Source: Brachyspira pilosicoli P43/6/78
Lineage (GTDB): Bacteria > Spirochaetota > Brachyspiria > Brachyspirales > Brachyspiraceae
Assembly: GCF_000325665.1 (NCBI RefSeq)
Contig: NC_019908.1
Span: 1,178,001-1,242,000 of the forward strand
Reading direction: 5' to 3'
Length of the DNA stretch: 64,000 nt
A program made the translations under genes and the position numbers. Positions 1 to 64,000 of this stretch are shown one piece after another (the first letter of the stretch is position 1; each line of letters opens with the position of its first letter). Under the pieces are notes generated by a model, which saw nothing but the letters and a program-made list of their open reading frames with translations, ran no database searches and was not told the origin of the DNA.

Positions 1-154
1 GGGTGTGCTTCTTTTAAAACAATAAAATTAATGAAAGTTAGATTTTGCAGTTGAAAACAAAAAACTTATAGGGCGGGGTGCGTAAATAATTTTAAAAAAA
101 GAGAGACTCTTGACTATTCAAAAGGCTCTCTTTAATTTATTAGTTTATAATATA
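1..154. other. Intergenic left edge with a GGGCGGG motif
   Basis: No gene is visible here. The stretch holds a GC-rich motif, GGGCGGGGTGCGTAAAT, at 71-87, which resembles motifs at 23583 and 23661. It also holds the oppA terminator, listed separately. Confidence 0.5.
93..132 (-). terminator. Terminator of the broken oppA gene
   Basis: The arms AGAGAGAC (100-107) and GGCTCTCT (124-131) form an imperfect hairpin. Read on the minus strand it is followed by a run of seven T, as expected of an intrinsic terminator about 25 bases after the oppA stop codon. Confidence 0.6.
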
Positions 155-1768
155 TTATTTTTCAGTGTTGTCATAATAAGCATAGAAAAACTTATGTTTG
201 CCAAGCACATCATACTGAACGTCTTTTAAATTATCATTTACCAATAAAGGCAATGTGTAATAATATAAAGGAATGATAGGCATATCTTCCATAAATAATT
301 CTTCTGCCTTATGAAGCAAAGGCATTCTTATAGTATTGTCATCTGTAGCAGAAGCATTAGCTAATAATCTATCATATATAGCACTATTATAACTTTCCAC
401 ATTTTGTAGGACTGTAACTTAAAAACAATACCTAAAAAAGTACATAGGGTCATCATAATCTCCAATCCAACCATTTCTTGCTATAACATAAGTTCTGCTA
501 TAGCGTGATGATTGAAATACTGCCCACTCTTCACTTACTATAGTAGTATCTATTCCTAAATTATTTTTCCACATCTGCTGAATAGCTTCAAATATAGATG
601 TATGCTCACCTGGATTAGTTTTAAACTCAAGTACAGGGAAATTTTCTCCGTTTGGATAGCCTGCTTCAGCTAATAATTTTTTAGCCTCTTCTATATTTTT
701 TTGATAATCTTCAGCCTTTAAACTAAAACTATCTTGTCCATTTTCTCTAAACTTTCCAGTAACATCAGATATTTGAGGCGGTACAACAGCAGCAGCAGGA
801 GTTTGCCCTCCTCTTGTAACTTGAGATACTATATAATTTCTGTCAATAGCCAAAGCTAATGCTCTTCTTACTCTCTTATCTTTTAATGTTTCATTAGTAA
901 TATTTAAACTATAATAATACAAACCAAGATAAGGTTCTATTTTTAAATATCCTTCTTCTTTTAATGTATCCATATCTTGAGTAGGTACTCTATCAGAGAA
1001 ATATATAGAACCGTCTTTTATACCAGCAACAACAGAAGTAGGATTATCCATCAATATAAAAATTAATTTCTTTGGAACTATAATAGAACGATTCCAATAA
1101 TTAGTATTAACTTCCATTACTATTTTACTGTCTATCTCTCTTTCAGTCATTTTAAAAGGACCATTTCCAATATAAGTATCAGCACTCATAGTCCAAGTAT
1201 CAGGATTAGCTTCTATAATATCTTTTCTTAATGGGAAATATACAGGATAAGCCATAAGCTGGTCAAAATATGGAGTAGGAGCTTCCAAAGTAACCTCTAA
1301 AGTATTATCATCAATAGCCTTAACACCTAAAGATTCAACAGGCATCTCACCAGCAGTAATCTTTTTAGCATTTTTTAAAGGCTCCATTTGATAACTATAA
1401 TTAGCAGCAGTTTTAGGGTCAGCAGCCCTTCTCCAGCTATATACAAAATCATCAGCTACAACAGGCTTACCATCAGACCACTTAGCATTGCTTCTAATAT
1501 GAAACACATATTTAGTGCCATTCTCACTAATATCCCAACTCTCAGCAACACCACCTACAATTTTACCCTCTTTATCTTTCTGTGCTAAACCCTCAAAAGC
1601 ATGTATTATATACATACTTCCGTCTATTGCAGAGTTCAATGTTGGGTCTATACTTTGAGGCTCTGGCCCAACATTCAAGCGTAAAACTCCTTCTTCGAAT
1701 TTATTTCCGCCTCCGCAAGATGCAAACAAAAACAAAGAAGAAATAAATAATAATAACTTAATCTTCAT
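155..1768 (-). pseudogene. oppA: Oligopeptide ABC transporter substrate-binding lipoprotein (OppA-like), reading frame broken
   Basis: This is a family 5 extracellular solute-binding protein, the peptide-binding part of an Opp/Dpp importer. The likely start is the ATG at 1768, behind AGGAG at 1782-1786, giving the lipoprotein signal MKIKLLLFISSLFLFASC. The longer frame back to 1834 lacks this logic. The body is typical: an ESWDIS...WSDGKPV segment, the GDYDDPM motif near the C-terminus, then YNSAIYDRLL and IIPLYYY. Just after DPMYFF an in-frame TAA (419-421) interrupts it. Removing one T from the T6 run (434-439, coding strand) and adding one A to the A4 run (402-405) restores an uninterrupted frame reading FLGIVFKLQSYKNVESYN. 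The gene is therefore either decayed or affected by two homopolymer errors. No opp permease genes are adjacent. A second, different OppA starts at 63390. Confidence 0.85.
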
Positions 1769-1872
1769 AATAATAAAAAGACTCCTATATTTTTTATGTT
1801 TGATGATTTTATAATGATTTATAGTAAATATCAATATTTTTTCATATCAATTTATCTAGTATTTAATTGAGT

Positions 1873-1947
1873 GAAAAATAATTATATGAAAAATAATTAT
1901 ATGAAAAATAATTATATGAAAAATAATTATATGAAAAATAATTATAT
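1873..1947. repeat. Five perfect copies of a 15-bp tandem repeat
   Basis: The unit GAAAAATAATTATAT occurs five times without mismatch (starts at 1873, 1888, 1903, 1918 and 1933). It lies in the noncoding gap between oppA and the CapA gene, upstream of oppA on its coding strand. Such short arrays change copy number by slippage. Confidence 0.95.
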
Positions 1948-1966
1948 AGTTATTTTTTTTACCTAT

Positions 1967-2055
1967 TAACCGCACGGTAAGAAAATTAAGAAACAAAAAA
2001 ATTTATATTATAGAAACATCTATATATAATTTTAATAAATACAGCGTGCGGTATT
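1967..2055. repeat. ~87-bp intergenic element with CGCACG inverted ends, copy A
   Basis: The left end is AACCGCACGGTAA (1968-1980). The right end is GCGTGCGGTAT (2044-2054), the inverted counterpart. The interior is nearly pure A/T. Length and ends match copies at 20123 and 23472. No coding capacity is seen. Confidence 0.75.
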
Positions 2056-2123
2056 TAAATACTAAAATAATCTTTTATAAATTAAGAAATAAAAGAAATA
2101 TATAACAAGAGTAAAATATAAAT

Positions 2124-3143
2124 TTATTTAACTAAATACTCGCCATCATCATTAAACTTAACGCCTGTCTTTTGAAAATCTAAATCAGCGTATTCATTTA
2201 ATTTTTTTATAGCAGTATTTGCAGGATCAACACTAGGTATACCGCCATTTACTAAACGTACAGGTATAACTTTTGCTTTAGAAACTTTTAAATCATCATC
2301 TAAAGTAATTTGTAATATAGCACTAATTCCATTATTTCCAGACAAAGAGAATTGTTTATATCCAACAAAATTTCCAAGAGAGTAAGCAATAAAAGTATTA
2401 TTATACATTTCCATAGCTCTAAGTACATGCGGACCATGACCAACTACTAAATCAGCTCCCGCATCGCTAACAGCCCTTGCAAACTTATAAACATCTCCCC
2501 TATTTTCTTTATAAAAATACTCAGTTGTTTTAGGTACTCTAAACATACTGCTTCCCTCAGCTCCGCCATGAAAACTTACAACTAAAAAATCGCATTCTTT
2601 TTTTGTTTTTTCAACTAAAGCCTTAGCAGCTGCAATATCCTGTATAGAATTATTAGCATAAGAAAAATAATAGAAAGCCAAAAATCCTATTTTTTTACCC
2701 TTAACTTCTATAAAAGAAGCCTGATTTAAAACATTGCCTACAACTTCCATACCAGCTTTTTTTACATATTCTTGAGTCTGACTATAACCCTTAGCACCAA
2801 AATCTCTAGAATGATTATTAGCAACAGCAACTATATCAAAACCAGCCTCAGATATTCTATCGGCCATATATGGAGGCATACGAAAAGAATATGAACGCTT
2901 ACCTGTTTTAGCAGATTTTGTTTCTGAGTTTGCTATAGCCCCTTCTAAATTTGCAAAACTTATATCTGAAGCTTTTAAAAATGATGATACACTTTTAAAA
3001 ACATCTTTTCCTTCATTAGGAGGCAAATAACTTTTATCTGGATGGTCACTTCCTGTCATAACATCGCCTACAAAAGATAATGTTATTTCTGGATATAAAG
3101 AAAATTGAAATAATAATATTAATAATAAAGTAAAATTTCTCAT
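2124..3143 (-). CDS. CapA-family (poly-gamma-glutamate synthesis type) metallophosphatase-like protein
   Basis: The 339-residue protein begins with an export signal (MRNFTLLLILLFQFSLYPEI), so it should act outside the cytoplasmic membrane. Family landmarks are visible: GDVMTG at about residues 26-31, FANLEGA near 65, AVANNHSRDFG near 110, SFHGGAE near 190 and GHGPHVLRAME near 235. These are the metal/phosphoesterase-like positions of the PGA_cap fold found in CapA/PgsA. Many bacteria carry such proteins without a capsule, and no capB/capC homologues lie nearby, so the substrate is unknown. The ribosome-binding site is weak. The gene stands alone between oppA and the divergent M23 peptidase gene. 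Confidence 0.85.
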   Translation of the reverse strand: MRNFTLLLILLFQFSLYPEITLSFVGDVMTGSDHPDKSYLPPNEGKDVFKSVSSFLKASDISFANLEGAIANSETKSAKTGKRSYSFRMPPYMADRISEAGFDIVAVANNHSRDFGAKGYSQTQEYVKKAGMEVVGNVLNQASFIEVKGKKIGFLAFYYFSYANNSIQDIAAAKALVEKTKKECDFLVVSFHGGAEGSSMFRVPKTTEYFYKENRGDVYKFARAVSDAGADLVVGHGPHVLRAMEMYNNTFIAYSLGNFVGYKQFSLSGNNGISAILQITLDDDLKVSKAKVIPVRLVNGGIPSVDPANTAIKKLNEYADLDFQKTGVKFNDDGEYLVK

Positions 3144-3263
3144 AATAATATGATTTTACCATAAAAATAAATAAATTCAATATTATGTTTACAAATTATA
3201 TTAAAAGTTTTTTCTTTTTTACCGAGTTAATATAAAGTTAGATAATATTTACATTTTATATGC

Positions 3264-3291
3264 TTGACAATATATAAAAATTTAGTATTAT
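3264..3291 (+). promoter_or_regulatory. Promoter of the LysM/M23 gene
   Basis: TTGACA at 3264-3269 is followed after 16 bases by TATTAT at 3286-3291. The predicted leader to the ATG at 3349 is about 50 bases. Confidence 0.55.
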
Positions 3292-3348
3292 ACTAATAAC
3301 AATTTTAATAATTTAATAATCTAAAATTAATAAAAAGAACTAACTGCC

Positions 3349-4527
3349 ATGAGAAAATTTAAATACACAAGAGTAAGAAGAAAACAAAATATTATAAAGA
3401 AAATAAAACAATATTTAATAGAAGATAGTGATAAAAATCTTTTTCCATATTTTCTAAAAAAATCATTATTAATAGCTATATCATTTATAATGTTCATAGT
3501 TTTAATTAACTTTTTAATACTTGGTTCAAAAAGAAATTCTAATAACAATTTATATGCTCAAAACACAGATAATTCAAAAAGCACATCTGAAGTATATAAT
3601 AAAATATTAGATGAAGTAAAAGAAATGAAAATAGAAACTAATAATATTGTTACAGAAGAAGATATAAAAGACATACCAGCAGTAGCTTCAACTCCCGTTG
3701 CTTCTGTAGAAAAGGCATCTGATGCTTTTTATGATTATTTGGTTTCTGATAATTCTCTTGTAAGTGATGGTACTATTAGTCTTAAATATGATGAATATAC
3801 AATAGAAGAAGGCGATAATTTAACTAGCATATCAAAAAAAATAGGTGCTAATTTAGATACTATAGTTAGCGTTAATAAAATAAGCAATGCTAATAAATTA
3901 AGACCAGGACAAACTATAATGATACCAAATAGAAATGGTTTGCTTTATATTGTTAAGAAAAATGAAACATTAGAAGAGATTAGTGACAGATACGATGTTG
4001 AACTTAATAGAGTGTTGAGCTTCAATAAAATAGATAGAGATAACATTAACACTGGTGATGAAATATTTTTACCAGGTGCTAAATATACATTAGATGAAAG
4101 AATAGATAAGTTTGGTCAAATGTTCAGCTTACCTACAGTTGTAACAAGAATAAGCAGTGTATTTGGATATAGAGTACATCCAATTACAGGTGTAAGAAGA
4201 AAACATTTAGGTGTTGATATACCTGGCGGTTTAAACACTCCTATATATGCTGCTAGAAAAGGAAAGGTTATATTTGCAGGATACAGCGGTGGATTTGGAA
4301 ATTTGGTTATAGTTCGTCATGATAAAGGATATACTACATACTACGGACACTTAAATAAAATCACTACTACAGTTGGTGCTAATGTAGGTGTGGGTGTAAT
4401 GATAGGAAGAATGGGAAGCACTGGTAATTCTACAGGAAGCCATTTACATTTTGAAGTGAGAAGAAACGGAGTGGCATTAAACCCTGCAGACTTTATACCT
4501 ATAGGAAAATTCATTAAAAGAAGATAA
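3349..4527 (+). CDS. Membrane-anchored LysM / M23 peptidoglycan endopeptidase
   Basis: The 392-residue protein has a short basic cytoplasmic N-terminus and one membrane helix (about residues 38-62). A low-complexity linker follows, then two LysM domains (about 148-195, starting YTIEEGDNLTSISKKI, and 198-243, starting YIVKKNETLEEISDRY) that bind glycan strands. The C-terminal peptidase M23 domain has the zinc ligands of the HxxxD (HLGVDI) and HxH (HLHFEV) motifs. All catalytic residues look intact, so it is probably an active DD-endopeptidase rather than a degenerate NlpD-type activator. Its role is likely periplasmic cell-wall remodelling or division. The gene is monocistronic, with its own promoter and a strong terminator. 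Confidence 0.9.
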   Translation: MRKFKYTRVRRKQNIIKKIKQYLIEDSDKNLFPYFLKKSLLIAISFIMFIVLINFLILGSKRNSNNNLYAQNTDNSKSTSEVYNKILDEVKEMKIETNNIVTEEDIKDIPAVASTPVASVEKASDAFYDYLVSDNSLVSDGTISLKYDEYTIEEGDNLTSISKKIGANLDTIVSVNKISNANKLRPGQTIMIPNRNGLLYIVKKNETLEEISDRYDVELNRVLSFNKIDRDNINTGDEIFLPGAKYTLDERIDKFGQMFSLPTVVTRISSVFGYRVHPITGVRRKHLGVDIPGGLNTPIYAARKGKVIFAGYSGGFGNLVIVRHDKGYTTYYGHLNKITTTVGANVGVGVMIGRMGSTGNSTGSHLHFEVRRNGVALNPADFIPIGKFIKRR

Positions 4528-4555
4528 TTAAAATAAATAATCTAAAAAATAAAAT

Positions 4556-4589
4556 AAGGAAACAGTAAATAACACTGTTTCCTTTTTTA
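4556..4589 (+). terminator. Terminator after the M23 gene
   Basis: GGAAACAGT (4558-4566) pairs with ACTGTTTCC (4574-4582), followed by a T run. Confidence 0.85.
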
Positions 4590-4659
4590 TTTATATACAG
4601 TTATTGATAATAACATATTAATAAATATTTACATTGTTTTAGTTTTATTGTTTGTATTA

Positions 4660-4850
4660 AGTTTTTTATTCTAACTTTTTTGTCGCTACAAAAAAGTTGC
4701 AAAAAACGCAAATATTATAGTTAATATTTTTTATAATAGATATCCTATATTATAGTATTAAAGCTAATTAAAAATACAGCATTTTTGTTTCTTTGTGGCA
4801 ATACCGAAGACACTTCCTACGTTTTATAAACTACATGATTCTACTAAGCA
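4660..4850. repeat. Degenerate intergenic element with an 11-bp hairpin (family 2, copy 1)
   Basis: AACTTTTTTGT and ACAAAAAAGTT form a perfect 11-bp stem with loop CGCT (about 4673-4698). GCAAATATTA follows and, about 60 bases later, AAAAATACAGC. The same order of marks recurs at 41110-41230 and, weakly, at 9470-9590. It fills the gap between two convergent genes, and no gene is seen in it. Confidence 0.55.
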
Positions 4851-4862
4851 ACAAAAAAATCA

Positions 4863-5750
4863 CTATCTTCTTCTCTTGATAAAAAATTTCATAACCTCAT
4901 TAATATAATTACTAGATGTGTCTAATACTATATTTTCTATAGAATTTCTTTTCAAAAACTGTAATTTATCTTCAAGCATTTTACTCTGCTCATTTATATA
5001 AGCCTCTCTCACATTCTTATTGCCCATATCAAAATAAACATACTCATCATTCTCTAAATCTGATAAAACTAATGTACCAAGCAAATGAGGCATTTCATAT
5101 TCTAATCTATCATTAACCAAACACACAACAAAATCATTTCTCTTTCTTGTAATGTCTATCTGTTTTTTCGGCAAATCAGAACATGCATCAGTTATAAGAA
5201 ATGTAATACTGTCTCTTTTTTGTATCTTATTAAAATATTCTAAAGCATTAGCAATATTAGTTTCAGCACTTTTAGGTTCAAACTCTATAAGCTCTCTAAT
5301 AATCCTAAGCACATGATTTTTCCCTTTGTTTAGAGGAATAAACTTTTCAACAGTATCAGTAAATATTAAAAGCCCTACTTTGTCATTGTTTTTTAAAGCA
5401 GAAAAAGAAAGTAAAGCACTAAGCTCTACAATAAGATTATGTTTAGTTTTTGTAAGTCCAAAATCAGTAGAAGCAGAAAAGTCAGCTAATATAACAACAT
5501 TAAGCTCCCTCTCTTCTCTAAATCTCTTAATAAAAGGCTCATTATACCTAGCACTTACCTTCCAATCCATAGCCCTCACATCATCGCCAATATTATACTT
5601 TCTCACCTCATCAAACTCTATACCATGCCCCTTAAAAGCAGAATGATACTGCCCAGAAAAATAAGAGTTTACTATACGCGAAGTTTTTATTTCTATTTGT
5701 CTAACAGATTTTAGTATGTCTTTGGTTGTTACTGTGCTATCTCTAAACAT
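4863..5750 (-). CDS. DUF58 protein (vWA-like, MoxR-associated family)
   Basis: The 295-residue soluble protein has the DUF58 signature: GIEFDEVRKYNIGDDVRAMDW near residues 43-63, then WKVSARYNEPFIKRFREERE. A von Willebrand A-like fold follows, with a MIDAS-type start (ILADFSASTDFG, D-x-S-x-S) and TFLITDACSD later. Family members usually work with a MoxR AAA ATPase and membrane vWA proteins, but none is adjacent here. There are no membrane helices, unlike many larger DUF58 proteins. The start at 5750 follows AAAGGAAAT. Its function in this organism cannot be assigned. Confidence 0.85.
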   Translation of the reverse strand: MFRDSTVTTKDILKSVRQIEIKTSRIVNSYFSGQYHSAFKGHGIEFDEVRKYNIGDDVRAMDWKVSARYNEPFIKRFREERELNVVILADFSASTDFGLTKTKHNLIVELSALLSFSALKNNDKVGLLIFTDTVEKFIPLNKGKNHVLRIIRELIEFEPKSAETNIANALEYFNKIQKRDSITFLITDACSDLPKKQIDITRKRNDFVVCLVNDRLEYEMPHLLGTLVLSDLENDEYVYFDMGNKNVREAYINEQSKMLEDKLQFLKRNSIENIVLDTSSNYINEVMKFFIKRRR

Positions 5751-6046
5751 ATTTATTTCCTTTAATACTTAAACTATACAAAAGATTTGAGGTTTTGTCA
5801 ATTTTTATATTTTTTAATTTAAATATTTGTGGTGGCTTTGCACCATGCGAAATTTGCCATGAGGGTAGCACCCCTCTTCTTTTGCGACCGAAGGAAGTAG
5901 CTTTAGGGCGAAGGCTGGAAAAATTTGAATAAAATAAAAATTACAAAATATATTTATTCAATCATATAATAATTTCAATGCATATAAAAAACAAGGGCAC
6001 ACTTTTTCAAGCATACCCTTGTTAATTTATTATTAATGTTTATTGA
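5751..6046. other. Intergenic region with a GC-rich island
   Basis: No gene is seen. About 5830-5925 is conspicuously GC-richer than its surroundings and contains short self-complementary pieces such as GGTGGCTTTGCACC and AGGGTAGCACCCCT. The right part holds the rnfB terminator. Confidence 0.4.
5984..6022 (-). terminator. Terminator of the rnfEAB operon
   Basis: AACAAGGG (5990-5997) pairs with CCCTTGTT (6015-6022). On the minus strand it runs into six T. Confidence 0.8.
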
Positions 6047-6868
6047 TTACAGATTCACTACAGAATTAACTCTCTCGTCAGTAATAGCTTTAGTAGGACA
6101 TTTAGCTATACTCTCTTCTGTGATAGCATAATCTTCATAATTAACTATAGCCAAATTATTGTCCATTCTCATGCCGCCCTCTTTAGTGTTTTTTACACAA
6201 ATACTGCATCCAATACAAGCCCTATCACAAGCCTTTTTAGCAATAGGACCTTTGTCTTTAGACTTACAATATACATGAAACTTTTGTGATACAGGGTGAA
6301 TCTCTATAAGTTTTTGAGGACAAGCCTTAACACAAGCATTACAAGATACACATTTATCTTCAACAATCACAGGCATACCAGTCTTTTCATCTTTTATAAT
6401 AGCGCCAAAATCACAAGCCTTCATACAATCATAAAAACCAACACAACCATAAGAACAGTCCTTGTTTCCTCCCGCCATAACAGCAGAAACACAAGTCTGA
6501 GCTCCATTATAAACTTGACTAGATTTAGCTATATCCTTATGCCCATGACAAAATATATAAGCCCTAGTTCTCTCTTTTTGAGGCGGAGTAACCTTACCTA
6601 AATATTTAGCAACAGCTTCAGCAGTAGCAGCACCGCCCACTGAACAGCCGTCAACAGGAGCTTCATCAGCAACTAAAGCCTTAGCAAATTGAGCACAACC
6701 AGGATAACCGCATCCTCCGCAATTAGCACCCGGAAGCATCTCTGTCACTTCTGTAACTCTCTCATCAACCTCAACTCTAAAGATTTTAGAAGAAAATATT
6801 AATAAAACAGCCAATATCAAAGCTATTAAAGCAGAAGATATTGAAGCCACTAATATAGATGTAACCAT
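6047..6868 (-). CDS. rnfB: Rnf complex iron-sulfur subunit RnfB
   Basis: RnfB receives electrons from reduced ferredoxin and feeds them to the membrane Rnf complex, which pumps Na+ or H+ while reducing NAD+. The 273-residue protein has an N-terminal membrane anchor (residues ~4-28). The Fe-S motif GANCGGCGYPGC follows near residue 48 with the fourth Cys in DGCSVG, and then ferredoxin-like clusters including CVSCNACVKACP and CDRACIGCSICV. All cysteine clusters look complete. It is the last gene of rnfE-rnfA-rnfB, 15 bases after rnfA, and ends at a good terminator. Confidence 0.95.
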   Translation of the reverse strand: MVTSILVASISSALIALILAVLLIFSSKIFRVEVDERVTEVTEMLPGANCGGCGYPGCAQFAKALVADEAPVDGCSVGGAATAEAVAKYLGKVTPPQKERTRAYIFCHGHKDIAKSSQVYNGAQTCVSAVMAGGNKDCSYGCVGFYDCMKACDFGAIIKDEKTGMPVIVEDKCVSCNACVKACPQKLIEIHPVSQKFHVYCKSKDKGPIAKKACDRACIGCSICVKNTKEGGMRMDNNLAIVNYEDYAITEESIAKCPTKAITDERVNSVVNL

Positions 6869-6883
6869 TTTTACTATCCTTTA

Positions 6884-7462
6884 TCAGATTTTTATGATAC
6901 CTGAAAAACCATAAAATATAAGTGCTAATATACCAGCTGTAATAAAAGGCATAGCAGGTCCTTTAAAAGCTTCTGGTATGTTTGCAGTAGTTAAACGCTC
7001 TCTAATACTAGCCATTATTACTAATGCTAATGTAAAACCAATTCCAGCACCTAAAGCAAATACTATATTTTGTATAAAATTATATTTGTATAAAACACCA
7101 AATAAAGCCAAACCTAATACACAGCAGTTAGTAGTAATAAGAGGAAGATAAATACCCAAAGATAAATATAAACTCTCACTAGTCTTTCTTACCACCATCT
7201 CTACAAATTGTACTAAAGCAGCTATTACTATAATAAACAAAATAGTTTGCAAAAACTCAATTTTAAATGGTACTAATATATAATACTGTATCATCCAGCT
7301 AACAGCAGCAGTAAGTACAAGTACAAATGTAACCGCAATACCCATACTCACAGCAGAATCTAATTTATTAGAAACTCCCAAGAAAGGACAAATCCCTAAA
7401 AACTTAGTTAATACAAAATTATTAACCAATACAGTAGCAACAAAAAGAAGTACTAAATTCAT
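6884..7462 (-). CDS. rnfA: Rnf complex membrane subunit RnfA
   Basis: The 192-residue integral membrane protein has six predicted helices. It carries the family signatures LVNNFVLTKFLGICPFLGVS near the N-terminus and LPLITTNCCVLG near residue 105, whose conserved Cys residues sit in the paired RnfA/RnfE core. It forms the inner membrane part of the Rnf electron pathway with RnfE. It lies between rnfE (5-base gap) and rnfB (15-base gap), so the three genes are cotranscribed. Confidence 0.95.
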   Translation of the reverse strand: MNLVLLFVATVLVNNFVLTKFLGICPFLGVSNKLDSAVSMGIAVTFVLVLTAAVSWMIQYYILVPFKIEFLQTILFIIVIAALVQFVEMVVRKTSESLYLSLGIYLPLITTNCCVLGLALFGVLYKYNFIQNIVFALGAGIGFTLALVIMASIRERLTTANIPEAFKGPAMPFITAGILALIFYGFSGIIKI

Positions 7463-7467
7463 AATAA

Positions 7468-8115
7468 TTACCTCACTCTAGCATCTATAGTTCTTTTGAT
7501 AGCTATTAATACTCCCAAAGTAAAGAAAGCACCAGGAGCTAATATCATAACAATCCAAGGAGTAGTAATTTCGTTATAAGCATTCAAAGCAAAAGGCATA
7601 GCAGATTCAACAAAACCTCTTACAGTTCCAACTATGTCAAATCCAAGCCAAGTACCATTACCTAAAATCTCTCTGATAGAACCTAATAATAATAAAGCCA
7701 TAAAGAAACCTACACCATTACCTAAAGCATCAAAAATACTAGGTATAACACCATTCTTATTAGCAAAAGCCTCTGCTCTTCCTAATATTATACAGTTTAC
7801 AACAATAAGCGGTATATATGGTCCTAATGCCAATGATAAAGTGTAAAACTTAGCCTTCATAACTATATCTGTTAAAGTTACAAAAGCAGCTATTACTACA
7901 ATGTATCCCATAATTCTTACTTCATTAGCATAAATCTTTTTTACTATAGAAATTAAAGCTGATGAACAAACAAGTACAAATATTGTAGCCACAGACATAC
8001 CAATGGCATTCATAACACTATTTGTTACTGCTAAGCTAGGACACATTCCAAGAATCTGTACGAAAGTAGGATTATTTTTCCATACTCCATCAATAAAGAT
8101 TTTAGAATTTTTCAT
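7468..8115 (-). CDS. rnfE: Rnf complex membrane subunit RnfE
   Basis: The 215-residue membrane protein is paralogous to RnfA. Visible signatures are NPTFVQILGMCPSLAVTN near residue 15 and LIVVNCIILGRAEAFA near residue 103. It begins the rnfEAB operon. In most bacteria the order is rnfCDGEAB, but here the next gene upstream is proB on the opposite strand. The genes for the NADH-side subunit RnfC and the flavin subunits RnfD and RnfG are therefore not in this cluster or anywhere in this window. Confidence 0.95.
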   Translation of the reverse strand: MKNSKIFIDGVWKNNPTFVQILGMCPSLAVTNSVMNAIGMSVATIFVLVCSSALISIVKKIYANEVRIMGYIVVIAAFVTLTDIVMKAKFYTLSLALGPYIPLIVVNCIILGRAEAFANKNGVIPSIFDALGNGVGFFMALLLLGSIREILGNGTWLGFDIVGTVRGFVESAMPFALNAYNEITTPWIVMILAPGAFFTLGVLIAIKRTIDARVR

Positions 8116-8285
8116 AATTAATTTAACCCTGATTTAATTAAGATTATTTTCTATTATTTTAACATATATAAGTATAATTTCAAGCACGAGCAAATAATTT
8201 ACTAAAATATAATTATCAATATTTTTTTACAATATTTTTAAATATTCATAATTATTAACTTTATTTTTTTTATTTTTTAATTATA

Positions 8286-9440
8286 ATGTTTTGCATGAAA
8301 AATATAGATTTAAACAACATAAAAAGAATAGTTTTCAAATTTGGAACTAATGTATTAAGAAATGATGAAGGATATATTTCTTTAGCTAGAATATATTCTT
8401 TTATAGAGGCTATAGCTAAATATAAAAAAATGGGCAAAGAAGTTTTAGTTGTTACATCTGGAGCTGTTGGCTTGGGAGCGAAAAAAATTAATGCAACAGA
8501 TTTAAGCGAAGTATCACTAAAACAAGCATGTGCTGCAATTGGGCAATCACAGCTTATGTCTATTTATGAAGATGGATTTTCAAAGTTTGATATTGTTACA
8601 GCACAGATTCTACTTACAGAAGAAGACTTTTCAAACAGAAGAAGATATTTAAATTTGCGTTCTACTTTAGATACATTATTAAAATACAATGTAATACCTA
8701 TAATAAATGAAAATGATACTGTTTCTAGTGATGAGCTTAAATTATTATATGATGTTACTCAAATAAGTTTTTCTGATAATGATAAACTATCTGCATTAGT
8801 AGCTAGTGAACTTGATGCTGATTTACTTATAATACTTTCTGATATCAATGGGCTTTATGATGATAACCCTAAAACTAACCCAAATGCTAATTTTATACAT
8901 GAAGTTTTTGAGGTTACAAAAGAGATAGAAAGTTTAGGTCTTGATGCTTCTAAAGGCGGAAGAGGCGGAATGAAAACAAAATTGCAGGCTGCTAAAATTG
9001 TTACAAGGTCAGGCTGCGGTTTAATTATTGCTAATGGAAAAACTCCAAACATTTTAAATAATATATTCAATACAAAAGAAAAAACTATATTCTACCCTGT
9101 AGAAGAAAATAATGAACTTAACACAAAAAAAAGATGGATTGCTTATGCTACAACTATTATAGGAAAACTTGTTGTAAATGCTGGTGCTAAAAAAGCTATA
9201 ATAGAAAAAGAATCTAGTCTTCTTCCTATTGGCGTAACAAAGGTTGTAAACAATTTTAAGAAAGGCGACATTGTAAGCATTATAGATGAAGATGGTGAAG
9301 AGTTTGCAAGAGGCATTATTAATTATAATTCTGAGGATACAAATAAAATAATAGGCAAACATTCTGATTCTATATTAGAGATATTAGGCTACAAGAACTA
9401 TGATGCTCTAATTACAAGAGATTATATAGTGTTATTATAA
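8286..9440 (+). CDS. proB: Glutamate 5-kinase
   Basis: ProB phosphorylates glutamate as the first step of proline synthesis. The 384-residue protein has the amino-acid-kinase domain (residues 1-~260), with VFKFGTNVLRN for phosphate binding, VTSGAVGLGA and IINENDTVS. A C-terminal PUA domain (about 285-375) has ARGIINYNSEDTNKIIGK. Length and domains are full. Neither of two in-frame ATGs (8286 and 8295) has a clear Shine-Dalgarno sequence. The shorter form, beginning MKNIDLNN, is equally possible. No proA or proC lies next to it. Confidence 0.92.
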   Translation: MFCMKNIDLNNIKRIVFKFGTNVLRNDEGYISLARIYSFIEAIAKYKKMGKEVLVVTSGAVGLGAKKINATDLSEVSLKQACAAIGQSQLMSIYEDGFSKFDIVTAQILLTEEDFSNRRRYLNLRSTLDTLLKYNVIPIINENDTVSSDELKLLYDVTQISFSDNDKLSALVASELDADLLIILSDINGLYDDNPKTNPNANFIHEVFEVTKEIESLGLDASKGGRGGMKTKLQAAKIVTRSGCGLIIANGKTPNILNNIFNTKEKTIFYPVEENNELNTKKRWIAYATTIIGKLVVNAGAKKAIIEKESSLLPIGVTKVVNNFKKGDIVSIIDEDGEEFARGIINYNSEDTNKIIGKHSDSILEILGYKNYDALITRDYIVLL

Positions 9441-9459
9441 AATAATATATCTAAACAAT

Positions 9460-9596
9460 TATATTATTAATAAAAGTTTTTATTTAACTTTTTCTCTACG
9501 CAAAAATTGCAAATTAATAGTAATTGGTAGTAAAAAAAACTGAAATACTATAAAATACACACAGCAGTAGATAAATATATGCAAATTATTTTTTAA
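9460..9596. repeat. Intergenic gap with a weak family-2 hairpin element (copy 3)
   Basis: AACTTTTTCTCTACGCAAAAATTGCAAATTA near 9484-9514 resembles the hairpin and GCAAAT marks of the elements at 4660 and 41105. ATACACACAGCAG follows. It again sits between convergent gene ends. Similarity is partial. Confidence 0.3.
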
Positions 9597-11891
9597 TTAA
9601 AATAAATCTGTTAATCTAAAGTCATGAATCATTAATATTAACAAACTATAAATAAATCTTTTACTTGTCTCTCCTCCATTTTCAAAATAAACATTTATTT
9701 TTACTTTATCGCTGTAGTTTGTATTTGCATTAACATCTGCTGTTATTAAAAAACTATCCCCATTATCTGACTCAAAGGAATATGACTTAATAACTTTATA
9801 TCCTAAAAAATCTGCATCCATATCATATCTGCTTCCAAAATTCTTAAAAGTAATATAGCTTATTTCAGCATTTTGAATTTTCTCTATTTCTTTTTGCAAA
9901 TTATCTTTATCTAGTTTTATAAGAGATAACTGCTCTAATGGCTGTGATAATTCATAATCTTCAAGCTGTTTTCTCCATTTAGATATAGTTTCATCGTCCA
10001 TTTCTACAGGACTTGCTAAACCCACAAAACTATTATTATCAATTTTTATTTCTTCATCATTAAAGTTTGAATAGCTTCCGTCTCCTGAATATCTAAAAGT
10101 TGTTAAAAACTTATAATCTTTATCATATAGATTCCATATTAATGTTGAAGCAAACTTATTCATCATTGTATTATCAACAAAAACATCTTTATAAAAATCA
10201 TAACTATATGTTTTTCCTTCTATTAACAATACACTTAAAAGATGAGAAGTATTTTTTATAAAGTCAGCAACTTCTTTTCTTAAACTTTTTATCTCTTCTT
10301 TTAAATTCTCATAAAAGTTTTGAGGAATCTTTTTTAATTCTTTATTATTTTTTGTGTCAAATAAACTGAGAGTATAATCACTATTCAAAATTAATTTATA
10401 ATCCTTATTTAAAAGAATCTCTCCTTCAGAATTAAATAATAGATTTGAAGAGAATCTTAATTGAAACTCATTATAGTCAATATCCATTTTTTCCATCACT
10501 TCGTCAATCAATTTATCAGATTCATAACGAACTTCAGATTTTTTTGTGCTTGTATATATTTTATACAATAACCTAAGTGCATACTTACTTTCAATATTTA
10601 ATTTAATTATTAAAAGAGAAAGTTTTGTATCTTGTTCTTTTTTATATACATTATACAGAGCATCATCTCCTCCATATATACAATAAATAATAGCGGCAGT
10701 TTCTTTATTAGTTTTATCATAAACATTTTTAATAAACTCTATAAATGAATCTTTATCAAGTAAATTAATTATATTATCAATTTGTGTTAATCTTTTAATA
10801 TCTCTCTTAAGAATCAAATATTCTAAATATATATATTTTAAAACTTTATTATCAACTTCTCTCGATTTATCTTTTATTAAAACCTTATAATCATTTATAA
10901 AGCTTACCTTTTTATCATCTTTTTTATTATAATTATCTTCCACATACTTTTCTGCTTCTTCTATGGTTTTGAAATTATAATTATTAGTAACAGATGAAAG
11001 CTCTTCAGTAAACTCTGTTTCTAATTTCTTTTTTAATGCCAAAACTTTTTTATTTGTATCTTTTGATATAGCATTATATACTTCTCCTACATTCTCTTTT
11101 GTGATAGTTATATAATCTCTTGATACTAAATCATATTCTTCATTATTTCCTATAGATACATAAACTTTGTGAGAACCATAAAATGCCTGCATATATACTC
11201 TAAATCTTAAAGGTAATTTTTTATATAATATTTCATAGTTAGCACAAAAATCACTAATATCTGATACTTTACTTAAATCCCAATTTGCTAATGAATCATA
11301 AGAGTCATAGCTGTCAGTATATTTAAACATTGAGTACATTTTACTTAATTTTTTTGTATTCCATTTATCTAAAGGTTGATTAAAAGAATCTGCAGAATAA
11401 AACATAGATTCCATAGTTTTTACATTAGATACATTCCAACTATTTAAAGGCTGATTAAACTTTTTACATCGGCAAAACATCTCATACATGTTTTCAACCT
11501 TTGAAGTATTCCATTTATCTAAAGGCTGATTAAAAAAAAGAGCAGAATGAAACATAGCTTCCATAGTTTTTACATTGGATACGTCCCAATCATTAATAGG
11601 CTGATTAAAAGAATCACATGCTTTAAACATATAACTCATATCTTCAACTTTACTAACATTCCAATTATTTATATTCTGATTAAATGCTTTAGCAAAACTA
11701 AACATACCTTTCATATTTGTAACATTAGAAGTATCCCACTCTTCTATGCCTTCAAAATCTTTTCTTTCACTTTTCTGAAAAAGATAACTCATATCTGTAA
11801 TAAGGCTTGTATCTACACAACTAAGTTTTATACCATCAGTAAATACTAAATTTTTTAATTCTTCTTTTGTTTGCGGTTTATATTTTTTCAT
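9597..11891 (-). CDS. BspA-type repeat protein with a C-terminal DUF4132-like domain
   Basis: The 764-residue protein has no visible signal peptide. Residues ~30-190 hold about six BspA/DUF285 repeats of ~25 residues, each with W(D/N)(T/V)S(N/K)V and a following FNQPL. Such repeats mediate binding in BspA-like surface proteins and are common in gut bacteria and spirochaetes. The rest is helical and charged. The end contains a W....LEDYELSQPLEQL pattern typical of DUF4132. A strong GAGAGGAT ribosome-binding site supports the start at 11891. The combination of a usually secreted repeat with a cytoplasmic-type domain and no signal sequence suggests an intracellular protein. The DUF4132 call is from memory of the motif and is moderately sure. 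Confidence 0.75.
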   Translation of the reverse strand: MKKYKPQTKEELKNLVFTDGIKLSCVDTSLITDMSYLFQKSERKDFEGIEEWDTSNVTNMKGMFSFAKAFNQNINNWNVSKVEDMSYMFKACDSFNQPINDWDVSNVKTMEAMFHSALFFNQPLDKWNTSKVENMYEMFCRCKKFNQPLNSWNVSNVKTMESMFYSADSFNQPLDKWNTKKLSKMYSMFKYTDSYDSYDSLANWDLSKVSDISDFCANYEILYKKLPLRFRVYMQAFYGSHKVYVSIGNNEEYDLVSRDYITITKENVGEVYNAISKDTNKKVLALKKKLETEFTEELSSVTNNYNFKTIEEAEKYVEDNYNKKDDKKVSFINDYKVLIKDKSREVDNKVLKYIYLEYLILKRDIKRLTQIDNIINLLDKDSFIEFIKNVYDKTNKETAAIIYCIYGGDDALYNVYKKEQDTKLSLLIIKLNIESKYALRLLYKIYTSTKKSEVRYESDKLIDEVMEKMDIDYNEFQLRFSSNLLFNSEGEILLNKDYKLILNSDYTLSLFDTKNNKELKKIPQNFYENLKEEIKSLRKEVADFIKNTSHLLSVLLIEGKTYSYDFYKDVFVDNTMMNKFASTLIWNLYDKDYKFLTTFRYSGDGSYSNFNDEEIKIDNNSFVGLASPVEMDDETISKWRKQLEDYELSQPLEQLSLIKLDKDNLQKEIEKIQNAEISYITFKNFGSRYDMDADFLGYKVIKSYSFESDNGDSFLITADVNANTNYSDKVKINVYFENGGETSKRFIYSLLILMIHDFRLTDLF

Positions 11892-12128
11892 AAATCCTCT
11901 CAGTATTAGTTTACATAACTTTTACTTATATAGTATATAAGATATTAGATGAATTTCTATATTATAAATTATTTTTTATTAATAATTTTTTTTAATTTTT
12001 AGTAATAATTTATAATAAAAAATCAAATTAGTTTATATCTTAGTTTGTAAATTATTATAATAATAATATTGAAAAAATATCATTTTTATTATAATATTAT
12101 TTCAATTATTAAAAATAAGGACTTTTTT

Positions 12129-12455
12129 ATGACAACTAACAGAGAAGAATTAGAAGCTCTTTTATATCAAACTAGATTAAAAATAGAAGATAATCAAAAA
12201 GATGAAATGTTAAATAGATTAAATAAAGATTTAGCTTTTATAGAAGAATTATTTGATGTAAATGTTGATAATATAGATCCTTTATATCATGTTATTGATT
12301 TGCCTGAATATTTGAGAGAAGATGTTGCAGGAGACACTTTAAAAAATGAAGTGATAATGGATTTATGCAGAAGCGGTGAATATGGTTATATAGTAGTTCC
12401 TGCTGTACCTGCTGCTTTAGAAAATAGCGAACACCAAGCTAAAAAATCTAATTAA
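12129..12455 (+). CDS. gatC: Aspartyl/glutamyl-tRNA amidotransferase subunit C
   Basis: GatC stabilises the GatCAB amidotransferase, which makes Gln-tRNA(Gln) and Asn-tRNA(Asn) by amidation of mischarged tRNAs. The 108-residue protein has the expected small helical form, including LNKDLAFIEELFDVNVDNIDP and a DVAGDTL segment near the C-terminus where the family has LR.D. AAGGA six bases upstream fixes the start at 12129 rather than the upstream 12069. gatA and gatB are not adjacent. It is followed closely by the signal peptidase gene. Confidence 0.8.
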   Translation: MTTNREELEALLYQTRLKIEDNQKDEMLNRLNKDLAFIEELFDVNVDNIDPLYHVIDLPEYLREDVAGDTLKNEVIMDLCRSGEYGYIVVPAVPAALENSEHQAKKSN

Positions 12456-12489
12456 AAAATAATTTATAATAAGGTTTCAAATACTCATA

Positions 12490-13224
12490 ATGAACTATTC
12501 TTATGATGACAGAGAAAGCATAAAAAAAGAAAAGAAAAATGCATTAAAATCTATATTAAAGCCTTTTATATTTATATATTATAGAAGCAATAATTTATTA
12601 TATAAAACTATAGCAAGGCTTATTTTAGGTTTTATTATAGCATTTATACTCTTTGGAATCATTACGCTTTTTGTACGTTTTGATAAGATGAAAAGTTCAA
12701 CTATGATGAATACCATTGAACCAAATAAAATTGTTATTACCTCAAAATTAAGATATGCCCTCGCAATAAAGCCTTTCGTATCAAAACTAACAGGAAAAAC
12801 TATAGTATTTTCTAGACCTGAGAGGGGAGATATAGTCTTTATAGTTGATCCTAGAAGCAAAAAAGAAAATATTTTTAAAAAGTTTATATCATATACAGTT
12901 TATTTTTTCACTTTTGGAAATGTTAATATATCCAACACAAGATATTTAGTAAAGAGAGTAATAGGTCTTCCAAATGAAACCATAGAAATAAAGAACAAAA
13001 CTGTATATATAAATGGAACTGAATTAAATGAACCTTGGGCAAATATTGGAAAAGATAATAGAATATTAGAAAGTAATATATCTTCAAGGGATAATTTTGG
13101 TCCTTATATTATAGGCTATAATGAATATTTTGTATTATCAGACAATAGAGACTATGCATACGACAGCAGAGACTTTGGAAGTATTCATTTCTCACTCATA
13201 GACGGCAAGGTTATATCTTATTAA
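12490..13224 (+). CDS. lepB: Signal peptidase I family protein with Thr at the nucleophile position
   Basis: The 244-residue membrane protein of peptidase family S26 has one N-terminal helix (about 41-62). Family box B, normally S-M-x-P-T, reads T71-M-M-N-T here (context KSSTMMNTIEP), so the catalytic serine aligns with a threonine and the conserved proline with asparagine. The general-base lysine is present (K155 in YLVKRVIGLPN), as are RGDIVF and the SDNRDYAYDSRDFG box. It should therefore fold like a leader peptidase, but its activity is uncertain unless the adjacent Ser69/Ser70 or Thr71 can serve. It lies 34 bases after gatC, and secG follows. Confidence 0.8.
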   Translation: MNYSYDDRESIKKEKKNALKSILKPFIFIYYRSNNLLYKTIARLILGFIIAFILFGIITLFVRFDKMKSSTMMNTIEPNKIVITSKLRYALAIKPFVSKLTGKTIVFSRPERGDIVFIVDPRSKKENIFKKFISYTVYFFTFGNVNISNTRYLVKRVIGLPNETIEIKNKTVYINGTELNEPWANIGKDNRILESNISSRDNFGPYIIGYNEYFVLSDNRDYAYDSRDFGSIHFSLIDGKVISY

Positions 13225-13233
13225 ATAAAATGC

Positions 13234-13261
13234 TTGAAAAATATTATATAAATGATATAAT
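13234..13261 (+). promoter_or_regulatory. Promoter of secG
   Basis: TTGAAA (13234-13239), a 16-base spacer and TATAAT (13256-13261) lie about 50 bases before the secG start. Confidence 0.55.
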
Positions 13262-13310
13262 ATTTTAATTAAAAACTGAAAATTATAATTTTTTATAAGG
13301 ATATATATTT

Positions 13311-13643
13311 ATGAATGCTTTACTAACTTTAGGAATAATCGTTTATTCAATAATTTGTGTATTACTACTTTTACTTATAATAATACAAGGCGGTAAAGCA
13401 GAAGGCTTATTTTCTAGTGCTCAAGCAAATGTACTTGGAAGCCAAAGAGGAAATGCTCTAACTAAAGCAACTACTATTTTATCTACAATATTTATCGTTG
13501 GAGCTTTACTTATATCTATGGCTATAAGCACTCAAAAAACAGCTTTTGACCAAGCAACTACTACTCCTAATATACCAACAACACAACAAGTGCCAGCAAC
13601 AAATAATACTTTACCAAACACTAATTTGAATACTAATAATTAA
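13311..13643 (+). CDS. secG: Preprotein translocase subunit SecG
   Basis: The 110-residue membrane protein has two helices (about 4-24 and 55-75) joined by the conserved glycine-rich loop QGGKAEGLFSSAQANVLGSQRG. SecG assists SecYE during protein export. The C-terminus is a Pro/Thr/Asn-rich tail. AAGGATAT lies before the ATG. Its own promoter and a downstream hairpin make it a separate unit, though signal peptidase next door is functionally related. Confidence 0.9.
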   Translation: MNALLTLGIIVYSIICVLLLLLIIIQGGKAEGLFSSAQANVLGSQRGNALTKATTILSTIFIVGALLISMAISTQKTAFDQATTTPNIPTTQQVPATNNTLPNTNLNTNN

Positions 13644-13689
13644 TTGATTAATTTAAGAATTGAAATATTTAATTGTAAAATAAATAATA

Positions 13690-13740
13690 ATAGAAGAAGT
13701 ATTTATATATTATCATAAATATATAATGCTTCTTCTATAT
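13690..13740. terminator. Hairpin between secG and the GNAT gene
   Basis: AGAAGAAG (13692-13699) pairs with CTTCTTCT (13729-13736), with further A/T pairing inside. It lies between convergent genes and could end transcription from both sides. Confidence 0.6.
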
Positions 13741-13748
13741 TATTATTA

Positions 13749-14213
13749 TCATCTATTTTTAATATCTTTTTTTGTACCAGAATCTTTAAATCCGTTTTTT
13801 ATATAAAATCTTTTAGCCTCTTCATTCTTATCAAAAACATAAAGACATAAGTTTTTATACCCATTATCTCTCATATATGATATACAATGATTTAATAATT
13901 CACTGCCTATACCAGAGCCTTGATAAACTGGGTGAACATATAAAGACATTATCTCTCCATAGTTTTCTATGTTGTATCTATTATTACCGCAAGATATAGC
14001 ACCTATAATATTATCATCTAATATAGCAATATGCACTTCTCTTGTCTTTGTTTTTATACCTTCAGAAAACTCCTCACACCAGTCATCTAAATATATCTTT
14101 TTTAAAAAATCTTCTGATACAATATCCTTATAAGATTGCTTCCAACATATAGCATGAAGCTTACTTATATAAAATACATCATCTATATTAGCTTTTCTTA
14201 TAATTAAATTCAT
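13749..14213 (-). CDS. GNAT-family N-acetyltransferase
   Basis: The ~154-residue protein has the GNAT fold. The acetyl-CoA-binding motif A reads MSLYVHPVYQGSGIGSELL (Q/R-x-x-G-x-G/A), followed by NLCLYVFDKNEEAKRFYIKNGF, the motif B region. The substrate is unknown. The ATG at 14213 is preferred over a TTG at 14225. The gene begins 21 bases after recA on the same strand, so it is probably read through from recA. Confidence 0.85.
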   Translation of the reverse strand: MNLIIRKANIDDVFYISKLHAICWKQSYKDIVSEDFLKKIYLDDWCEEFSEGIKTKTREVHIAILDDNIIGAISCGNNRYNIENYGEIMSLYVHPVYQGSGIGSELLNHCISYMRDNGYKNLCLYVFDKNEEAKRFYIKNGFKDSGTKKDIKNR

Positions 14214-14233
14214 ATTGTTACTCAATTTTTTAT

Positions 14234-15424
14234 TTATTCGTTATAAGCTTCTTCAGCACTCATCAAAAGGTCAGTGTCATCTGTATTTTTAACAGGCTTT
14301 TCTTCTTCTTTTTTCTCTTCTTTTTGATTTTTATCAACAGCAGGGTTTTTATTTTCTAGATATTCTTCTAATTTTTCTTTAACCTTGTCTACACCGCCCA
14401 TATTAAGAGCCTCTCTAATCTGTATCTCAAGTTCCATACGCATTTTTGGGTCTGCTGCAAGAAGTTCTCTTACCTTCTCTTTACCTTGTGCAATCTGCTC
14501 TCCATTATAATAGAACCAAGCACCACTTCTTGTGATGATTTTTGCTTCCATTGCTAAATCTATTAAAAGTCCCTCAGAAGATATACCCTTACCAAATATT
14601 ATCTCTAGATTAACCACTTTAAACGGTGAAGATAATTTATTTTTAACCACTTTTATTTTTACTTTATGACCTATAGTATCATCGCCTTTTTTAATCCATT
14701 CAGTTCTTCTAATATCAAGCCTTACAGAAGAATAGAATTTCAAAGCCTTACCGCCTGTAGTAGTTTCAGTAGGACCAGCACCATAACCAGTAGTTGCAAT
14801 ATTTTGTCTTAATTGGTTAATAAATATTACAGCAGTATTTGTGTTGCTTATTATAGCAGTAAGTTTTCTTAAAGCATGGCTCATAAGTCTAGCCTGTAAA
14901 GCAATATGAGCGTCCCCTATATCTCCTGCAAGTTCTGCCTTTGAAACTAATGCTGCAACAGAGTCCACAACAACAATATCAAAAGCAGTAGAAGACACAA
15001 CTTTTTCTAATATTTCAAGAGCCTCTTCACCAGAGTTTGGCTGAGAAATATATAAATTATCAATATCAACCCCCAAAGCACTGGCATACACTGGGTCTAA
15101 AGCATGTTCAGCATCTATAAAAGCAGCATAACCGCCTGCCTTTTGTGCTTCTGCTATAATGTGTAAAGTGAGTGTAGTTTTACCAGAAGCCTCATGCCCG
15201 TAAATCTCTATAATTCTACCGCGAGGAACTCCACCTACTCCTAAAGCATGGTCCAAAGTTAATGCCCCTGTAGAGATAACATCAACATTAACAGTTTTAT
15301 TGCTTCCAAGCCTCATAAAAGAGCCTGGTCCGTATTTTTTATTTATCTGGTCGGTAATAGCTTCTATTGCTTCGCTTTTACCGTCTTTTTTTACTTCAGC
15401 TGTTTCTTTCTTCTTAGTAGCCAT
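14234..15424 (-). CDS. recA: Recombinase RecA
   Basis: RecA is the DNA-strand-exchange ATPase of homologous recombination and SOS induction. The 396-residue protein shows Walker [10 protein letters not shown] (Ala and Glu in place of the more usual Pro-Glu-Ser-Ser), Walker [11 protein letters not shown], and the L2 region [19 protein letters not shown]. The C-terminal tail (about 350-396) is unusually long and rich in Lys/Glu. Most RecA proteins are nearer 350 residues. GGAGAG before the ATG fixes the start. A GNAT gene follows closely. Confidence 0.97.
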
Positions 15425-15631
15425 ATTCTCTCCAAAAAATTATTAACTTAAATATCATTTATAAAATTTATTATATTGTACAAAAATACATTATTTTGTC
15501 AAGATATTATTATAAATAAAACTAAAAAATAATCATTTTATATAAATAAAATTATTTAAAATATCAAATTATAATTTATAATATATAGCGATAAAATAAT
15601 AATAAAAAAGTTTATTTAAGGAAATTAATTT

Positions 15632-16597
15632 ATGAAGAAATTGTTGTTATTACTACTGTTAAGCATTTTACTATATAGCTGTAAAGAAACTAATATAGAT
15701 TACTCAGATAAAAATAATTGGCTTCAAATATCAGAAGATAAAAATAATGAAGTTGATGTATTTTATTTGTACCCAACAGTATGGTATGGTGAGGGCACTA
15801 ATAAAGACTTTGTATGCCCTATAGATTTTAAGCCTATGAGAGAAAATGCTACTAATGCCTTAATATCTCAAAGCACTATATTTGAAGAAGTAGGAAACAT
15901 ATATGCGCCTTTTTATAGACAAGCAGATGCTCTATATATATTAGATACAAATAATAATATAAAAAACAAAGAAAAATATTTTAACGACATACCAAAAAAA
16001 GATGCACTAGCAGCATTTGATTATTTTATTAAAAATTTCAATAACAATAAACCTTTTATATTAATGGGGCATTCACAAGGTGCTATGATGATAAAAGAAA
16101 TATTGAAAGACTATTTCAAAACTAATGAAAACTTAAATAACAGATTGGTTGCTGCATATATTATAGGATATTCTGTTACAACAAATGATTTAATAGAGAA
16201 CCCTCATTTAAGATTTGCAAAAGGAGAATATGATACTGGTGTAATAATTTCTTATGATGTAGAAAGCCCAGAATTTAATGGTTATAACCCTACCCTTCTT
16301 GAAGGAGCTATAGCTATTAACTCTATTACATGGACATTAGAAGAAGATAAAGCTGCAAAAGAAGAAAGTTTAGGCTCTTGTTTCTTTGCCGGCACTAATT
16401 TTAACGTTGTAAAAAATTTTGCCAGTGCTAAAGTTGACAAAAAAAGAGGCGTTATAAAATGTGATTCTATTAACGCAGATGATTTTTATATTGATGGTAT
16501 GTTTGAAAAAGGCAATTATCATGTATATGATATAGCATTATACTATAATGACTTAAAAGAAAATGCTAGAAAAAGAGTCGGAGCTTTTTGGAAATAA
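15632..16597 (+). CDS. DUF3089 lipoprotein, alpha/beta-hydrolase-like
   Basis: The 321-residue protein has a lipoprotein signal ending LYSC (Cys17). A DUF3089 domain follows, with VDVFYLYPTVWYG near residue 40 and the nucleophile elbow GHSQGAMM (G-x-S-x-G) near residue 148, so it could be a surface or periplasmic esterase. The substrate is unknown. AAGGAAATT precedes the ATG. The MATE gene begins 21 bases downstream and may be cotranscribed. Confidence 0.85.
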   Translation: MKKLLLLLLLSILLYSCKETNIDYSDKNNWLQISEDKNNEVDVFYLYPTVWYGEGTNKDFVCPIDFKPMRENATNALISQSTIFEEVGNIYAPFYRQADALYILDTNNNIKNKEKYFNDIPKKDALAAFDYFIKNFNNNKPFILMGHSQGAMMIKEILKDYFKTNENLNNRLVAAYIIGYSVTTNDLIENPHLRFAKGEYDTGVIISYDVESPEFNGYNPTLLEGAIAINSITWTLEEDKAAKEESLGSCFFAGTNFNVVKNFASAKVDKKRGVIKCDSINADDFYIDGMFEKGNYHVYDIALYYNDLKENARKRVGAFWK

Positions 16598-16618
16598 TAA
16601 TAAAGGTATATTAAATTA

Positions 16619-18014
16619 ATGGAAAATACGAAACAAATAGAATTAGGCACTAAACCTGTTGGAAGATTATTATTCAAATTATCGATACCTGCTATATTAG
16701 CACAGATTATTAATGTTTTATATAATGTTGTTGATAGAATGTATATAGGGCATATTGAAGATATTGGAGCTATTGCTTTAACAGGTGTTGGAGGTTACTA
16801 TGCCTATAATAATGGCAGTATCAGCATTTGCATATCTTATTAGTATGGGCGGAGCACCCCGCTCTTCAATTATGATGGGTAAAAAAAGTTATGACAAAGC
16901 AGAAGAGATATTAGGCAATTCTGCTATGGCTTTGATAATTATAGCTGTTACTATTACAATATTTCTATTAATATTTGCTAAGCCGCTTCTTTTGTTTTTT
17001 GGAGCTAGCGAAAACACTATTATATATGCTTTAAGATATTTAAGAATATATTCTATAGGAACTATATTTGTACAATTAGCATTAGGATTAAACGCATTCA
17101 TTACAGCACAGGGAAAGGCAAAAACTAGTATGTTTACAGTTTTAATAGGAGCGATTTGTAATATAATATTAGACCCTATATTTATATTTGGCTTTAATAT
17201 GAATGTGAGAGGTGCTGCACTTGCTACTATAATTTCACAGGCTGTATCTTGTTTATGGATATTATATTTCATGACTTCTAAAAAAACTATATTAAAATTA
17301 AGAATAAAGTATTTAAAAATATCTCCTAATGTAATACTTCCATGTTTAGCATTAGGTTTTTCGCCTTTTATTATGCAATTTACAGAGAGTATTTTATTTG
17401 TATGTTTTAATACTTCTCTATTTAAATATGGAGGAGATTTGGCTGTTGGTGCTATGACTATATTAAGCAGTATAATGCAATTTTCTTTTCTTCCAATATA
17501 TGGTCTTACACAAGGCTCTCAGCCTATAATAAGCTATAATTATGGAGCTAACAATATTGACAGAGTAAAAGCTACTTTCAAAATACTTCTTATAAGCAGT
17601 GTAATGTTTTCTACTTTAATGTGGGTAATTTCTATCTTTTTTCCATATTTATTTGTGAGGATATTTACAAGCGATGAAACTTTAATTAACTATAGTATTT
17701 GGGCTTTGAGAATATATATGGCAAGCTCCCTTATACTTGGTGCTCAATCAGCATGTCAGCAGACTTTTGTAGCCTTGGGTAATGCTAAAATTTCAGCTTT
17801 TTTAGCTATTTTAAGAAAAGTTATACTATTAATACCTCTAATATTCATATTGCCAATATTTATTGAAAACAAAGTGATGGCTGTACTTTTAGCTGAGCCT
17901 ATAGCAGATATTATAGCCGTATTAACTACTGTAACTATGTTCTATATTTTCTTTAAAAAACTTATAAAAAATATTGAAAAAAATGATAAAAAGTTTAGAA
18001 TAACAACAATTTAA
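16619..18014 (+). pseudogene. MATE-family multidrug/sodium antiporter, frameshifted
   Basis: The N-terminal piece (16619-16843) runs GRLLFKLSIPAILAQIINVL...VDRMYIGH...GAIALTGVG and then goes out of frame. The remaining ~400 residues, from VTMPIIMAVSAFAYLISMGG onward, continue in the +1 frame to 18014. Dropping one G from GGAGG at 16790-16794 gives a continuous MATE protein of about 465 residues with twelve membrane helices. The family exports cationic drugs in exchange for Na+ or H+. As sequenced, the product would stop at 74 residues. Both pieces are otherwise free of decay, so the lesion is recent or an error. Confidence 0.85.
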
Positions 18015-18093
18015 TAGATGTAGTTTATTTTAAAAAACTAATGACGAAAATATATAAATATGTATTTTTTAGTAAAATATATTGGAGAGAAGT

Positions 18094-20055
18094 ATGTTTA
18101 AAAAATTAAATTTACAGGTAAAGATTAGTGCCGTTATCTTAATTCCATTTTTGCTGATGATTATTGTTTCCGGCGCTATAAATGTAAAATCTGTAAGCAC
18201 TATCACTAAAGATTTATCATATAAAGTTCTTGAACAAAGTTCTACAGGTGAAGCTACTATATTACAATTTTTCTTGAGAGAGGAATTATTATATACAACA
18301 GGTTTACAATATGATGTTGAAACATTATATAATGATGGTACTAGAACAAGAACAGTATACGAAAACATGATAAATAACTTTTTGGATAAAATGAATCCAA
18401 ATGTATGCGGAATGTCTATTACATTCTTACCAAATTATGTAGGAGATGACATAAATTACATAAATGACCCAAAATATTCTGCAGCAAATGGTCAATTTAG
18501 CTATTATGTTGCTAGAAGCGGAAATCAAAAAGAATCTAGAGGTTTTACATCTCAAGAATTAACAGAAGATTATATAACAAAACCATTATCAACAGGAAAA
18601 CCTTATATTACACCTATATATGAATATTTGTTGTTTGGAACTAAAAAAGAGCAAATATTTAGCTGGTGTGTACCTATTAGAAATAATGGAAATGTTATTG
18701 GGGTTATAACTACAGATATATTAGTTTCTTCTATTAATTCTTTAGTAGCAAATATACAGCCTTTTGAAGGTGCAGAAGCTTCTTTATTTGATAGCGACGG
18801 AAATATATTATATGATGCACAAGATACTAATAATGTAACTAAAAAATTATATGCAGCATATGATTATTATAAACAATATAATGTATTAGATGTAATTAAT
18901 AAAGGAACAGCAACAAACTTCTCTGCTTATAGTGAAAAATTAAAAAAGAATGTTACATATACATTTGTACCATTGGAACTTACATCAGGACAATATTGGG
19001 GATTAAAACTACTTGTTCCAAACAATGTTATATTTAGAGAAAGCAATAATATAAGAAATAGAATAATCATTATTTCATTAATTATAATGATTGTAGCATT
19101 TTTAATTACACCTCTTATAATAAAGAAAAAAGTAAGTAATGTTATTTATCTATTAGCACAAGATATGGTTAAACTATCAAATGGAGATATATCTTGGACT
19201 CCTCCAAAACAGTTTTTAGCGTTAACAGATGAATGGGGAATTATAGCTAACGGTATACAAACTACTTTAGATAATCTTAATAAAATAGTACATACTGTTA
19301 AAAACTCTGCTGACCATGTATCTACTGCGGCAAATGAAGTTTTAAGCGGTAACAATGACCTTGCAAGCAGAACAGAAATGCAGGCTTCAAGCTTGGAAGA
19401 GACTGCTTCTTCTATGAATGAAATAGCAAGCAATATAAATGAGTCTGCTGATGGAGTATTAAAAAGCTCTCAAATGGTTATGGAGGCTAAACAGTATATT
19501 AACAAAGTTGGAAATATAGTTAAAGAAAGTGTTATAAAAATGAATGACGTTAATGAAGCTAGCGGCAAAATCATGGATATAACTAAACTCATAGAAAATA
19601 TAGCTTTCCAAACAAATATACTTGCTTTGAATGCTTCTGTTGAGGCTGCACGTGCTGGTGAGCAAGGAAGAGGATTTGCTGTTGTTGCTAGTGAAGTAAG
19701 AAACTTAGCACAGAATGCTCAAGAATCTGTAAAAAATATTACTAATCTTATTAATGATAGTAATGATAAAGTTACTTTGGCTACTGAAAGTGTAAAAGAA
19801 TCTCAAAGTATATTTATAGAGTTAGAAGAGAAAATGGATAAAGCGGCAGATATTATGCAAAAAATAAATAATGCTTCACAAGAACAAAAAAGAGGCGTAG
19901 AACAAATAAACTTAGCTATTATGGAAATGGATAGCTCTGTACAAAAAAATGCTGCTTTAGTAGAAGAAGCTACTGCTGCTTCACAATCTCTATTAGATGA
20001 ATCTAAAGATTTAATAGATTCTATTGAATATTTCAAACTTAGAGAAGAAGAATAA
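18094..20055 (+). CDS. Methyl-accepting chemotaxis protein with a dCache-type sensor
   Basis: The 653-residue chemoreceptor has a first membrane helix at about residues 9-33. A ~270-residue extracytoplasmic double-Cache-like sensor follows ([14 protein letters not shown]..., GRSRGF-type segments). The second helix is at ~310-332, with a HAMP-like linker and a long coiled-coil signalling domain. The hairpin tip has the canonical [20 protein letters not shown] near residue 510. It passes ligand occupancy to CheA through CheW. GGAGAG upstream favours the ATG at 18094 over the TTG at 18082. A terminator follows directly. The ligand is unknown; amino acids are common for this sensor type. Confidence 0.92.
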
Positions 20056-20071
20056 TTTATAAAAATAAATT

Positions 20072-20112
20072 AAAAAAGGGTATGTTTATAATATAAGCAT
20101 GCCCTTTTATTA
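20072..20112 (+). terminator. Terminator after the chemoreceptor gene
   Basis: AAAAGGGTATG (20074-20084) pairs with CATGCCCTTTT (20098-20108). Confidence 0.8.
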
Positions 20113-20122
20113 TATAAAAGTC

Positions 20123-20210
20123 TAACCGCACGGTAAAAAAAATTATAAAAACTTAGCTCTATTAAAATAATAATTTTATTAATATATAAAAATAAGCTTA
20201 ACGTGCGTTC
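20123..20210. repeat. ~87-bp intergenic element with CGCACG inverted ends, copy B
   Basis: The left end AACCGCACGGTAA (20124-20136) is identical to that of copy A. The right end is TTAACGTGCGTT (20198-20209). The interior is A/T. Its length agrees with copies at 1967 and 23472. Confidence 0.75.
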
Positions 20211-20316
20211 AAATTAATAATTTTAAAAATATTTTATTTAAAAAACAATGTTCAAAATTGATTTTTTTAAAATATGCTATAATATTTTTAATATATAATC
20301 ATATTAAGGATAAAAA

Positions 20317-20895
20317 ATGAACAATAAGATACCTCTGCTAATATTAATTGTAATAGCACTTATAATTTCATGCTCAAACAATAATACTAATCCAAACAAT
20401 AGCCAAGGAGTAAAAGAAAAAACAGAATTAGGCAATGTAGAAACTCCAACAGACAATGGCAGCGGTTCCGGTAATAATGGAAATACAGATAATAATAACC
20501 CAACAGACAATGGCAATAATTCAGGAAATAATACAGAAGAAAAGCCTCCTCTTCCTCCGCTAGATAACTATTTACATATGTATAGAGGTGTTGCTCAATA
20601 TTATGTAAAAACATTAGATGATGCTGTTGTAACTAAGGCATCAGATGAAAATATATATGTTGAAATATATGAAGATTATATAGTTGTATCTTCTGGGGCA
20701 ACTTTCTTTTTTGATACAATAGAAAGGCCATCTGAAAAAGAATATAAATCTACTGAATATTATAATGATGCTACATATAATTTATATTTAAAAATTAATG
20801 ATGATAATACTGCATATCTTAGATTAAGTATAAGAGATGCTCACTACTCATATCATTTTGATGCAGATAGTTTACCAGAATTTAAAAATAATTAA
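20317..20895 (+). CDS. Hypothetical lipoprotein with an Asn/Gly-rich linker
   Basis: The 192-residue protein has a lipoprotein signal ending IISC (Cys19), then a ~60-residue low-complexity linker rich in Asn, Gly and Thr (GSGSGNNGNTDNNNPTDNG). A compact C-terminal domain of ~115 residues begins at YLHMYRGVAQYY. The domain is not recognised. AAGGATAAA lies before the ATG and a terminator follows. It is presumably a small surface-exposed lipoprotein. Confidence 0.7.
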   Translation: MNNKIPLLILIVIALIISCSNNNTNPNNSQGVKEKTELGNVETPTDNGSGSGNNGNTDNNNPTDNGNNSGNNTEEKPPLPPLDNYLHMYRGVAQYYVKTLDDAVVTKASDENIYVEIYEDYIVVSSGATFFFDTIERPSEKEYKSTEYYNDATYNLYLKINDDNTAYLRLSIRDAHYSYHFDADSLPEFKNN

Positions 20896-20910
20896 TTTTA
20901 TTAATAAATA

Positions 20911-20952
20911 ATTAAAAAGAGGCTTTATATTTATTATAGAGTCTCTTTTTAA
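20911..20952 (+). terminator. Terminator after the lipoprotein gene
   Basis: AAAAAGAG (20914-20921) pairs with CTCTTTTT (20943-20950). Confidence 0.7.
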
Positions 20953-20965
20953 TTTATTTTATATA

Positions 20966-21074
20966 TACCCCTATACCCTACTTGAATTTTATTAAAAATA
21001 TATTATAATTATATTGTTAGACTATTGTAACATTTTATAAAAGATAGTAAAATTAATTACGTTTTATATAGGGG
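20966..21074 (+). promoter_or_regulatory. copA upstream region with CCCC/GGGG half-sites
   Basis: TACCCCTATACCCTA at 20966-20980 and TATAGGGG ending at 21074 are the only C/G-rich blocks before copA. C-rich and G-rich half-sites of this kind occur in CsoR-type copper operators, but here they are ~90 bases apart. No metalloregulator gene is in the window. Confidence 0.3.
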
Positions 21075-21083
21075 TTTATATAT

Positions 21084-23360
21084 ATGAAAATGACTTTAAA
21101 AATAGGCGGAATGCACTGTGCTGCTTGTTCAAGAGCAGTAGAGAGAGCATTAAAAAAAACTGACGGCATTGAAGAGGCCAATGTTAATATAGCTACTGAA
21201 AAAGCTGTATTTAACTATGATGAAAAAAAGCTTAAGTATGATGATATAGTTAATGTTGTAGTAAAAGCTGGGTATCAGGTTTTAGGTAAAGAGGAAGACC
21301 CTGCTGTTGTAAAAGCAAGAGAGATAAAAGAGCAGAAAATAAGACTTATAGTATCAGCAATATTTTCTATACCTTTGTTTTATATATCGATGGCACCAAT
21401 GGTAAGTTTTGTTAAGTTTCCAATACCTAGTTTTTTGGTGCATCACATTAATCCGCAAGTTTTTTCTATAGTAGCAATATTTTTATGTGTACCTGTTATG
21501 ATATCAGGTTATAAATTTTACACATTAGGTTTTCCTGCACTTTTTAGAGGTTCGCCTAATATGGATTCACTTGTAGCAATAGGAACAACTGCTGCATTTA
21601 GTTATAGTATTTACTCTACTGTTTTATCATTTATGGGACTTAATCCTCATGGAGATAATCTTTATTATGAATCAGCTGCTGTTATAATCACATTAGTACA
21701 GTTTGGTAAATATTTAGAGGCTAGAAGCAAAGGAAAAACTGGAGAAGCAATAAAAAAACTTATGGGGCTTCAGCCTAAAACTGCTACTATAATCCAAAAT
21801 GGAGAAGAAAAAGAGATAAAAATTTCAGATGTAAAAGTTGATGATATAGTATTAGTTCGTCCTGGAGAGAAGATTCCTGTTGACGGAGAAATAATAGAAG
21901 GATACAGCAGTGTTGATGAATCAATGCTTACAGGTGAGAGTATACCAGTTGAAAAAAGCGTTGGTGATAAAGTGGTTGGTGCTTCTATAAATAAAACAGG
22001 AAGTTTCAAATTCAAAGCTCAAAAAGTAGGAGCTGATACTGCATTAGCTCAGATTATAAAACTTGTAGAAGATGCTCAGGGTTCAAAAGCTCCAATAGCA
22101 CATATTGCCGATGTTGTTTCTTCATACTTTGTACCTGCTGTAATAACTATAGCTTTGATATCCGGTATAATTTGGTTTATAGCTCTTCACAATTTTGTAT
22201 TCTCTTTAACAGTATTTGTATCTGTACTTGTTATAGCTTGTCCTTGTGCTTTGGGGCTTGCTACACCTACTGCAATAATGGTTGGTACTGGAAAAGGTGC
22301 TGAACTTGGAATACTTTTTAAAAATGCTGAGGCTTTAGAGGTATCTCAAAAAATAAATGCTGTAATGTTTGACAAAACAGGTACTCTTACAGAAGGCAAA
22401 CCTTATGTTACAGATATTATTTCTGATGATAAAGATAAACTTCTTTTAATAGCGGCAAGTGCTGAAAATGGAAGCGAACACCCTTTAGGTGAGGCAATAG
22501 TGCGAGAAGCTAAAGAAAAAAATATAAAACTTCTTAGTATAGAAAATTTCAAAGCTATATCAGGTTTTGGTATAGAAACATATATTGATAATAAAAAAGT
22601 TTTAATGGGCAATGATAAACTAATAAATAAAGAAAATATCAATATAGAAAATTACAATTCATATATGGATAAACTTTCAAAAGAAGGTAAAACTCCTATG
22701 TATGTTGCCTATGATAATAAACTTTTAGGAATAATAGCAGTTGCTGATAAATTAAAAAAAGAAAGCATTGAGGCAATAAACAGACTTCATAAACTTGGAA
22801 TAAAAACTGCAATGATTACAGGAGATAATAAAAACACAGCTAATTCTGTAGCAAAAGAAGCTGGTATTGACATTGTATTTGCCGAAGTTCTTCCAGAAGA
22901 GAAATCTAATGAAGTAAAAAAACTTCAGGAACAAGGTTTTACTGTTGCTATGGTAGGTGACGGTATAAATGATGCCCCTGCCCTCACTCAGGCCAATGTT
23001 GGTATTGCTATTGGAAGCGGTACTGATGTTGCTATTGAAAGTGCTGATATAGTATTGGTAAAATCAAATACTAATGATGTTGTTACTGCCATAGAATTAA
23101 GCAAAGCTACTATGAGAGATATAAAACAAAATTTATTCTGGGCTTTTTGCTACAACGTAATAGGAATACCAATTGCTGCAGGAGTTTTGCATGTATTTAG
23201 AGAGCCTTTAATAGCTTCTTCTATAGGAGGATTTTTAACTGCTATTATGGGTAAGGATTTGCTTTTAAATCCTATATTTGCTGCTCTTGCTATGAGTTTA
23301 AGTTCTGTTTCTGTTGTTACTAATGCTTTGAGATTAAACTTTTTTAAACCTAGTAAATAA
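21084..23360 (+). CDS. copA: Copper-exporting P1B-type ATPase
   Basis: The 758-residue protein exports Cu+ using ATP. One N-terminal heavy-metal domain has GMHCAACS (CxxC). It is followed by about eight membrane helices, the TGES actuator loop ([12 protein letters not shown]), the CPC metal-site helix ([15 protein letters not shown]), DKTGTLTEG with the phosphorylated Asp, the SEHPLG box and [12 protein letters not shown]. All P-type motifs are complete. The start follows TAGGGG. No copZ or cop regulator is adjacent. Confidence 0.95.
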
Positions 23361-23899
23361 CTTTATTTTTTAATATACTTAGTTTTTTATTCATACTTTA
23401 CTCCATTAATCCATGTGAATTTAATTTGATAATTTACATGGATTATTTTTTTTATATTTTTTATATTGTTCAACGCACGCAGTGTGAAATTAATAAATAA
23501 TAATAAATTATTATTCAAATTTTTATAAAAAATAAAATTTTATTTACCGTGCGTTAATAGATATGCAAATTTAATTAATATTGGGGCGGGTGCTATAATT
23601 TATCATTTAGCAGTAAAATAAATTAAAATAATAATTCTAAATTAAGCATCAAACATAAAAGGGCGGGCATGTAAATGAAATTTATTTTTTATCTATATCA
23701 AAATAAATAAAATATATTCATCATAAATTAATACAACAATCATAATTTTTTATACAAAATTTATTAAAAAAACAAATTATAAGAAACTTTTAATCATTCA
23801 ATTCGTCTAATAAAGTAAATAGCATGCTATATTATCTCAATAAAAAATTACTTTGTAACTTACAAATTAACTAATTTTGTAACAGGAGGTAAATTATAG
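23361..23899. other. 539-base intergenic region with repeats and no gene
   Basis: It holds ~87-bp element copy C and two GGGCGGG motifs (23583 and 23661), each followed by an A/T-rich stretch. CCATGTGAATTT and its near-complement around 23412-23446 may form the copA terminator. No open reading frame of substance is seen. Confidence 0.5.
23472..23556. repeat. ~87-bp intergenic element with CGCACG inverted ends, copy C (inverted)
   Basis: The left end is AACGCACGCAGTGTG. The right end is TTACCGTGCGTTAA (23544-23557), the reverse complement of the left ends of copies A and B, so this copy lies in the opposite orientation. Confidence 0.75.
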
Positions 23900-24553
23900 A
23901 TGAAAAATATAATAAAAATATTTATAGATATAATAATGACCATTCTCTTTTTCATTTTATTAGCATATAATCTAACAGGCCGTACAATACATGAATATTT
24001 AGGTTTTTTAATTTTTGCATTCTTTATAGTTCATCATATACTAAACTTTAATTGGTGCAAAAATCTATTTAAAGGAAAATATAATTTAACTAGAACATTT
24101 AATACATTTATAAATGTTATGCTTTTTATATGTATGCTTGGATTAATTATAACTGGTATATTATTTAATAAAGATTTAGTAGAATTTTTTAATCTTAGCA
24201 GCATCAAAGTAATTAATAAAAAACTACATGTAATTTGCAGCTACTGGGGATTTATATTCATGTCAGCACATTTAGGAATGCATTGGGGTATATTTATAAA
24301 TATGAGTAAAAAATTTATAAATATAAAAAAACCAATATGCATAACAATCGCTTTATTAATAGCTATATATGGAATAGTTTCATTCATAAAAAGAGATTTA
24401 CACAATGTAATATTTTTAATTACAAAGCTTAATAATTATGATGAGCCTGCTGCATTTTTCTTTATGGACCATATTGCTATAATGGGGCTATTTATATTTA
24501 TTACTTATTATTTATGCAGATTAAGCACTAAATTAAATAAGGTTAATCAATAA
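23900..24553 (+). CDS. DUF4405-type four-to-six-helix membrane protein, cytochrome-b-like
   Basis: The 217-residue membrane protein has helices at about 8-26, 31-49, 68-90, 110-130, 148-165 and 188-207. Paired histidines lie inside helices (HEYLGF and VHHILNF early; KLHVICSYWGF and HLGMHWG later) as in DUF4405 proteins thought to bind b-type haem and to serve extracellular flavin electron transfer. Haem binding here is inferred from the His positions. A strong AGGAGG precedes the ATG at 23900. No partner flavoprotein gene is next to it. Confidence 0.75.
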   Translation: MKNIIKIFIDIIMTILFFILLAYNLTGRTIHEYLGFLIFAFFIVHHILNFNWCKNLFKGKYNLTRTFNTFINVMLFICMLGLIITGILFNKDLVEFFNLSSIKVINKKLHVICSYWGFIFMSAHLGMHWGIFINMSKKFINIKKPICITIALLIAIYGIVSFIKRDLHNVIFLITKLNNYDEPAAFFFMDHIAIMGLFIFITYYLCRLSTKLNKVNQ

Positions 24554-24701
24554 AAGATTATAAAATTGTGTTAAATGGGTTTATAAATAATTTAATAGCT
24601 TATATAAAAAATAGAATGATTTTTAAAAATAGTTAATTATAAAAATATACATATTTAGAGATTTACTTTTTTTAAAAAACCAAATAAATCATACTACTCC
24701 G

Positions 24702-24733
24702 TACCATAGTGATAAAATTTTATCTCTATGGTA
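24702..24733. repeat. 32-bp near-perfect palindrome
   Basis: The arms TACCATAGTGATAAAA and TTTTATCTCTATGGTA are complementary except for one pair, with no loop. It lies about 150 bases after the DUF4405 gene. It could be a factor-independent terminator (A/T-rich TTATTATTAT follows) or a dimeric protein site. Confidence 0.7.
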
Positions 24734-24800
24734 TTATTATATTCATAAATACATATAGCTTTTAATAATACATACTACAATATCATCAAAACATATTTTA

Positions 24801-24829
24801 TTGACTTTTTAATAAAAACATAATAAAAT
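24801..24829 (+). promoter_or_regulatory. Likely cheW promoter
   Basis: TTGACT (24801-24806), a 17-base spacer and TAAAAT (24824-24829) lie about 90 bases before the cheW start. Confidence 0.4.
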
Positions 24830-24919
24830 ATGCCACTAATGATTAAAACAATATTTATTAATTTTGCAAATATATTTCCGATAATCTAATAACTGCAAAA
24901 ATATATGGAGGCATTATAT

Positions 24920-25429
24920 ATGGCTGAAATAGAACAACAACCTATTGAAAATAACGAAAATAAGGTTGATGTAGAAAATAGTATTAACCTAGTTACTTTT
25001 AGATTGGGTCATAATGAATATGCTATAGACATTATGCAGGCTAAAGAAATTATTAAAATGGAAAAAATTACATTAATACCTAATGCCCCAGATTATGTTG
25101 AGGGAGTTATTAACCTTAGGGGAAATATTATTCCAATAGTTGATCTTAAAAAAAGATTTAATTTAGAAGAAAATGACGGTGAAAAAAATACTGGTATTAT
25201 TATAGTAAAAATAGATGATGTAGATATGGGTATTATTATAGATGCTATTTCTAAGGTAGTATCTATTGCCACTTCTAACATACAGCCTCCTCCTCCTATG
25301 TTGTCAGGAATAGGTCAAAAATACATTAAAGGTGTTGCTAAACTAGAAGACAAACTATTGGTTGTTCTTGACTTGGAAAAATTAATAGTCGGCGATGATG
25401 ATGAGACTGAAGAAAATATAGAAGCTTAA
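24920..25429 (+). CDS. cheW: Chemotaxis coupling protein CheW
   Basis: CheW links chemoreceptors to the kinase CheA. The 169-residue protein has an N-terminal acidic extension, then the CheW fold: LVTFRLGHNEYAIDI, the conserved VEGVINLRGNIIPIVDL at about residues 58-74, and KYIKGVAKLEDKLLVVLDL near 140. The C-terminus is acidic. GGAGG ahead of ATGGCTG sets the start at 24920, not 24905. It overlaps the convergent cyclo-ligase gene by 4 bases. Two chemoreceptor genes lie elsewhere in the window. Confidence 0.95.
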   Translation: MAEIEQQPIENNENKVDVENSINLVTFRLGHNEYAIDIMQAKEIIKMEKITLIPNAPDYVEGVINLRGNIIPIVDLKKRFNLEENDGEKNTGIIIVKIDDVDMGIIIDAISKVVSIATSNIQPPPPMLSGIGQKYIKGVAKLEDKLLVVLDLEKLIVGDDDETEENIEA

Positions 25430-26007
25430 AATATTGCTGTTATTACTTTATTTTCACTTATTATAATATCTAATATTTCATCATTATCATCTTTAGGTAA
25501 TATTGGAAGTATTTGATAATCATACGAAAGCCCTATTCTTAAAGCATTTTTATTCTCTTTTAGAATATTATCATAATACCCTCTTCCAAAGCCTAGTCTG
25601 TTGCAATTTTCATCAAAAGCTAAAGCTGGTATTATAAACATTGTTACATTTTCTACATTACAATCTTTACAATGTGCAAATGGCTCACCATTACCAAACT
25701 TTGTATTAAAATTAATATCCTTGCTATAATCTTCTATATATTTTAATGTCATATTATGGTCATCTATTATATATGGAGCAGATACTTTAATATTTTTATT
25801 TAATAGTTTTTCAATGATATTTTTGGTAGGAACTTCATTAGCAAAACTTATATACAAACAAACTTCTCTAAATTTATTTATATCTACTATATTAAAAAAT
25901 TTATTTGTAATAGCTAAAGCCCTACTCTCTATAAAACTGCTGTCTAACTTACTTCGTATAAGCTTTAATGATTTTCTTAAAATTTGTTTCTCTTCTTTTA
26001 TAAGCAC
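25426..26007 (-). CDS. 5-formyltetrahydrofolate cyclo-ligase
   Basis: This enzyme converts 5-formyl-THF to 5,10-methenyl-THF with ATP. The 193-residue protein has an N-terminal basic segment (KEEKQILRKSLKLIRSKL), an ATP/folate region and the signature RLGFGRGYYDNIL near residue 138. Length is normal for the family. It follows the PilZ gene by 11 bases on the same strand, so the two are probably cotranscribed despite unrelated roles. Its end overlaps the end of cheW by 4 bases. Confidence 0.92.
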   Translation of the reverse strand: MLIKEEKQILRKSLKLIRSKLDSSFIESRALAITNKFFNIVDINKFREVCLYISFANEVPTKNIIEKLLNKNIKVSAPYIIDDHNMTLKYIEDYSKDINFNTKFGNGEPFAHCKDCNVENVTMFIIPALAFDENCNRLGFGRGYYDNILKENKNALRIGLSYDYQILPILPKDDNDEILDIIISENKVITAIF

Positions 26008-26018
26008 TTTAATTTTTA

Positions 26019-26762
26019 TTATGATGAGAAGTTTTCATCTTCATATTCTATCAATATTTCTTGTAATAATTTATCTCTTATAATCTGGTCAATAATCTTT
26101 TGAGAAGCAACACCTATATCAATAAATTGTACAGCAAAACCTTTAGGGAAATTTGGTCTTTCTGTGCCGTTATTAATGAAAACAACTTTAGCTTCAGTGA
26201 ATAATTTAAAATCCTTAAAAGAAATAGTAAGACCTAACATATCACCCTTATTTGGAATATTAATATCAGAACGAATATAAGCACCATTACCGCTAATAGA
26301 CAGAATATTTCTCTCCATAGTGCCGCGCATTTTATCTTTATATGACACAATAACATTTAAAGGCCAATTTACTCTAGAATATTGTCTTCTCTGAGAACTA
26401 TCATTATTATTAACATGCTGCAAAAGAACATTATTAACATGGCTCATTTCAGATTTCTTATTAAAAATTATAGCATAAGGATATTTATTATTATCAAAAT
26501 CATCTTCCGCTTCTATAATAACTAATTTTATTTGCGGATTAATATCTTTGATTTTATCAGCAAAAAAACTAATACTATTTTCATCTTTTTCATTATATCT
26601 AATCATATAAAAATAAATATCTATATTATTTTTGATAATATATGACATAGATGAATGAGTATCTTTAAAAGTGCTTATATCAAAAGATTCTGAAAGCCCA
26701 TTTTTATATTTATCTACAATATTAGAGTCGCTTTCTATTAATACAGCCTTTACTTTATCCAT
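26019..26762 (-). CDS. PilZ-domain protein with a receiver-like N-terminus
   Basis: The 247-residue protein has a ~115-residue N-terminus patterned like a response-regulator receiver (KAVLIESDS at the start; IDIYFYMIRY where the phospho-Asp strand would be, without a clear Asp). A C-terminal PilZ domain follows (about 123-240). The c-di-GMP motif RxxxR is present as RRQYSR (R-Q-Y-S-R). The second motif, usually D/N-x-S-x-x-G, reads SISGNG, so its first residue is Ser. It therefore probably binds c-di-GMP but perhaps weakly, and may adjust motility. It lies upstream of the cyclo-ligase gene and near cheW. Confidence 0.8.
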   Translation of the reverse strand: MDKVKAVLIESDSNIVDKYKNGLSESFDISTFKDTHSSMSYIIKNNIDIYFYMIRYNEKDENSISFFADKIKDINPQIKLVIIEAEDDFDNNKYPYAIIFNKKSEMSHVNNVLLQHVNNNDSSQRRQYSRVNWPLNVIVSYKDKMRGTMERNILSISGNGAYIRSDINIPNKGDMLGLTISFKDFKLFTEAKVVFINNGTERPNFPKGFAVQFIDIGVASQKIIDQIIRDKLLQEILIEYEDENFSS

Positions 26763-26940
26763 TCCTTGCTCCTTATATACAATTAAATTAACTATAACAT
26801 ATTTAAATAATTATACAATACTATTATAGTAAAATATTTTTTCTATTTCAAATAAATGACTATTATAATTTTTTATAATTATGTTATAATAATTTTATAT
26901 ACTCTATAAATACTATTTTTTAAGGAGAATACAACAAAAT

Positions 26941-27351
26941 ATGCCGCATATTAACAAAACTGAAATAAGAATCATATATGCTGATACCGACCAAATGGGA
27001 ATAGTTTATCATGCTAATTATCTTAAGTTTTTTGAAATAGGAAGAACAGAGCTTTTAAGAGAATTAGGAATTTCATATAAAGAAATGGAAGCTTATGGAA
27101 TATATTTGCCTGTAAAAGAAGTTTTTGTAGATTATAAAATATCAATAAAATATGATGATTTAATAGTTGTTCATACATCTGTAGATAAATTAAAAAACGT
27201 TTCATTAAAACTAAAATATGAAATTAGAAATAAAAATAACCCTGATATACTACACACTACTGGCTACACACTTCATCCTTTCATAAACAAAAACGGAGAT
27301 ATAGTTAAACCTGATGATTATTTATATAATATAATGGCTAAAGGAAAATAA
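26941..27351 (+). CDS. YbgC-like acyl-CoA thioesterase (hot-dog fold)
   Basis: The 136-residue 4HBT-superfamily enzyme shows the motif YADTDQMGIVYHANYLKFFE, with the catalytic Asp of D-x-M-G-x-V-(Y/H)-H. The rest follows the YbgC pattern (GRTELLREL, VKEVFVDYKISIKYDD). In other bacteria these hydrolyse short acyl-CoAs and associate with the Tol-Pal system, but no tol gene is nearby. A TAAGGAG lies 13 bases upstream. It leads a short run with a small membrane protein and an atpC-like gene. Confidence 0.88.
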   Translation: MPHINKTEIRIIYADTDQMGIVYHANYLKFFEIGRTELLRELGISYKEMEAYGIYLPVKEVFVDYKISIKYDDLIVVHTSVDKLKNVSLKLKYEIRNKNNPDILHTTGYTLHPFINKNGDIVKPDDYLYNIMAKGK

Positions 27352-27368
27352 AAAGGATAATAAAAAAT

Positions 27369-27677
27369 ATGATGAAATGGATTAATATAGTACTTACTGT
27401 TTTATCTTCTGCCAATATGGTCGGCGATATTATAAAAGGAACTAGCTTAGAAAATAAAGCCAAAAATATGTATAAAAGGCTAGATGAAACTGAAAAACTT
27501 ATGCTTGAAAGAGTTGATGCCAAAATGAATGGATATATAGATTATTTCAGCAAAGAGATTAATTCATTAAAAATTGTTATAAAATTTCTACTTATAGTAT
27601 CTTTTATATTTTTTATTTTGTTTATACTATCATTGATATTTTTTATTATTGTTTTAAAATATAAAAAAATAATTTAG
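27369..27677 (+). CDS. Small hypothetical membrane protein
   Basis: The 102-residue protein is not recognised. It has a weakly hydrophobic start, an amphipathic charged middle (KNMYKRLDETEKLMLERVDAK, probably helical or coiled coil) and a strong C-terminal membrane helix (about residues 70-97) ending in a Lys tail. AAGGATAAT precedes the ATG. It lies 17 bases after the thioesterase gene and 11 bases before the atpC-like gene, so the three form a likely operon. Confidence 0.65.
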   Translation: MMKWINIVLTVLSSANMVGDIIKGTSLENKAKNMYKRLDETEKLMLERVDAKMNGYIDYFSKEINSLKIVIKFLLIVSFIFFILFILSLIFFIIVLKYKKII

Positions 27678-27688
27678 AGTTTAGAATT

Positions 27689-28113
27689 ATGGCTACAAAA
27701 AATAATAAAAAACATTAGTATGTTCGGTAATAACTAAAGAAGGACCTATTTTAAGGTCTATAAAAATAGAACATATAGAACTGCCTTCTGTAAATGGGTA
27801 TGTTTCCATATATACAGACCATTGTCCATATATAGTAAGTATATCCTATGGAGAACTTAGAATATATGATGAAGAGAACAAATTAATCAATTTATATGTA
27901 GAAGGCGGTATTGCTGAAGTAACACAAAATGTTATTGGTGTTTTGGTGGAAAAAGCTATATATCCAAAAGACATTGATGTTTCAATATTAAATGAGAAGA
28001 TAGAAAAATTAAGCAAACAGATGACTATTAATATTGAAGAGAAGAGAAGAAACAATATTGAAATAGATAAATGTAAAAAACAAATTGAAATAGTTAATAA
28101 AGTTAATAAATAA
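27689..28113 (+). pseudogene. atpC: F-type ATPase epsilon-subunit-like gene (atpC-like), frameshifted near the start
   Basis: From GTA at 27718 an open frame runs to TAA at 28111-28113 and encodes an epsilon-like protein: KEGPILRSIKIEHIELPS, NGYVSIYTDHCPYIVSISYG, GGIAEVTQNVIGVLVEKA, then a charged helical tail. This follows the ATP synthase delta/epsilon beta-sandwich pattern. The ATG at 27689 is out of phase. Adding one A to the A6 run at 27707-27712 would join it and give about 142 residues starting MATKNNKKTLVCSVITKEG. No other F-ATPase gene lies in the window. It is either decayed or a one-base error. Confidence 0.7.
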
Positions 28114-28152
28114 AATATTCTATTGAATTTTATTTATTAACCGATAATGAAG

Positions 28153-28181
28153 TTGACATATTTTTTATATTTTACTATAAT
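28153..28181 (+). promoter_or_regulatory. Consensus promoter of the giant TPR gene
   Basis: TTGACA (28153-28158), a 17-base spacer and TATAAT (28176-28181) are a perfect match to a housekeeping promoter. Transcription would start about 25 bases before the ATG at 28214, and no Shine-Dalgarno sequence is seen in that leader. Confidence 0.75.
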
Positions 28182-28213
28182 CAATATGTGAATACAGTTT
28201 ATAGATATTGAAT

Positions 28214-31200
28214 ATGCCAAAAATCGAAGATTTAGAAAGATTAGGAAGTTTAGCTTTTATAATAGGAAACAAAAACTTACCAAAAGAATTATCACAAGAA
28301 GACTATAACAATTTTAAGTCAGTATTTACAGACGAATATATGGCGAATTCTACACCAAATAACGATGATGATGTACCGTCTATAGATGATTTAGATAATT
28401 TAGATAACCTAGATTTGCCTGATGATAATACTAATGACAATTTAGGTTTATCTGACGATTTAGGGTTGCCTGAAGAATTGGATACAGCTGATAATTTAGA
28501 CAATAATAATAATACTGAATTAGATAATTTGCCTGACAGCACTAATGATGATTTAGGTTTACCTGATGATTTGGGGTTGCCTGAAGAGTTGAATACAGCT
28601 GATAATTTAGACAATAATAATACTGAATTAGATAATTTACCTGACAGCATTAATGATGATTTAGGCTTACCTGATGACTTGGGATTGCCTGATGATTTAG
28701 GTGTAACTGATAATTTAGATGATAATGATGAAAAGATAGAGTTAGATAATTTAGATTTACCAGATAGCATTGATGATGATTTAGGCTTGCCTGATGACTT
28801 GGGATTGCCTGATGATTTAGATGATATAAAAAATGATAATAAAAAATTAGATAATGATACAGATTTAACTAATTTAGATTTACCTAAAGATAAAGAATTA
28901 GAAAACAAGCTTAATTCTGAAATTAATGATTCTTACAATAGTAAATTAAATAACAATATTCCTGATTTACCTATATTAGATGATTTACCTTTACCTGAAA
29001 GTTTAGATGATTATAGTAATGACAGTAATGATAGTATAGAAGAAACAATAACAGATGATATTGACAATTTAGCAGATAATTTACCAGATGATTTAGATGA
29101 TACATTAGAAGAAGAAATTATTAATAATGATAGTAATTTAGATGATTTGGATAACTTAGAAAGCATATTAGACGATGACACTAATGAAAAAGAAGAATCT
29201 AAACAAGAAGACACTGATAATTTAGATTACTTAGAAAGTATATTAGACGACGATACTAGTGAAAAAGAAGAGCCTAAACAAGAAGACACTGATAATTTAG
29301 ACGACTTAGAAAGTATATTAGACGATGATACTAGTGAAAAAGAAGAACCTAAACAAGAAGACACTGATAATTTAGACGACTTAGAAAGTATATTAGATGA
29401 TGATACTAGTGAAAAAGAAGAACCTAAACAAGAAGATACTGATAATTTAGACGACTTAGATAGTATATTAGATGATGATACTAATGAAAAAGAAGAACCT
29501 AAACAAGAAGATACTGATAATTTAGACGATTTAGATAGTATATTAGATGATAACACTAAAGAAGAGAGTAATAATAATTTAGAAACTGCATTAGATGATA
29601 ATATAAAAACTCAAGATGCAGACGAATTAGAAAACAACATAGACAATAATAGCTTAGAATCAAATAACGATAATTTGATGGTTGAAAATGTTGCTGGTAA
29701 TGTAAGAATAATCGAAGAAGAAAACACATTACCTTCTCCGGATTCTGCTGATAGTTTAGGAGAATCAAAATACGAAGATGTTGACAAAGACATAAATGAT
29801 GATGAAGTTATAGACAACATCAAAAGATTATCTCCTATTACTAGATATCATGTTTTAGATGCGATATTAAATGAAAAACTCTCCAAAAACTCTATGCAAA
29901 AATTATTAAAAGCTTTAGAGAAAGGCGAGTCTAATGAATATATAACAGATTTTATAAATAATGAATTAGGTTTAAGTATTTCAGATTCTAGAGGCGGATT
30001 ATTAGATATTATACCTATTCCTAGCTCATTAAAAGAATATGCTAAAATAATAAGGATTGCCGCAATATTTTTAGTATTATTTGTTGGCGTAGTATTATTT
30101 TCATATCAATTTATATATAAGCCTGTTTTAGCTAATAGATATTTCAAAATGGGTTTAGAAAATATATATAACAGTCAATTTGATGAAGCAGAAAGAAATT
30201 TTGCTAAGGGAGACAGATTAACTCCTAAAAAAATTAAATGGTACAACAAATACGCAAAAGAATATATAGATAGGTCTGCTTTTGATTATGCACTAAAAAA
30301 ATTAGAAACTTCTGTAGATATAAAACCTAGAAATATTGATACTAGACTTTTATTTGGATATTACTACAGAAATAAAGGTGAAAAAGAATTATCAGAAGAA
30401 GATTATAACAGCGGTGAAGAGTTGTATAATAATTTAATGACATATACTGATAAAGAAAAAGACTTAAAGAGAATATACGATGATCTTGGTGTTCTTATGA
30501 TAAGCAGAGCTAAAACTCTAGTAGAACCTAATTATTATAACAATGCTTATGAAAACTACAGAGAAATGATAAACAAATTTGGAGATAATGTTATACCAAG
30601 AAAGAGAGTAATGCTTATAAAAATATATCAAGATAATTATCAAGATGTTAAAGATTTGCAAAATCATATAAATAGATTAAAAAACGGATATATAGATGAT
30701 GATGTTTATCCTAAATTAGCAAAATATTTATTAGATAAAGATGATTTCTATGGTGCTAGAAAATTGTTTGAAAAATTATTAGCAAAATATACAAACAATT
30801 TAGAATCTATTGTTGGATATGCAGATTATGAAGCTAGATTAAAGCATTATGACAGAGCTAAAGAGATATTAATAAATTCAGCTCTTCCTCTATACACTTC
30901 TAATCCTTATAATGTTGGAGAGGAATATGTATACAATATGCTTGGACAAATATATTATAATTTAAAAGAATATGGAAGTGCTATTAATAATTTCAAATTA
31001 GCATTAGAAAAAAATAGCTTGTATCCAGATGCTAATTTTAATTTAGCTAATTTGTATTTTTATCAAGATAATGATTATAAAAAAGCAAAAGAACATTATA
31101 AGATAGCTTATGATAATTTAGCTCCAGATTTGAGAAGCGACCAATTACTTTATAATTTATCTTGGTTATATTATTTAGATGGAGAATATGATTTAGCTTT

Positions 31201-31693
31201 TCAAGGATTTAATGATTTATTCTACAAAAATCCTGATAACAGCATTGTATCATATGCTTTAGGTAATTCTCTTCTTCATTTGGATAGAGCTAATTTGGCT
31301 AATGGTTTTTATAGAAACGCTTTGAATAAGGCATTAGAAAGCAGAAGAGACAAATTTGAAATGCGTACAGAAAAAGACTTTATGTTTATTAGCTATTTAG
31401 CTAGTTTACATAACAACATAGGTGTATCTTATGCTTATAATTCTGTTGTAAGCAACAAAATAGAAAATGAACAGATGGCATTTAAGAATTTTGTTGTTGC
31501 TAGTGAATATTTTGACCAATTAAGAACATCTAATATAGATTTGGATATGGCTGAAAAAAGAACTGTTAATATAGACAATCAAAATATTGGTGCTTCAAAA
31601 TATAATATGATGGCTATACAAAGCAAAAGAAACTTAAAAAATAGCGTTATTATAGATGATTATATACCAAAGACTATGTTTAATTTGAAGTAA
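28214..31693 (+). CDS. Giant acidic-repeat membrane protein with C-terminal TPRs
   Basis: The ~1159-residue protein is not assigned to a named family. Residues ~45-490 are extremely Asp/Glu/Asn/Leu-rich and built of repeats: DDLGLPDDLGLPEEL blocks, then a 25-residue unit (DNLDDLESILDDDTSEKEEPK...) about six times. A more ordinary helical segment (VIDNIKRLSPITRYHVLDAI) follows, then one membrane helix (about 615-637). About 500 residues of tetratricopeptide repeats complete the protein (NAYENYREMI, YGSAINNFKLALEKN, and others). Likely topology is an acidic cytoplasmic part with the TPR part in the periplasm, suggesting a scaffold. A perfect promoter and a terminator bracket the gene. Confidence 0.8.
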   Translation: MPKIEDLERLGSLAFIIGNKNLPKELSQEDYNNFKSVFTDEYMANSTPNNDDDVPSIDDLDNLDNLDLPDDNTNDNLGLSDDLGLPEELDTADNLDNNNNTELDNLPDSTNDDLGLPDDLGLPEELNTADNLDNNNTELDNLPDSINDDLGLPDDLGLPDDLGVTDNLDDNDEKIELDNLDLPDSIDDDLGLPDDLGLPDDLDDIKNDNKKLDNDTDLTNLDLPKDKELENKLNSEINDSYNSKLNNNIPDLPILDDLPLPESLDDYSNDSNDSIEETITDDIDNLADNLPDDLDDTLEEEIINNDSNLDDLDNLESILDDDTNEKEESKQEDTDNLDYLESILDDDTSEKEEPKQEDTDNLDDLESILDDDTSEKEEPKQEDTDNLDDLESILDDDTSEKEEPKQEDTDNLDDLDSILDDDTNEKEEPKQEDTDNLDDLDSILDDNTKEESNNNLETALDDNIKTQDADELENNIDNNSLESNNDNLMVENVAGNVRIIEEENTLPSPDSADSLGESKYEDVDKDINDDEVIDNIKRLSPITRYHVLDAILNEKLSKNSMQKLLKALEKGESNEYITDFINNELGLSISDSRGGLLDIIPIPSSLKEYAKIIRIAAIFLVLFVGVVLFSYQFIYKPVLANRYFKMGLENIYNSQFDEAERNFAKGDRLTPKKIKWYNKYAKEYIDRSAFDYALKKLETSVDIKPRNIDTRLLFGYYYRNKGEKELSEEDYNSGEELYNNLMTYTDKEKDLKRIYDDLGVLMISRAKTLVEPNYYNNAYENYREMINKFGDNVIPRKRVMLIKIYQDNYQDVKDLQNHINRLKNGYIDDDVYPKLAKYLLDKDDFYGARKLFEKLLAKYTNNLESIVGYADYEARLKHYDRAKEILINSALPLYTSNPYNVGEEYVYNMLGQIYYNLKEYGSAINNFKLALEKNSLYPDANFNLANLYFYQDNDYKKAKEHYKIAYDNLAPDLRSDQLLYNLSWLYYLDGEYDLAFQGFNDLFYKNPDNSIVSYALGNSLLHLDRANLANGFYRNALNKALESRRDKFEMRTEKDFMFISYLASLHNNIGVSYAYNSVVSNKIENEQMAFKNFVVASEYFDQLRTSNIDLDMAEKRTVNIDNQNIGASKYNMMAIQSKRNLKNSVIIDDYIPKTMFNLK
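29149..29565 (+). repeat. 75-bp in-gene tandem repeat, about 5.5 copies
   Basis: Units begin GATAATTTAGA at 29216, 29291, 29366, 29441 and 29516, preceded by a diverged unit from about 29149. Spacing is exactly 75 bases (25 codons), so copy-number change keeps the frame. Confidence 0.9.
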
Positions 31694-31707
31694 AAATCTA
31701 TTAAATA

Positions 31708-31750
31708 ATAAAGCCTATGATATATTTTTTGTATCATAGGCTTTTATTAT
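31708..31750 (+). terminator. Terminator after the TPR gene
   Basis: AAGCCTATGATA (31711-31722) pairs perfectly with TATCATAGGCTT (31732-31743), followed by TTATTAT. Confidence 0.85.
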
Positions 31751-31796
31751 ATAATATTTTTATTTAGCTATTTCAATTATATTATCTCTACCCTAC

Positions 31797-32771
31797 TTAT
31801 AAAGTTATATCATCAATTTTTTTAAGCTCTAAATCTGTTAAATTATTTTTATTAATTATTTTAAGATTTTCCATTATTTGGCTAGGTTTAGAAGCTCCTA
31901 TTAAAACACTTGTAATCTCTTCGTCTTTTAATACCCATCTCAAAGCCATTTGTGCTAAAGTCTCTCCCCTCTCTTTAGCTAAGTCATTAAGCTCTTTTAT
32001 CTGTCTTAATCTATCTCTCGTAATTGCATCTTTTTTTAAATATCTTCCATCTACTGCTATTCTGCTATCATTAGGTATGCCGTCAATATATTTATCTGTA
32101 AGAAGTCCCTGAGCAAGAGGACTATAAGCTATTATTCCTTTTGACAATTTTTTTGCTTTTAATTTTAGCCCATTACTTTCTATTGTTCTGTCAAATATAG
32201 AATATCTATTTTGATTGATTATAAAAGGCACATTAGCATAAGTTAATATTTTAGAAGCTCTCTCCATAGTAGCTCCGTCATAATTAGAAAGACCAACGTA
32301 CAAGGCTTTACCGCTCTTTACTATTCTAGTTAATGCCTCCATAGTCTCTTCAAGAGGAGTTTCACTGTCCATTCTATGATGATAAAATATATCAACATAT
32401 TCAAGGTTTAATCTTTTTAAGCTTTGATTTATACTAGCTATTAAATATTTTTTACTTCCCCAATTTCCATAAGGTCCGTCCCACATATCATAGCCTGCTT
32501 TAGTACTTATGATAATTTCATCTCTATATTTATTAAAGCCGTCATTTAAAATTTTACCCATATTAATTTCAGCAGCACCATATGGAGGACCATAATTATT
32601 AGCCAAATCAAAATGTGTTATACCATTATCAAAAGCAGTATTTATAATATCTTTCATATTGTTATAATCACAATTCTCACCAAAATTGTGCCATAAACCA
32701 AGAGATATTATAGGTAATTTTAAACCGCTTTTACCGCACCTATTAAAAATCATATTATCATATCTATTCAT
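31797..32771 (-). CDS. Aldo/keto reductase, YghZ/GpmA-like
   Basis: The 324-residue NADPH-dependent TIM-barrel oxidoreductase has the family tetrad: Asp and Tyr in HFDLANNYGPPYG, Lys in IISTKAGYDMW, and His in IFYHHRMD. The segment YDMWDGPYGNWGSKKYL resembles the YghZ subgroup, which reduces L-glyceraldehyde-3-phosphate and methylglyoxal. The cofactor region LIGASKPSQIMENL is present near the end. The gene stands alone. The substrate is inferred from the subgroup only. Confidence 0.88.
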   Translation of the reverse strand: MNRYDNMIFNRCGKSGLKLPIISLGLWHNFGENCDYNNMKDIINTAFDNGITHFDLANNYGPPYGAAEINMGKILNDGFNKYRDEIIISTKAGYDMWDGPYGNWGSKKYLIASINQSLKRLNLEYVDIFYHHRMDSETPLEETMEALTRIVKSGKALYVGLSNYDGATMERASKILTYANVPFIINQNRYSIFDRTIESNGLKLKAKKLSKGIIAYSPLAQGLLTDKYIDGIPNDSRIAVDGRYLKKDAITRDRLRQIKELNDLAKERGETLAQMALRWVLKDEEITSVLIGASKPSQIMENLKIINKNNLTDLELKKIDDITL

Positions 32772-32936
32772 AATTTAATAACCCCTCTATATTAATATTT
32801 TAATATATTTTTAAAAAATTGTAAATTTAAATAATTATATACATTTTTGATATTTTACCGAAAATATATATATTATTTTTTTACAATAGTTATTATTTTT
32901 GATTTATATATATAATAATTTGGAGGTTTAGAATCA

Positions 32937-33518
32937 ATGTTCAAAAAGATGATAACTTTTATTATTATTTTATGTACTGTTGGATGCAGAACTCTAGAAA
33001 CTGCCAAAGAAAGTAACAATATAAAAGATAATAATAATAAAACAGAAATTAATAACAACGAAAATAATGATAAATCTGAAACAAAAGAAAATAATAACAT
33101 TAAAGAAGAACCATTAAAAGAAGATGATTCAAAAGATAAAACTCTAAAATATGGTGAAGATTCTGAAATACAATCTCTATATATAAACGGCAAAAAATAT
33201 TATGTATTAAGTGCTGATAATATAGAAGATATGACAGAAGATGAAATCAAAAACTCATCATTAGTAGCACCTTTAAAAATTACAGAAGAAACTATAAAAG
33301 GAATTGACGGAATAGTAATAAAATATTATGATGTTCAAATATTTTTAGGAGAACAAAATAGATTTGGAAATACAAAGGTAGGATTGTTTGAACCGCAAAA
33401 TAGAGCTTGGACTATAGGGGAAGATAAAAAGAGAAACAATGAGATAGAATTAAAATTAAGCAATTCTACAGTAACTATTACAATAAAAAGAGGAAGCATA
33501 TCGCTTAGATATTATTAA
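32937..33518 (+). CDS. Hypothetical lipoprotein with a Lys/Asn/Glu-rich linker
   Basis: The 193-residue protein has a lipoprotein signal ending TVGC (Cys17), then a ~50-residue low-complexity spacer of Asn, Lys, Glu and Asp. A ~120-residue domain (SEIQSLYINGKKYYVLS..., VGLFEPQNRAWTIGE) ends in beta-like strands. The domain is not recognised. GGAGG lies 11 bases before the ATG. Its architecture parallels the lipoprotein at 20317: anchor, floppy linker, small domain. The gntR gene starts 39 bases downstream. Confidence 0.7.
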   Translation: MFKKMITFIIILCTVGCRTLETAKESNNIKDNNNKTEINNNENNDKSETKENNNIKEEPLKEDDSKDKTLKYGEDSEIQSLYINGKKYYVLSADNIEDMTEDEIKNSSLVAPLKITEETIKGIDGIVIKYYDVQIFLGEQNRFGNTKVGLFEPQNRAWTIGEDKKRNNEIELKLSNSTVTITIKRGSISLRYY

Positions 33519-33557
33519 TTAATTAATTTTTTAAAATAAAAAAAATAGAGTTTTATT

Positions 33558-34274
33558 ATGGGCAATAATTTTCTATATAAAAAGGTATATGATGATATTT
33601 TAGAAAAGATAGATAATGGAGTATGGAAAAGAGGAGATAAAATACCTAAAGAAAAAGATTTATTAAAATCATATAATGTAAGCCGAGATACATTAAGAAA
33701 AGCTTTATCTAGGCTTAAATTTGAAGGCATTCTATATTCCAAAAGTGGTATAGCTACATATGTTAAAGAAAAAAAATTAGACTACAAATTAGCTTCTATT
33801 GAAAGTTTCAGTGAAATTTCTAAAAGAGAAAATAAAACACCTAGAAGCATAGTATATAGAGCAGAAAGAATTATTCCAAATGATGATATAGCAAATAAAA
33901 TGGAATTAAAAAAAAACGAGTCAGTATTTTTTATAGAAAGATTAAGACTTGCTGAAAATAAAGTAGTATGTTATGAAAAAACATATATAAATGAAAAGCT
34001 CTGCCCTGATATAGATAAATACGTATCTCCAAATACTTCATTATTCAATCTATATGAAAATCAATATAATATAAAAATTAGTTACGGAAAATATACTTTT
34101 GAAGCAATTAATGCCCCATCAGATATGGCAAAAATCCTTTCTATTAAAGATGGAGATGCCATATTGATGATGAATGCCACAATATTCACAATAGATAATA
34201 TTCCATTGTACACAGTTATCGCTAATTACATAGGAAGCGAATACATTTTCACGACGGTATTACAACGAGAATAA
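33558..34274 (+). CDS. GntR/HutC-family transcriptional regulator with UTRA effector domain
   Basis: The 238-residue protein has an N-terminal winged helix (residues 1-70: YKKVYDDILEKIDNGVWKRGDKIPKEKDLLKSYNVSRDTLRKAL) typical of GntR. A UTRA ligand domain follows (about 90-235), with KNESVFFIERLRLAENKVVCYEKTYI. Such proteins sense sugars or amino acids and repress adjacent transport genes. It lies directly upstream of the transporter/TIM-barrel pair, whose promoter carries TACGTA-centred palindromes. The regulator is therefore likely dedicated to that operon. Confidence 0.9.
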   Translation: MGNNFLYKKVYDDILEKIDNGVWKRGDKIPKEKDLLKSYNVSRDTLRKALSRLKFEGILYSKSGIATYVKEKKLDYKLASIESFSEISKRENKTPRSIVYRAERIIPNDDIANKMELKKNESVFFIERLRLAENKVVCYEKTYINEKLCPDIDKYVSPNTSLFNLYENQYNIKISYGKYTFEAINAPSDMAKILSIKDGDAILMMNATIFTIDNIPLYTVIANYIGSEYIFTTVLQRE

Positions 34275-34289
34275 AAAATACGTATTTTT
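34274..34289. promoter_or_regulatory. 16-bp palindrome, candidate GntR operator 1
   Basis: AAAAATACGTATTTTT is a perfect palindrome just after the gntR stop codon and 90 bases before the transporter start. Confidence 0.45.
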
Positions 34290-34301
34290 ATTAATTATTA
34301 T

Positions 34302-34351
34302 TTGACAAGTAGGTATTTTTTACTATACTATATAATGTATATACGTATATA
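34302..34351 (+). promoter_or_regulatory. Transporter-operon promoter with overlapping operator
   Basis: TTGACA (34302-34307), a 16-base spacer and TATACT (34324-34329) form the promoter. The spacer holds AGTAGGTATTTTTT (34308-34321). Just downstream is the perfect palindrome TATATACGTATATA (34338-34351), which would overlap the transcription start and suits repression by the GntR protein. Confidence 0.6.
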
Positions 34352-34378
34352 TCACACTCACATCAAAGGATACAATAT

Positions 34379-35938
34379 ATGAAAAATATAGCAATCATAG
34401 GAAGTAGTGGGGGAAATTTATACAATTTAGGCGGTAAAGACCCTGTAAAACTTTTATCAGAGATAAAATTACAAACAGACTCTACAGAAATTGCCATATC
34501 TAATATTTTATTTATAGGTGCAGATGCTCCTATGGATAATATAAAGCCAACAGCAAAAGCATCTATATTTAGGCTTGAAAATGGTGAGATTGTAAGCACA
34601 GAGGTAAAAACTTTATCAGAGATAAATGAAGATGCAAAGAAATATGATTTAGAATTAGCCAATATTATAGAGAGTGGTAATATAGACGGACTAATATTAA
34701 TGAGCTGCGACCCTTCAAATATTAACAAAAAAAGTATTGATGCAGCAATAAGCAAAAAAATACCTATAGTTGGTACAGGCGGAGCTTCTATGGCAGATTT
34801 GCAGTCTAATGGTGCAAATGTTATAGCAGTTTCTGGTACAACCGGCACTACAAATAGAACCAGAGCAATATCAGCTATTACAAGTTTAAGTAAATATTTC
34901 AATATAAAATACAGACCTGTAATAGGTTCTAGCGGAAGTTCTTCAGGCGTATCAACAAAAGAAAATGTATTTAAGAGAATAAATTTTAGAGGAATTATGA
35001 TGGGGGCTTTGCCAGGATTTATATCTATGGCATTAATACTTGCTGTGAGTAAAATACCTGGTTTAGAAAAGCTAACAGATGTTTTTGATATTTTAATAAA
35101 GGCTCTCCCTGTTATTGTTGCTGTAATAGCAGCTAAGCAAGTATCTGGATTAGATGAAGTTGGAATAGTTGCGGGTGTAATATCGGGTGTATTATCTGTT
35201 GAGGGAGGCATTATTGGCGGGATTATTGGCGGTATTTTAGCTGGGTTGTTTAGCTATTTTATCATTACTAAATGTTTTGATTTAAGAGTGCCGGCTACTA
35301 CTGCTAATATAATTGCAGGAGGTTTATCTGGAATTATAGCAGGTCTTTTAGTTTATTTCTTACTAGCACCTGTAGCTTTATTTATAGGAGAGGGTATAAA
35401 AAAGTTATTAGAAACTATTATATCATTCTCACCTATATTGGCTGGTGTAGTTGGGGGATTATTAATATGGCCTGCTATTATTGGAGGAGTATATCATGCT
35501 GCAATATTGCCTATAGTTCTATTAGAAATGGAAGCTACTGGAAACAGCTTTTTAGGTTCTATAGATATGGTTGGACTTGTTATGTGTTCTGCTGGTATTA
35601 CTTTTGCCAATATTATAGCTCCTAGAAGAAAAGATGATAAATCAATAGCTGTACCTGGTTTTCTTATCAATGTATGTTTTGGTACATTTGTAGAGGCTTC
35701 TTATCCGTTTATGTTCTCAAATAAATTGGTATTTGCTAGTGCTATAGTATCTTCTGCTGTTGGAGGTGCTGTGGTAGGATTGTTTAATGTAAGAGGTACT
35801 GCTTATGTTCCAGCTATAATAGCTCCTGGGCTTTCCACTACACCTATAGGCTTTGTAATTGCAATGCTTACTAGTTTTTTGGTTGCTTTCTTGCTCACTG
35901 TTATAGTAAATAAAATATCAAAAGCACAGGATAAATAA
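34379..35938 (+). CDS. PTS EIIC-like membrane transporter with an unusual N-terminal soluble domain
   Basis: In this 519-residue protein residues ~1-185 form a soluble domain with glycine-rich loops (AIIGSSGGNLYNLGG at the start; IPIVGTGGASMADLQSNGANVIAVSGTTGTTN near 130-165) that I cannot name. Residues ~200-515 have about ten hydrophobic segments patterned like a phosphotransferase EIIC channel (GGIIGGIIGGILAGLFSYF; GGVYHAAILPIVLLEM). No EIIA histidine motif or EIIB cysteine motif is evident. It is cotranscribed with the TIM-barrel gene (19-base gap) and follows gntR. Probably it imports an unknown small metabolite. The PTS link is by pattern only. Confidence 0.6.
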   Translation: MKNIAIIGSSGGNLYNLGGKDPVKLLSEIKLQTDSTEIAISNILFIGADAPMDNIKPTAKASIFRLENGEIVSTEVKTLSEINEDAKKYDLELANIIESGNIDGLILMSCDPSNINKKSIDAAISKKIPIVGTGGASMADLQSNGANVIAVSGTTGTTNRTRAISAITSLSKYFNIKYRPVIGSSGSSSGVSTKENVFKRINFRGIMMGALPGFISMALILAVSKIPGLEKLTDVFDILIKALPVIVAVIAAKQVSGLDEVGIVAGVISGVLSVEGGIIGGIIGGILAGLFSYFIITKCFDLRVPATTANIIAGGLSGIIAGLLVYFLLAPVALFIGEGIKKLLETIISFSPILAGVVGGLLIWPAIIGGVYHAAILPIVLLEMEATGNSFLGSIDMVGLVMCSAGITFANIIAPRRKDDKSIAVPGFLINVCFGTFVEASYPFMFSNKLVFASAIVSSAVGGAVVGLFNVRGTAYVPAIIAPGLSTTPIGFVIAMLTSFLVAFLLTVIVNKISKAQDK

Positions 35939-35957
35939 TTTAAGGAGTGAATATAAA

Positions 35958-36797
35958 ATGATAAGAAATGATATGATTAAAAAAATGGAAATATCTAGAA
36001 AAAAAGTACTTGATGCCATAAAAGAAGGAAATGGATATACAATATTAAGTACAGGAATTACTGGAGATGATGCTAGAATTGCTAAGGCTGTAGTAGATGC
36101 AGGTGCTAAATTATTAGAGCCAAACCACCCTGCTGTTGTATTAGCTAGAGGATATAAAGGTATCAACAATATGCATAATGCTGAAAAAGTAAGACATGAG
36201 CTTCCTTTAGAAAAGATGCTTGAGGTTGTATCTGGGGTAAGAAATGTAGTTGGAGATGATATATATATTACAGTTGGTGTTCCTGGCGGATTTACTGAAG
36301 TTATGCCTATAATATTGGAAGATAGTGATTTTCAGAAAATATCTTTAGCAGGGGCTGATGGATTACATACTCATAAATCATCTATTGAAGATTTAAAAGA
36401 ATTAGTAGAAAAAGCTCATAAATACGGTTTATTAGTGGATGCATATATTGGACAGCCTACTGATTTACATACATTCGGTATACCGGCTAAAACTCCTGAT
36501 GATGTAAAAAATGTTGCTAAAGAAATGGAAAAAATTGGGGTTGATTTTATCGGCTTAATGACTGGAATGAGTTATGAAGGAGTTAAAGCAGGAGAAATAC
36601 ACCCTGAAATAGAAGAAAGATTAAAAGCTTTAGTTTCTGCTGTTAAAGTACCTACATTAGCTGAAGGCGGAATTAATATAACTAATTATAAAGCTTTCAA
36701 AAATACAGGTGTAAATATACTTGTAATAGGAACAGCAATAGATAATGTAGTATGTAATGCCGCTGCAAATGTAGTTAAAGATTTTTTAACTAAATAA
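35958..36797 (+). CDS. Predicted TIM-barrel enzyme linked to the transporter
   Basis: In this 279-residue protein the pattern of alternating strands and helices, with VKVPTLAEGGINITNYKAF and NILVIGTAIDN near the C-terminus, is that of a phosphate-binding TIM barrel (compare KDPG aldolase and HisA/TrpF-like enzymes). Other likely active-site stretches are LLEPNHPAVVLARGYKG and ITVGVPGG. The reaction is unknown. AAGGAG precedes the ATG at 35958. Coupling with the transporter and GntR regulator suggests it acts on the imported compound or its phosphate. Confidence 0.6.
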   Translation: MIRNDMIKKMEISRKKVLDAIKEGNGYTILSTGITGDDARIAKAVVDAGAKLLEPNHPAVVLARGYKGINNMHNAEKVRHELPLEKMLEVVSGVRNVVGDDIYITVGVPGGFTEVMPIILEDSDFQKISLAGADGLHTHKSSIEDLKELVEKAHKYGLLVDAYIGQPTDLHTFGIPAKTPDDVKNVAKEMEKIGVDFIGLMTGMSYEGVKAGEIHPEIEERLKALVSAVKVPTLAEGGINITNYKAFKNTGVNILVIGTAIDNVVCNAAANVVKDFLTK

Positions 36798-36812
36798 TTA
36801 AATTAGACAAAT

Positions 36813-36826
36813 AAAAAATACCTACT
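36813..36826 (-). promoter_or_regulatory. Inverted copy of a 14-bp promoter-spacer sequence
   Basis: AAAAAATACCTACT is the exact reverse complement of AGTAGGTATTTTTT at 34308-34321, so the same site brackets the two-gene operon. It may be a distal operator. Confidence 0.35.
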
Positions 36827-36837
36827 ATATACAAATA

Positions 36838-36880
36838 AAAAAATTGGGAAAGTCTTCATATATGAGGCTTTCTCAATTTA
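36838..36880 (+). terminator. Terminator of the transporter/TIM-barrel operon
   Basis: AAATTGGGAAAGTCT (36841-36855) pairs with AGGCTTTCTCAATTT (36865-36879), with minor mismatches. Confidence 0.7.
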
Positions 36881-36974
36881 TATATAGGAAATATTCAAAT
36901 AAATAAAAATACTTGCATAAAATCAATTTAATTCATATAATAAAAAGGACGTTTTTAAGATTTTAGAGGTTAAT

Positions 36975-38810
36975 GTGTTTAAGAAGTTATCGCAAATAAT
37001 AAATAATATTTTTAAAGAAAATAGTTTAATACTTAAATTTTTAATACCATATATAACTTTTATCATACTAATATGTATTGCTATATATTTCATTTATGCT
37101 CCGCAATATAGAGAGACATACATGACAAATAGCCAAGCTAATACAATACAATTAAAGAATATATTAGAAAATAATGTAGAAAACTTAATAGTTGAAATTA
37201 ATGTACTTTCTGCATATTTAGAAAAAGAAGACAATAATGATAAGGCATTAGAAGTATTTCAAAATGTATTAAAAAATAATAATTATTTAGTTAATATATT
37301 TTATTCTGATGTTATACCATATAATGAAGGCGGTTTTTATATAAATGCCAATAATGAACCATTAGGAAACTACAATCCAATGACAACACAATGGTTTAAA
37401 GATGTTATGACAAATAACAAAATTATAACTGCTACACCATATATAAAAAATAATAAAACAATAGCATCTTTTGCAAAAGCTATATATAAAAATAATAGAG
37501 TATATGGTGTTTTATGGTTTGACATAGATTTTGACAAGTTTATACAATCTACAATAAATGAAAATAAAAAGTATGGATATAATATTTATATAATTAATGA
37601 TGCCGGACTATATTTGTTTAATGCTGATAAAAATAGCATATTAAAAAATAATATATTCTCAAACCCTAACTTTACAGAAAATAAAAATAATATATTAAAT
37701 AATAATACTTTTACATATATTAATACAAAGTTTACACATATATCATCAAAAATAAAAGATACAAATTGGATATTTGTAGCTGATATATCTAAAAAAGAAC
37801 TTAATGCGATGTTTTACAAGCTTTACATATTAATTGTAGTAGTATTTATACTTCTTATAGGAATGGAGTCTGGACTTGTAATTTTAATAGCTAAACCGCT
37901 CTCTACTACATTAAACAATACTGTAAAAATAATAGAAACTATGTCTGATTGTAATTTTGATATAAAATTTAATGAAAAAGAATTAAATAAAAAAGATCAG
38001 GCTGGAGAATTGGTAAGAGCATTAAGTAAAATGCAAAAAACTTTGGGTAAAGTAATATACAATCTCACTAACTCAATAAATGAAATCAATAATTCAGTTA
38101 ATTCCATAACAACTGCTAGTGTTAATTTATCTGACAGAGCTAATTCACAAGCAAGTGCATTAGAAGAACTAGCAAGCTCAATACAATCTGTATCAGCTTC
38201 ATTAAAAGAAACAGCTGGCAGTGCCGGCGATGCTAAAAGAATGAGTGAAGAGGTATTTGAATCTACAAAAAGAGGTGTTGATGCTGTAGAGGATACTTCA
38301 CACAATATGGAAGATATAGCAGAGTCTAGTAAAAAGGTTTCTGATATAACTAAAATAATTGAATCAATAGCTTTACAAACAAATATATTAGCCTTGAATG
38401 CATCTGTAGAAGCTGCACGTGCGGGAGAGCAAGGTAAAGGTTTTGCGGTTGTTGCTAATGAAGTTAGAAGTTTGGCAAATAATGTAGCTAATGCTGCTAA
38501 AGATATATCTGATATAATAAATGATACTGTTAGAAAAATTGAACTTGGAAGCACTTCGGTAAAAGCTTCATCATATATATTAAATCAAATAGAAAAATCT
38601 GTTAATGAAGTATCAAATTTGCTTGTTGGTATATCTAATGCTATTACAAATGAGGAAGAAAGTATATCACAAATAAACTCTGCGGTAGCGGAGCTTAATA
38701 ATATAACTCAAGAAACTTCGGCTATAGCTGAACAGGGGGCTATAAACAGCAATAATGCTTTAGATAAAGCTCAAAATATTGTTGTAGAAGTTTCACAATT
38801 TAAATTTTGA
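36975..38810 (+). CDS. Methyl-accepting chemotaxis protein with a Cache-type sensor
   Basis: The 611-residue chemoreceptor starts at GTG behind AGAGG. Its first membrane helix is at about residues 20-42. An extracytoplasmic Cache-like sensor follows (~45-270: NYNPMTTQWFKDVM, WIFVADISKKEL). The second helix is at ~278-300, then HAMP, then the cytoplasmic signalling coiled coil with tip [20 protein letters not shown] near residue 470. It is related to, but diverged from, the receptor at 18094. The Na/Pi-type gene begins 23 bases downstream, so readthrough is possible. The ligand is unknown. Confidence 0.92.
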   Translation: MFKKLSQIINNIFKENSLILKFLIPYITFIILICIAIYFIYAPQYRETYMTNSQANTIQLKNILENNVENLIVEINVLSAYLEKEDNNDKALEVFQNVLKNNNYLVNIFYSDVIPYNEGGFYINANNEPLGNYNPMTTQWFKDVMTNNKIITATPYIKNNKTIASFAKAIYKNNRVYGVLWFDIDFDKFIQSTINENKKYGYNIYIINDAGLYLFNADKNSILKNNIFSNPNFTENKNNILNNNTFTYINTKFTHISSKIKDTNWIFVADISKKELNAMFYKLYILIVVVFILLIGMESGLVILIAKPLSTTLNNTVKIIETMSDCNFDIKFNEKELNKKDQAGELVRALSKMQKTLGKVIYNLTNSINEINNSVNSITTASVNLSDRANSQASALEELASSIQSVSASLKETAGSAGDAKRMSEEVFESTKRGVDAVEDTSHNMEDIAESSKKVSDITKIIESIALQTNILALNASVEAARAGEQGKGFAVVANEVRSLANNVANAAKDISDIINDTVRKIELGSTSVKASSYILNQIEKSVNEVSNLLVGISNAITNEEESISQINSAVAELNNITQETSAIAEQGAINSNNALDKAQNIVVEVSQFKF

Positions 38811-38833
38811 GTTAAATTAATAAAAGAGGAAAT

Positions 38834-40505
38834 ATGATACTCACTTTGCTTTTTTCATTGGTAGGCGGTTTTGGGCCTTTTTATGTATGGACTTAAAGTG
38901 TTTTCTGATGGTCTTCAAGAAAGTACTGAAAACACATTAAAAGAAATACTTCACAAAGTTACTCAAAATAAAATATTAGGTATAGCTCTTGGTTTTTCAA
39001 TTACTGCTATAGTACAGTCTAGTAGTGCTGTTACTGTAATGGCAGTTAGCTTTGTTAATGCGAACATATTAACTTTATCTCAAGCTATAAATATTATATT
39101 GGGTGCTAATATTGGTACTACTGTTACTGGTTGGATAATTTCATTAGATATAGATATTTTAGCATTACCTTCTTTGGGTATAGGTGCTATTATAGTAATA
39201 TTTGCAAGCCAAAGCAGAAAGATAAAATTCTTCGGCGAAATATTAATGGGCTTTGGTATGATATTCTATGGGCTTATTTTAATGAAAATGGCTTTTGAGG
39301 GTGTAAGAGATTCTGAGAATTTTAAAAACTTATTTTTAATGGCAAATGCATACACTCTTCAAGGAAGATTTATTTGTGTATTAATAGGAACTGTTGTAAC
39401 TGCTATAATACAATCAAGTAGTGCTGCTTTAGGTGTTACTATTTCACTTGCTACTGTTGGTTTGATTGACTACCCTACTGCTGTTGCTTTGATACTTGGT
39501 CAAAATATTGGTACTACTATAACTGCAGTACTTGCTACAATAGGTGCTTCTATTAATGCTAAAAGAGCTGCTTTGGTGCATTGTTTATTCAATATATTCG
39601 GTGTAATTTATATGTTCTTCCTATTCCCATACTATCTTAAACTTGTTGATTTTATAGTTGGATTTATGGTATCTGGAGGACCTGATTTAGTTGTTAATAA
39701 TAATTATGTTAATATATCTTTCTATATTGCTGCTGCACACACGATTTTTAATATAGTAAACGTTATAGTATTCTTCTTCCTTACTGATAAGTTAGAATAT
39801 ATTGTTTGCCTAATTATTAAAGATAAAGACGGAGAAAAACATATTAGCTTATTATCTGACAGACTTTTACATATGCCTATTTCTGCTGAGATAGAAGTAA
39901 GAAAAGAAGTAGCATACATGGGAGAAATTGCTCAAAAAATGTTGTCAAGAATAGAACAATTATTTGACAGCCCAAGTGAAAAACTTCTTAATAAAATTCG
40001 CGACCATGAAAAAATGCTGGATAATACAGACAATGAAATACATACATTCTTGCTTAAACTTCTAGGAAAAAGCACACTCAACTCTGCTGATATTGCTTCT
40101 CTAATTAATATTAGTACATACTACGAAAACTTAGGCGATAATTTGAAAGATTTGGGTAAAGCCATTATTAAGGGAAATGAGAAAAAAACTTTATTTAATG
40201 AAATACAAAGGAAAGATATACTTCAAATGCTTCATAACAATAAAGAGTTTATAGATTATTTATCAACTCTAATACTTAATAATTATTCTATAAACAAAGA
40301 AAAAACTTATGAAGAAGCTATGGAGAAATATCATCAAATAAAAGGTTTCTATTATGAAGCAAGACAAAGGCATTATGATAATGTTGATAAATCTTTAATA
40401 CCAGCATTAAATGCCCATTTATACGGAGATGTACTTGTTTATTTTAACCGCTCTATTTCAAACTTGGTTAATATAGTAGAGGCTATTACTGGAAAAGATA
40501 AATAA
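38834..40505 (+). pseudogene. Na+/phosphate cotransporter (NptA-like, PhoU tail), frameshifted near the start
   Basis: ATG at 38834 follows AAGAGGA. The frame MILTLLFSLVGG then goes out of phase at TTTT (38869-38872). Removing one T continues it as LGLFMYGLKVFSDGLQ and on to 40505, about 556 residues. The membrane part has two inverted copies of the signature QSSSA (AIVQSSSAVTVM and AIIQSSSAALGV) of Na/Pi cotransporters. The C-terminal ~190 residues are PhoU-like helices (YMGEIAQKMLSRIEQLF). It would take up phosphate with Na+. Without correction, translation would need an internal start. Confidence 0.85.
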
Positions 40506-40517
40506 TTTTAAAAACTA

Positions 40518-41066
40518 TTATTTAAAAGGGCAATCTGTATAATGATCATTAATAATACCTATAGCTTCTAAGTAGCTGTATATTATAATGCTTCCTACAA
40601 ACTTAAAGCCTCTTTTTATTAAATCTTTGCTTACAGTTTTTGAAAGTTCATTTTCTGCTGGAAGTGCATCATCATAATTTAGTTTATTATATAAAACTTC
40701 ATTATTTGTAAAATGCCATATATATTTATCGAAGCTTCCAAACTCTTTTTGAACTTCTATGAATTTCTTTGCATTTATTATCATGGCTTCTATTTTTCTT
40801 TTGTTTCTAATAATAGCTTTATTTTCTAAAAGAGATGCAATTTTTTTTTCATCGTAATTAGATATTTTTTTATAATCAAAATTGTCAAAAGCTTCTCTCA
40901 TAGCTTCTCTTTTATTTAATACACATCTCCAACTTAAACCAGCCTGCATATTTTCAAGTATAAGCATTTCAAATAATTTTATTTCATCATGACAAACCTT
41001 ACACCATTCATCATTATGATATTTTATTTCTATATCGGTTTTAGCCCATTTGCATATTTTTTTCAT
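40518..41066 (-). CDS. tag: DNA-3-methyladenine glycosylase I
   Basis: Tag removes 3-methyladenine from alkylated DNA. The 182-residue protein begins MKKICKWAK behind GTAGG, so the upstream frame to 41090 is not needed. Zinc-site residues are present: Cys4 (ICKWA), the first His (IKYHNDEW) and the C-terminal pair HYTDC. The binding-site region ENMQAGLSWRCVLNKREAMREAF is also conserved. It is complete and monocistronic, its end facing the Na/Pi gene. Confidence 0.93.
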   Translation of the reverse strand: MKKICKWAKTDIEIKYHNDEWCKVCHDEIKLFEMLILENMQAGLSWRCVLNKREAMREAFDNFDYKKISNYDEKKIASLLENKAIIRNKRKIEAMIINAKKFIEVQKEFGSFDKYIWHFTNNEVLYNKLNYDDALPAENELSKTVSKDLIKRGFKFVGSIIIYSYLEAIGIINDHYTDCPFK

Positions 41067-41104
41067 TTTATAACCTACTTCGTATAACACTAAAAATTTT
41101 TTAA

Positions 41105-41290
41105 ATTATTAATTTTTTATTGTTCTTTTTCCCGCCGCAAAAAGAACCAAAAAGTGCAAATATTTTTACTTTATATATTGTAATATTTATAAAATCTAAA
41201 TAATAGCCGTGTTTTTATATAAAAATACTGCTCTTAGATAAGCACGAACCATGCTTAGGAAAGCCACCATAAACAAAAAACTTGAAAATT
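41105..41290. repeat. Degenerate intergenic element with a hairpin (family 2, copy 2)
   Basis: GTTCTTTTT and AAAAAGAAC form a 9-bp stem around CCCGCCGC (41118-41143). GCAAATATTT follows and, 65 bases later, AAAAATACTGC, in the same order as at 4660-4790. No gene is seen between tag and the next operon. Confidence 0.5.
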
Positions 41291-41355
41291 TTTTCTTTTA
41301 ACAAAATATAGTTGTTTATATATAGCTAAAAATTGTAAAAAACTATCTCTTTCAC

Positions 41356-41862
41356 TTATTCTATATTTATATCACATTCATAATAATCTGTTTTTATATT
41401 ATAATTTCCATTATCCAATTTTAATTCATAACTCTCTTTATCACCCCAAATATTAATTATCTCCTCTTTGTTTTTATGTATGATACAATATTTTTTTATA
41501 TCTCTAATATTTAAATAATATTCGTTTTCGTATTTACTTATTTCTATGTTTTTATAAATATAAGTTTTTTCAGTATCATTCTCTCCCCTACTTAAAAGAG
41601 GTGTTAATATAGAAAAATAATTAAAACTCTCAATTATTCCATTTTTTATTTTAATAGAAGCCTTATTAATAGATTTCTCAAACATATTAGAATCTTCTAT
41701 ATTCTCCATTACAAATAAATCAAACCTCAAACTATTAACTCTATTTTGAATATCAATATCATTTTCAAGTAATGATAAAAATTCTTTGGAAACCTCTAAA
41801 CCGCTTACATACTTTATAATTTCTTCTTCATATTTTTGAAGTTTATCATCATTATTATTCAT
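41356..41862 (-). CDS. Hypothetical protein, possible anti-sigma partner
   Basis: The 168-residue protein is not recognised. The N-terminus (YEEEIIKYVSGLEVSKEFLSLL, then a long helix) resembles the start of anti-sigma domains, but no HxxxCxxC zinc motif and no membrane helix are present. The C-terminal half is beta-like (YLNIRDIKKYCIIHKNKEEI). Its start overlaps the stop of the sigma-like gene as ATGA, so the two are translationally coupled. The anti-sigma idea rests on position and weak resemblance only. Confidence 0.6.
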   Translation of the reverse strand: MNNNDDKLQKYEEEIIKYVSGLEVSKEFLSLLENDIDIQNRVNSLRFDLFVMENIEDSNMFEKSINKASIKIKNGIIESFNYFSILTPLLSRGENDTEKTYIYKNIEISKYENEYYLNIRDIKKYCIIHKNKEEIINIWGDKESYELKLDNGNYNIKTDYYECDINIE

Positions 41863-42740
41863 AGCTTAAAACTTTCCTTTAATTGATTTTTTATCTTTTT
41901 TATAATCTTTGTAACAGCATTAACAGTGATATCAAAAAGTTTAGATAAAAAGTCATAGCTAACAGTAACCTTAATAGACTGCAATTTTTTTATTCTCTGT
42001 TGTTTTTTGCTAGCCAAATGTATAGTAAAAATTCCTTTTCTATTATTTTCTGCTATTTGTAAATTGATACTGGCTATAGAATCTTGAAGCTTTATTATAT
42101 CATTATATTTATGTATATAAGTAGCTCTTGCTTTTTCAATAATAGAATATGCCTCTTCATAAGAAATATTAAAATAGTTCATTAATGGTTTTGAAACAAG
42201 ATTTATAAATAGCTCCAAATTATGCATAAAAAATGTTAGAGAATCTCTAGCATTAAAAATACTCTCTACATAATCAAACATCTTCAAGCTAATATTTTCT
42301 ATATCATCAGTACTATCTACATAATCGCTTAAAGAATAAGTTTTTGTGTCATACAATACATCATGCAAAGTATAAGCTTCCCTATTACAAAGCGGAGCAT
42401 CTATAGAAACTTCTTCTACGTTATTATATTTTTCTTTTCTTTTTTTATAATCAACATAATTTAAATAACTATTTCTTAATGTATAAGTAAACCAAGTAAT
42501 AAACTTCACTTCAGTCTCATTATATTTTAGTATAATATTTTCTATTCTCTCCATATAGTAGCAATAAAAATCTAAAGCACTTTCATGATTAACACCAAAA
42601 GCCTTTCTCGGATAATTATAAATATATCTAGATAAATGTTCATTAATATCTTTTAATGTAATTGTACTTCTAGTAGCTTTATAAATAGATATATTTTTCT
42701 TTATATAGTCATCATCAATAAGAAACATTTTATTATTCAA
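41859..42740 (-). CDS. Sigma-factor-like protein
   Basis: Residues ~50-110 of this 293-residue protein follow sigma-70 region 2 (SALDFYCYYMERIENIILKY, then FITWFTYTLRNSYLNYVDYKKR). SIDAPL and LHDVLYD resemble the linker of such factors. The C-terminus (SYDFLSKLFDITVNAVTKIIKKI) could be the region 4 helix-turn-helix. The ~150 residues between are longer than in ECF factors and unlike region 3. It starts 4 bases inside the preceding DciA-like gene and overlaps the next gene by 4 bases. Promoter targets are unknown. Confidence 0.6.
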   Translation of the reverse strand: MNNKMFLIDDDYIKKNISIYKATRSTITLKDINEHLSRYIYNYPRKAFGVNHESALDFYCYYMERIENIILKYNETEVKFITWFTYTLRNSYLNYVDYKKRKEKYNNVEEVSIDAPLCNREAYTLHDVLYDTKTYSLSDYVDSTDDIENISLKMFDYVESIFNARDSLTFFMHNLELFINLVSKPLMNYFNISYEEAYSIIEKARATYIHKYNDIIKLQDSIASINLQIAENNRKGIFTIHLASKKQQRIKKLQSIKVTVSYDFLSKLFDITVNAVTKIIKKIKNQLKESFKL

Positions 42741-43177
42741 TCCTCTGCCTCAAGTAAAATATTATAAAACTTCTCTCTCATTTTCTCATCTTCTATATTG
42801 GATTCTTTTATAGTTTCATCTGCCCATCTTTTATGCTCTTCAGTAACAGTTTTTTTTACATAGTTTTTTTTAGTATTATTGTCAAAATTATTGTTATTAA
42901 TATCATCTATTCTTGTAACAAGATTATAAACTACAATATTAGTTTCGTTTTTTATATTATTAAATATTTTTATTTTATTCATCATAATCTCATTAGCCCA
43001 TACACTATCTATAACATTAACACTTAAAATGCCATTTCTAAAAAATGAAGGATAGCATATTTTAGATAAAACATCTCCCATAATTATATTCCACTTATTA
43101 GCAATTTTTAAATATGAATATAAATTACTATTTTTTTTATTTGAATATTCATTTAATATGTCTATAATCTCTTTCAT
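42737..43177 (-). CDS. DUF721/DciA-like protein
   Basis: The 146-residue protein has the DUF721 pattern (about residues 25-95): WNIIMGDVLSKICYPSFFRNGILSVNVIDSVWANEI, like the W-x-x-i-v-G...L-x-V-x-v-x-s-x-x-W-a core. DUF721 proteins include DciA, the loader of replicative helicase DnaB in many bacteria. In most of them the gene is near recF or gyrB; here it is in a spirochaetal operon, so a replication role is plausible but not shown. The C-terminal tail is charged. It overlaps the sigma-like gene. Confidence 0.7.
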   Translation of the reverse strand: MKEIIDILNEYSNKKNSNLYSYLKIANKWNIIMGDVLSKICYPSFFRNGILSVNVIDSVWANEIMMNKIKIFNNIKNETNIVVYNLVTRIDDINNNNFDNNTKKNYVKKTVTEEHKRWADETIKESNIEDEKMREKFYNILLEAED

Positions 43178-43182
43178 AAATA

Positions 43183-43992
43183 TTATTGATTCGTAGTACT
43201 TGAATTAGTATCATTAGTATTTACTGTACTATTAGTATTAATGATATTATTTGTATATATATTATTAGTAATAACAGTTTGATTTGTATTTTCAATAGGG
43301 TTTATTAAATTAACTTCTGTATCCTCATTATGAGCAGTTTCAACAGTATTAACAACTTTAATATCTTCGTTTGTATATCCTAAATAATTTTTAACTCTAT
43401 TTATAGATTCAGCCACATTTCTATAAGTTTTATCTATATTATAAACATCTTCATAAATCTTTAGAGCAGATACATAATTTTTATCTCTCTCATAAGTAGC
43501 AGCCAAATTAATCATATATACAATATTATTAGTGCTATATATATTAGCCTTTAAGAAAGATGCTTCAGCTAATTTATAATCTTCAGTATAAAGATATAAC
43601 AAACCTAAAAAATTGTTCATATAAGCATCATCAGGATTTAATATAAGAGAATGCCTTACAGGTTCAATAGCCTCATTAGTTTTACCCAATTTATATAAAG
43701 CATACCCCTTTTGAAAATAAAGCTTATGAGAAAATCTATTAACTATAATACCATCTCTTGCCACTCTAAGCATATTATTATAATCTTTCATATACATATA
43801 TGCATTAGCAAGCATTTCATAATATTCTATTTTTAATATAGGTGTAGTTTTAATCTCTTCTTCTAACAATTCTGCAGCTTTCTTATAATTTTTAGCTCTA
43901 TAAAGTCTATATGCATTATTAATATTAGAAGCATCATAGGTAAAACTTAAGCTAAAAAGAAGTAAAAATAAAATAAGTATTTTAATTTTCAT
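43183..43992 (-). CDS. Exported TPR protein
   Basis: The ~269-residue protein starts at MKIKILILFLLLFSLSFTYDAS, a cleavable signal without lipobox Cys. The ATG at 43992 lies inside the end of the upstream gene, while the frame back to 44022 adds no signal logic. Five or so tetratricopeptide repeats follow (AYRLYRAKNYKKAAELLEEE; GYALYKLGKTNEAIEPVRHS; LLYLYTEDYKLAEASFLKA), then a Thr/Asn-rich C-terminal tail. It probably acts in the periplasm as a scaffold. It lies 5 bases before the DciA-like gene in the same operon. Confidence 0.78.
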   Translation of the reverse strand: MKIKILILFLLLFSLSFTYDASNINNAYRLYRAKNYKKAAELLEEEIKTTPILKIEYYEMLANAYMYMKDYNNMLRVARDGIIVNRFSHKLYFQKGYALYKLGKTNEAIEPVRHSLILNPDDAYMNNFLGLLYLYTEDYKLAEASFLKANIYSTNNIVYMINLAATYERDKNYVSALKIYEDVYNIDKTYRNVAESINRVKNYLGYTNEDIKVVNTVETAHNEDTEVNLINPIENTNQTVITNNIYTNNIINTNSTVNTNDTNSSTTNQ

Positions 43993-44824
43993 CTTTTCTA
44001 AAACTTTGAAGCCTAAAATCATTAATCATAGCAGAAGCATAAGCTATAGTAGCATTATAAATATCTTCTTTATTTTTTCCTTTAAAAAAGGAATATACTC
44101 TCGGAGATTGAGAGCTAAGAGATTCAGGCAATATAACATTATTTTCAAAGCTATTTTTTAAAACCATCATTTTAATAGAGCTCATTTTATCAATAAAAGA
44201 ATGTAATAAAAAACCAGCCTCTTTTAATATAAACTGTTCAAATCTGCTAGAATTATCACCCTTATCTAAAGCATATACATAATCGCTAAACATCTCTGGA
44301 ATGCGTCTCTCGCCTATAGGAGTAACAAATCTTTGAAGTTTATTATCATAATCTTTCAAAGCAGTTTCTACTATATAATCACTAGCAGGACCGCTTGAAA
44401 AATATCTTACAACAGAAAAACATTCATATAACTCTCTAAAAGCACCATATAAATGCTGAAGTTCATAATCAGCTTTGTCATGCAATTTTGCTTCTGGATA
44501 TTTTTCTACTGCATTTCTAAATTTCTCTATCATGTTATCAACTTTCTTCATAAAAGAGTTTTCTTTTGCTTTTTCTTCTTCAGCTTTCTTTCTTTGTGCC
44601 TCTTCTTCTTTTTGCATTAAAGTTGTTTTAATATCTTCTAATATCTTAATCTCCAATAATAAAAAACTAGATAAATCCTGTCTATTTTCTAAAGCCTCTC
44701 TATATCTACTATTAAAAGAATCAACATTATATATTCTAGCACCATATTTTTCAGCACCTTCAGCATAATCTTTTCTAATTTTTGCTAAAGTTGCATTAAT
44801 TTCTTTATCACTTAAACCAGGCAT
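43982..44824 (-). CDS. Hypothetical helical cytoplasmic protein, first gene of the operon
   Basis: The 280-residue protein has no signal or membrane helix. Residues ~60-95 are a Glu/Lys/Ala-rich coiled coil (LMQKEEEAQRKKAEEEKAKE). The remainder is predicted helical (YELQHLYGAFRELYECF; DNSSRFEQFILKEAGFLL). No family is recognised; it may be spirochaete-specific. Its end overlaps the start of the exported TPR gene by 11 bases, and it heads a five-gene run to 41356. Confidence 0.65.
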   Translation of the reverse strand: MPGLSDKEINATLAKIRKDYAEGAEKYGARIYNVDSFNSRYREALENRQDLSSFLLLEIKILEDIKTTLMQKEEEAQRKKAEEEKAKENSFMKKVDNMIEKFRNAVEKYPEAKLHDKADYELQHLYGAFRELYECFSVVRYFSSGPASDYIVETALKDYDNKLQRFVTPIGERRIPEMFSDYVYALDKGDNSSRFEQFILKEAGFLLHSFIDKMSSIKMMVLKNSFENNVILPESLSSQSPRVYSFFKGKNKEDIYNATIAYASAMINDFRLQSFRKDEN

Positions 44825-44909
44825 ATTATTAAAATCCCCTAATAATTTAATTATGAATTAATCAATATATTATACAATATTTAAAAAATAAATAAACAAA
44901 AAAAGGAAA

Positions 44910-46181
44910 TTATTTTTCTATCATAATATTAAGTATCTCAACATCTGTAGCTTTCATGCCATCTTTAGCCATTCTTCCTATGCTGTCAATAGTAGCCTCA
45001 ACATCATCTTTTACAAGTCCATCACCAGACTTAAATACTTTTCCATCTCTAGCCATATTAAAAGCAAGTATTCCGCAATCAATAGCCTCAGCAATCTTGG
45101 AAGCACAAGAAGATTTAGCTCCATCGCAAACCATTCCGCCTATAGTAGCTAAAGCATTAATTATAGTATCAGATATTTGTTTGTATGTAGCATCATGCAA
45201 ATAAGCAATACCGGAAGCAGCACCAGTAGCAGCACATACAACCCCGCAAAATGCTGATAATTTACCTATATGTTTCTTTTGTAAGATAGCTATTAAGTTT
45301 GATAAAACTAAAGCCCTATATAATTTCTCTTCAGATACATTTAAATGAGATGCATATTCTATTACAGGAATAGAAGCAGTAATACCCTGATTTCCGCTTC
45401 CAGAATTTGTAACTACAGGCATAGCACATCCGCCCATACGAGCATCAGAACCTGCAGAAGCATAAGCTTTCGCTTTATTTCTTATGTCATTTTCTCCATA
45501 ATATTTTAATAGTGTCTTTCCAATAGAAGCACCGTATTCATTATTAATACCTTCTTTGGATATAGCTGTATTCATATCTATTTGTCTTGATATTACATCT
45601 TTTATATCTTCTATTTTTACCTCATTAGCAAAAGTATATATATCTTTAACAGTGAGAGATTCTCTATCTGTATTAGAATCTGAAGAAGAATTATCATCAG
45701 ATTTAAAAATTTCTTTACCATCTTTAATTATTTTTGTAATATTAGTGTGTCCGTTTCTTATTTCAACTACAGCATTAGATTTTTTATTTTTAGCTTCAAT
45801 AATAATATATAAGTTTTCAACGTTCTCTATAAGCTCACATTTACAAAAATCTGTTTTAAGCAATATCTTTGTATTATCAATATCCTCTTGTTTAATACTG
45901 CTTAATACCTCAAGATTTTTACTAGCATCTCCTCCAACTATTCCTAAAACAGCCGCAACGTCTATTCCTTTTAATCCATTAGAATTAGGAACTGTAACCC
46001 CTTTAACATTCTTAATAATATTTCCGCTGCATTTCACAACAACAGATTCCGGCATATCTCCCAAAACTTCTCTAACTTTAGCTCCAGCAAAAGCTATAGC
46101 TATAGGTTCAGTACAACCCAAAGCAGGAACTAATTCCTCTTTTAAAATATTAATATAGTTATCATACAGCTTTTTATCCAT
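44910..46181 (-). CDS. L-cysteine desulfidase family protein (UPF0597/YhaM-CyuA type)
   Basis: In this 423-residue protein the N-terminus carries ELVPALGCTEPIAIAFAGAKV with the cluster-binding Cys of GCTEP. The C-terminal half has GGCAMPVVTNSGSGNQGITASIPV, and later Cys residues (FCGVVCAATGAASG; GMVCDGAKSSCASKI) complete a 4Fe-4S-type set shared with L-serine dehydratase. Family members break down cysteine to pyruvate, sulfide and ammonia. A divergent symporter gene starts 224 bases away and may supply the substrate. The start follows GGGGGAAT. Confidence 0.85.
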   Translation of the reverse strand: MDKKLYDNYINILKEELVPALGCTEPIAIAFAGAKVREVLGDMPESVVVKCSGNIIKNVKGVTVPNSNGLKGIDVAAVLGIVGGDASKNLEVLSSIKQEDIDNTKILLKTDFCKCELIENVENLYIIIEAKNKKSNAVVEIRNGHTNITKIIKDGKEIFKSDDNSSSDSNTDRESLTVKDIYTFANEVKIEDIKDVISRQIDMNTAISKEGINNEYGASIGKTLLKYYGENDIRNKAKAYASAGSDARMGGCAMPVVTNSGSGNQGITASIPVIEYASHLNVSEEKLYRALVLSNLIAILQKKHIGKLSAFCGVVCAATGAASGIAYLHDATYKQISDTIINALATIGGMVCDGAKSSCASKIAEAIDCGILAFNMARDGKVFKSGDGLVKDDVEATIDSIGRMAKDGMKATDVEILNIMIEK

Positions 46182-46326
46182 TTTCTATTCCCCCGATTTT
46201 TTATACAACTTAAAGTATATATAGTTTTATATTAAAATCAATATGTTATTATATTATTACATTGCATAAAAATTGCAAATTTATGGCAAATAATATTACT
46301 ACTTATAGTTATTAAATACAAAAAAA

Positions 46327-46358
46327 TGTGATTTTTTATTTACTTATTGTGATTTTTG
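46327..46358 (+). promoter_or_regulatory. Direct repeat in the divergent cyuA-type/DAACS intergenic region
   Basis: TGTGATTTTT occurs at 46327 and again at 46348, 21 bases apart (two helical turns), suggesting a pair of protein-binding half-sites in front of the symporter gene. Confidence 0.35.
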
Positions 46359-46405
46359 TATATATTAGTATTTATAAATATTTTTAAATATTTTAAGGAG
46401 TAAAA

Positions 46406-47606
46406 ATGGAAAAAAAATTTAAAACTTGGATTAGTGCCTAGGCTGATTATCGGAATTTTGCTTGGTATATTTTTTGGACAGCAATTTATACCAGAAGTAA
46501 TATCTAGAGTCATAGTAACGGCATCTGGTATATTTAGTTCTTATTTAAAATTTGTAATACCTTTGATGATAGTTTCTTATGTATCTATGGGTATAGCTGA
46601 TTTGAAAGAAGGTTCAGGGTTCTTATTGCTTGTAACATGTATATTGGCTTATGGCTCTACATTAATTGCTGGCTCTGCATCATTCTTGGTGGCTTACAAT
46701 TTATTTCCTAGCTTTATGAGTGCTGATGATATTCAGAGAATTGCTGATGCTGCTGGTAATTCTGTTACTCCTTATTTATCTATAACCGTAACACCTTTAT
46801 TAGATACTTTAGCTGCTGTTTTATTTGCATTTATAATAGGACTTGGAATATCTACTATGAGAGGAAAAGAAATAGGAGAATATTTATACAATGTATTTAA
46901 AGAATTATCTACTATTATTGGTAAAGTTTTGCGTGTATCTATAATTCCTTTACTTCCTCTTTATATTTGTGGTACTTTTGTTGATATGACTAGATCTGGA
47001 AAAACTTTTGTAATATTAGGAATATTATGGAAAGTATTCTTAGTAGTTATTATTATGCATTTAATATATCTTCTAATAGCTTTCTTAGTATCTGGTACTA
47101 TAGGAAAGAAAAATCCTTTTATGCTTATGAAGAACCAAATTGCAGGATATGCAACTGCTTTAGGTACACAATCATCTGCTGCTACTATACCTGTTAATTT
47201 ACAATGTGCAGAAAAAGATGGTATATCTGAACAAATAAGAAATTTCGTAGTACCTCTTTGTGCTAATATTCACATGGCAGGCTCTATGATTACAATTACA
47301 GCATGTGCCACAGCAGTATGTTTGATGAATCAGATTCCTATTTCTTATAATACTATACTTCCATTTATTGCTATGCTTGGTATTGCTATGATAGCTTCTC
47401 CTGGTGCTCCTGGCGGTTCTATAATGACAGCTTTACCATTCCTTTATATGGTTGGTCTTGGCGGTCCTGACAGTCCTTTAAGTGCTATAATGGTTGCTTT
47501 ATACATCACTCAAGACTCATTCGGTACTGCTTGTAATGTATCTGGTGATAATGCTTTAGGTGTTATAGTGGATACAATATATAAAAAGAAAGTTGTAAAA
47601 GCTTAA
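46406..47606 (+). pseudogene. Dicarboxylate/amino acid:cation symporter (DAACS), frameshifted at codon 3-5
   Basis: ATG at 46406 has a perfect AAGGAG. The frame starts MEKKF and stops at TAG after 11 codons. Dropping one A from the A8 run at 46410-46417 gives MEKNLKLGLVPRLIIGILLG and a continuous ~399-residue symporter to 47606. Family features are clear: GTQSSAATIPV (serine-rich hairpin), FVVPLCANIHMAGS, MIASPGAPGGS and QDSFGTACNVSGDNALGV. It would import glutamate, aspartate, serine or a related substrate with Na+/H+. Translation from GTG at 46434 would lose only the first few residues, but that start has no ribosome site. Confidence 0.88.
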
Positions 47607-47626
47607 ATATTAACTAAAAAAATTAT

Positions 47627-47657
47627 AGCCGTCTATTATTTTTAGGCGGCTTTTTTA
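47627..47657 (+). terminator. Terminator after the DAACS gene
   Basis: GCCGTCT (47628-47634) pairs with AGGCGGC (47644-47650), followed by six T. Confidence 0.85.
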
Positions 47658-47689
47658 TTTTTAATTAATTATTATTTATTTAATATTCT

Positions 47690-48946
47690 TTAATCTTCTT
47701 TGAAATCATATATAGAAGTTACTCCAAGAACTTTAGCTACCATATATGATATTATAGCTACTATCATGAGAGCAACAAAATTTGAAACAGAACTTGATAT
47801 CTCTAATATTAATATACATACCATTATAGGTGTTCTTGTAATACCAGACATCATAGAAGTGATACCCAACACTATAAACAAATCTCCATACATAGCATAT
47901 TCCGGAAAATAATGCACCAAAAAAATATCATACAAAGACCCTATAGAAGAGCCAAGAATAAAAGTAGGGAAAAATACTCCACCCACAGCTCCAGATGTAG
48001 AACATACTGATGTATAAAAGAGCTTAACAAATATAAGTATAAATAACATATGTATAGGAAACTTATCCATTACTATACTTCCTATAAGCAAATCTCCGCT
48101 TCCTAATACATAAGGGAAAAACATTATCATAATACCAGCAACTATAAAAGCAGGCACAGGACGTAATATATCATTTTTTATCTTCTGATAAAATTTACTA
48201 AATGTATTCATAAGTATATTTTGAAAAGAAGCAAGAAGTCCGCATATTAAACCTAAAGGAAGTAAAGATATATAATGTCTTACTTCAAGTATTCTAGGCA
48301 AATTAAAATTAAGTATCATAGATTGACCTAAAATATGCTCTATTACAAGTATAGAAAATATTGAAGAGAGTGCTATACAAACAAAAACTATATGATTTTT
48401 ATTTTCTTTAAGCTCTTCAAAAGAGAAAGCAATTCCTGTAAATGGTGCACTAAAAGTTGCAGTCATACCAGCACAAGCACCAGCTATAATAAGATATCTT
48501 CTATATTTGGATATATGACTATAAAAATGTTTATGATAAAAAAGCCCAACAAGCGTGCCTATATGCATAGAAGGACCAGCTCTTCCAAGTGAAAGTCCGC
48601 TTGCAAAAGATATCATACTTCCAAAAAGTTTTAATGCTATTTCAACAACAATATTTTTTGGTTCATTAAGAGAAAGATAATATTTTATCTGCGGAACTCC
48701 AGCACCTCTTATCTGTGGATAATGTCTTAATATTAATCCTATAAGAGAGCCAAGAGAAATTAAAACTATAAACATTATTATAGGATAATACCATTTGCTA
48801 AGAATAAAATTTGAAACATAAAAGACATTAATGCTTAGTCTATATAATATCATTCTATAAAAAGACACTATAAAACCAACAGTAGCACCTATAAAAGATG
48901 AAAGTACATATAATTTGATATATTTAGCTTCAAAATTCGGTTTCAT
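47690..48946 (-). CDS. CLC-family chloride transporter/channel lacking the gating glutamate
   Basis: The 418-residue membrane protein has CLC architecture. The anion-site motif reads GAGVPQ (canonical GSGIP). The second motif reads GLSLGRAGPSMHIG where the family has GREGP, so the external gating glutamate (E148 of E. coli ClcA) is Ala123 here. GGVFFPTFILGSSIG matches the GxFxP motif. No CBS domains follow. In studied CLC antiporters, replacing this Glu with Ala abolishes H+ coupling and gives passive Cl- flow. The protein may therefore be an uncoupled anion path. It stands alone, convergent with the DAACS gene. Confidence 0.88.
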   Translation of the reverse strand: MKPNFEAKYIKLYVLSSFIGATVGFIVSFYRMILYRLSINVFYVSNFILSKWYYPIIMFIVLISLGSLIGLILRHYPQIRGAGVPQIKYYLSLNEPKNIVVEIALKLFGSMISFASGLSLGRAGPSMHIGTLVGLFYHKHFYSHISKYRRYLIIAGACAGMTATFSAPFTGIAFSFEELKENKNHIVFVCIALSSIFSILVIEHILGQSMILNFNLPRILEVRHYISLLPLGLICGLLASFQNILMNTFSKFYQKIKNDILRPVPAFIVAGIMIMFFPYVLGSGDLLIGSIVMDKFPIHMLFILIFVKLFYTSVCSTSGAVGGVFFPTFILGSSIGSLYDIFLVHYFPEYAMYGDLFIVLGITSMMSGITRTPIMVCILILEISSSVSNFVALMIVAIISYMVAKVLGVTSIYDFKED

Positions 48947-49027
48947 TTTATTATTTTTTTGATATTTTTATTTTATATCTTATTTTTTATTTGGAATTAA
49001 ACTCTTTAAAGTCTTATATAAAGAAAA

Positions 49028-50128
49028 TTAAACATTGAACCTAAAAGTTACAACATCACCCTCTTGCATAAGATACTGTTTACCCTCAAGTCTAATAGCA
49101 CCAGCCTCTTTAGCCTTAACAAAACTTCCAAGCTCCAAAAGTTTATCACAGTTAATAACCTCAGCACTAATAAATCCCCTCTCAAAATCACTGTGTATAA
49201 CTCCAGCAGCCTCTGGAGCATAAGCACCTTCTCTCACAGTCCAAGCCCTAGTTTCATCTTCTCCAGAAGTAAGGAATGTTAAAAGCTTTAATAATTTATG
49301 TCCTGCTTTAGTTAATCTCTCTACTCCAGATTCTTTAACACCTAAATCTGCTAAATAGCTTAATCTCTCCTCTTCGTCCAAATCCTGTAAATCTGCTTCT
49401 ATTTTAGCACTGAAAGGTATAAGCTCTATATTTCTCTCTTTGGCATAATTTTGAAGTGTTACATAATGAGAATTTTTTTCTGGGTTAGCTAATTCATTTT
49501 CTGATAAATTAGCCCCTATCATCATGCTTTTTGATGTTAATAAAAATAATGGTTTTAATATATCTTTTTCTGAATCAGTTAAATCTAAACTAAATATTGG
49601 CTTAAAATTATTTAACTCTGGAAGTATTTTTTCAAGTAACGCAATCTCTTCTTCTACTGATTTTGCTTTGCTTCCTTTAGCAACCTTTTTTTGTCTCTCC
49701 ATTCTAGCATTAAGTGTTTCAATATCTGCAAGCATAAGCTCTGTTAATATTATATCCAAATCTCTTAATGGATCAACCTCCCCTATATGAGTAATGTTTC
49801 CATCTTCAAATACACGCACAACATGGAGCACTGCATTTACTTCTCTAATATGCGAAAGGAATTTGTTTCCAAGCCCTTCACCTTTAGAAGCTCCCTTTAC
49901 AAGTCCGGCAATATCAACAAATGTAGTAGTGTTATAAACTTTCTTTTTTGATTTAAAAAGATTTGCTAATTTATCTACTCTTTCATCTTTTATTATTGCA
50001 GTGGCTTCATTTTTATCTATAGTACAAAACGGATAATTAGCTGCCTCTGCATGAGCATTTGTTAGTGCATTAAAAAGTGTTGATTTTCCTACGTTTGGAA
50101 GTCCTACAATTCCTATAGATAAAGCCAT
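49028..50128 (-). CDS. ychF: Ribosome-binding ATPase YchF (Obg family)
   Basis: The 366-residue protein has an N-terminal P-loop domain with G1 GLPNVGKST, switch/G3 VDIAGLVKGASKGEGLGN and the ATP-selective G4 region (ANLSENE). A helical insertion (about 130-180) follows, then a C-terminal TGS domain (WTVREGAYAPEAAGVIHSDFERGFISAEVI). YchF binds 70S ribosomes and is tied to stress responses. Full length and intact. AAGGAAAT precedes the ATG. It is monocistronic. Confidence 0.95.
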   Translation of the reverse strand: MALSIGIVGLPNVGKSTLFNALTNAHAEAANYPFCTIDKNEATAIIKDERVDKLANLFKSKKKVYNTTTFVDIAGLVKGASKGEGLGNKFLSHIREVNAVLHVVRVFEDGNITHIGEVDPLRDLDIILTELMLADIETLNARMERQKKVAKGSKAKSVEEEIALLEKILPELNNFKPIFSLDLTDSEKDILKPLFLLTSKSMMIGANLSENELANPEKNSHYVTLQNYAKERNIELIPFSAKIEADLQDLDEEERLSYLADLGVKESGVERLTKAGHKLLKLLTFLTSGEDETRAWTVREGAYAPEAAGVIHSDFERGFISAEVINCDKLLELGSFVKAKEAGAIRLEGKQYLMQEGDVVTFRFNV

Positions 50129-50408
50129 ATTATTATTTCCTTAAACTAATTTATTTAAAAAAATTGAAAACCTGAATTATTTTCTGTAATATTATATATT
50201 AAAAAATATTAATAACAAGCATATTAAAACTATAATCTTATATTATATTAAAAAATTTTATGTTCTTAAAGAAAATTATATCTCATGATTTTTATACATA
50301 TAAAAGGTTATAGTATAATTTTTTATAAAATTCATACTATAAAATGTTTATTTATTAAAATAAAGGTATATAATTATGAAATATTGATATTAAATTAAGG
50401 ACAAACAT

Positions 50409-51395
50409 ATGATATACAATATGTGGTATGGAGTATTAGACTCTAAAGAAGTAAAGAAAAACAAACCGCTCTTCGCTAAAAGATTAAATAAAAATCTAGT
50501 GTTCTGGAGAGATGAAAATAATAATATATGCTGTATAGAAGATAAATGCTGTCATAGAGGAGCTTCTCTTTCTCATGGAAAAGTATGCGGTAATAATATA
50601 GCATGCCCTTTTCATGGTTTTCAATTTAACAAAAACGGCAAAGTTGTAATGATTCCTGCTAATGGAAAAAATACTCAAGTTGATGAAAGATTTTTTGTTG
50701 AAAGCTATGAGGTGAGAGAGCTTTATGGTTTAATATGGTTATGGTATGGAGATAAAGATAAAATCAATGATAAAATAATGTTTCCTGATGATTTGGAAGA
50801 TAAAAAGTTTTCTTACTCTACAATAAGAGATGAGTGGCATAATCATTATACAAGATGCATAGAAAATCAACTTGATGTAGTTCATGTAGCCTTTGTTCAT
50901 TATAATACAATAGGCAAAGGAAATAAAACTTTAGTAAATGGTCCATTAGTTGAACTAAATGAAGATACTAATACATTAAAATTTTATGTAAATAATGTAA
51001 TTGATAATGGACAAAAAGCATTAAGTGCATCAGAAATGAAAAAAGAAGATTTTAAATATTTTTTATATTTTTATTTTCCTAATATTTGGCAAAATTATAT
51101 ATTTGAAAAGATGAGAGTATTTGCCGCATTTGCTCCGGTTGATGATGAAAATACTGTTGTTTATATTAGATTTTATCAAAAAGTTGTAAATATACCAATA
51201 ATAAAAAATATAGTAAACTTTATAGGTAAAAAATTCTCAGCTTATGTATTAAAACAAGATAAAGATGTTGTAAAAACTCAAAGCTCTAAAGAATCATATT
51301 TAGGAATGAAAGAAGAAAAACTAATACCAGGAGATATGCCTATAATAGCCTATAGAAGCCATAGAGATAAGCTAAAAAAATTAAATAATAAATAA
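50409..51395 (+). CDS. Rieske non-haem iron oxygenase-like protein
   Basis: The 328-residue protein has an N-terminal Rieske [2Fe-2S] domain, with ligands C47-x-H49 and C66-x-x-H69 in KCCHRG and ACPFHGF. A catalytic-type C-terminal domain follows, with the mononuclear-iron motif in ENQLDVVHVAFVH (Asn, Asp, two His). This matches ring-hydroxylating or demethylase-type oxygenases. The usual reductase partner gene is absent. An O2-dependent enzyme would be unexpected in an anaerobe, so it may serve oxygen detoxification or a rare oxidation. AAGGAC precedes the ATG. It shares a bidirectional terminator with the AGCS gene. Confidence 0.85.
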   Translation: MIYNMWYGVLDSKEVKKNKPLFAKRLNKNLVFWRDENNNICCIEDKCCHRGASLSHGKVCGNNIACPFHGFQFNKNGKVVMIPANGKNTQVDERFFVESYEVRELYGLIWLWYGDKDKINDKIMFPDDLEDKKFSYSTIRDEWHNHYTRCIENQLDVVHVAFVHYNTIGKGNKTLVNGPLVELNEDTNTLKFYVNNVIDNGQKALSASEMKKEDFKYFLYFYFPNIWQNYIFEKMRVFAAFAPVDDENTVVYIRFYQKVVNIPIIKNIVNFIGKKFSAYVLKQDKDVVKTQSSKESYLGMKEEKLIPGDMPIIAYRSHRDKLKKLNNK

Positions 51396-51441
51396 AAAAG
51401 ACTTGCAGATAATTTATAAAAAAATCCAACAAGTCTTTTAT
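51395..51441. terminator. Bidirectional terminator between the Rieske and AGCS genes
   Basis: AAAAGACTTG (51397-51406) pairs with CAAGTCTTTT (51431-51440), between convergent genes. Confidence 0.7.
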
Positions 51442-51459
51442 ATATATTATAGAATCATA

Positions 51460-52869
51460 TCAATTAGCTTTATTTTTTTTCTCTTTTTTGAACCTCTTAT
51501 AATCTTTTACAAGTGAGGATACAAGCGGACTTAATGCTAATATACCAAGAAGGTTAGGTATTACCATAAGCCCATTAAAACAGTCAGCCAAAGACCACAC
51601 CAAATCAACTTTAAGAGTAGAACCTATAAATATAAATACAACAACAACTAAAGCATATACTTTTGCAGCCTTCTGACCAAATAAATATTTAATATTCTGC
51701 TCGCCAAAGAAATACCAAGCAATAATTGTAGAGAATGCAAAGAATAGCAAACATAAAGCAATAAATATCACACCCACATGCCCAAATTTCATTTGAAAAG
51801 CACTCTGAGCCAAACCAATACCTTTTAAAGATTCAGATATTAAACTTGGAGATTCTAAGTTATAAACCTGATTTTCTAATATTCCAGAAGTAAGTATTAC
51901 TAATGCAGTTAATGTTAATACTATAAAAGTAAAGAATACTCCCATCATAGCAACAACACCCTGCTCGCAAGGATGATCAACTTTAGCAATAGCATGAGCA
52001 TGAGGAGTAGAACCCATACCAGCCTCATTTGAGAATAATCCTCTAGCTATACCAAAACGCATAGCCTGCTGTATTCCTATTCCTAAAGAACCTCCAATTA
52101 TAGCCTCTGGATTAAATGCTGATACAAATATCATATAAAAAGCATGAGGCACTTTTGTTATATTTAAAAGTATTAATATAATAGCACCAAGAAGATAAGA
52201 TATAGCCATAATAGGAACTATCTTCTCTGTAAATGAAGCTATTCTCTTAACACCGCCTAAAAATATAAATCCAGAAATAATAGCTACTATCACTCCTACA
52301 ACTTTGTTATTAACAGGAAAAGAATTAGAAAAGGCAGATGATATAGAATTAGACTGCACCATATTTCCCATTATTCCCAAAGCCAAAATAATAAGAACAG
52401 CAAACAAACCAGCTAAAAATTTACCAAAAGCCCCTTTGTAAGCAGCCTGTATATAATAGGCAGGTCCTCCTATCACTTGACCATCTTTATAAGTTTTAAA
52501 TTTCTGAGCTAATGTAGCTTCAGCAAATATTGTAGACATACCTAAAAAAGCAGATACCCACATCCAAAATATTGCCCCAGGTCCTCCAGAAACTAAAGCA
52601 GTAGCAGCCCCAGCCAAATTACCAGTACCAACCTGAGCAGCTATTGAAGTTGCTAAAGATTGGAAAGAACTCATACCATGCTCATCAGCAGCATTACCCT
52701 TTAAAGAAACAGAACCAAATGTTGACTTAAAGCTATCTTTAAACTCTCTTATCTGTATAAATCTTAATCGTATAGTAAAATAAAGCCCAGTACCGCATAA
52801 AAATATAAGTAATGTATAATCCCATAAAAATGAATTGATTCTTGAAACTAATTGTTCAATAAGATACAT
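51460..52869 (-). CDS. Sodium:alanine/glycine symporter family protein (AGCS), copy 1
   Basis: The 469-residue membrane protein has about eleven helices. The family core is visible: GTGNLAGAATALVSGGPGA, FWMWVSAFLGMSTIFAEA, and ARGLFSNEAGMGSTPHAHA. AGCS carriers import alanine and/or glycine with Na+. It is the downstream member of a tandem pair with the gene at 53090 and next to the glycine-reductase genes, so glycine uptake is a reasonable inference. A hairpin at 53026-53064 separates the pair. Confidence 0.92.
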   Translation of the reverse strand: MYLIEQLVSRINSFLWDYTLLIFLCGTGLYFTIRLRFIQIREFKDSFKSTFGSVSLKGNAADEHGMSSFQSLATSIAAQVGTGNLAGAATALVSGGPGAIFWMWVSAFLGMSTIFAEATLAQKFKTYKDGQVIGGPAYYIQAAYKGAFGKFLAGLFAVLIILALGIMGNMVQSNSISSAFSNSFPVNNKVVGVIVAIISGFIFLGGVKRIASFTEKIVPIMAISYLLGAIILILLNITKVPHAFYMIFVSAFNPEAIIGGSLGIGIQQAMRFGIARGLFSNEAGMGSTPHAHAIAKVDHPCEQGVVAMMGVFFTFIVLTLTALVILTSGILENQVYNLESPSLISESLKGIGLAQSAFQMKFGHVGVIFIALCLLFFAFSTIIAWYFFGEQNIKYLFGQKAAKVYALVVVVFIFIGSTLKVDLVWSLADCFNGLMVIPNLLGILALSPLVSSLVKDYKRFKKEKKNKAN

Positions 52870-53025
52870 TATATCTCCTAATAATAAATGTAAAAATAAT
52901 TACATTTATAAATAAATTAAAATACAAAAAATATTCTTAATAAATCTTTATAAATATTTTATCAAGAAAAATATATAAAAAATCATTTTATTATTTATTA
53001 CTATAAATAATAAGAGTTATTTAGA

Positions 53026-53064
53026 TGAAAAATGTCTGGAAAGTAATACTTGCCAGACATTTTA
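53026..53064 (-). terminator. Terminator of AGCS copy 2
   Basis: AAAATGTCTGG (53029-53039) pairs with CCAGACATTTT (53053-53063), just after the copy 2 stop codon on the minus strand. Confidence 0.75.
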
Positions 53065-53089
53065 TTAATAAATCAAATAATTATGTTTA

Positions 53090-54490
53090 TTATTTTTTAT
53101 TCAAATCATTATATTCTTTAAATAAAACACTAACAACACCACTCAAAGCTAAAAGACCTAAAAGGTTTGGTATAACCATTAAGCCGTTGAAAGTATCTAC
53201 TAAAGCCCATACTAAATCAACTTTTAAAGTTGAACCTAAAAGTACAAAGCCAACAACTAAAATAGCATAAATCTTAGCAGCTTTAACACCAAATAAATAT
53301 TTAATGTTTTGTTCACCAAAGAAATACCAACCTACTATAGTAGTGAAAGCAAAGAAGAATAAACATACAGCAACAAATATAACACCAAAGAAACCAAAAC
53401 CCATTCTGAAAGCTTCTTGAGGTAAACCAACACCTTTTAATGCTTCAGGTATAAGAGCAGCTGATTCTAAAGGATATATTTTAGTTTGTAATATGTCAGA
53501 AGTTAATATAACTAAAGCAGTTAAAGTAACAACAACAAATGTATCAAAGAATACACCTATCATAGCAACAACACCTTGTTCACAAGGGTGTTTAACTTTA
53601 GCTAAAGCGTGAGCATGAGGAGTAGAACCCATACCAGCTTCGTTAGAGAATAAACCACGAGCAACACCAAAACGCATAGCTTGTTGTATACCTATACCTA
53701 ATCCACCACCTATAACAGCTTGAGGATTAAAAGCAGCAGTAAATATTAAAGCTATAGAACTAGGAAGGTTTTTAATATTCATTATTATAATGATTACAGA
53801 ACCAATGATATAGAATAAAGCCATTATAGGTACTATTTTTTCTGTAAATGAAGCTATTCTTCTTAAACCGCCAATAAAGATGAAAGCAGATATTATAGCA
53901 CAAACTATACCAACATATATAGGTTTAATTTGAGGGAAAGCATTAACAAAAGCACCAGATATAGAGTTTGATTGAACCATATTACCCATAAAACCTAAAG
54001 CTAATATAATAAATATAGCAAATAAAGCAGCTAAAAATTTACCAAAAGCACCTTTATAAGCAGCAGTAATATAGTAAGCAGGTCCTCCTATAACATGGCC
54101 ATCTTCAGTAGTAGTTTTATATTTTTGACCTAAAGAAGCCTCAACAAATATAGTAGCCATACCAAAGAAAGCAGACACCCACATCCAAAATATAGCACCA
54201 GGACCGCCGGCAATTAAAGCAGTAGCAGCACCAGCTAAGTTACCAGTACCAACTTGAGCAGCAATTGCTGTTGCTAAAGATTGGAAAGAACTCATACCTT
54301 CTTTGTCAGCAGCTTTACCTTTTAAAGAAAGACTTCCAAAAGTTCTGTTCCAGCCATCTTTAAACTTTGCTATTTGTACGAATTTAAGTCTCAAAGTGAA
54401 ATAAATTCCACTACCGCATAGCATGATTATCAATAGATAATCCCATAAAATGCTGTTTACCTTTGCTACTATGTTTGAAATAACATCCAT
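53090..54490 (-). CDS. Sodium:alanine/glycine symporter family protein (AGCS), copy 2
   Basis: The 466-residue paralogue of the gene at 51460 is very similar along its whole length (same GTGNLAGAATALIAGGPGA and ARGLFSNEAGMGSTPHAHA blocks). It differs in codon choice: where copy 1 uses TGC/CAG/GAG, this copy prefers TGT/CAA/GAA. That more uniform A/T-ending usage is typical of strongly expressed genes in AT-rich bacteria. It lies directly downstream of grdD, separated by a terminator. It probably supplies glycine for reduction. Confidence 0.92.
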   Translation of the reverse strand: MDVISNIVAKVNSILWDYLLIIMLCGSGIYFTLRLKFVQIAKFKDGWNRTFGSLSLKGKAADKEGMSSFQSLATAIAAQVGTGNLAGAATALIAGGPGAIFWMWVSAFFGMATIFVEASLGQKYKTTTEDGHVIGGPAYYITAAYKGAFGKFLAALFAIFIILALGFMGNMVQSNSISGAFVNAFPQIKPIYVGIVCAIISAFIFIGGLRRIASFTEKIVPIMALFYIIGSVIIIIMNIKNLPSSIALIFTAAFNPQAVIGGGLGIGIQQAMRFGVARGLFSNEAGMGSTPHAHALAKVKHPCEQGVVAMIGVFFDTFVVVTLTALVILTSDILQTKIYPLESAALIPEALKGVGLPQEAFRMGFGFFGVIFVAVCLFFFAFTTIVGWYFFGEQNIKYLFGVKAAKIYAILVVGFVLLGSTLKVDLVWALVDTFNGLMVIPNLLGLLALSGVVSVLFKEYNDLNKK

Positions 54491-54523
54491 AATAAACTCC
54501 TATAATTTTAATATATTAATAAA

Positions 54524-54574
54524 ATAAAAAATGGAAACACTAGATATTATTTTTTATATCTAATGTTTCCATAT
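54524..54574 (-). terminator. Terminator of the grd genes
   Basis: ATGGAAACACTAGATAT (54531-54547) pairs with ATATCTAATGTTTCCAT (54556-54572), with one mismatch. A T run follows on the minus strand. Confidence 0.85.
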
Positions 54575-54628
54575 TTTTAACTAGTAAAAAAGTTACTATA
54601 ATTATTCTTTGCAGCAGACAATCTTAAC

Positions 54629-55798
54629 CTAAGATATAAATCCGCCTTTTCTCAAAATATTTTCTGCATTTTCTTTATTTTTATCACTAACCAATATGAT
54701 AGGTCCAGTACAACCCATACCAGACTCAGCATATATACCATTTTCCATAACTAACTCTACAGCCGCATCCAAGTCCATAACCTCAACGCCAGGAATCTGA
54801 GCAGTTACAACTTCTTTAGCAACAGTAGGTTTAGCTTTTTCAGTAACTGAAGAAGCCTTAGGTTTTAAGCTTTCTAATATAGCATCAAAACCATATTTTT
54901 TTACTTCCTCTTCTTCTTTGTTCATAACATCTATTATATTGCCGCTAATACACTGATAAGCATACTCAATAGCACCAGCAATAACATTAGAACCAGAAGC
55001 TCTAGAAATAATGAATATTGGAGTTTTAAATCCAAATCCTATACCAGGACCATATCCATAACCTATAGCCTCATAGCTTCCGCCGCTATTGAATGATGAG
55101 AACATTTTTATAAGAATGTTTCCAGTAAGAGAATCGCAAACTACAACATCAACAGCACCAGTAATAAGGTCATTACCTCTTAATACCGCACCGCCGTCAG
55201 CACGATTAGAAGAACCGAATTTAATATTGTAGCCATTAGAAGCAAGCTCTTTTAAAGCTCTCTCAACAGTACGAGCAGAGTCAATATTTAATATACCAAC
55301 AGTAGGCTCTTTTATACCGCAAGCTTTAGCTGTGATAATACCATAAATGGCATTTTTAAACATAGCCTGGTCTCTAACAGTAGCAGAAGTACCAGTAGTA
55401 GTAGCAATAAAAGTTTCTTTACCATTAGCCTGAGAAATAACTCTTCCAACAGTTGATACTCCTATAGGGAAAGGATAATGCATAGTAACACAAGCATCTA
55501 ACTCTCCTTTAGCAAGCATCTCTTCCATTATTTTATGAGCTTTTTCATCGCAATCAGTTTCTATTGTTTGAAGACCAGTAGAGTTTTTTTCACCAATCAA
55601 AACAACTTCAACATTTTTGTTTCTCTTCATAGCTATTACGCCGCCAAGAGATACAGCTTCTGCACCATGCTCAGAACCTCTATTTGTTATACCAACGCGA
55701 ACCTTCTTACCAAATTGACCAGTTTCCAAAGCATTAGCAAGAGAGAGAAAAGTCTCCCCTATCATAGATTTTATAGCTGAATTAGAAGCATCACTCAT
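54629..55798 (-). CDS. grdD: Glycine reductase component C, small subunit GrdD
   Basis: GrdD with GrdC forms component C, which releases acetyl phosphate from the acetyl-thioester produced when glycine is reduced. The 389-residue protein resembles the PlsX/phosphotransacetylase-like fold: NRGSEHGAEAVSLGGVIAM, FIATTTGTSATVRDQAMF, and the C-terminal ESGMGCTGPIILV whose Cys363 corresponds to the acyl-carrying Cys of GrdD. AGGAGG lies before the ATG at 55798, so the upstream extension to 55819 is rejected. That ribosome site overlaps the stop of the grdE-grdC fusion. Confidence 0.95.
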   Translation of the reverse strand: MSDASNSAIKSMIGETFLSLANALETGQFGKKVRVGITNRGSEHGAEAVSLGGVIAMKRNKNVEVVLIGEKNSTGLQTIETDCDEKAHKIMEEMLAKGELDACVTMHYPFPIGVSTVGRVISQANGKETFIATTTGTSATVRDQAMFKNAIYGIITAKACGIKEPTVGILNIDSARTVERALKELASNGYNIKFGSSNRADGGAVLRGNDLITGAVDVVVCDSLTGNILIKMFSSFNSGGSYEAIGYGYGPGIGFGFKTPIFIISRASGSNVIAGAIEYAYQCISGNIIDVMNKEEEEVKKYGFDAILESLKPKASSVTEKAKPTVAKEVVTAQIPGVEVMDLDAAVELVMENGIYAESGMGCTGPIILVSDKNKENAENILRKGGFIS

Positions 55799-55811
55799 AT
55801 ATAATACCTCC

Positions 55812-58001
55812 TTATTCACCTAACATGCTTTTAGCAAAATCTCTCATAGCATTAGCAATAAGTTTATTAACTTCTTCTTTAGAAACACCTTCGCCAGTGC
55901 CTTTATCACCATTATTTTTTTCTATAATAACAGATATACCATCAAAAAGGTTAGTCATTCTTCCTAAGAAAAGTGAACCTTTACCTATAAGCATTATGCG
56001 GTTAATTTTACCAGCCATAATGTCTTCAATAGCATAACCCAAATAAGGCACACCAGAAGGAATATGTCCTTGAGTAGGAGCCCAACCAGACATACCATGC
56101 TTTTCAACAAACTCTGCTAATTGACTTCTCTCAATATCACCCTTCTTAACACCAATAGCAGCTATCATTTTGTAATTAGCCTCAGGTACATCACCAGCAC
56201 CAGCAGGTTTAGTAACATCAGGGTTTTGCATCTCAACAGTATATTTATCTATATCAGTAACTTTTAAGTTTGCTTTTTCTAAAGGATTAACTACCAAAGA
56301 GTTCATAACAGCCTGAGGAGCAGAACCTGTAGCAACAGTGTGTCTTCCAAGTACATCAGTTCTAATAATTGGGTGTACTCCGTCATTTTCACTGATAAGT
56401 ACAGCAAAAGCACCAAGTATATCTTCTATAATAGGAAGATTTTTAGTTACATGGCTTTTACCATTCATACCCAATTTAGCAGTAGCACCGCCTGCAACTA
56501 TTACAACATTTTTATAAGAACCAGCTTTTACTAATGAAGCAGCTGTTACTAAAGCATGTGAAGGAGCAGCACAGAAACCTCTAATATCAAAACCAGTAGC
56601 ATTTGGTATACCAGCAATTTCTGCAACACTCTTAGCAAAGTTACCGCCGCCTCTTTGGTTCATATCACCGCAAGCCTCTTCAGAACATTCTATTACTAAA
56701 TCAATACTGCTAGGATCAACATTTTTCTTTCTAATAAGTTCTTTTAAAGCCATAACACCAGAAGCTTTAACTGCTAAGTTTTCAAAAATAACATGAGCAC
56801 TCAAGTTAATATCAACATCATGAGCTCTTTTTACACAACCAACTAATTTTTCATTGAAGTATAAACCCTCAGCTTTTGGTAAGTTAATAACTATATTAGC
56901 ATTACCAGCTGTTACTGTAGCATTAGCTGATACATCTGAATCTGCTAAAGACTGAGATGAACCGTCTCTACCAGCATATTCATCTGTGATAATACAAGTT
57001 TTAATTCCGAATGCTTCTGCTTTTCTGCAGTTCATTATTAAGTCAGCATCTGGGTTACCAAATCCTTCTTCAGAGATGATTACTGCATCTAATCCGAAAT
57101 ATTTAGCTAATTTTGATGCCCAATCTGATGAACGCATCTTATCTGCTAAGAATACGTTTTCATTTGTTATAATAACGCCCATAAAGTTAATATCTTTACC
57201 ATGTTTTTCATATAAAGCTTTAATTACAGGGTTATTTAAGTGGTGATAAGTAGTGTTTTTATCGCAAGCTGATACACAGTTACCGCTTACAATAGCACCG
57301 TCCATAACTTCTGTTGGATAAATAAATGTTGGAACTATTTTCTTAGCATCAACACCATAAACATAAGTATCATGTAATAAGCCTTGTGTTTGAAGCATGT
57401 ATACATAACCTACTTTTGGTAAATTAGGATACATTGCAGCTTGTTCAAATATAGGTTTAGTTTCATAAGTGAAAGTTTTGTCAGCTTTTACTTCTTTAGC
57501 CAATTGACCTAAATAAGTAGCAACTTTTAAACCTGCACCTCTTACAGCAGCTTCATAATCATGTTTTTCTAAATTGTCTACTGGCTCTATAACTAAACAT
57601 AAATTATTAAGCTTAGAGAATGGTGTATAATCAGCACCAGGACCAGACATGTCAATGATACCTTCTTGGAAACCAACTATTTTACCACAAGTAACAACAG
57701 CAGCACCTTTCAATACATTAGTTTTACCCTCACCTACTGTATCTACTTTAGATATCATTCCAGGGAATACTCCGCCTTTGCCTTCTACTTTTACTCTAGG
57801 CTCTATAACATCTTTTACAGGTGTTATACGAACAGATTCTCCCGGACGAGCTACATCAATTTTTACACTTTTCAACTTGTCGTCTTCAAGTACCATCTTT
57901 GTAATCTCATCAACGTTTACATAGAGTACTCCATTCTCGACTTTTGAAATTTTGTCAAGTTTTATATCTTTAATATAAATCTCGCCTAACTCTAACTTCA
58001 T
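55812..58001 (-). CDS. GrdE-GrdC fusion: glycine reductase component B N-terminal part joined to component C large subunit
   Basis: One 729-residue frame contains two grd proteins. Residues 1-~375 match GrdE (component B substrate protein): ARPGESVRITPVKDVIEPRV, FQEGIIDMSGPGADYTPFSK, and the self-cleavage site SGNCVSACDKNTTYHH, where Cys242 would become the pyruvoyl group. Residues ~376-729 match the C-terminal two thirds of GrdC, a thiolase-like protein: SEEACGDMNQRGGGNFAKS, VVIVAGGATAKLGMNGK and GWAPTQGHIPSGVPYLG. Missing are ~50 residues of GrdE, all of grdA and grdB, and ~160 residues of GrdC, exactly what lies between the two points in the usual grdE-A-B-C-D order. Either a precise deletion or an assembly collapse made it. 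Confidence 0.9.
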   Translation of the reverse strand: MKLELGEIYIKDIKLDKISKVENGVLYVNVDEITKMVLEDDKLKSVKIDVARPGESVRITPVKDVIEPRVKVEGKGGVFPGMISKVDTVGEGKTNVLKGAAVVTCGKIVGFQEGIIDMSGPGADYTPFSKLNNLCLVIEPVDNLEKHDYEAAVRGAGLKVATYLGQLAKEVKADKTFTYETKPIFEQAAMYPNLPKVGYVYMLQTQGLLHDTYVYGVDAKKIVPTFIYPTEVMDGAIVSGNCVSACDKNTTYHHLNNPVIKALYEKHGKDINFMGVIITNENVFLADKMRSSDWASKLAKYFGLDAVIISEEGFGNPDADLIMNCRKAEAFGIKTCIITDEYAGRDGSSQSLADSDVSANATVTAGNANIVINLPKAEGLYFNEKLVGCVKRAHDVDINLSAHVIFENLAVKASGVMALKELIRKKNVDPSSIDLVIECSEEACGDMNQRGGGNFAKSVAEIAGIPNATGFDIRGFCAAPSHALVTAASLVKAGSYKNVVIVAGGATAKLGMNGKSHVTKNLPIIEDILGAFAVLISENDGVHPIIRTDVLGRHTVATGSAPQAVMNSLVVNPLEKANLKVTDIDKYTVEMQNPDVTKPAGAGDVPEANYKMIAAIGVKKGDIERSQLAEFVEKHGMSGWAPTQGHIPSGVPYLGYAIEDIMAGKINRIMLIGKGSLFLGRMTNLFDGISVIIEKNNGDKGTGEGVSKEEVNKLIANAMRDFAKSMLGE

Positions 58002-58027
58002 ATAGTCTCCTTTATATTTTTTTATTT

Positions 58028-58189
58028 TTATTTATAAATATAAGTTATAAGCAATAAAAAAAGAGCAGAAGCATATAAAAATATGCTGCCACTCTTAAAT
58101 TTAAATAAAAACAATTTAATCCCTGATAAATTTATCCCTAGAAAAGCAAACAATGCAATAATACCGCTATAAATAGAATATTCATTCAT
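58028..58189 (-). CDS. Possible 53-residue membrane miniprotein
   Basis: A short frame from ATG at 58189 to TAA at 58028 encodes two hydrophobic stretches (YSGIIALFAFLGINL and SIFLYASALFLLLITYIY) joined by a short Lys-containing loop. It sits between trxB and the grd fusion, where trxA is often found, but it is not thioredoxin. There is no clear ribosome-binding site, and the frame overlaps a terminator-like hairpin, so it may not be a gene. Confidence 0.25.
   Translation of the reverse strand: MNEYSIYSGIIALFAFLGINLSGIKLFLFKFKSGSIFLYASALFLLLITYIYK
58053..58096 (-). terminator. Hairpin with T run between trxB and the grd fusion
   Basis: AAGAG and GCATAT (58061-58076) pair with ATATGC and CTCTT (58081-58096), with an internal bulge and loop AAAA. 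On the minus strand it runs into seven T. It would end the grdX-trxB transcript before the fusion gene. Confidence 0.6.
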
Positions 58190-58272
58190 TGCAACGCAAG
58201 AGATATTTTTTACTCAGCCTTTAAATTTTATCATATACAAATTGTTTCCTTTAATTAAATAATCTTAAATAA

Positions 58273-59229
58273 TCAAGAATAATGTTCTTCTATATATTTG
58301 TTAGCAGAAATACCAGCTATAGCACCATCAGCTGTAGCAGTAATAACCTGTTTAAGCATTTTTGGTCTTAAATCTCCGCAAGCAAATACACCCTCAACAT
58401 TTGTTTTCATCTCTTCATCTGTAATAATGAAACCGTCTTTCATTTCTACTTTACCTTCAAACAATTTTGTGAGAGGAACATAACCAACAAATATAAATAC
58501 ACCAAATGTGCCGTCTTCTTCATCTGCTTTATATTCATAAGTCTCACCTGTTTCATTATTTAAGAATATTGCAGACTCAACTATTCCATCACCTTTAAGC
58601 TCTAAAAGCTCAGTTCTAAATTTTATTTCAATTTTAGGATTAGCTTTAGCTTTTTCTTCTATAGAGTTAGCACAACGAACATAATCTTTTCTTACTATCA
58701 AAGTTACCTTTCTAGCAAATTTAGATAAGTACATAGCTTCTTCTACAGCAGTATCTCCTCCGCCTATACAGAAAACTTCCATACCTTCAAAGAAGTTAGC
58801 ATCGCAAGTAGCACAATAAGAAACACCCTTACCAGTGTATTCTAATTCACCCTTACAACCTAATTTTCTAGGCTGAGCACCTGTAGCAATTATTACAGTC
58901 TTTGATGTATAAACTTCTCCGTCAGCAGTTTTAACTTCTTTAACCTTGCCGTCTAATTTCACATCAACTACTTCTTTATGCTCTATTTCAGCACCAAAAG
59001 CTTTAGCCTGTTCTATCATTTTACCAATAAGATTTTTAGGATGTCTTGCCTCTTCATCTGGCTCATAAAAACCAGGATAATTAGCAATCTCATCAGTAAT
59101 ACTAATCTGTCCGCCAAAACTAGCCTTCTCAAAAAGAATAGTCTTTAATCTAGCTCTAGCAGAATAAACTCCAGCAGCCAAACCAGATGGTCCGCCGCCT
59201 ATTATAATACAATCATATAAATTACTCAT
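58273..59229 (-). CDS. trxB: Thioredoxin reductase
   Basis: TrxB passes electrons from NADPH through FAD to thioredoxin, which in turn feeds glycine reductase. The 318-residue protein has the FAD motif GGGPSGLAAG near residue 11, the redox pair CATC (residues ~138-141) in SYCATCDANFFEG, the NADPH motif GGGDTAVEEA and the C-terminal FACGDLRPKM. It is complete. It lies 22 bases after grdX, in the order seen at clostridial grd loci (grdX-trxB-trxA), but no trxA follows. Confidence 0.95.
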   Translation of the reverse strand: MSNLYDCIIIGGGPSGLAAGVYSARARLKTILFEKASFGGQISITDEIANYPGFYEPDEEARHPKNLIGKMIEQAKAFGAEIEHKEVVDVKLDGKVKEVKTADGEVYTSKTVIIATGAQPRKLGCKGELEYTGKGVSYCATCDANFFEGMEVFCIGGGDTAVEEAMYLSKFARKVTLIVRKDYVRCANSIEEKAKANPKIEIKFRTELLELKGDGIVESAIFLNNETGETYEYKADEEDGTFGVFIFVGYVPLTKLFEGKVEMKDGFIITDEEMKTNVEGVFACGDLRPKMLKQVITATADGAIAGISANKYIEEHYS

Positions 59230-59251
59230 ACAAAATCTCCATTATTTGATA

Positions 59252-59629
59252 CTACAAAATATTTTCTATTGCTCCAATAACTAATTTATAATCTATTAAT
59301 CTAAAATCTTCATCAATTTCTTTTGTTAATTTTCTTCTTGGTTTATCCAAAAAGTTTTTTGTAAGCTCAATGGCATTCTCTATTAATTCTAGAGAATATA
59401 AATCCAATTCTGAACCTTTAGACAAAGCAACGCTTTTGTATGGAGTTTCATAAGGTTTTATACTACTAACTATAGGATGAGTTAATAATTGATAACCTGA
59501 ATGTACGAAATCTCTAACTTTACAAAGAACTTCCATAAAATCTGAGTCTGACATATAAATTATTTCTGCATTCTTACTTCTTACTTGTTCAAAAATCTTT
59601 GGATTATTGGTTACAACAATACAATTCAT
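59252..59629 (-). CDS. grdX: GrdX protein
   Basis: GrdX is a small protein of unknown function found at the head of glycine, sarcosine and betaine reductase operons. The 125-residue sequence matches the family pattern: CIVVTNNPKIFEQV at the start, VRDFVHSGYQLLTHPI in the middle and SLELIENAIELTKNFL near the end. Its presence upstream of trxB and the grd genes identifies the locus as a true glycine-reductase cluster. It is the first gene of the run. Confidence 0.85.
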   Translation of the reverse strand: MNCIVVTNNPKIFEQVRSKNAEIIYMSDSDFMEVLCKVRDFVHSGYQLLTHPIVSSIKPYETPYKSVALSKGSELDLYSLELIENAIELTKNFLDKPRRKLTKEIDEDFRLIDYKLVIGAIENIL

Positions 59630-59799
59630 ACTCTATATAATATATATTATTTTCTTCATTTGTCAATATATTATTACATCATCATTCTATTTTTTTAAAC
59701 AAAAAAGGCTTAAAAAACAAAATTACTATTTATAATATTACATCTTACAGTTATTTAAAACATAAATATGTATTTATTGTGAAATAAAAGAACTATAAT

Positions 59800-59849
59800 A
59801 AAAATACCCTCTGCTTTATAGTGAAAACTAAAAAACAGAGGGTATTTTA
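59800..59849. terminator. Terminator of the APC permease gene
   Basis: AAAATACCCTCTG (59801-59813) pairs perfectly with CAGAGGGTATTTT (59836-59848). It works in either direction and ends the puuD-like/permease operon. Confidence 0.85.
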
Positions 59850-59861
59850 TAAACAAAAAGA

Positions 59862-61145
59862 TTATCTTTTATTTGATAATTTCATTATAAAATAAATAAC
59901 AGCTCCTACTACAAGACCGCCCAAACCAAATATAATTTTCTTTAAATCTGATTGTGATAATAACCACAAACTAACAACTATAGCAATTATAGGAATAACA
60001 GGTCCAAGAGGAAGAGTAAAACCTCTCTCCATATCTGGAGCTTTTTTTCTCATTACTGGCACTGCCAAACAAGTAGGAATATACTGAGCAAAACGTGATA
60101 CTACACTAATAGCTGCTAATGTAGTGAAACTTCCTGTAAGTGTTACTAATGCTGTTAATACAACAGATATTATTACTGCTACATAAGGAACATCTTTAGA
60201 GTTTCTTTTTGAAATAAAGCTTGGAAGCTGATTTTCATCAGACATAGCAACACCCGCACGAGGAGTTAAAAATGAAGAAGCTACGTTAATACCGCCTATA
60301 GAAATCAAAGTACCAGCTGTTACCATAGCTCCAGCCCATTTACCCAAGAACTTTTCTGCTGCAGTGGCAACTGGTGTGCTTGTTGTTGCTAGAGAAGCTC
60401 CTAATATACCTATACTGTTTACCTGAATAAGTATATATATTATAGCTACTAATACCAAAACTACACATATAGCCAAAGGAACATTCTTTTTAGCATTATC
60501 CATGTCTCCTGCTGCAACACCTATAGATTCAAAACCTGTAAAAGCATAAAATATAAGTAAAGCAGCACTTCCAAATGTACCTTTTAATACAACTTCACCA
60601 TTTTCAGCTACAGGATTTACAAAGTTTTCACCCTTTATAAAGAAAATACCAACTGTAACAAACAATATTAAAGGTATTAATTTACCTGTTGTTACTATAT
60701 TGTTCATTATTTTAGATATTTTAACTCCCATGATGTTCATTATACCAAGTAAAACAAGTATGCTTATAGCAATAACTTTTTGAACTAAAGGATTTTGAGC
60801 TGGTGCCCAAACTGCTCCCAATGCTGTAGGAAATCCCATAGCCATAGCAGCCCAAGCAATTATACTTATAGCCCATTTCATTATACCAACTTCAAAGCCA
60901 ACAAACTCGCCAAAAGCATCTTTTGCATAAAGATAAGGTCCGCCATTGTTTTTATACATTCCGCCCATTTCAGCAAAACATAATGCTATAGAAATAACTA
61001 AAAAAGCATCAAAGATAATTACCCCTATACTCATAACCCCAACTTCAGCATAAGCCTGATTGGGAAGCAAAAAAATACCAGTTCCAACTATAGCATTAAT
61101 ACCAAGTAATACTATACTAAAGAGCCCTAACTTATTACCCGACAT
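59862..61145 (-). CDS. APC-superfamily amino acid permease
   Basis: The 427-residue protein has twelve predicted helices. The APC hallmark GINAIVGTGIFLLP (helix 1 substrate/Na site) is at about residues 15-28, and IFYAFTGFESIGVAAGDMDN marks helix 6. The subgroup resembles amino-acid transporters with few close functional assignments. AAGGAG precedes the ATG. It lies 50 bases after the C26 peptidase gene and is probably cotranscribed, suggesting import of a gamma-glutamyl compound, polyamine or amino acid that the peptidase pathway also handles. Confidence 0.88.
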   Translation of the reverse strand: MSGNKLGLFSIVLLGINAIVGTGIFLLPNQAYAEVGVMSIGVIIFDAFLVISIALCFAEMGGMYKNNGGPYLYAKDAFGEFVGFEVGIMKWAISIIAWAAMAMGFPTALGAVWAPAQNPLVQKVIAISILVLLGIMNIMGVKISKIMNNIVTTGKLIPLILFVTVGIFFIKGENFVNPVAENGEVVLKGTFGSAALLIFYAFTGFESIGVAAGDMDNAKKNVPLAICVVLVLVAIIYILIQVNSIGILGASLATTSTPVATAAEKFLGKWAGAMVTAGTLISIGGINVASSFLTPRAGVAMSDENQLPSFISKRNSKDVPYVAVIISVVLTALVTLTGSFTTLAAISVVSRFAQYIPTCLAVPVMRKKAPDMERGFTLPLGPVIPIIAIVVSLWLLSQSDLKKIIFGLGGLVVGAVIYFIMKLSNKR

Positions 61146-61195
61146 AAAAAACTCCTTAAAAATATTTTTTAAAAAACAATATAAGAGGTAAACAA

Positions 61196-61924
61196 TTATC
61201 TCTTACAAACAGATATCAATTTTTTGAAAATATTTAAAGCGAAATCATAATGAGAATGCATCATTTCTGGGTGAAATTGTACCCCAAATACAAAATTGCC
61301 GTTTTCAGTATACTCTACACTTTCAACTATACCATCTGTAGAATGACTTGTAGCAATTAAGCCTTTACCCAAATCTTTAATAGCTAAATGGTGAAAAGAA
61401 TTAACTCTTAAACTATCCCCTACTATCTCTCTAATAATACTGCCTTCTTTAGTTGTAATATTATGTGTAGGTTCATAAGGCTTAGCAGATTGAGAATGTT
61501 TTATATAACAATCTTTTATAAAAGATAAATCCTGATATAAACTTCCGCCAAAAGCAACATTAATAATTTGACAGCCTCGGCATATACCAAGTATAGGTTT
61601 TTTCATTTCTAAAGCATATTTTATTATTTTTAATTCATGATTATCTCTTCTTGGAAATATTCTTCCAAGTTTAGAGTTAACTTCCTCTCCCCAATATATA
61701 GGGTCAATATCATATCCTCCAGAAAGAACAATTCCATCAACATTAGAAATTTGTGCTTTTATATCATCATCATCATCTATCATCGGAATAATAAATGGTA
61801 TGCCGCCAGCTCTTGTAACAGAAAGTACATAATCATCGTTTACATAAGCTCTCTCATAACCCGAAAAAACTCCGTCATTTTCAATAGCCAATATACTGCC
61901 GCTTATACCTATAATAGGTTTCAT
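61196..61924 (-). CDS. Class I glutamine amidotransferase-like gamma-glutamyl hydrolase (peptidase C26)
   Basis: The 242-residue protein of the PuuD-like C26 family hydrolyses gamma-glutamyl bonds. The nucleophile elbow is PILGICRGCQIINVAFGG with the catalytic Cys of GICRG. The catalytic His and Glu are in VQFHPEMM, and LSGGYDIDPIYWGEE is the family N-terminal marker. The start follows CGGAG. It heads an operon with the APC permease. The exact substrate (gamma-glutamyl-GABA or a gamma-glutamyl peptide) cannot be told. The M20 amidohydrolase gene is divergent. Confidence 0.88.
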   Translation of the reverse strand: MKPIIGISGSILAIENDGVFSGYERAYVNDDYVLSVTRAGGIPFIIPMIDDDDDIKAQISNVDGIVLSGGYDIDPIYWGEEVNSKLGRIFPRRDNHELKIIKYALEMKKPILGICRGCQIINVAFGGSLYQDLSFIKDCYIKHSQSAKPYEPTHNITTKEGSIIREIVGDSLRVNSFHHLAIKDLGKGLIATSHSTDGIVESVEYTENGNFVFGVQFHPEMMHSHYDFALNIFKKLISVCKR

Positions 61925-62066
61925 AAAATACTCCGTTTTAATAATTTTATAGTTTTAATTTCAAGTATAGTAAAAAATAAATCATTTGTCCAAAAAAACT
62001 TATATAATTTATAATACAAAGATAGTATTTCTACTCAAAATAATATTCAAATGGTATTTTAATTTT

Positions 62067-63296
62067 ATGAAACAAGAAGGCCTCAATATTTTAGATAACA
62101 TAAAAACAAAAATAAAAGAAATAGAAAATGAACTTATAAACATAAGAAGACATATACATTCATATCCAGAATTAAGCAATCAAGAATTTAACACTATGGA
62201 GTTTATATCAAATTATTTAAACTTGCATGAAATAAAACATAAAACAAAAATAGCAAATACTGGAATTATAGCAGATATTTTGGGAGAAGATAAAAGTTTT
62301 ACTATTGCATTTAGGGCAGATATGGACGCTTTGCCTATAGAGGATTTAAAACATTGCAGCTATGCATCAAAAAATAAAGGAGTCTGTCATGCTTGCGGAC
62401 ATGATGTACATACTGCAATAAATATGGGTATAGCAAGAATATTTTCAAACAAAGATAAAAACTTCATTCCTCCATGCAATATAAGACTAATATTTCAGCC
62501 TGCAGAAGAAACAACGGGCGGAGCTTCTAATATGATAAAAGAAAATGCCTTGCATAATGTTAATATCACTTATGCTCTTCATGTAGATGTAAATTCTAAC
62601 GTAGGAAATATCAAAATAACTGACAGTATAGTTAATGCAAGCTGTTTAGATTTCAAAATAAAAATATACGGCAAAAAATCTCATGGAGCTAATCCTGCTG
62701 ACGGAGTAGATGCTATAGTAGTATCAGCAAATATTATAAACGCCATACAAACTATCATAAGCAGAAGCACATATGTTGGAGAAAATGCAGTTATTACAAT
62801 AGGCACTATTAATGGAGGAAAAGCTACAAATGTAATATGTGATTATGTGGAAATGACTGGAACTATTAGGGCATTAAGAGACACCACCATTAACAGCATA
62901 ATAAATAAAATGAAAAAAATAATTAAAAACATAGCTATATCAATGGAAGCAGACGGAGAGTTTATAGAAACCACTTATTTTCCTGGATTAATTAACTGGA
63001 AAGAAGCTGCAAATATTATAAGAGAAAATGCTATAGATTTATTAGGAGAGAAAAACGTATTAAATATAAAACCGTCTTTAGGAGCTGAAGATTTTTCTTA
63101 TTTTATATTAAATAAGCCAGGAGCATTTTTTAATCTTGGTGCTAGAAACAATAAAAAATCAATAACACCTAATGCACATAGCGGTTTGTTTGATGTAGAT
63201 GAATCTTGCATTGCAATAGGGCTTACATTGCAAATAATGAATATATATAAAACCTACCTTCAAAGAGAAAATTTCCCAATGGGAATGCATAGATAA
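62067..63296 (+). CDS. M20-family amidohydrolase/peptidase
   Basis: The ~409-residue protein is like N-acyl-amino-acid amidohydrolases (AmaA/HipO/IAA-hydrolase group). It shows RRHIHSYPELSNQEF, AFRADMDALPIED (metal-site Asp), CHACGHDVHTA, FQPAEETTGGASNM with the catalytic Glu pair, and the late metal His in LGAEDFSYF/NAHSG. A dimerisation domain sits in the middle (residues ~185-295). The ATG at 62067 is preferred, since the upstream frame to 61986 adds a non-conserved segment. It lies 94 bases before an oligopeptide-binding lipoprotein gene. Confidence 0.9.
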   Translation: MKQEGLNILDNIKTKIKEIENELINIRRHIHSYPELSNQEFNTMEFISNYLNLHEIKHKTKIANTGIIADILGEDKSFTIAFRADMDALPIEDLKHCSYASKNKGVCHACGHDVHTAINMGIARIFSNKDKNFIPPCNIRLIFQPAEETTGGASNMIKENALHNVNITYALHVDVNSNVGNIKITDSIVNASCLDFKIKIYGKKSHGANPADGVDAIVVSANIINAIQTIISRSTYVGENAVITIGTINGGKATNVICDYVEMTGTIRALRDTTINSIINKMKKIIKNIAISMEADGEFIETTYFPGLINWKEAANIIRENAIDLLGEKNVLNIKPSLGAEDFSYFILNKPGAFFNLGARNNKKSITPNAHSGLFDVDESCIAIGLTLQIMNIYKTYLQRENFPMGMHR

Positions 63297-63328
63297 TATA
63301 ATATTTTATAAATAATAAAAAAAACTTA

Positions 63329-63359
63329 TTGACAAGATTATATTATAAAATATAATCTT
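63329..63359 (+). promoter_or_regulatory. Perfect promoter with an overlapping palindrome before the second oppA
   Basis: TTGACA (63329-63334), a 16-base spacer and TATAAT (63351-63356). The arms AAGATTATATT (63334-63344) and AATATAATCTT (63349-63359) form an 11-bp inverted repeat covering spacer and -10 box, a likely repressor site. Confidence 0.75.
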
Positions 63360-63389
63360 TCTAAAAAATCTATACTAAGGGTGGGTAAT

Positions 63390-64000
63390 ATGAAAAAATA
63401 TATTATTATTCTTACCGCTTTATTCTTATCTATTTTATCTTGTACAAATAAAAAGACTATCGACGAAAACACTATTTATGTAAATCTTGGAGCAGAACCA
63501 AAAACTATAGACCCTGCTCTAAATATTACATTACAAGGCTCTACTTATGTAACGCATTTATTTGAATGCTTAACTACAAAATATAAAGATATAGCCATTC
63601 AGCCAGGTGCTGCAGAAAGTTGGGATATATCTGAAGACGGTCTTACATATATATTTCATTTAAGAACCAACGGTAAATGGTCTGACGGAAAACCTCTAAC
63701 AGCAAAAGATTTTGAATATTCTTGGAAGAGAGTTGTTGATCCAAATACAGCAAGCGAGCCTAGTTATTTATTTGAGCCTATACTTAACTTTTCTAATGTA
63801 AATGCTGGATATATGCCTGTTGATGAGTTTGGTATAAAAGCTTTAGATGATTATACATTAGAAGTAAAACTAGAATATCCTACTGCTTATTTTTTGGAGC
63901 TTGTAAATCTTCCTGTATTTTCACCTGTAAGAAAAGATATGGTTGAAAAAAATCCTGATAATTGGACTAGAGACCCTAAAACTTGTATTGGTAATGGTGC
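63390..64000 (+). CDS. oppA: Oligopeptide ABC transporter substrate-binding lipoprotein (OppA-like), cut by the window end
   Basis: The first ~203 codons are visible. The lipoprotein signal ends ILSC (Cys18). The family 5 binding-protein pattern follows: IYVNLGAEPKTIDPALN, AAESWDISEDGLTYIFHLR, WSDGKPLTAKDFEYSWKRV. It is related to but distinct from the broken oppA at 155-1768. AAGGGTGGG precedes the ATG at 63390. Its own strong promoter carries an overlapping palindrome, suggesting tight regulation. The frame is open to base 64000. Confidence 0.92.
   Translation, partial: MKKYIIILTALFLSILSCTNKKTIDENTIYVNLGAEPKTIDPALNITLQGSTYVTHLFECLTTKYKDIAIQPGAAESWDISEDGLTYIFHLRTNGKWSDGKPLTAKDFEYSWKRVVDPNTASEPSYLFEPILNFSNVNAGYMPVDEFGIKALDDYTLEVKLEYPTAYFLELVNLPVFSPVRKDMVEKNPDNWTRDPKTCIGNG

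Follow-up and report, generated by a model that had tools for sequence, protein, structure and literature searches.

Organization of the locus

Glycine reductase requires three parts: protein B (GrdB with GrdE); GrdA, which is a selenoprotein; and protein C (GrdC with GrdD), which forms acetyl phosphate (PMC9908766). The window analyzed here, a 64,000-nucleotide stretch of the Brachyspira pilosicoli P43/6/78T genome, carries on its minus strand a single frame of 729 codons (58001..55812), starting with ATG and free of internal stops, that passes from GrdE into GrdC. Its N-terminal half (56874..58001) consists of grdE codons 1–376, the last ~52 codons being deleted, and its C-terminal half (55812..56873) holds the last 353 residues of GrdC and the stop codon, the first 176 codons being deleted. 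In profile searches, residues 1–379 match the Pfam family Gly_reductase (PF09338, E 1.4e-189), and residues 365–697 match NF040746, the NCBIfam model of the component C beta subunit, from its position 145 to its end at 477. Both matches, together with the frame itself, bear out the first-pass annotation of this DNA, which had described a single 729-residue GrdE-to-GrdC frame with an Asn241-Cys242 cleavage site. It had placed the switch near residue 375, at about base 56880; the passage is indeed without a break, and its exact point lies between bases 56874 and 56873, or residues 376 and 377.

The GrdE half retains the pyruvoyl cleavage site, with Cys242 directly after Asn241 in the motif SGNC. 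In C. difficile GrdE, the pyruvoyl group is carried at the position corresponding to Cys242 (PMC9908766). At its C-terminus the domain lacks profile positions 380–425, and P43/6/78T thus encodes no full-length GrdE proprotein: the site is kept and the domain end is gone. The AlphaFold model of the fusion has a mean pLDDT of 54, too low for use, with the mixed alignment partly at fault.

The fusion is flanked by intact genes, all on the minus strand: grdD, encoding the component C alpha subunit (54629..55819), trxB, encoding thioredoxin reductase (58273..59229), and grdX (59252..59629). The order grdX, trxB, grdE ... grdD is that of the Clostridium sticklandii and Brachyspira operons (for example BP951000_1852-1860 in strain 95/1000), with which the P43/6/78T locus also shares the GrdE Cys242 pyruvoyl site and the same sequences up to the breakpoints. 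It differs from them in that grdE and grdC are fused and grdA and grdB are absent. The Brachyspira locus in turn differs in having no trxA. The order expected at first, grdX-trxB-trxA-grdE-grdA-grdB-grdC-grdD, therefore holds for the grd genes but not for trxA, which does not stand between trxB and grdE in the Brachyspira operon and so did not belong to the lost block. Downstream of grdD lie two tandem sodium:alanine/glycine-type symporter genes (51460-52869 and 53090-54490, minus strand), whose frames are both still open despite the loss of glycine reductase; the same pair has been reported for strain 95/1000 (PMC2897892).

Comparison with relatives

Wherever the operon is fully assembled in another Brachyspira genome, grdE (428 codons), grdA, grdB, and grdC (528 codons) are separate genes, and grdA contains one in-frame TGA. 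The closest relative (G001, 97–98% nucleotide identity) aligns without gaps up to and beyond a single breakpoint: the alignment reaches window position 56874 and restarts at 56873, and at this junction G001 holds exactly 2,760 bp extra, comprising the end of grdE, grdA, grdB, and the start of grdC. The breakpoints share no bases (0 bp of microhomology), and repeats within 150 bp of them do not exceed 9 bp. The queries that recover the lost block in G001 and in a second relative, G014, find no copy elsewhere in the 2,555,556-bp P43/6/78T genome. Nor does this genome have any match to PF04723 (GrdA, present with one TGA in 11 relatives) or to PF07355 (GrdB, present in 13 relatives). Alignment and whole-genome search thus confirm the earlier proposal that a single contiguous block, which included both selenoprotein genes, was lost, its length rising from the ~2.4 kb first estimated to the 2,760 bp measured. 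The genome-wide search suggested at the same time recovered no copy of grdA, grdB, or any other part of the block, and found selA, selB, selD, and tRNA-Sec all retained.

The 61 other loci in which both genes occur contain no further GrdE::GrdC fusion, and the junction pattern has no match among the GTDB species genomes. A check across other Brachyspira genomes and strains, also suggested by the first-pass annotation, went against the fusion: no other genome searched has it, and published work places an unfused locus in three strains, with nine separate genes in 95/1000 and the locus identified in B2904 and WesB (PMC2897892, PMC3532143). The fusion is therefore not a feature of B. pilosicoli as a species. 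In its two halves taken together, a single amino-acid change can be placed unambiguously on the branch leading to P43; this makes the event recent and is no proof of selection on the fusion.

Origin of the junction

These observations make it probable that a single recent in-frame deletion of 2,760 bp took place in the line leading to the P43/6/78T stock that was sequenced, turning an ordinary operon into a dead remnant. The ancestral arrangement would have been grdX-trxB-leader-grdE-grdA-grdB-grdC-grdD, encoding an ordinary glycine reductase; illegitimate joining, with no homology, inside grdE and grdC would then have left the 729-residue frame as an accidental product. Several features sit uneasily with such a remnant. 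The junction is exactly in frame, 2,760 being a multiple of three (a one in three chance), both halves look well conserved, as expected of a functional gene, and deletions without microhomology are unusual.

Could the junction instead be a product of the assembly? The strain would then have an intact operon, and the 2.76 kb would have been lost during assembly or gap closure of the 454 contigs in the 2013 genome. That genome was built from 454 reads with Newbler 2.0, its 19 scaffolds being closed by PCR and manual assembly (PMC3587939), and the fusion's absence from every other genome and strain compared fits an error of this kind. The joint, however, offers no repeat or overlap on which an assembler could collapse, coverage was ~38-fold, and a comparison of the window with G014 revealed no other blunt gap of this kind nearby, over only ~11 kb of collinear sequence. 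Since a collapse during overlap assembly needs a repeat, a real deletion is favored, and the sequence suggests that the DNA that was read truly carried it. The collapsed assembly named as the main rival by the first-pass annotation is weakened accordingly by the lack of any repeat or microhomology, and an error of closure keeps a small but real share of the probability.

Consequences for glycine reduction

GrdA, the selenoprotein carrier, and GrdB, the catalytic selenoprotein, would both be gone from the cell, and component C is incomplete, with GrdD intact and GrdC lacking residues 1–176. This lost part of GrdC contains 21 columns that are invariant among 25 homologues, and for the intact protein its predicted structure is of high confidence. 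Without GrdA, GrdB, and GrdC residues 1–176, the conversion of glycine to acetyl phosphate would be impossible, which most likely makes the locus a dead remnant. The GrdE part may still cleave itself at Cys242, but the fusion product is presumably inactive.

The opposite reading, raised by the first-pass annotation, is a remodeled and functional protein in which component C is linked to a self-cleaving GrdE piece and works without selenium. The intact frame, the kept cleavage site, the retained thiolase-like core with its cysteine, and the little divergence all agree with it. It is nevertheless very improbable: the fusion is confined to one strain and has no counterpart in the loci and GTDB species genomes searched, both obligate partner proteins and the 21 invariant GrdC positions are gone, and the genes for selenocysteine insertion are kept. 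That these genes persist says nothing for the fusion, because Brachyspira species without a grd operon also keep them and other selenoproteins exist in B. pilosicoli (PMC2897892). Two proteome papers on B. pilosicoli name no grd protein in their main text.

The type-strain genome is thus without glycine reductase, while three other sequenced strains have the locus, and work on P43/6/78T may therefore misjudge the species' use of glycine. The value of the fusion is one of caution; alone, it is most likely a clean strain-specific loss-of-function deletion. The leader of the same operon, which lies outside the fusion, would matter more.

A UGA-containing leader upstream of grdE

The 271-bp spacer between trxB and grdE is conserved in the pilosicoli group and recognizable further away. 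It contains a short leader ORF (58028..58234, minus strand) with an in-frame UGA at 58216-58214, which would reach 68 codons if this UGA were read as selenocysteine and which occupies the same place in the other leaders (L002-L012). The ORF begins MIKFKG-UGA-VKNISCVAMNEYSIYSG..., and fourteen bases past the UGA starts a SECIS-like hairpin, TTGC-GTT-GCAA (UGA and hairpin together at 58189..58216, minus strand). This spacing is that of grdB: in the same genomes, the grdB selenocysteine site reads TGA-N14-TTGCGGTGCAA, arranged as in the leader. A whole-genome search of 26 Brachyspira genomes for TGA-N14-TTGCGNNGCAA gave 32 matches, each of them either a grdB site or a leader (the latter in 12 genomes); genomes without grd gave none, and neither did a reversed control pattern. 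In 12 genomes, then, a hairpin just downstream of the leader UGA resembles that of grdB, a proven selenoprotein gene. The leader stem has only 4 bp, and in the pilosicoli group the loop is GUU instead of GGU (fold z 0.35), so that the P43 copy of the leader may be weak.

The leader is missing in G009, the most divergent genome, and a survey of 74 loci, almost all from outside Brachyspira, yielded only scattered, chance-like candidates for analogous UGA leaders upstream of grdE. No relevant Rfam match points to a known riboswitch upstream of grdE.

Just before grdE, a hairpin followed by a T run (58061..58096, minus strand) has the form of an intrinsic terminator, and its 5′ arm lies within the leader ORF. 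Past the UGA, the frame stays open for 147–186 bases in 11 genomes and up to grdE in G021, so that in 12 of 12 genomes, representing about five separate lineages, a short ORF enters or crosses the T-run hairpin ahead of the operon. The distances from UGA to terminator take five values (90, 120, 129, 141, and 144), all multiples of three. By Markov shuffles, a frame that stays open between the SECIS-like hairpin and the terminator has a chance of ~0.02–0.15 per sequence. The terminator hairpin region of P43/6/78T folds with a z of -4.4. Across 11 genomes, all 500 shuffles fall below it both in covariation score and in the number of cells with changes on both sides; the count of pairs with such changes is not outstanding, and a scan with a terminator consensus did not pick out this hairpin. 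Around the UGA, the peptide is conserved in its first part. After the SECIS-like hairpin it is not, with differences spread evenly over the codon positions and nonsynonymous changes far exceeding synonymous ones. The peptide matches no Pfam or NCBIfam family.

A possible selenium switch

From this arrangement of sequence elements, we lean toward a selenocysteine-sensing transcription attenuator, by which the operon would be transcribed only when charged Sec-tRNA is available. With selenium, SelB and the hairpin would have the leader UGA decoded as selenocysteine; the ribosome, once past it, would move into the 5′ arm of the terminator, which could then not form, and grdE-grdA-grdB-grdC-grdD would be transcribed. 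Without selenium, translation would stop at the UGA, the terminator hairpin would form, and transcription would end. Occupancy of the 5′ arm by the ribosome would suffice, and no anti-terminator would be needed. An operon requiring two selenoproteins would in this way be tied to the selenium supply; in P43/6/78T, the switch would now precede only the fusion remnant.

If the leader is real, it is possible, though less to be expected, that the UGA-containing ORF is simply a small selenoprotein gene, or that the hairpin is an untranslated SelB-binding control site. In favor of these readings stand the conserved first part of the peptide and the SECIS-based autoregulation that E. coli has for SelB (Thanbichler and Bock 2002, cited in PMC8124441). 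Against them, the peptide is not conserved past the hairpin and matches no Pfam or NCBIfam family, and an untranslated hairpin would need neither a frame open into the terminator in all 12 leaders nor UGA-to-terminator distances in multiples of three.

The proposed attenuator would share with trpL, ivbL, and hisL of E. coli a short upstream ORF that overlaps an intrinsic terminator, translation of the leader deciding termination. It would differ from them in its sensing codon, a UGA decoded as selenocysteine through a SECIS of its own, and in its positive logic, by which available selenocysteine turns the operon on. With the E. coli SelB case, as PMC8124441 cites it, it has in common the control of expression by a SECIS-type hairpin; the Brachyspira hairpin differs from that case in lying behind a UGA within an ORF that has a start codon, with the spacing of grdB and a terminator downstream. 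No selenocysteine leader attenuator was found in the open-access literature; the nearest known case that can be named is this SelB autoregulation. If the reading is true, a selenoprotein operon gated through attenuation by a leader with a UGA and a SECIS would amount to direct genetic sensing of selenium by a bacterium.

Operon loss and second grd genes in the genus

Loss of the grd operon is recurrent in Brachyspira. A clade of 11 species has none of grdA, grdB, grdX, and grdD. In G041, a sister species within the pilosicoli group, the locus has been lost from the upstream permease gene through most of grdD, leaving two short grdD shreds between the flanking genes (L087, G041:C50:20000-30486, ~7807-8177); this loss is independent of the P43 deletion. 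A second GrdE-like gene, 64–67% identical, occurs in six Brachyspira genomes (G021:C1:1226239, G015:C8:162265, G022:C19:6138, G018:C2:448552, G006:C96:10019, and G002:C235:5628), next to a second GrdB and not far from a GrdX. This second GrdE/GrdB set possibly serves another substrate, such as sarcosine or betaine.
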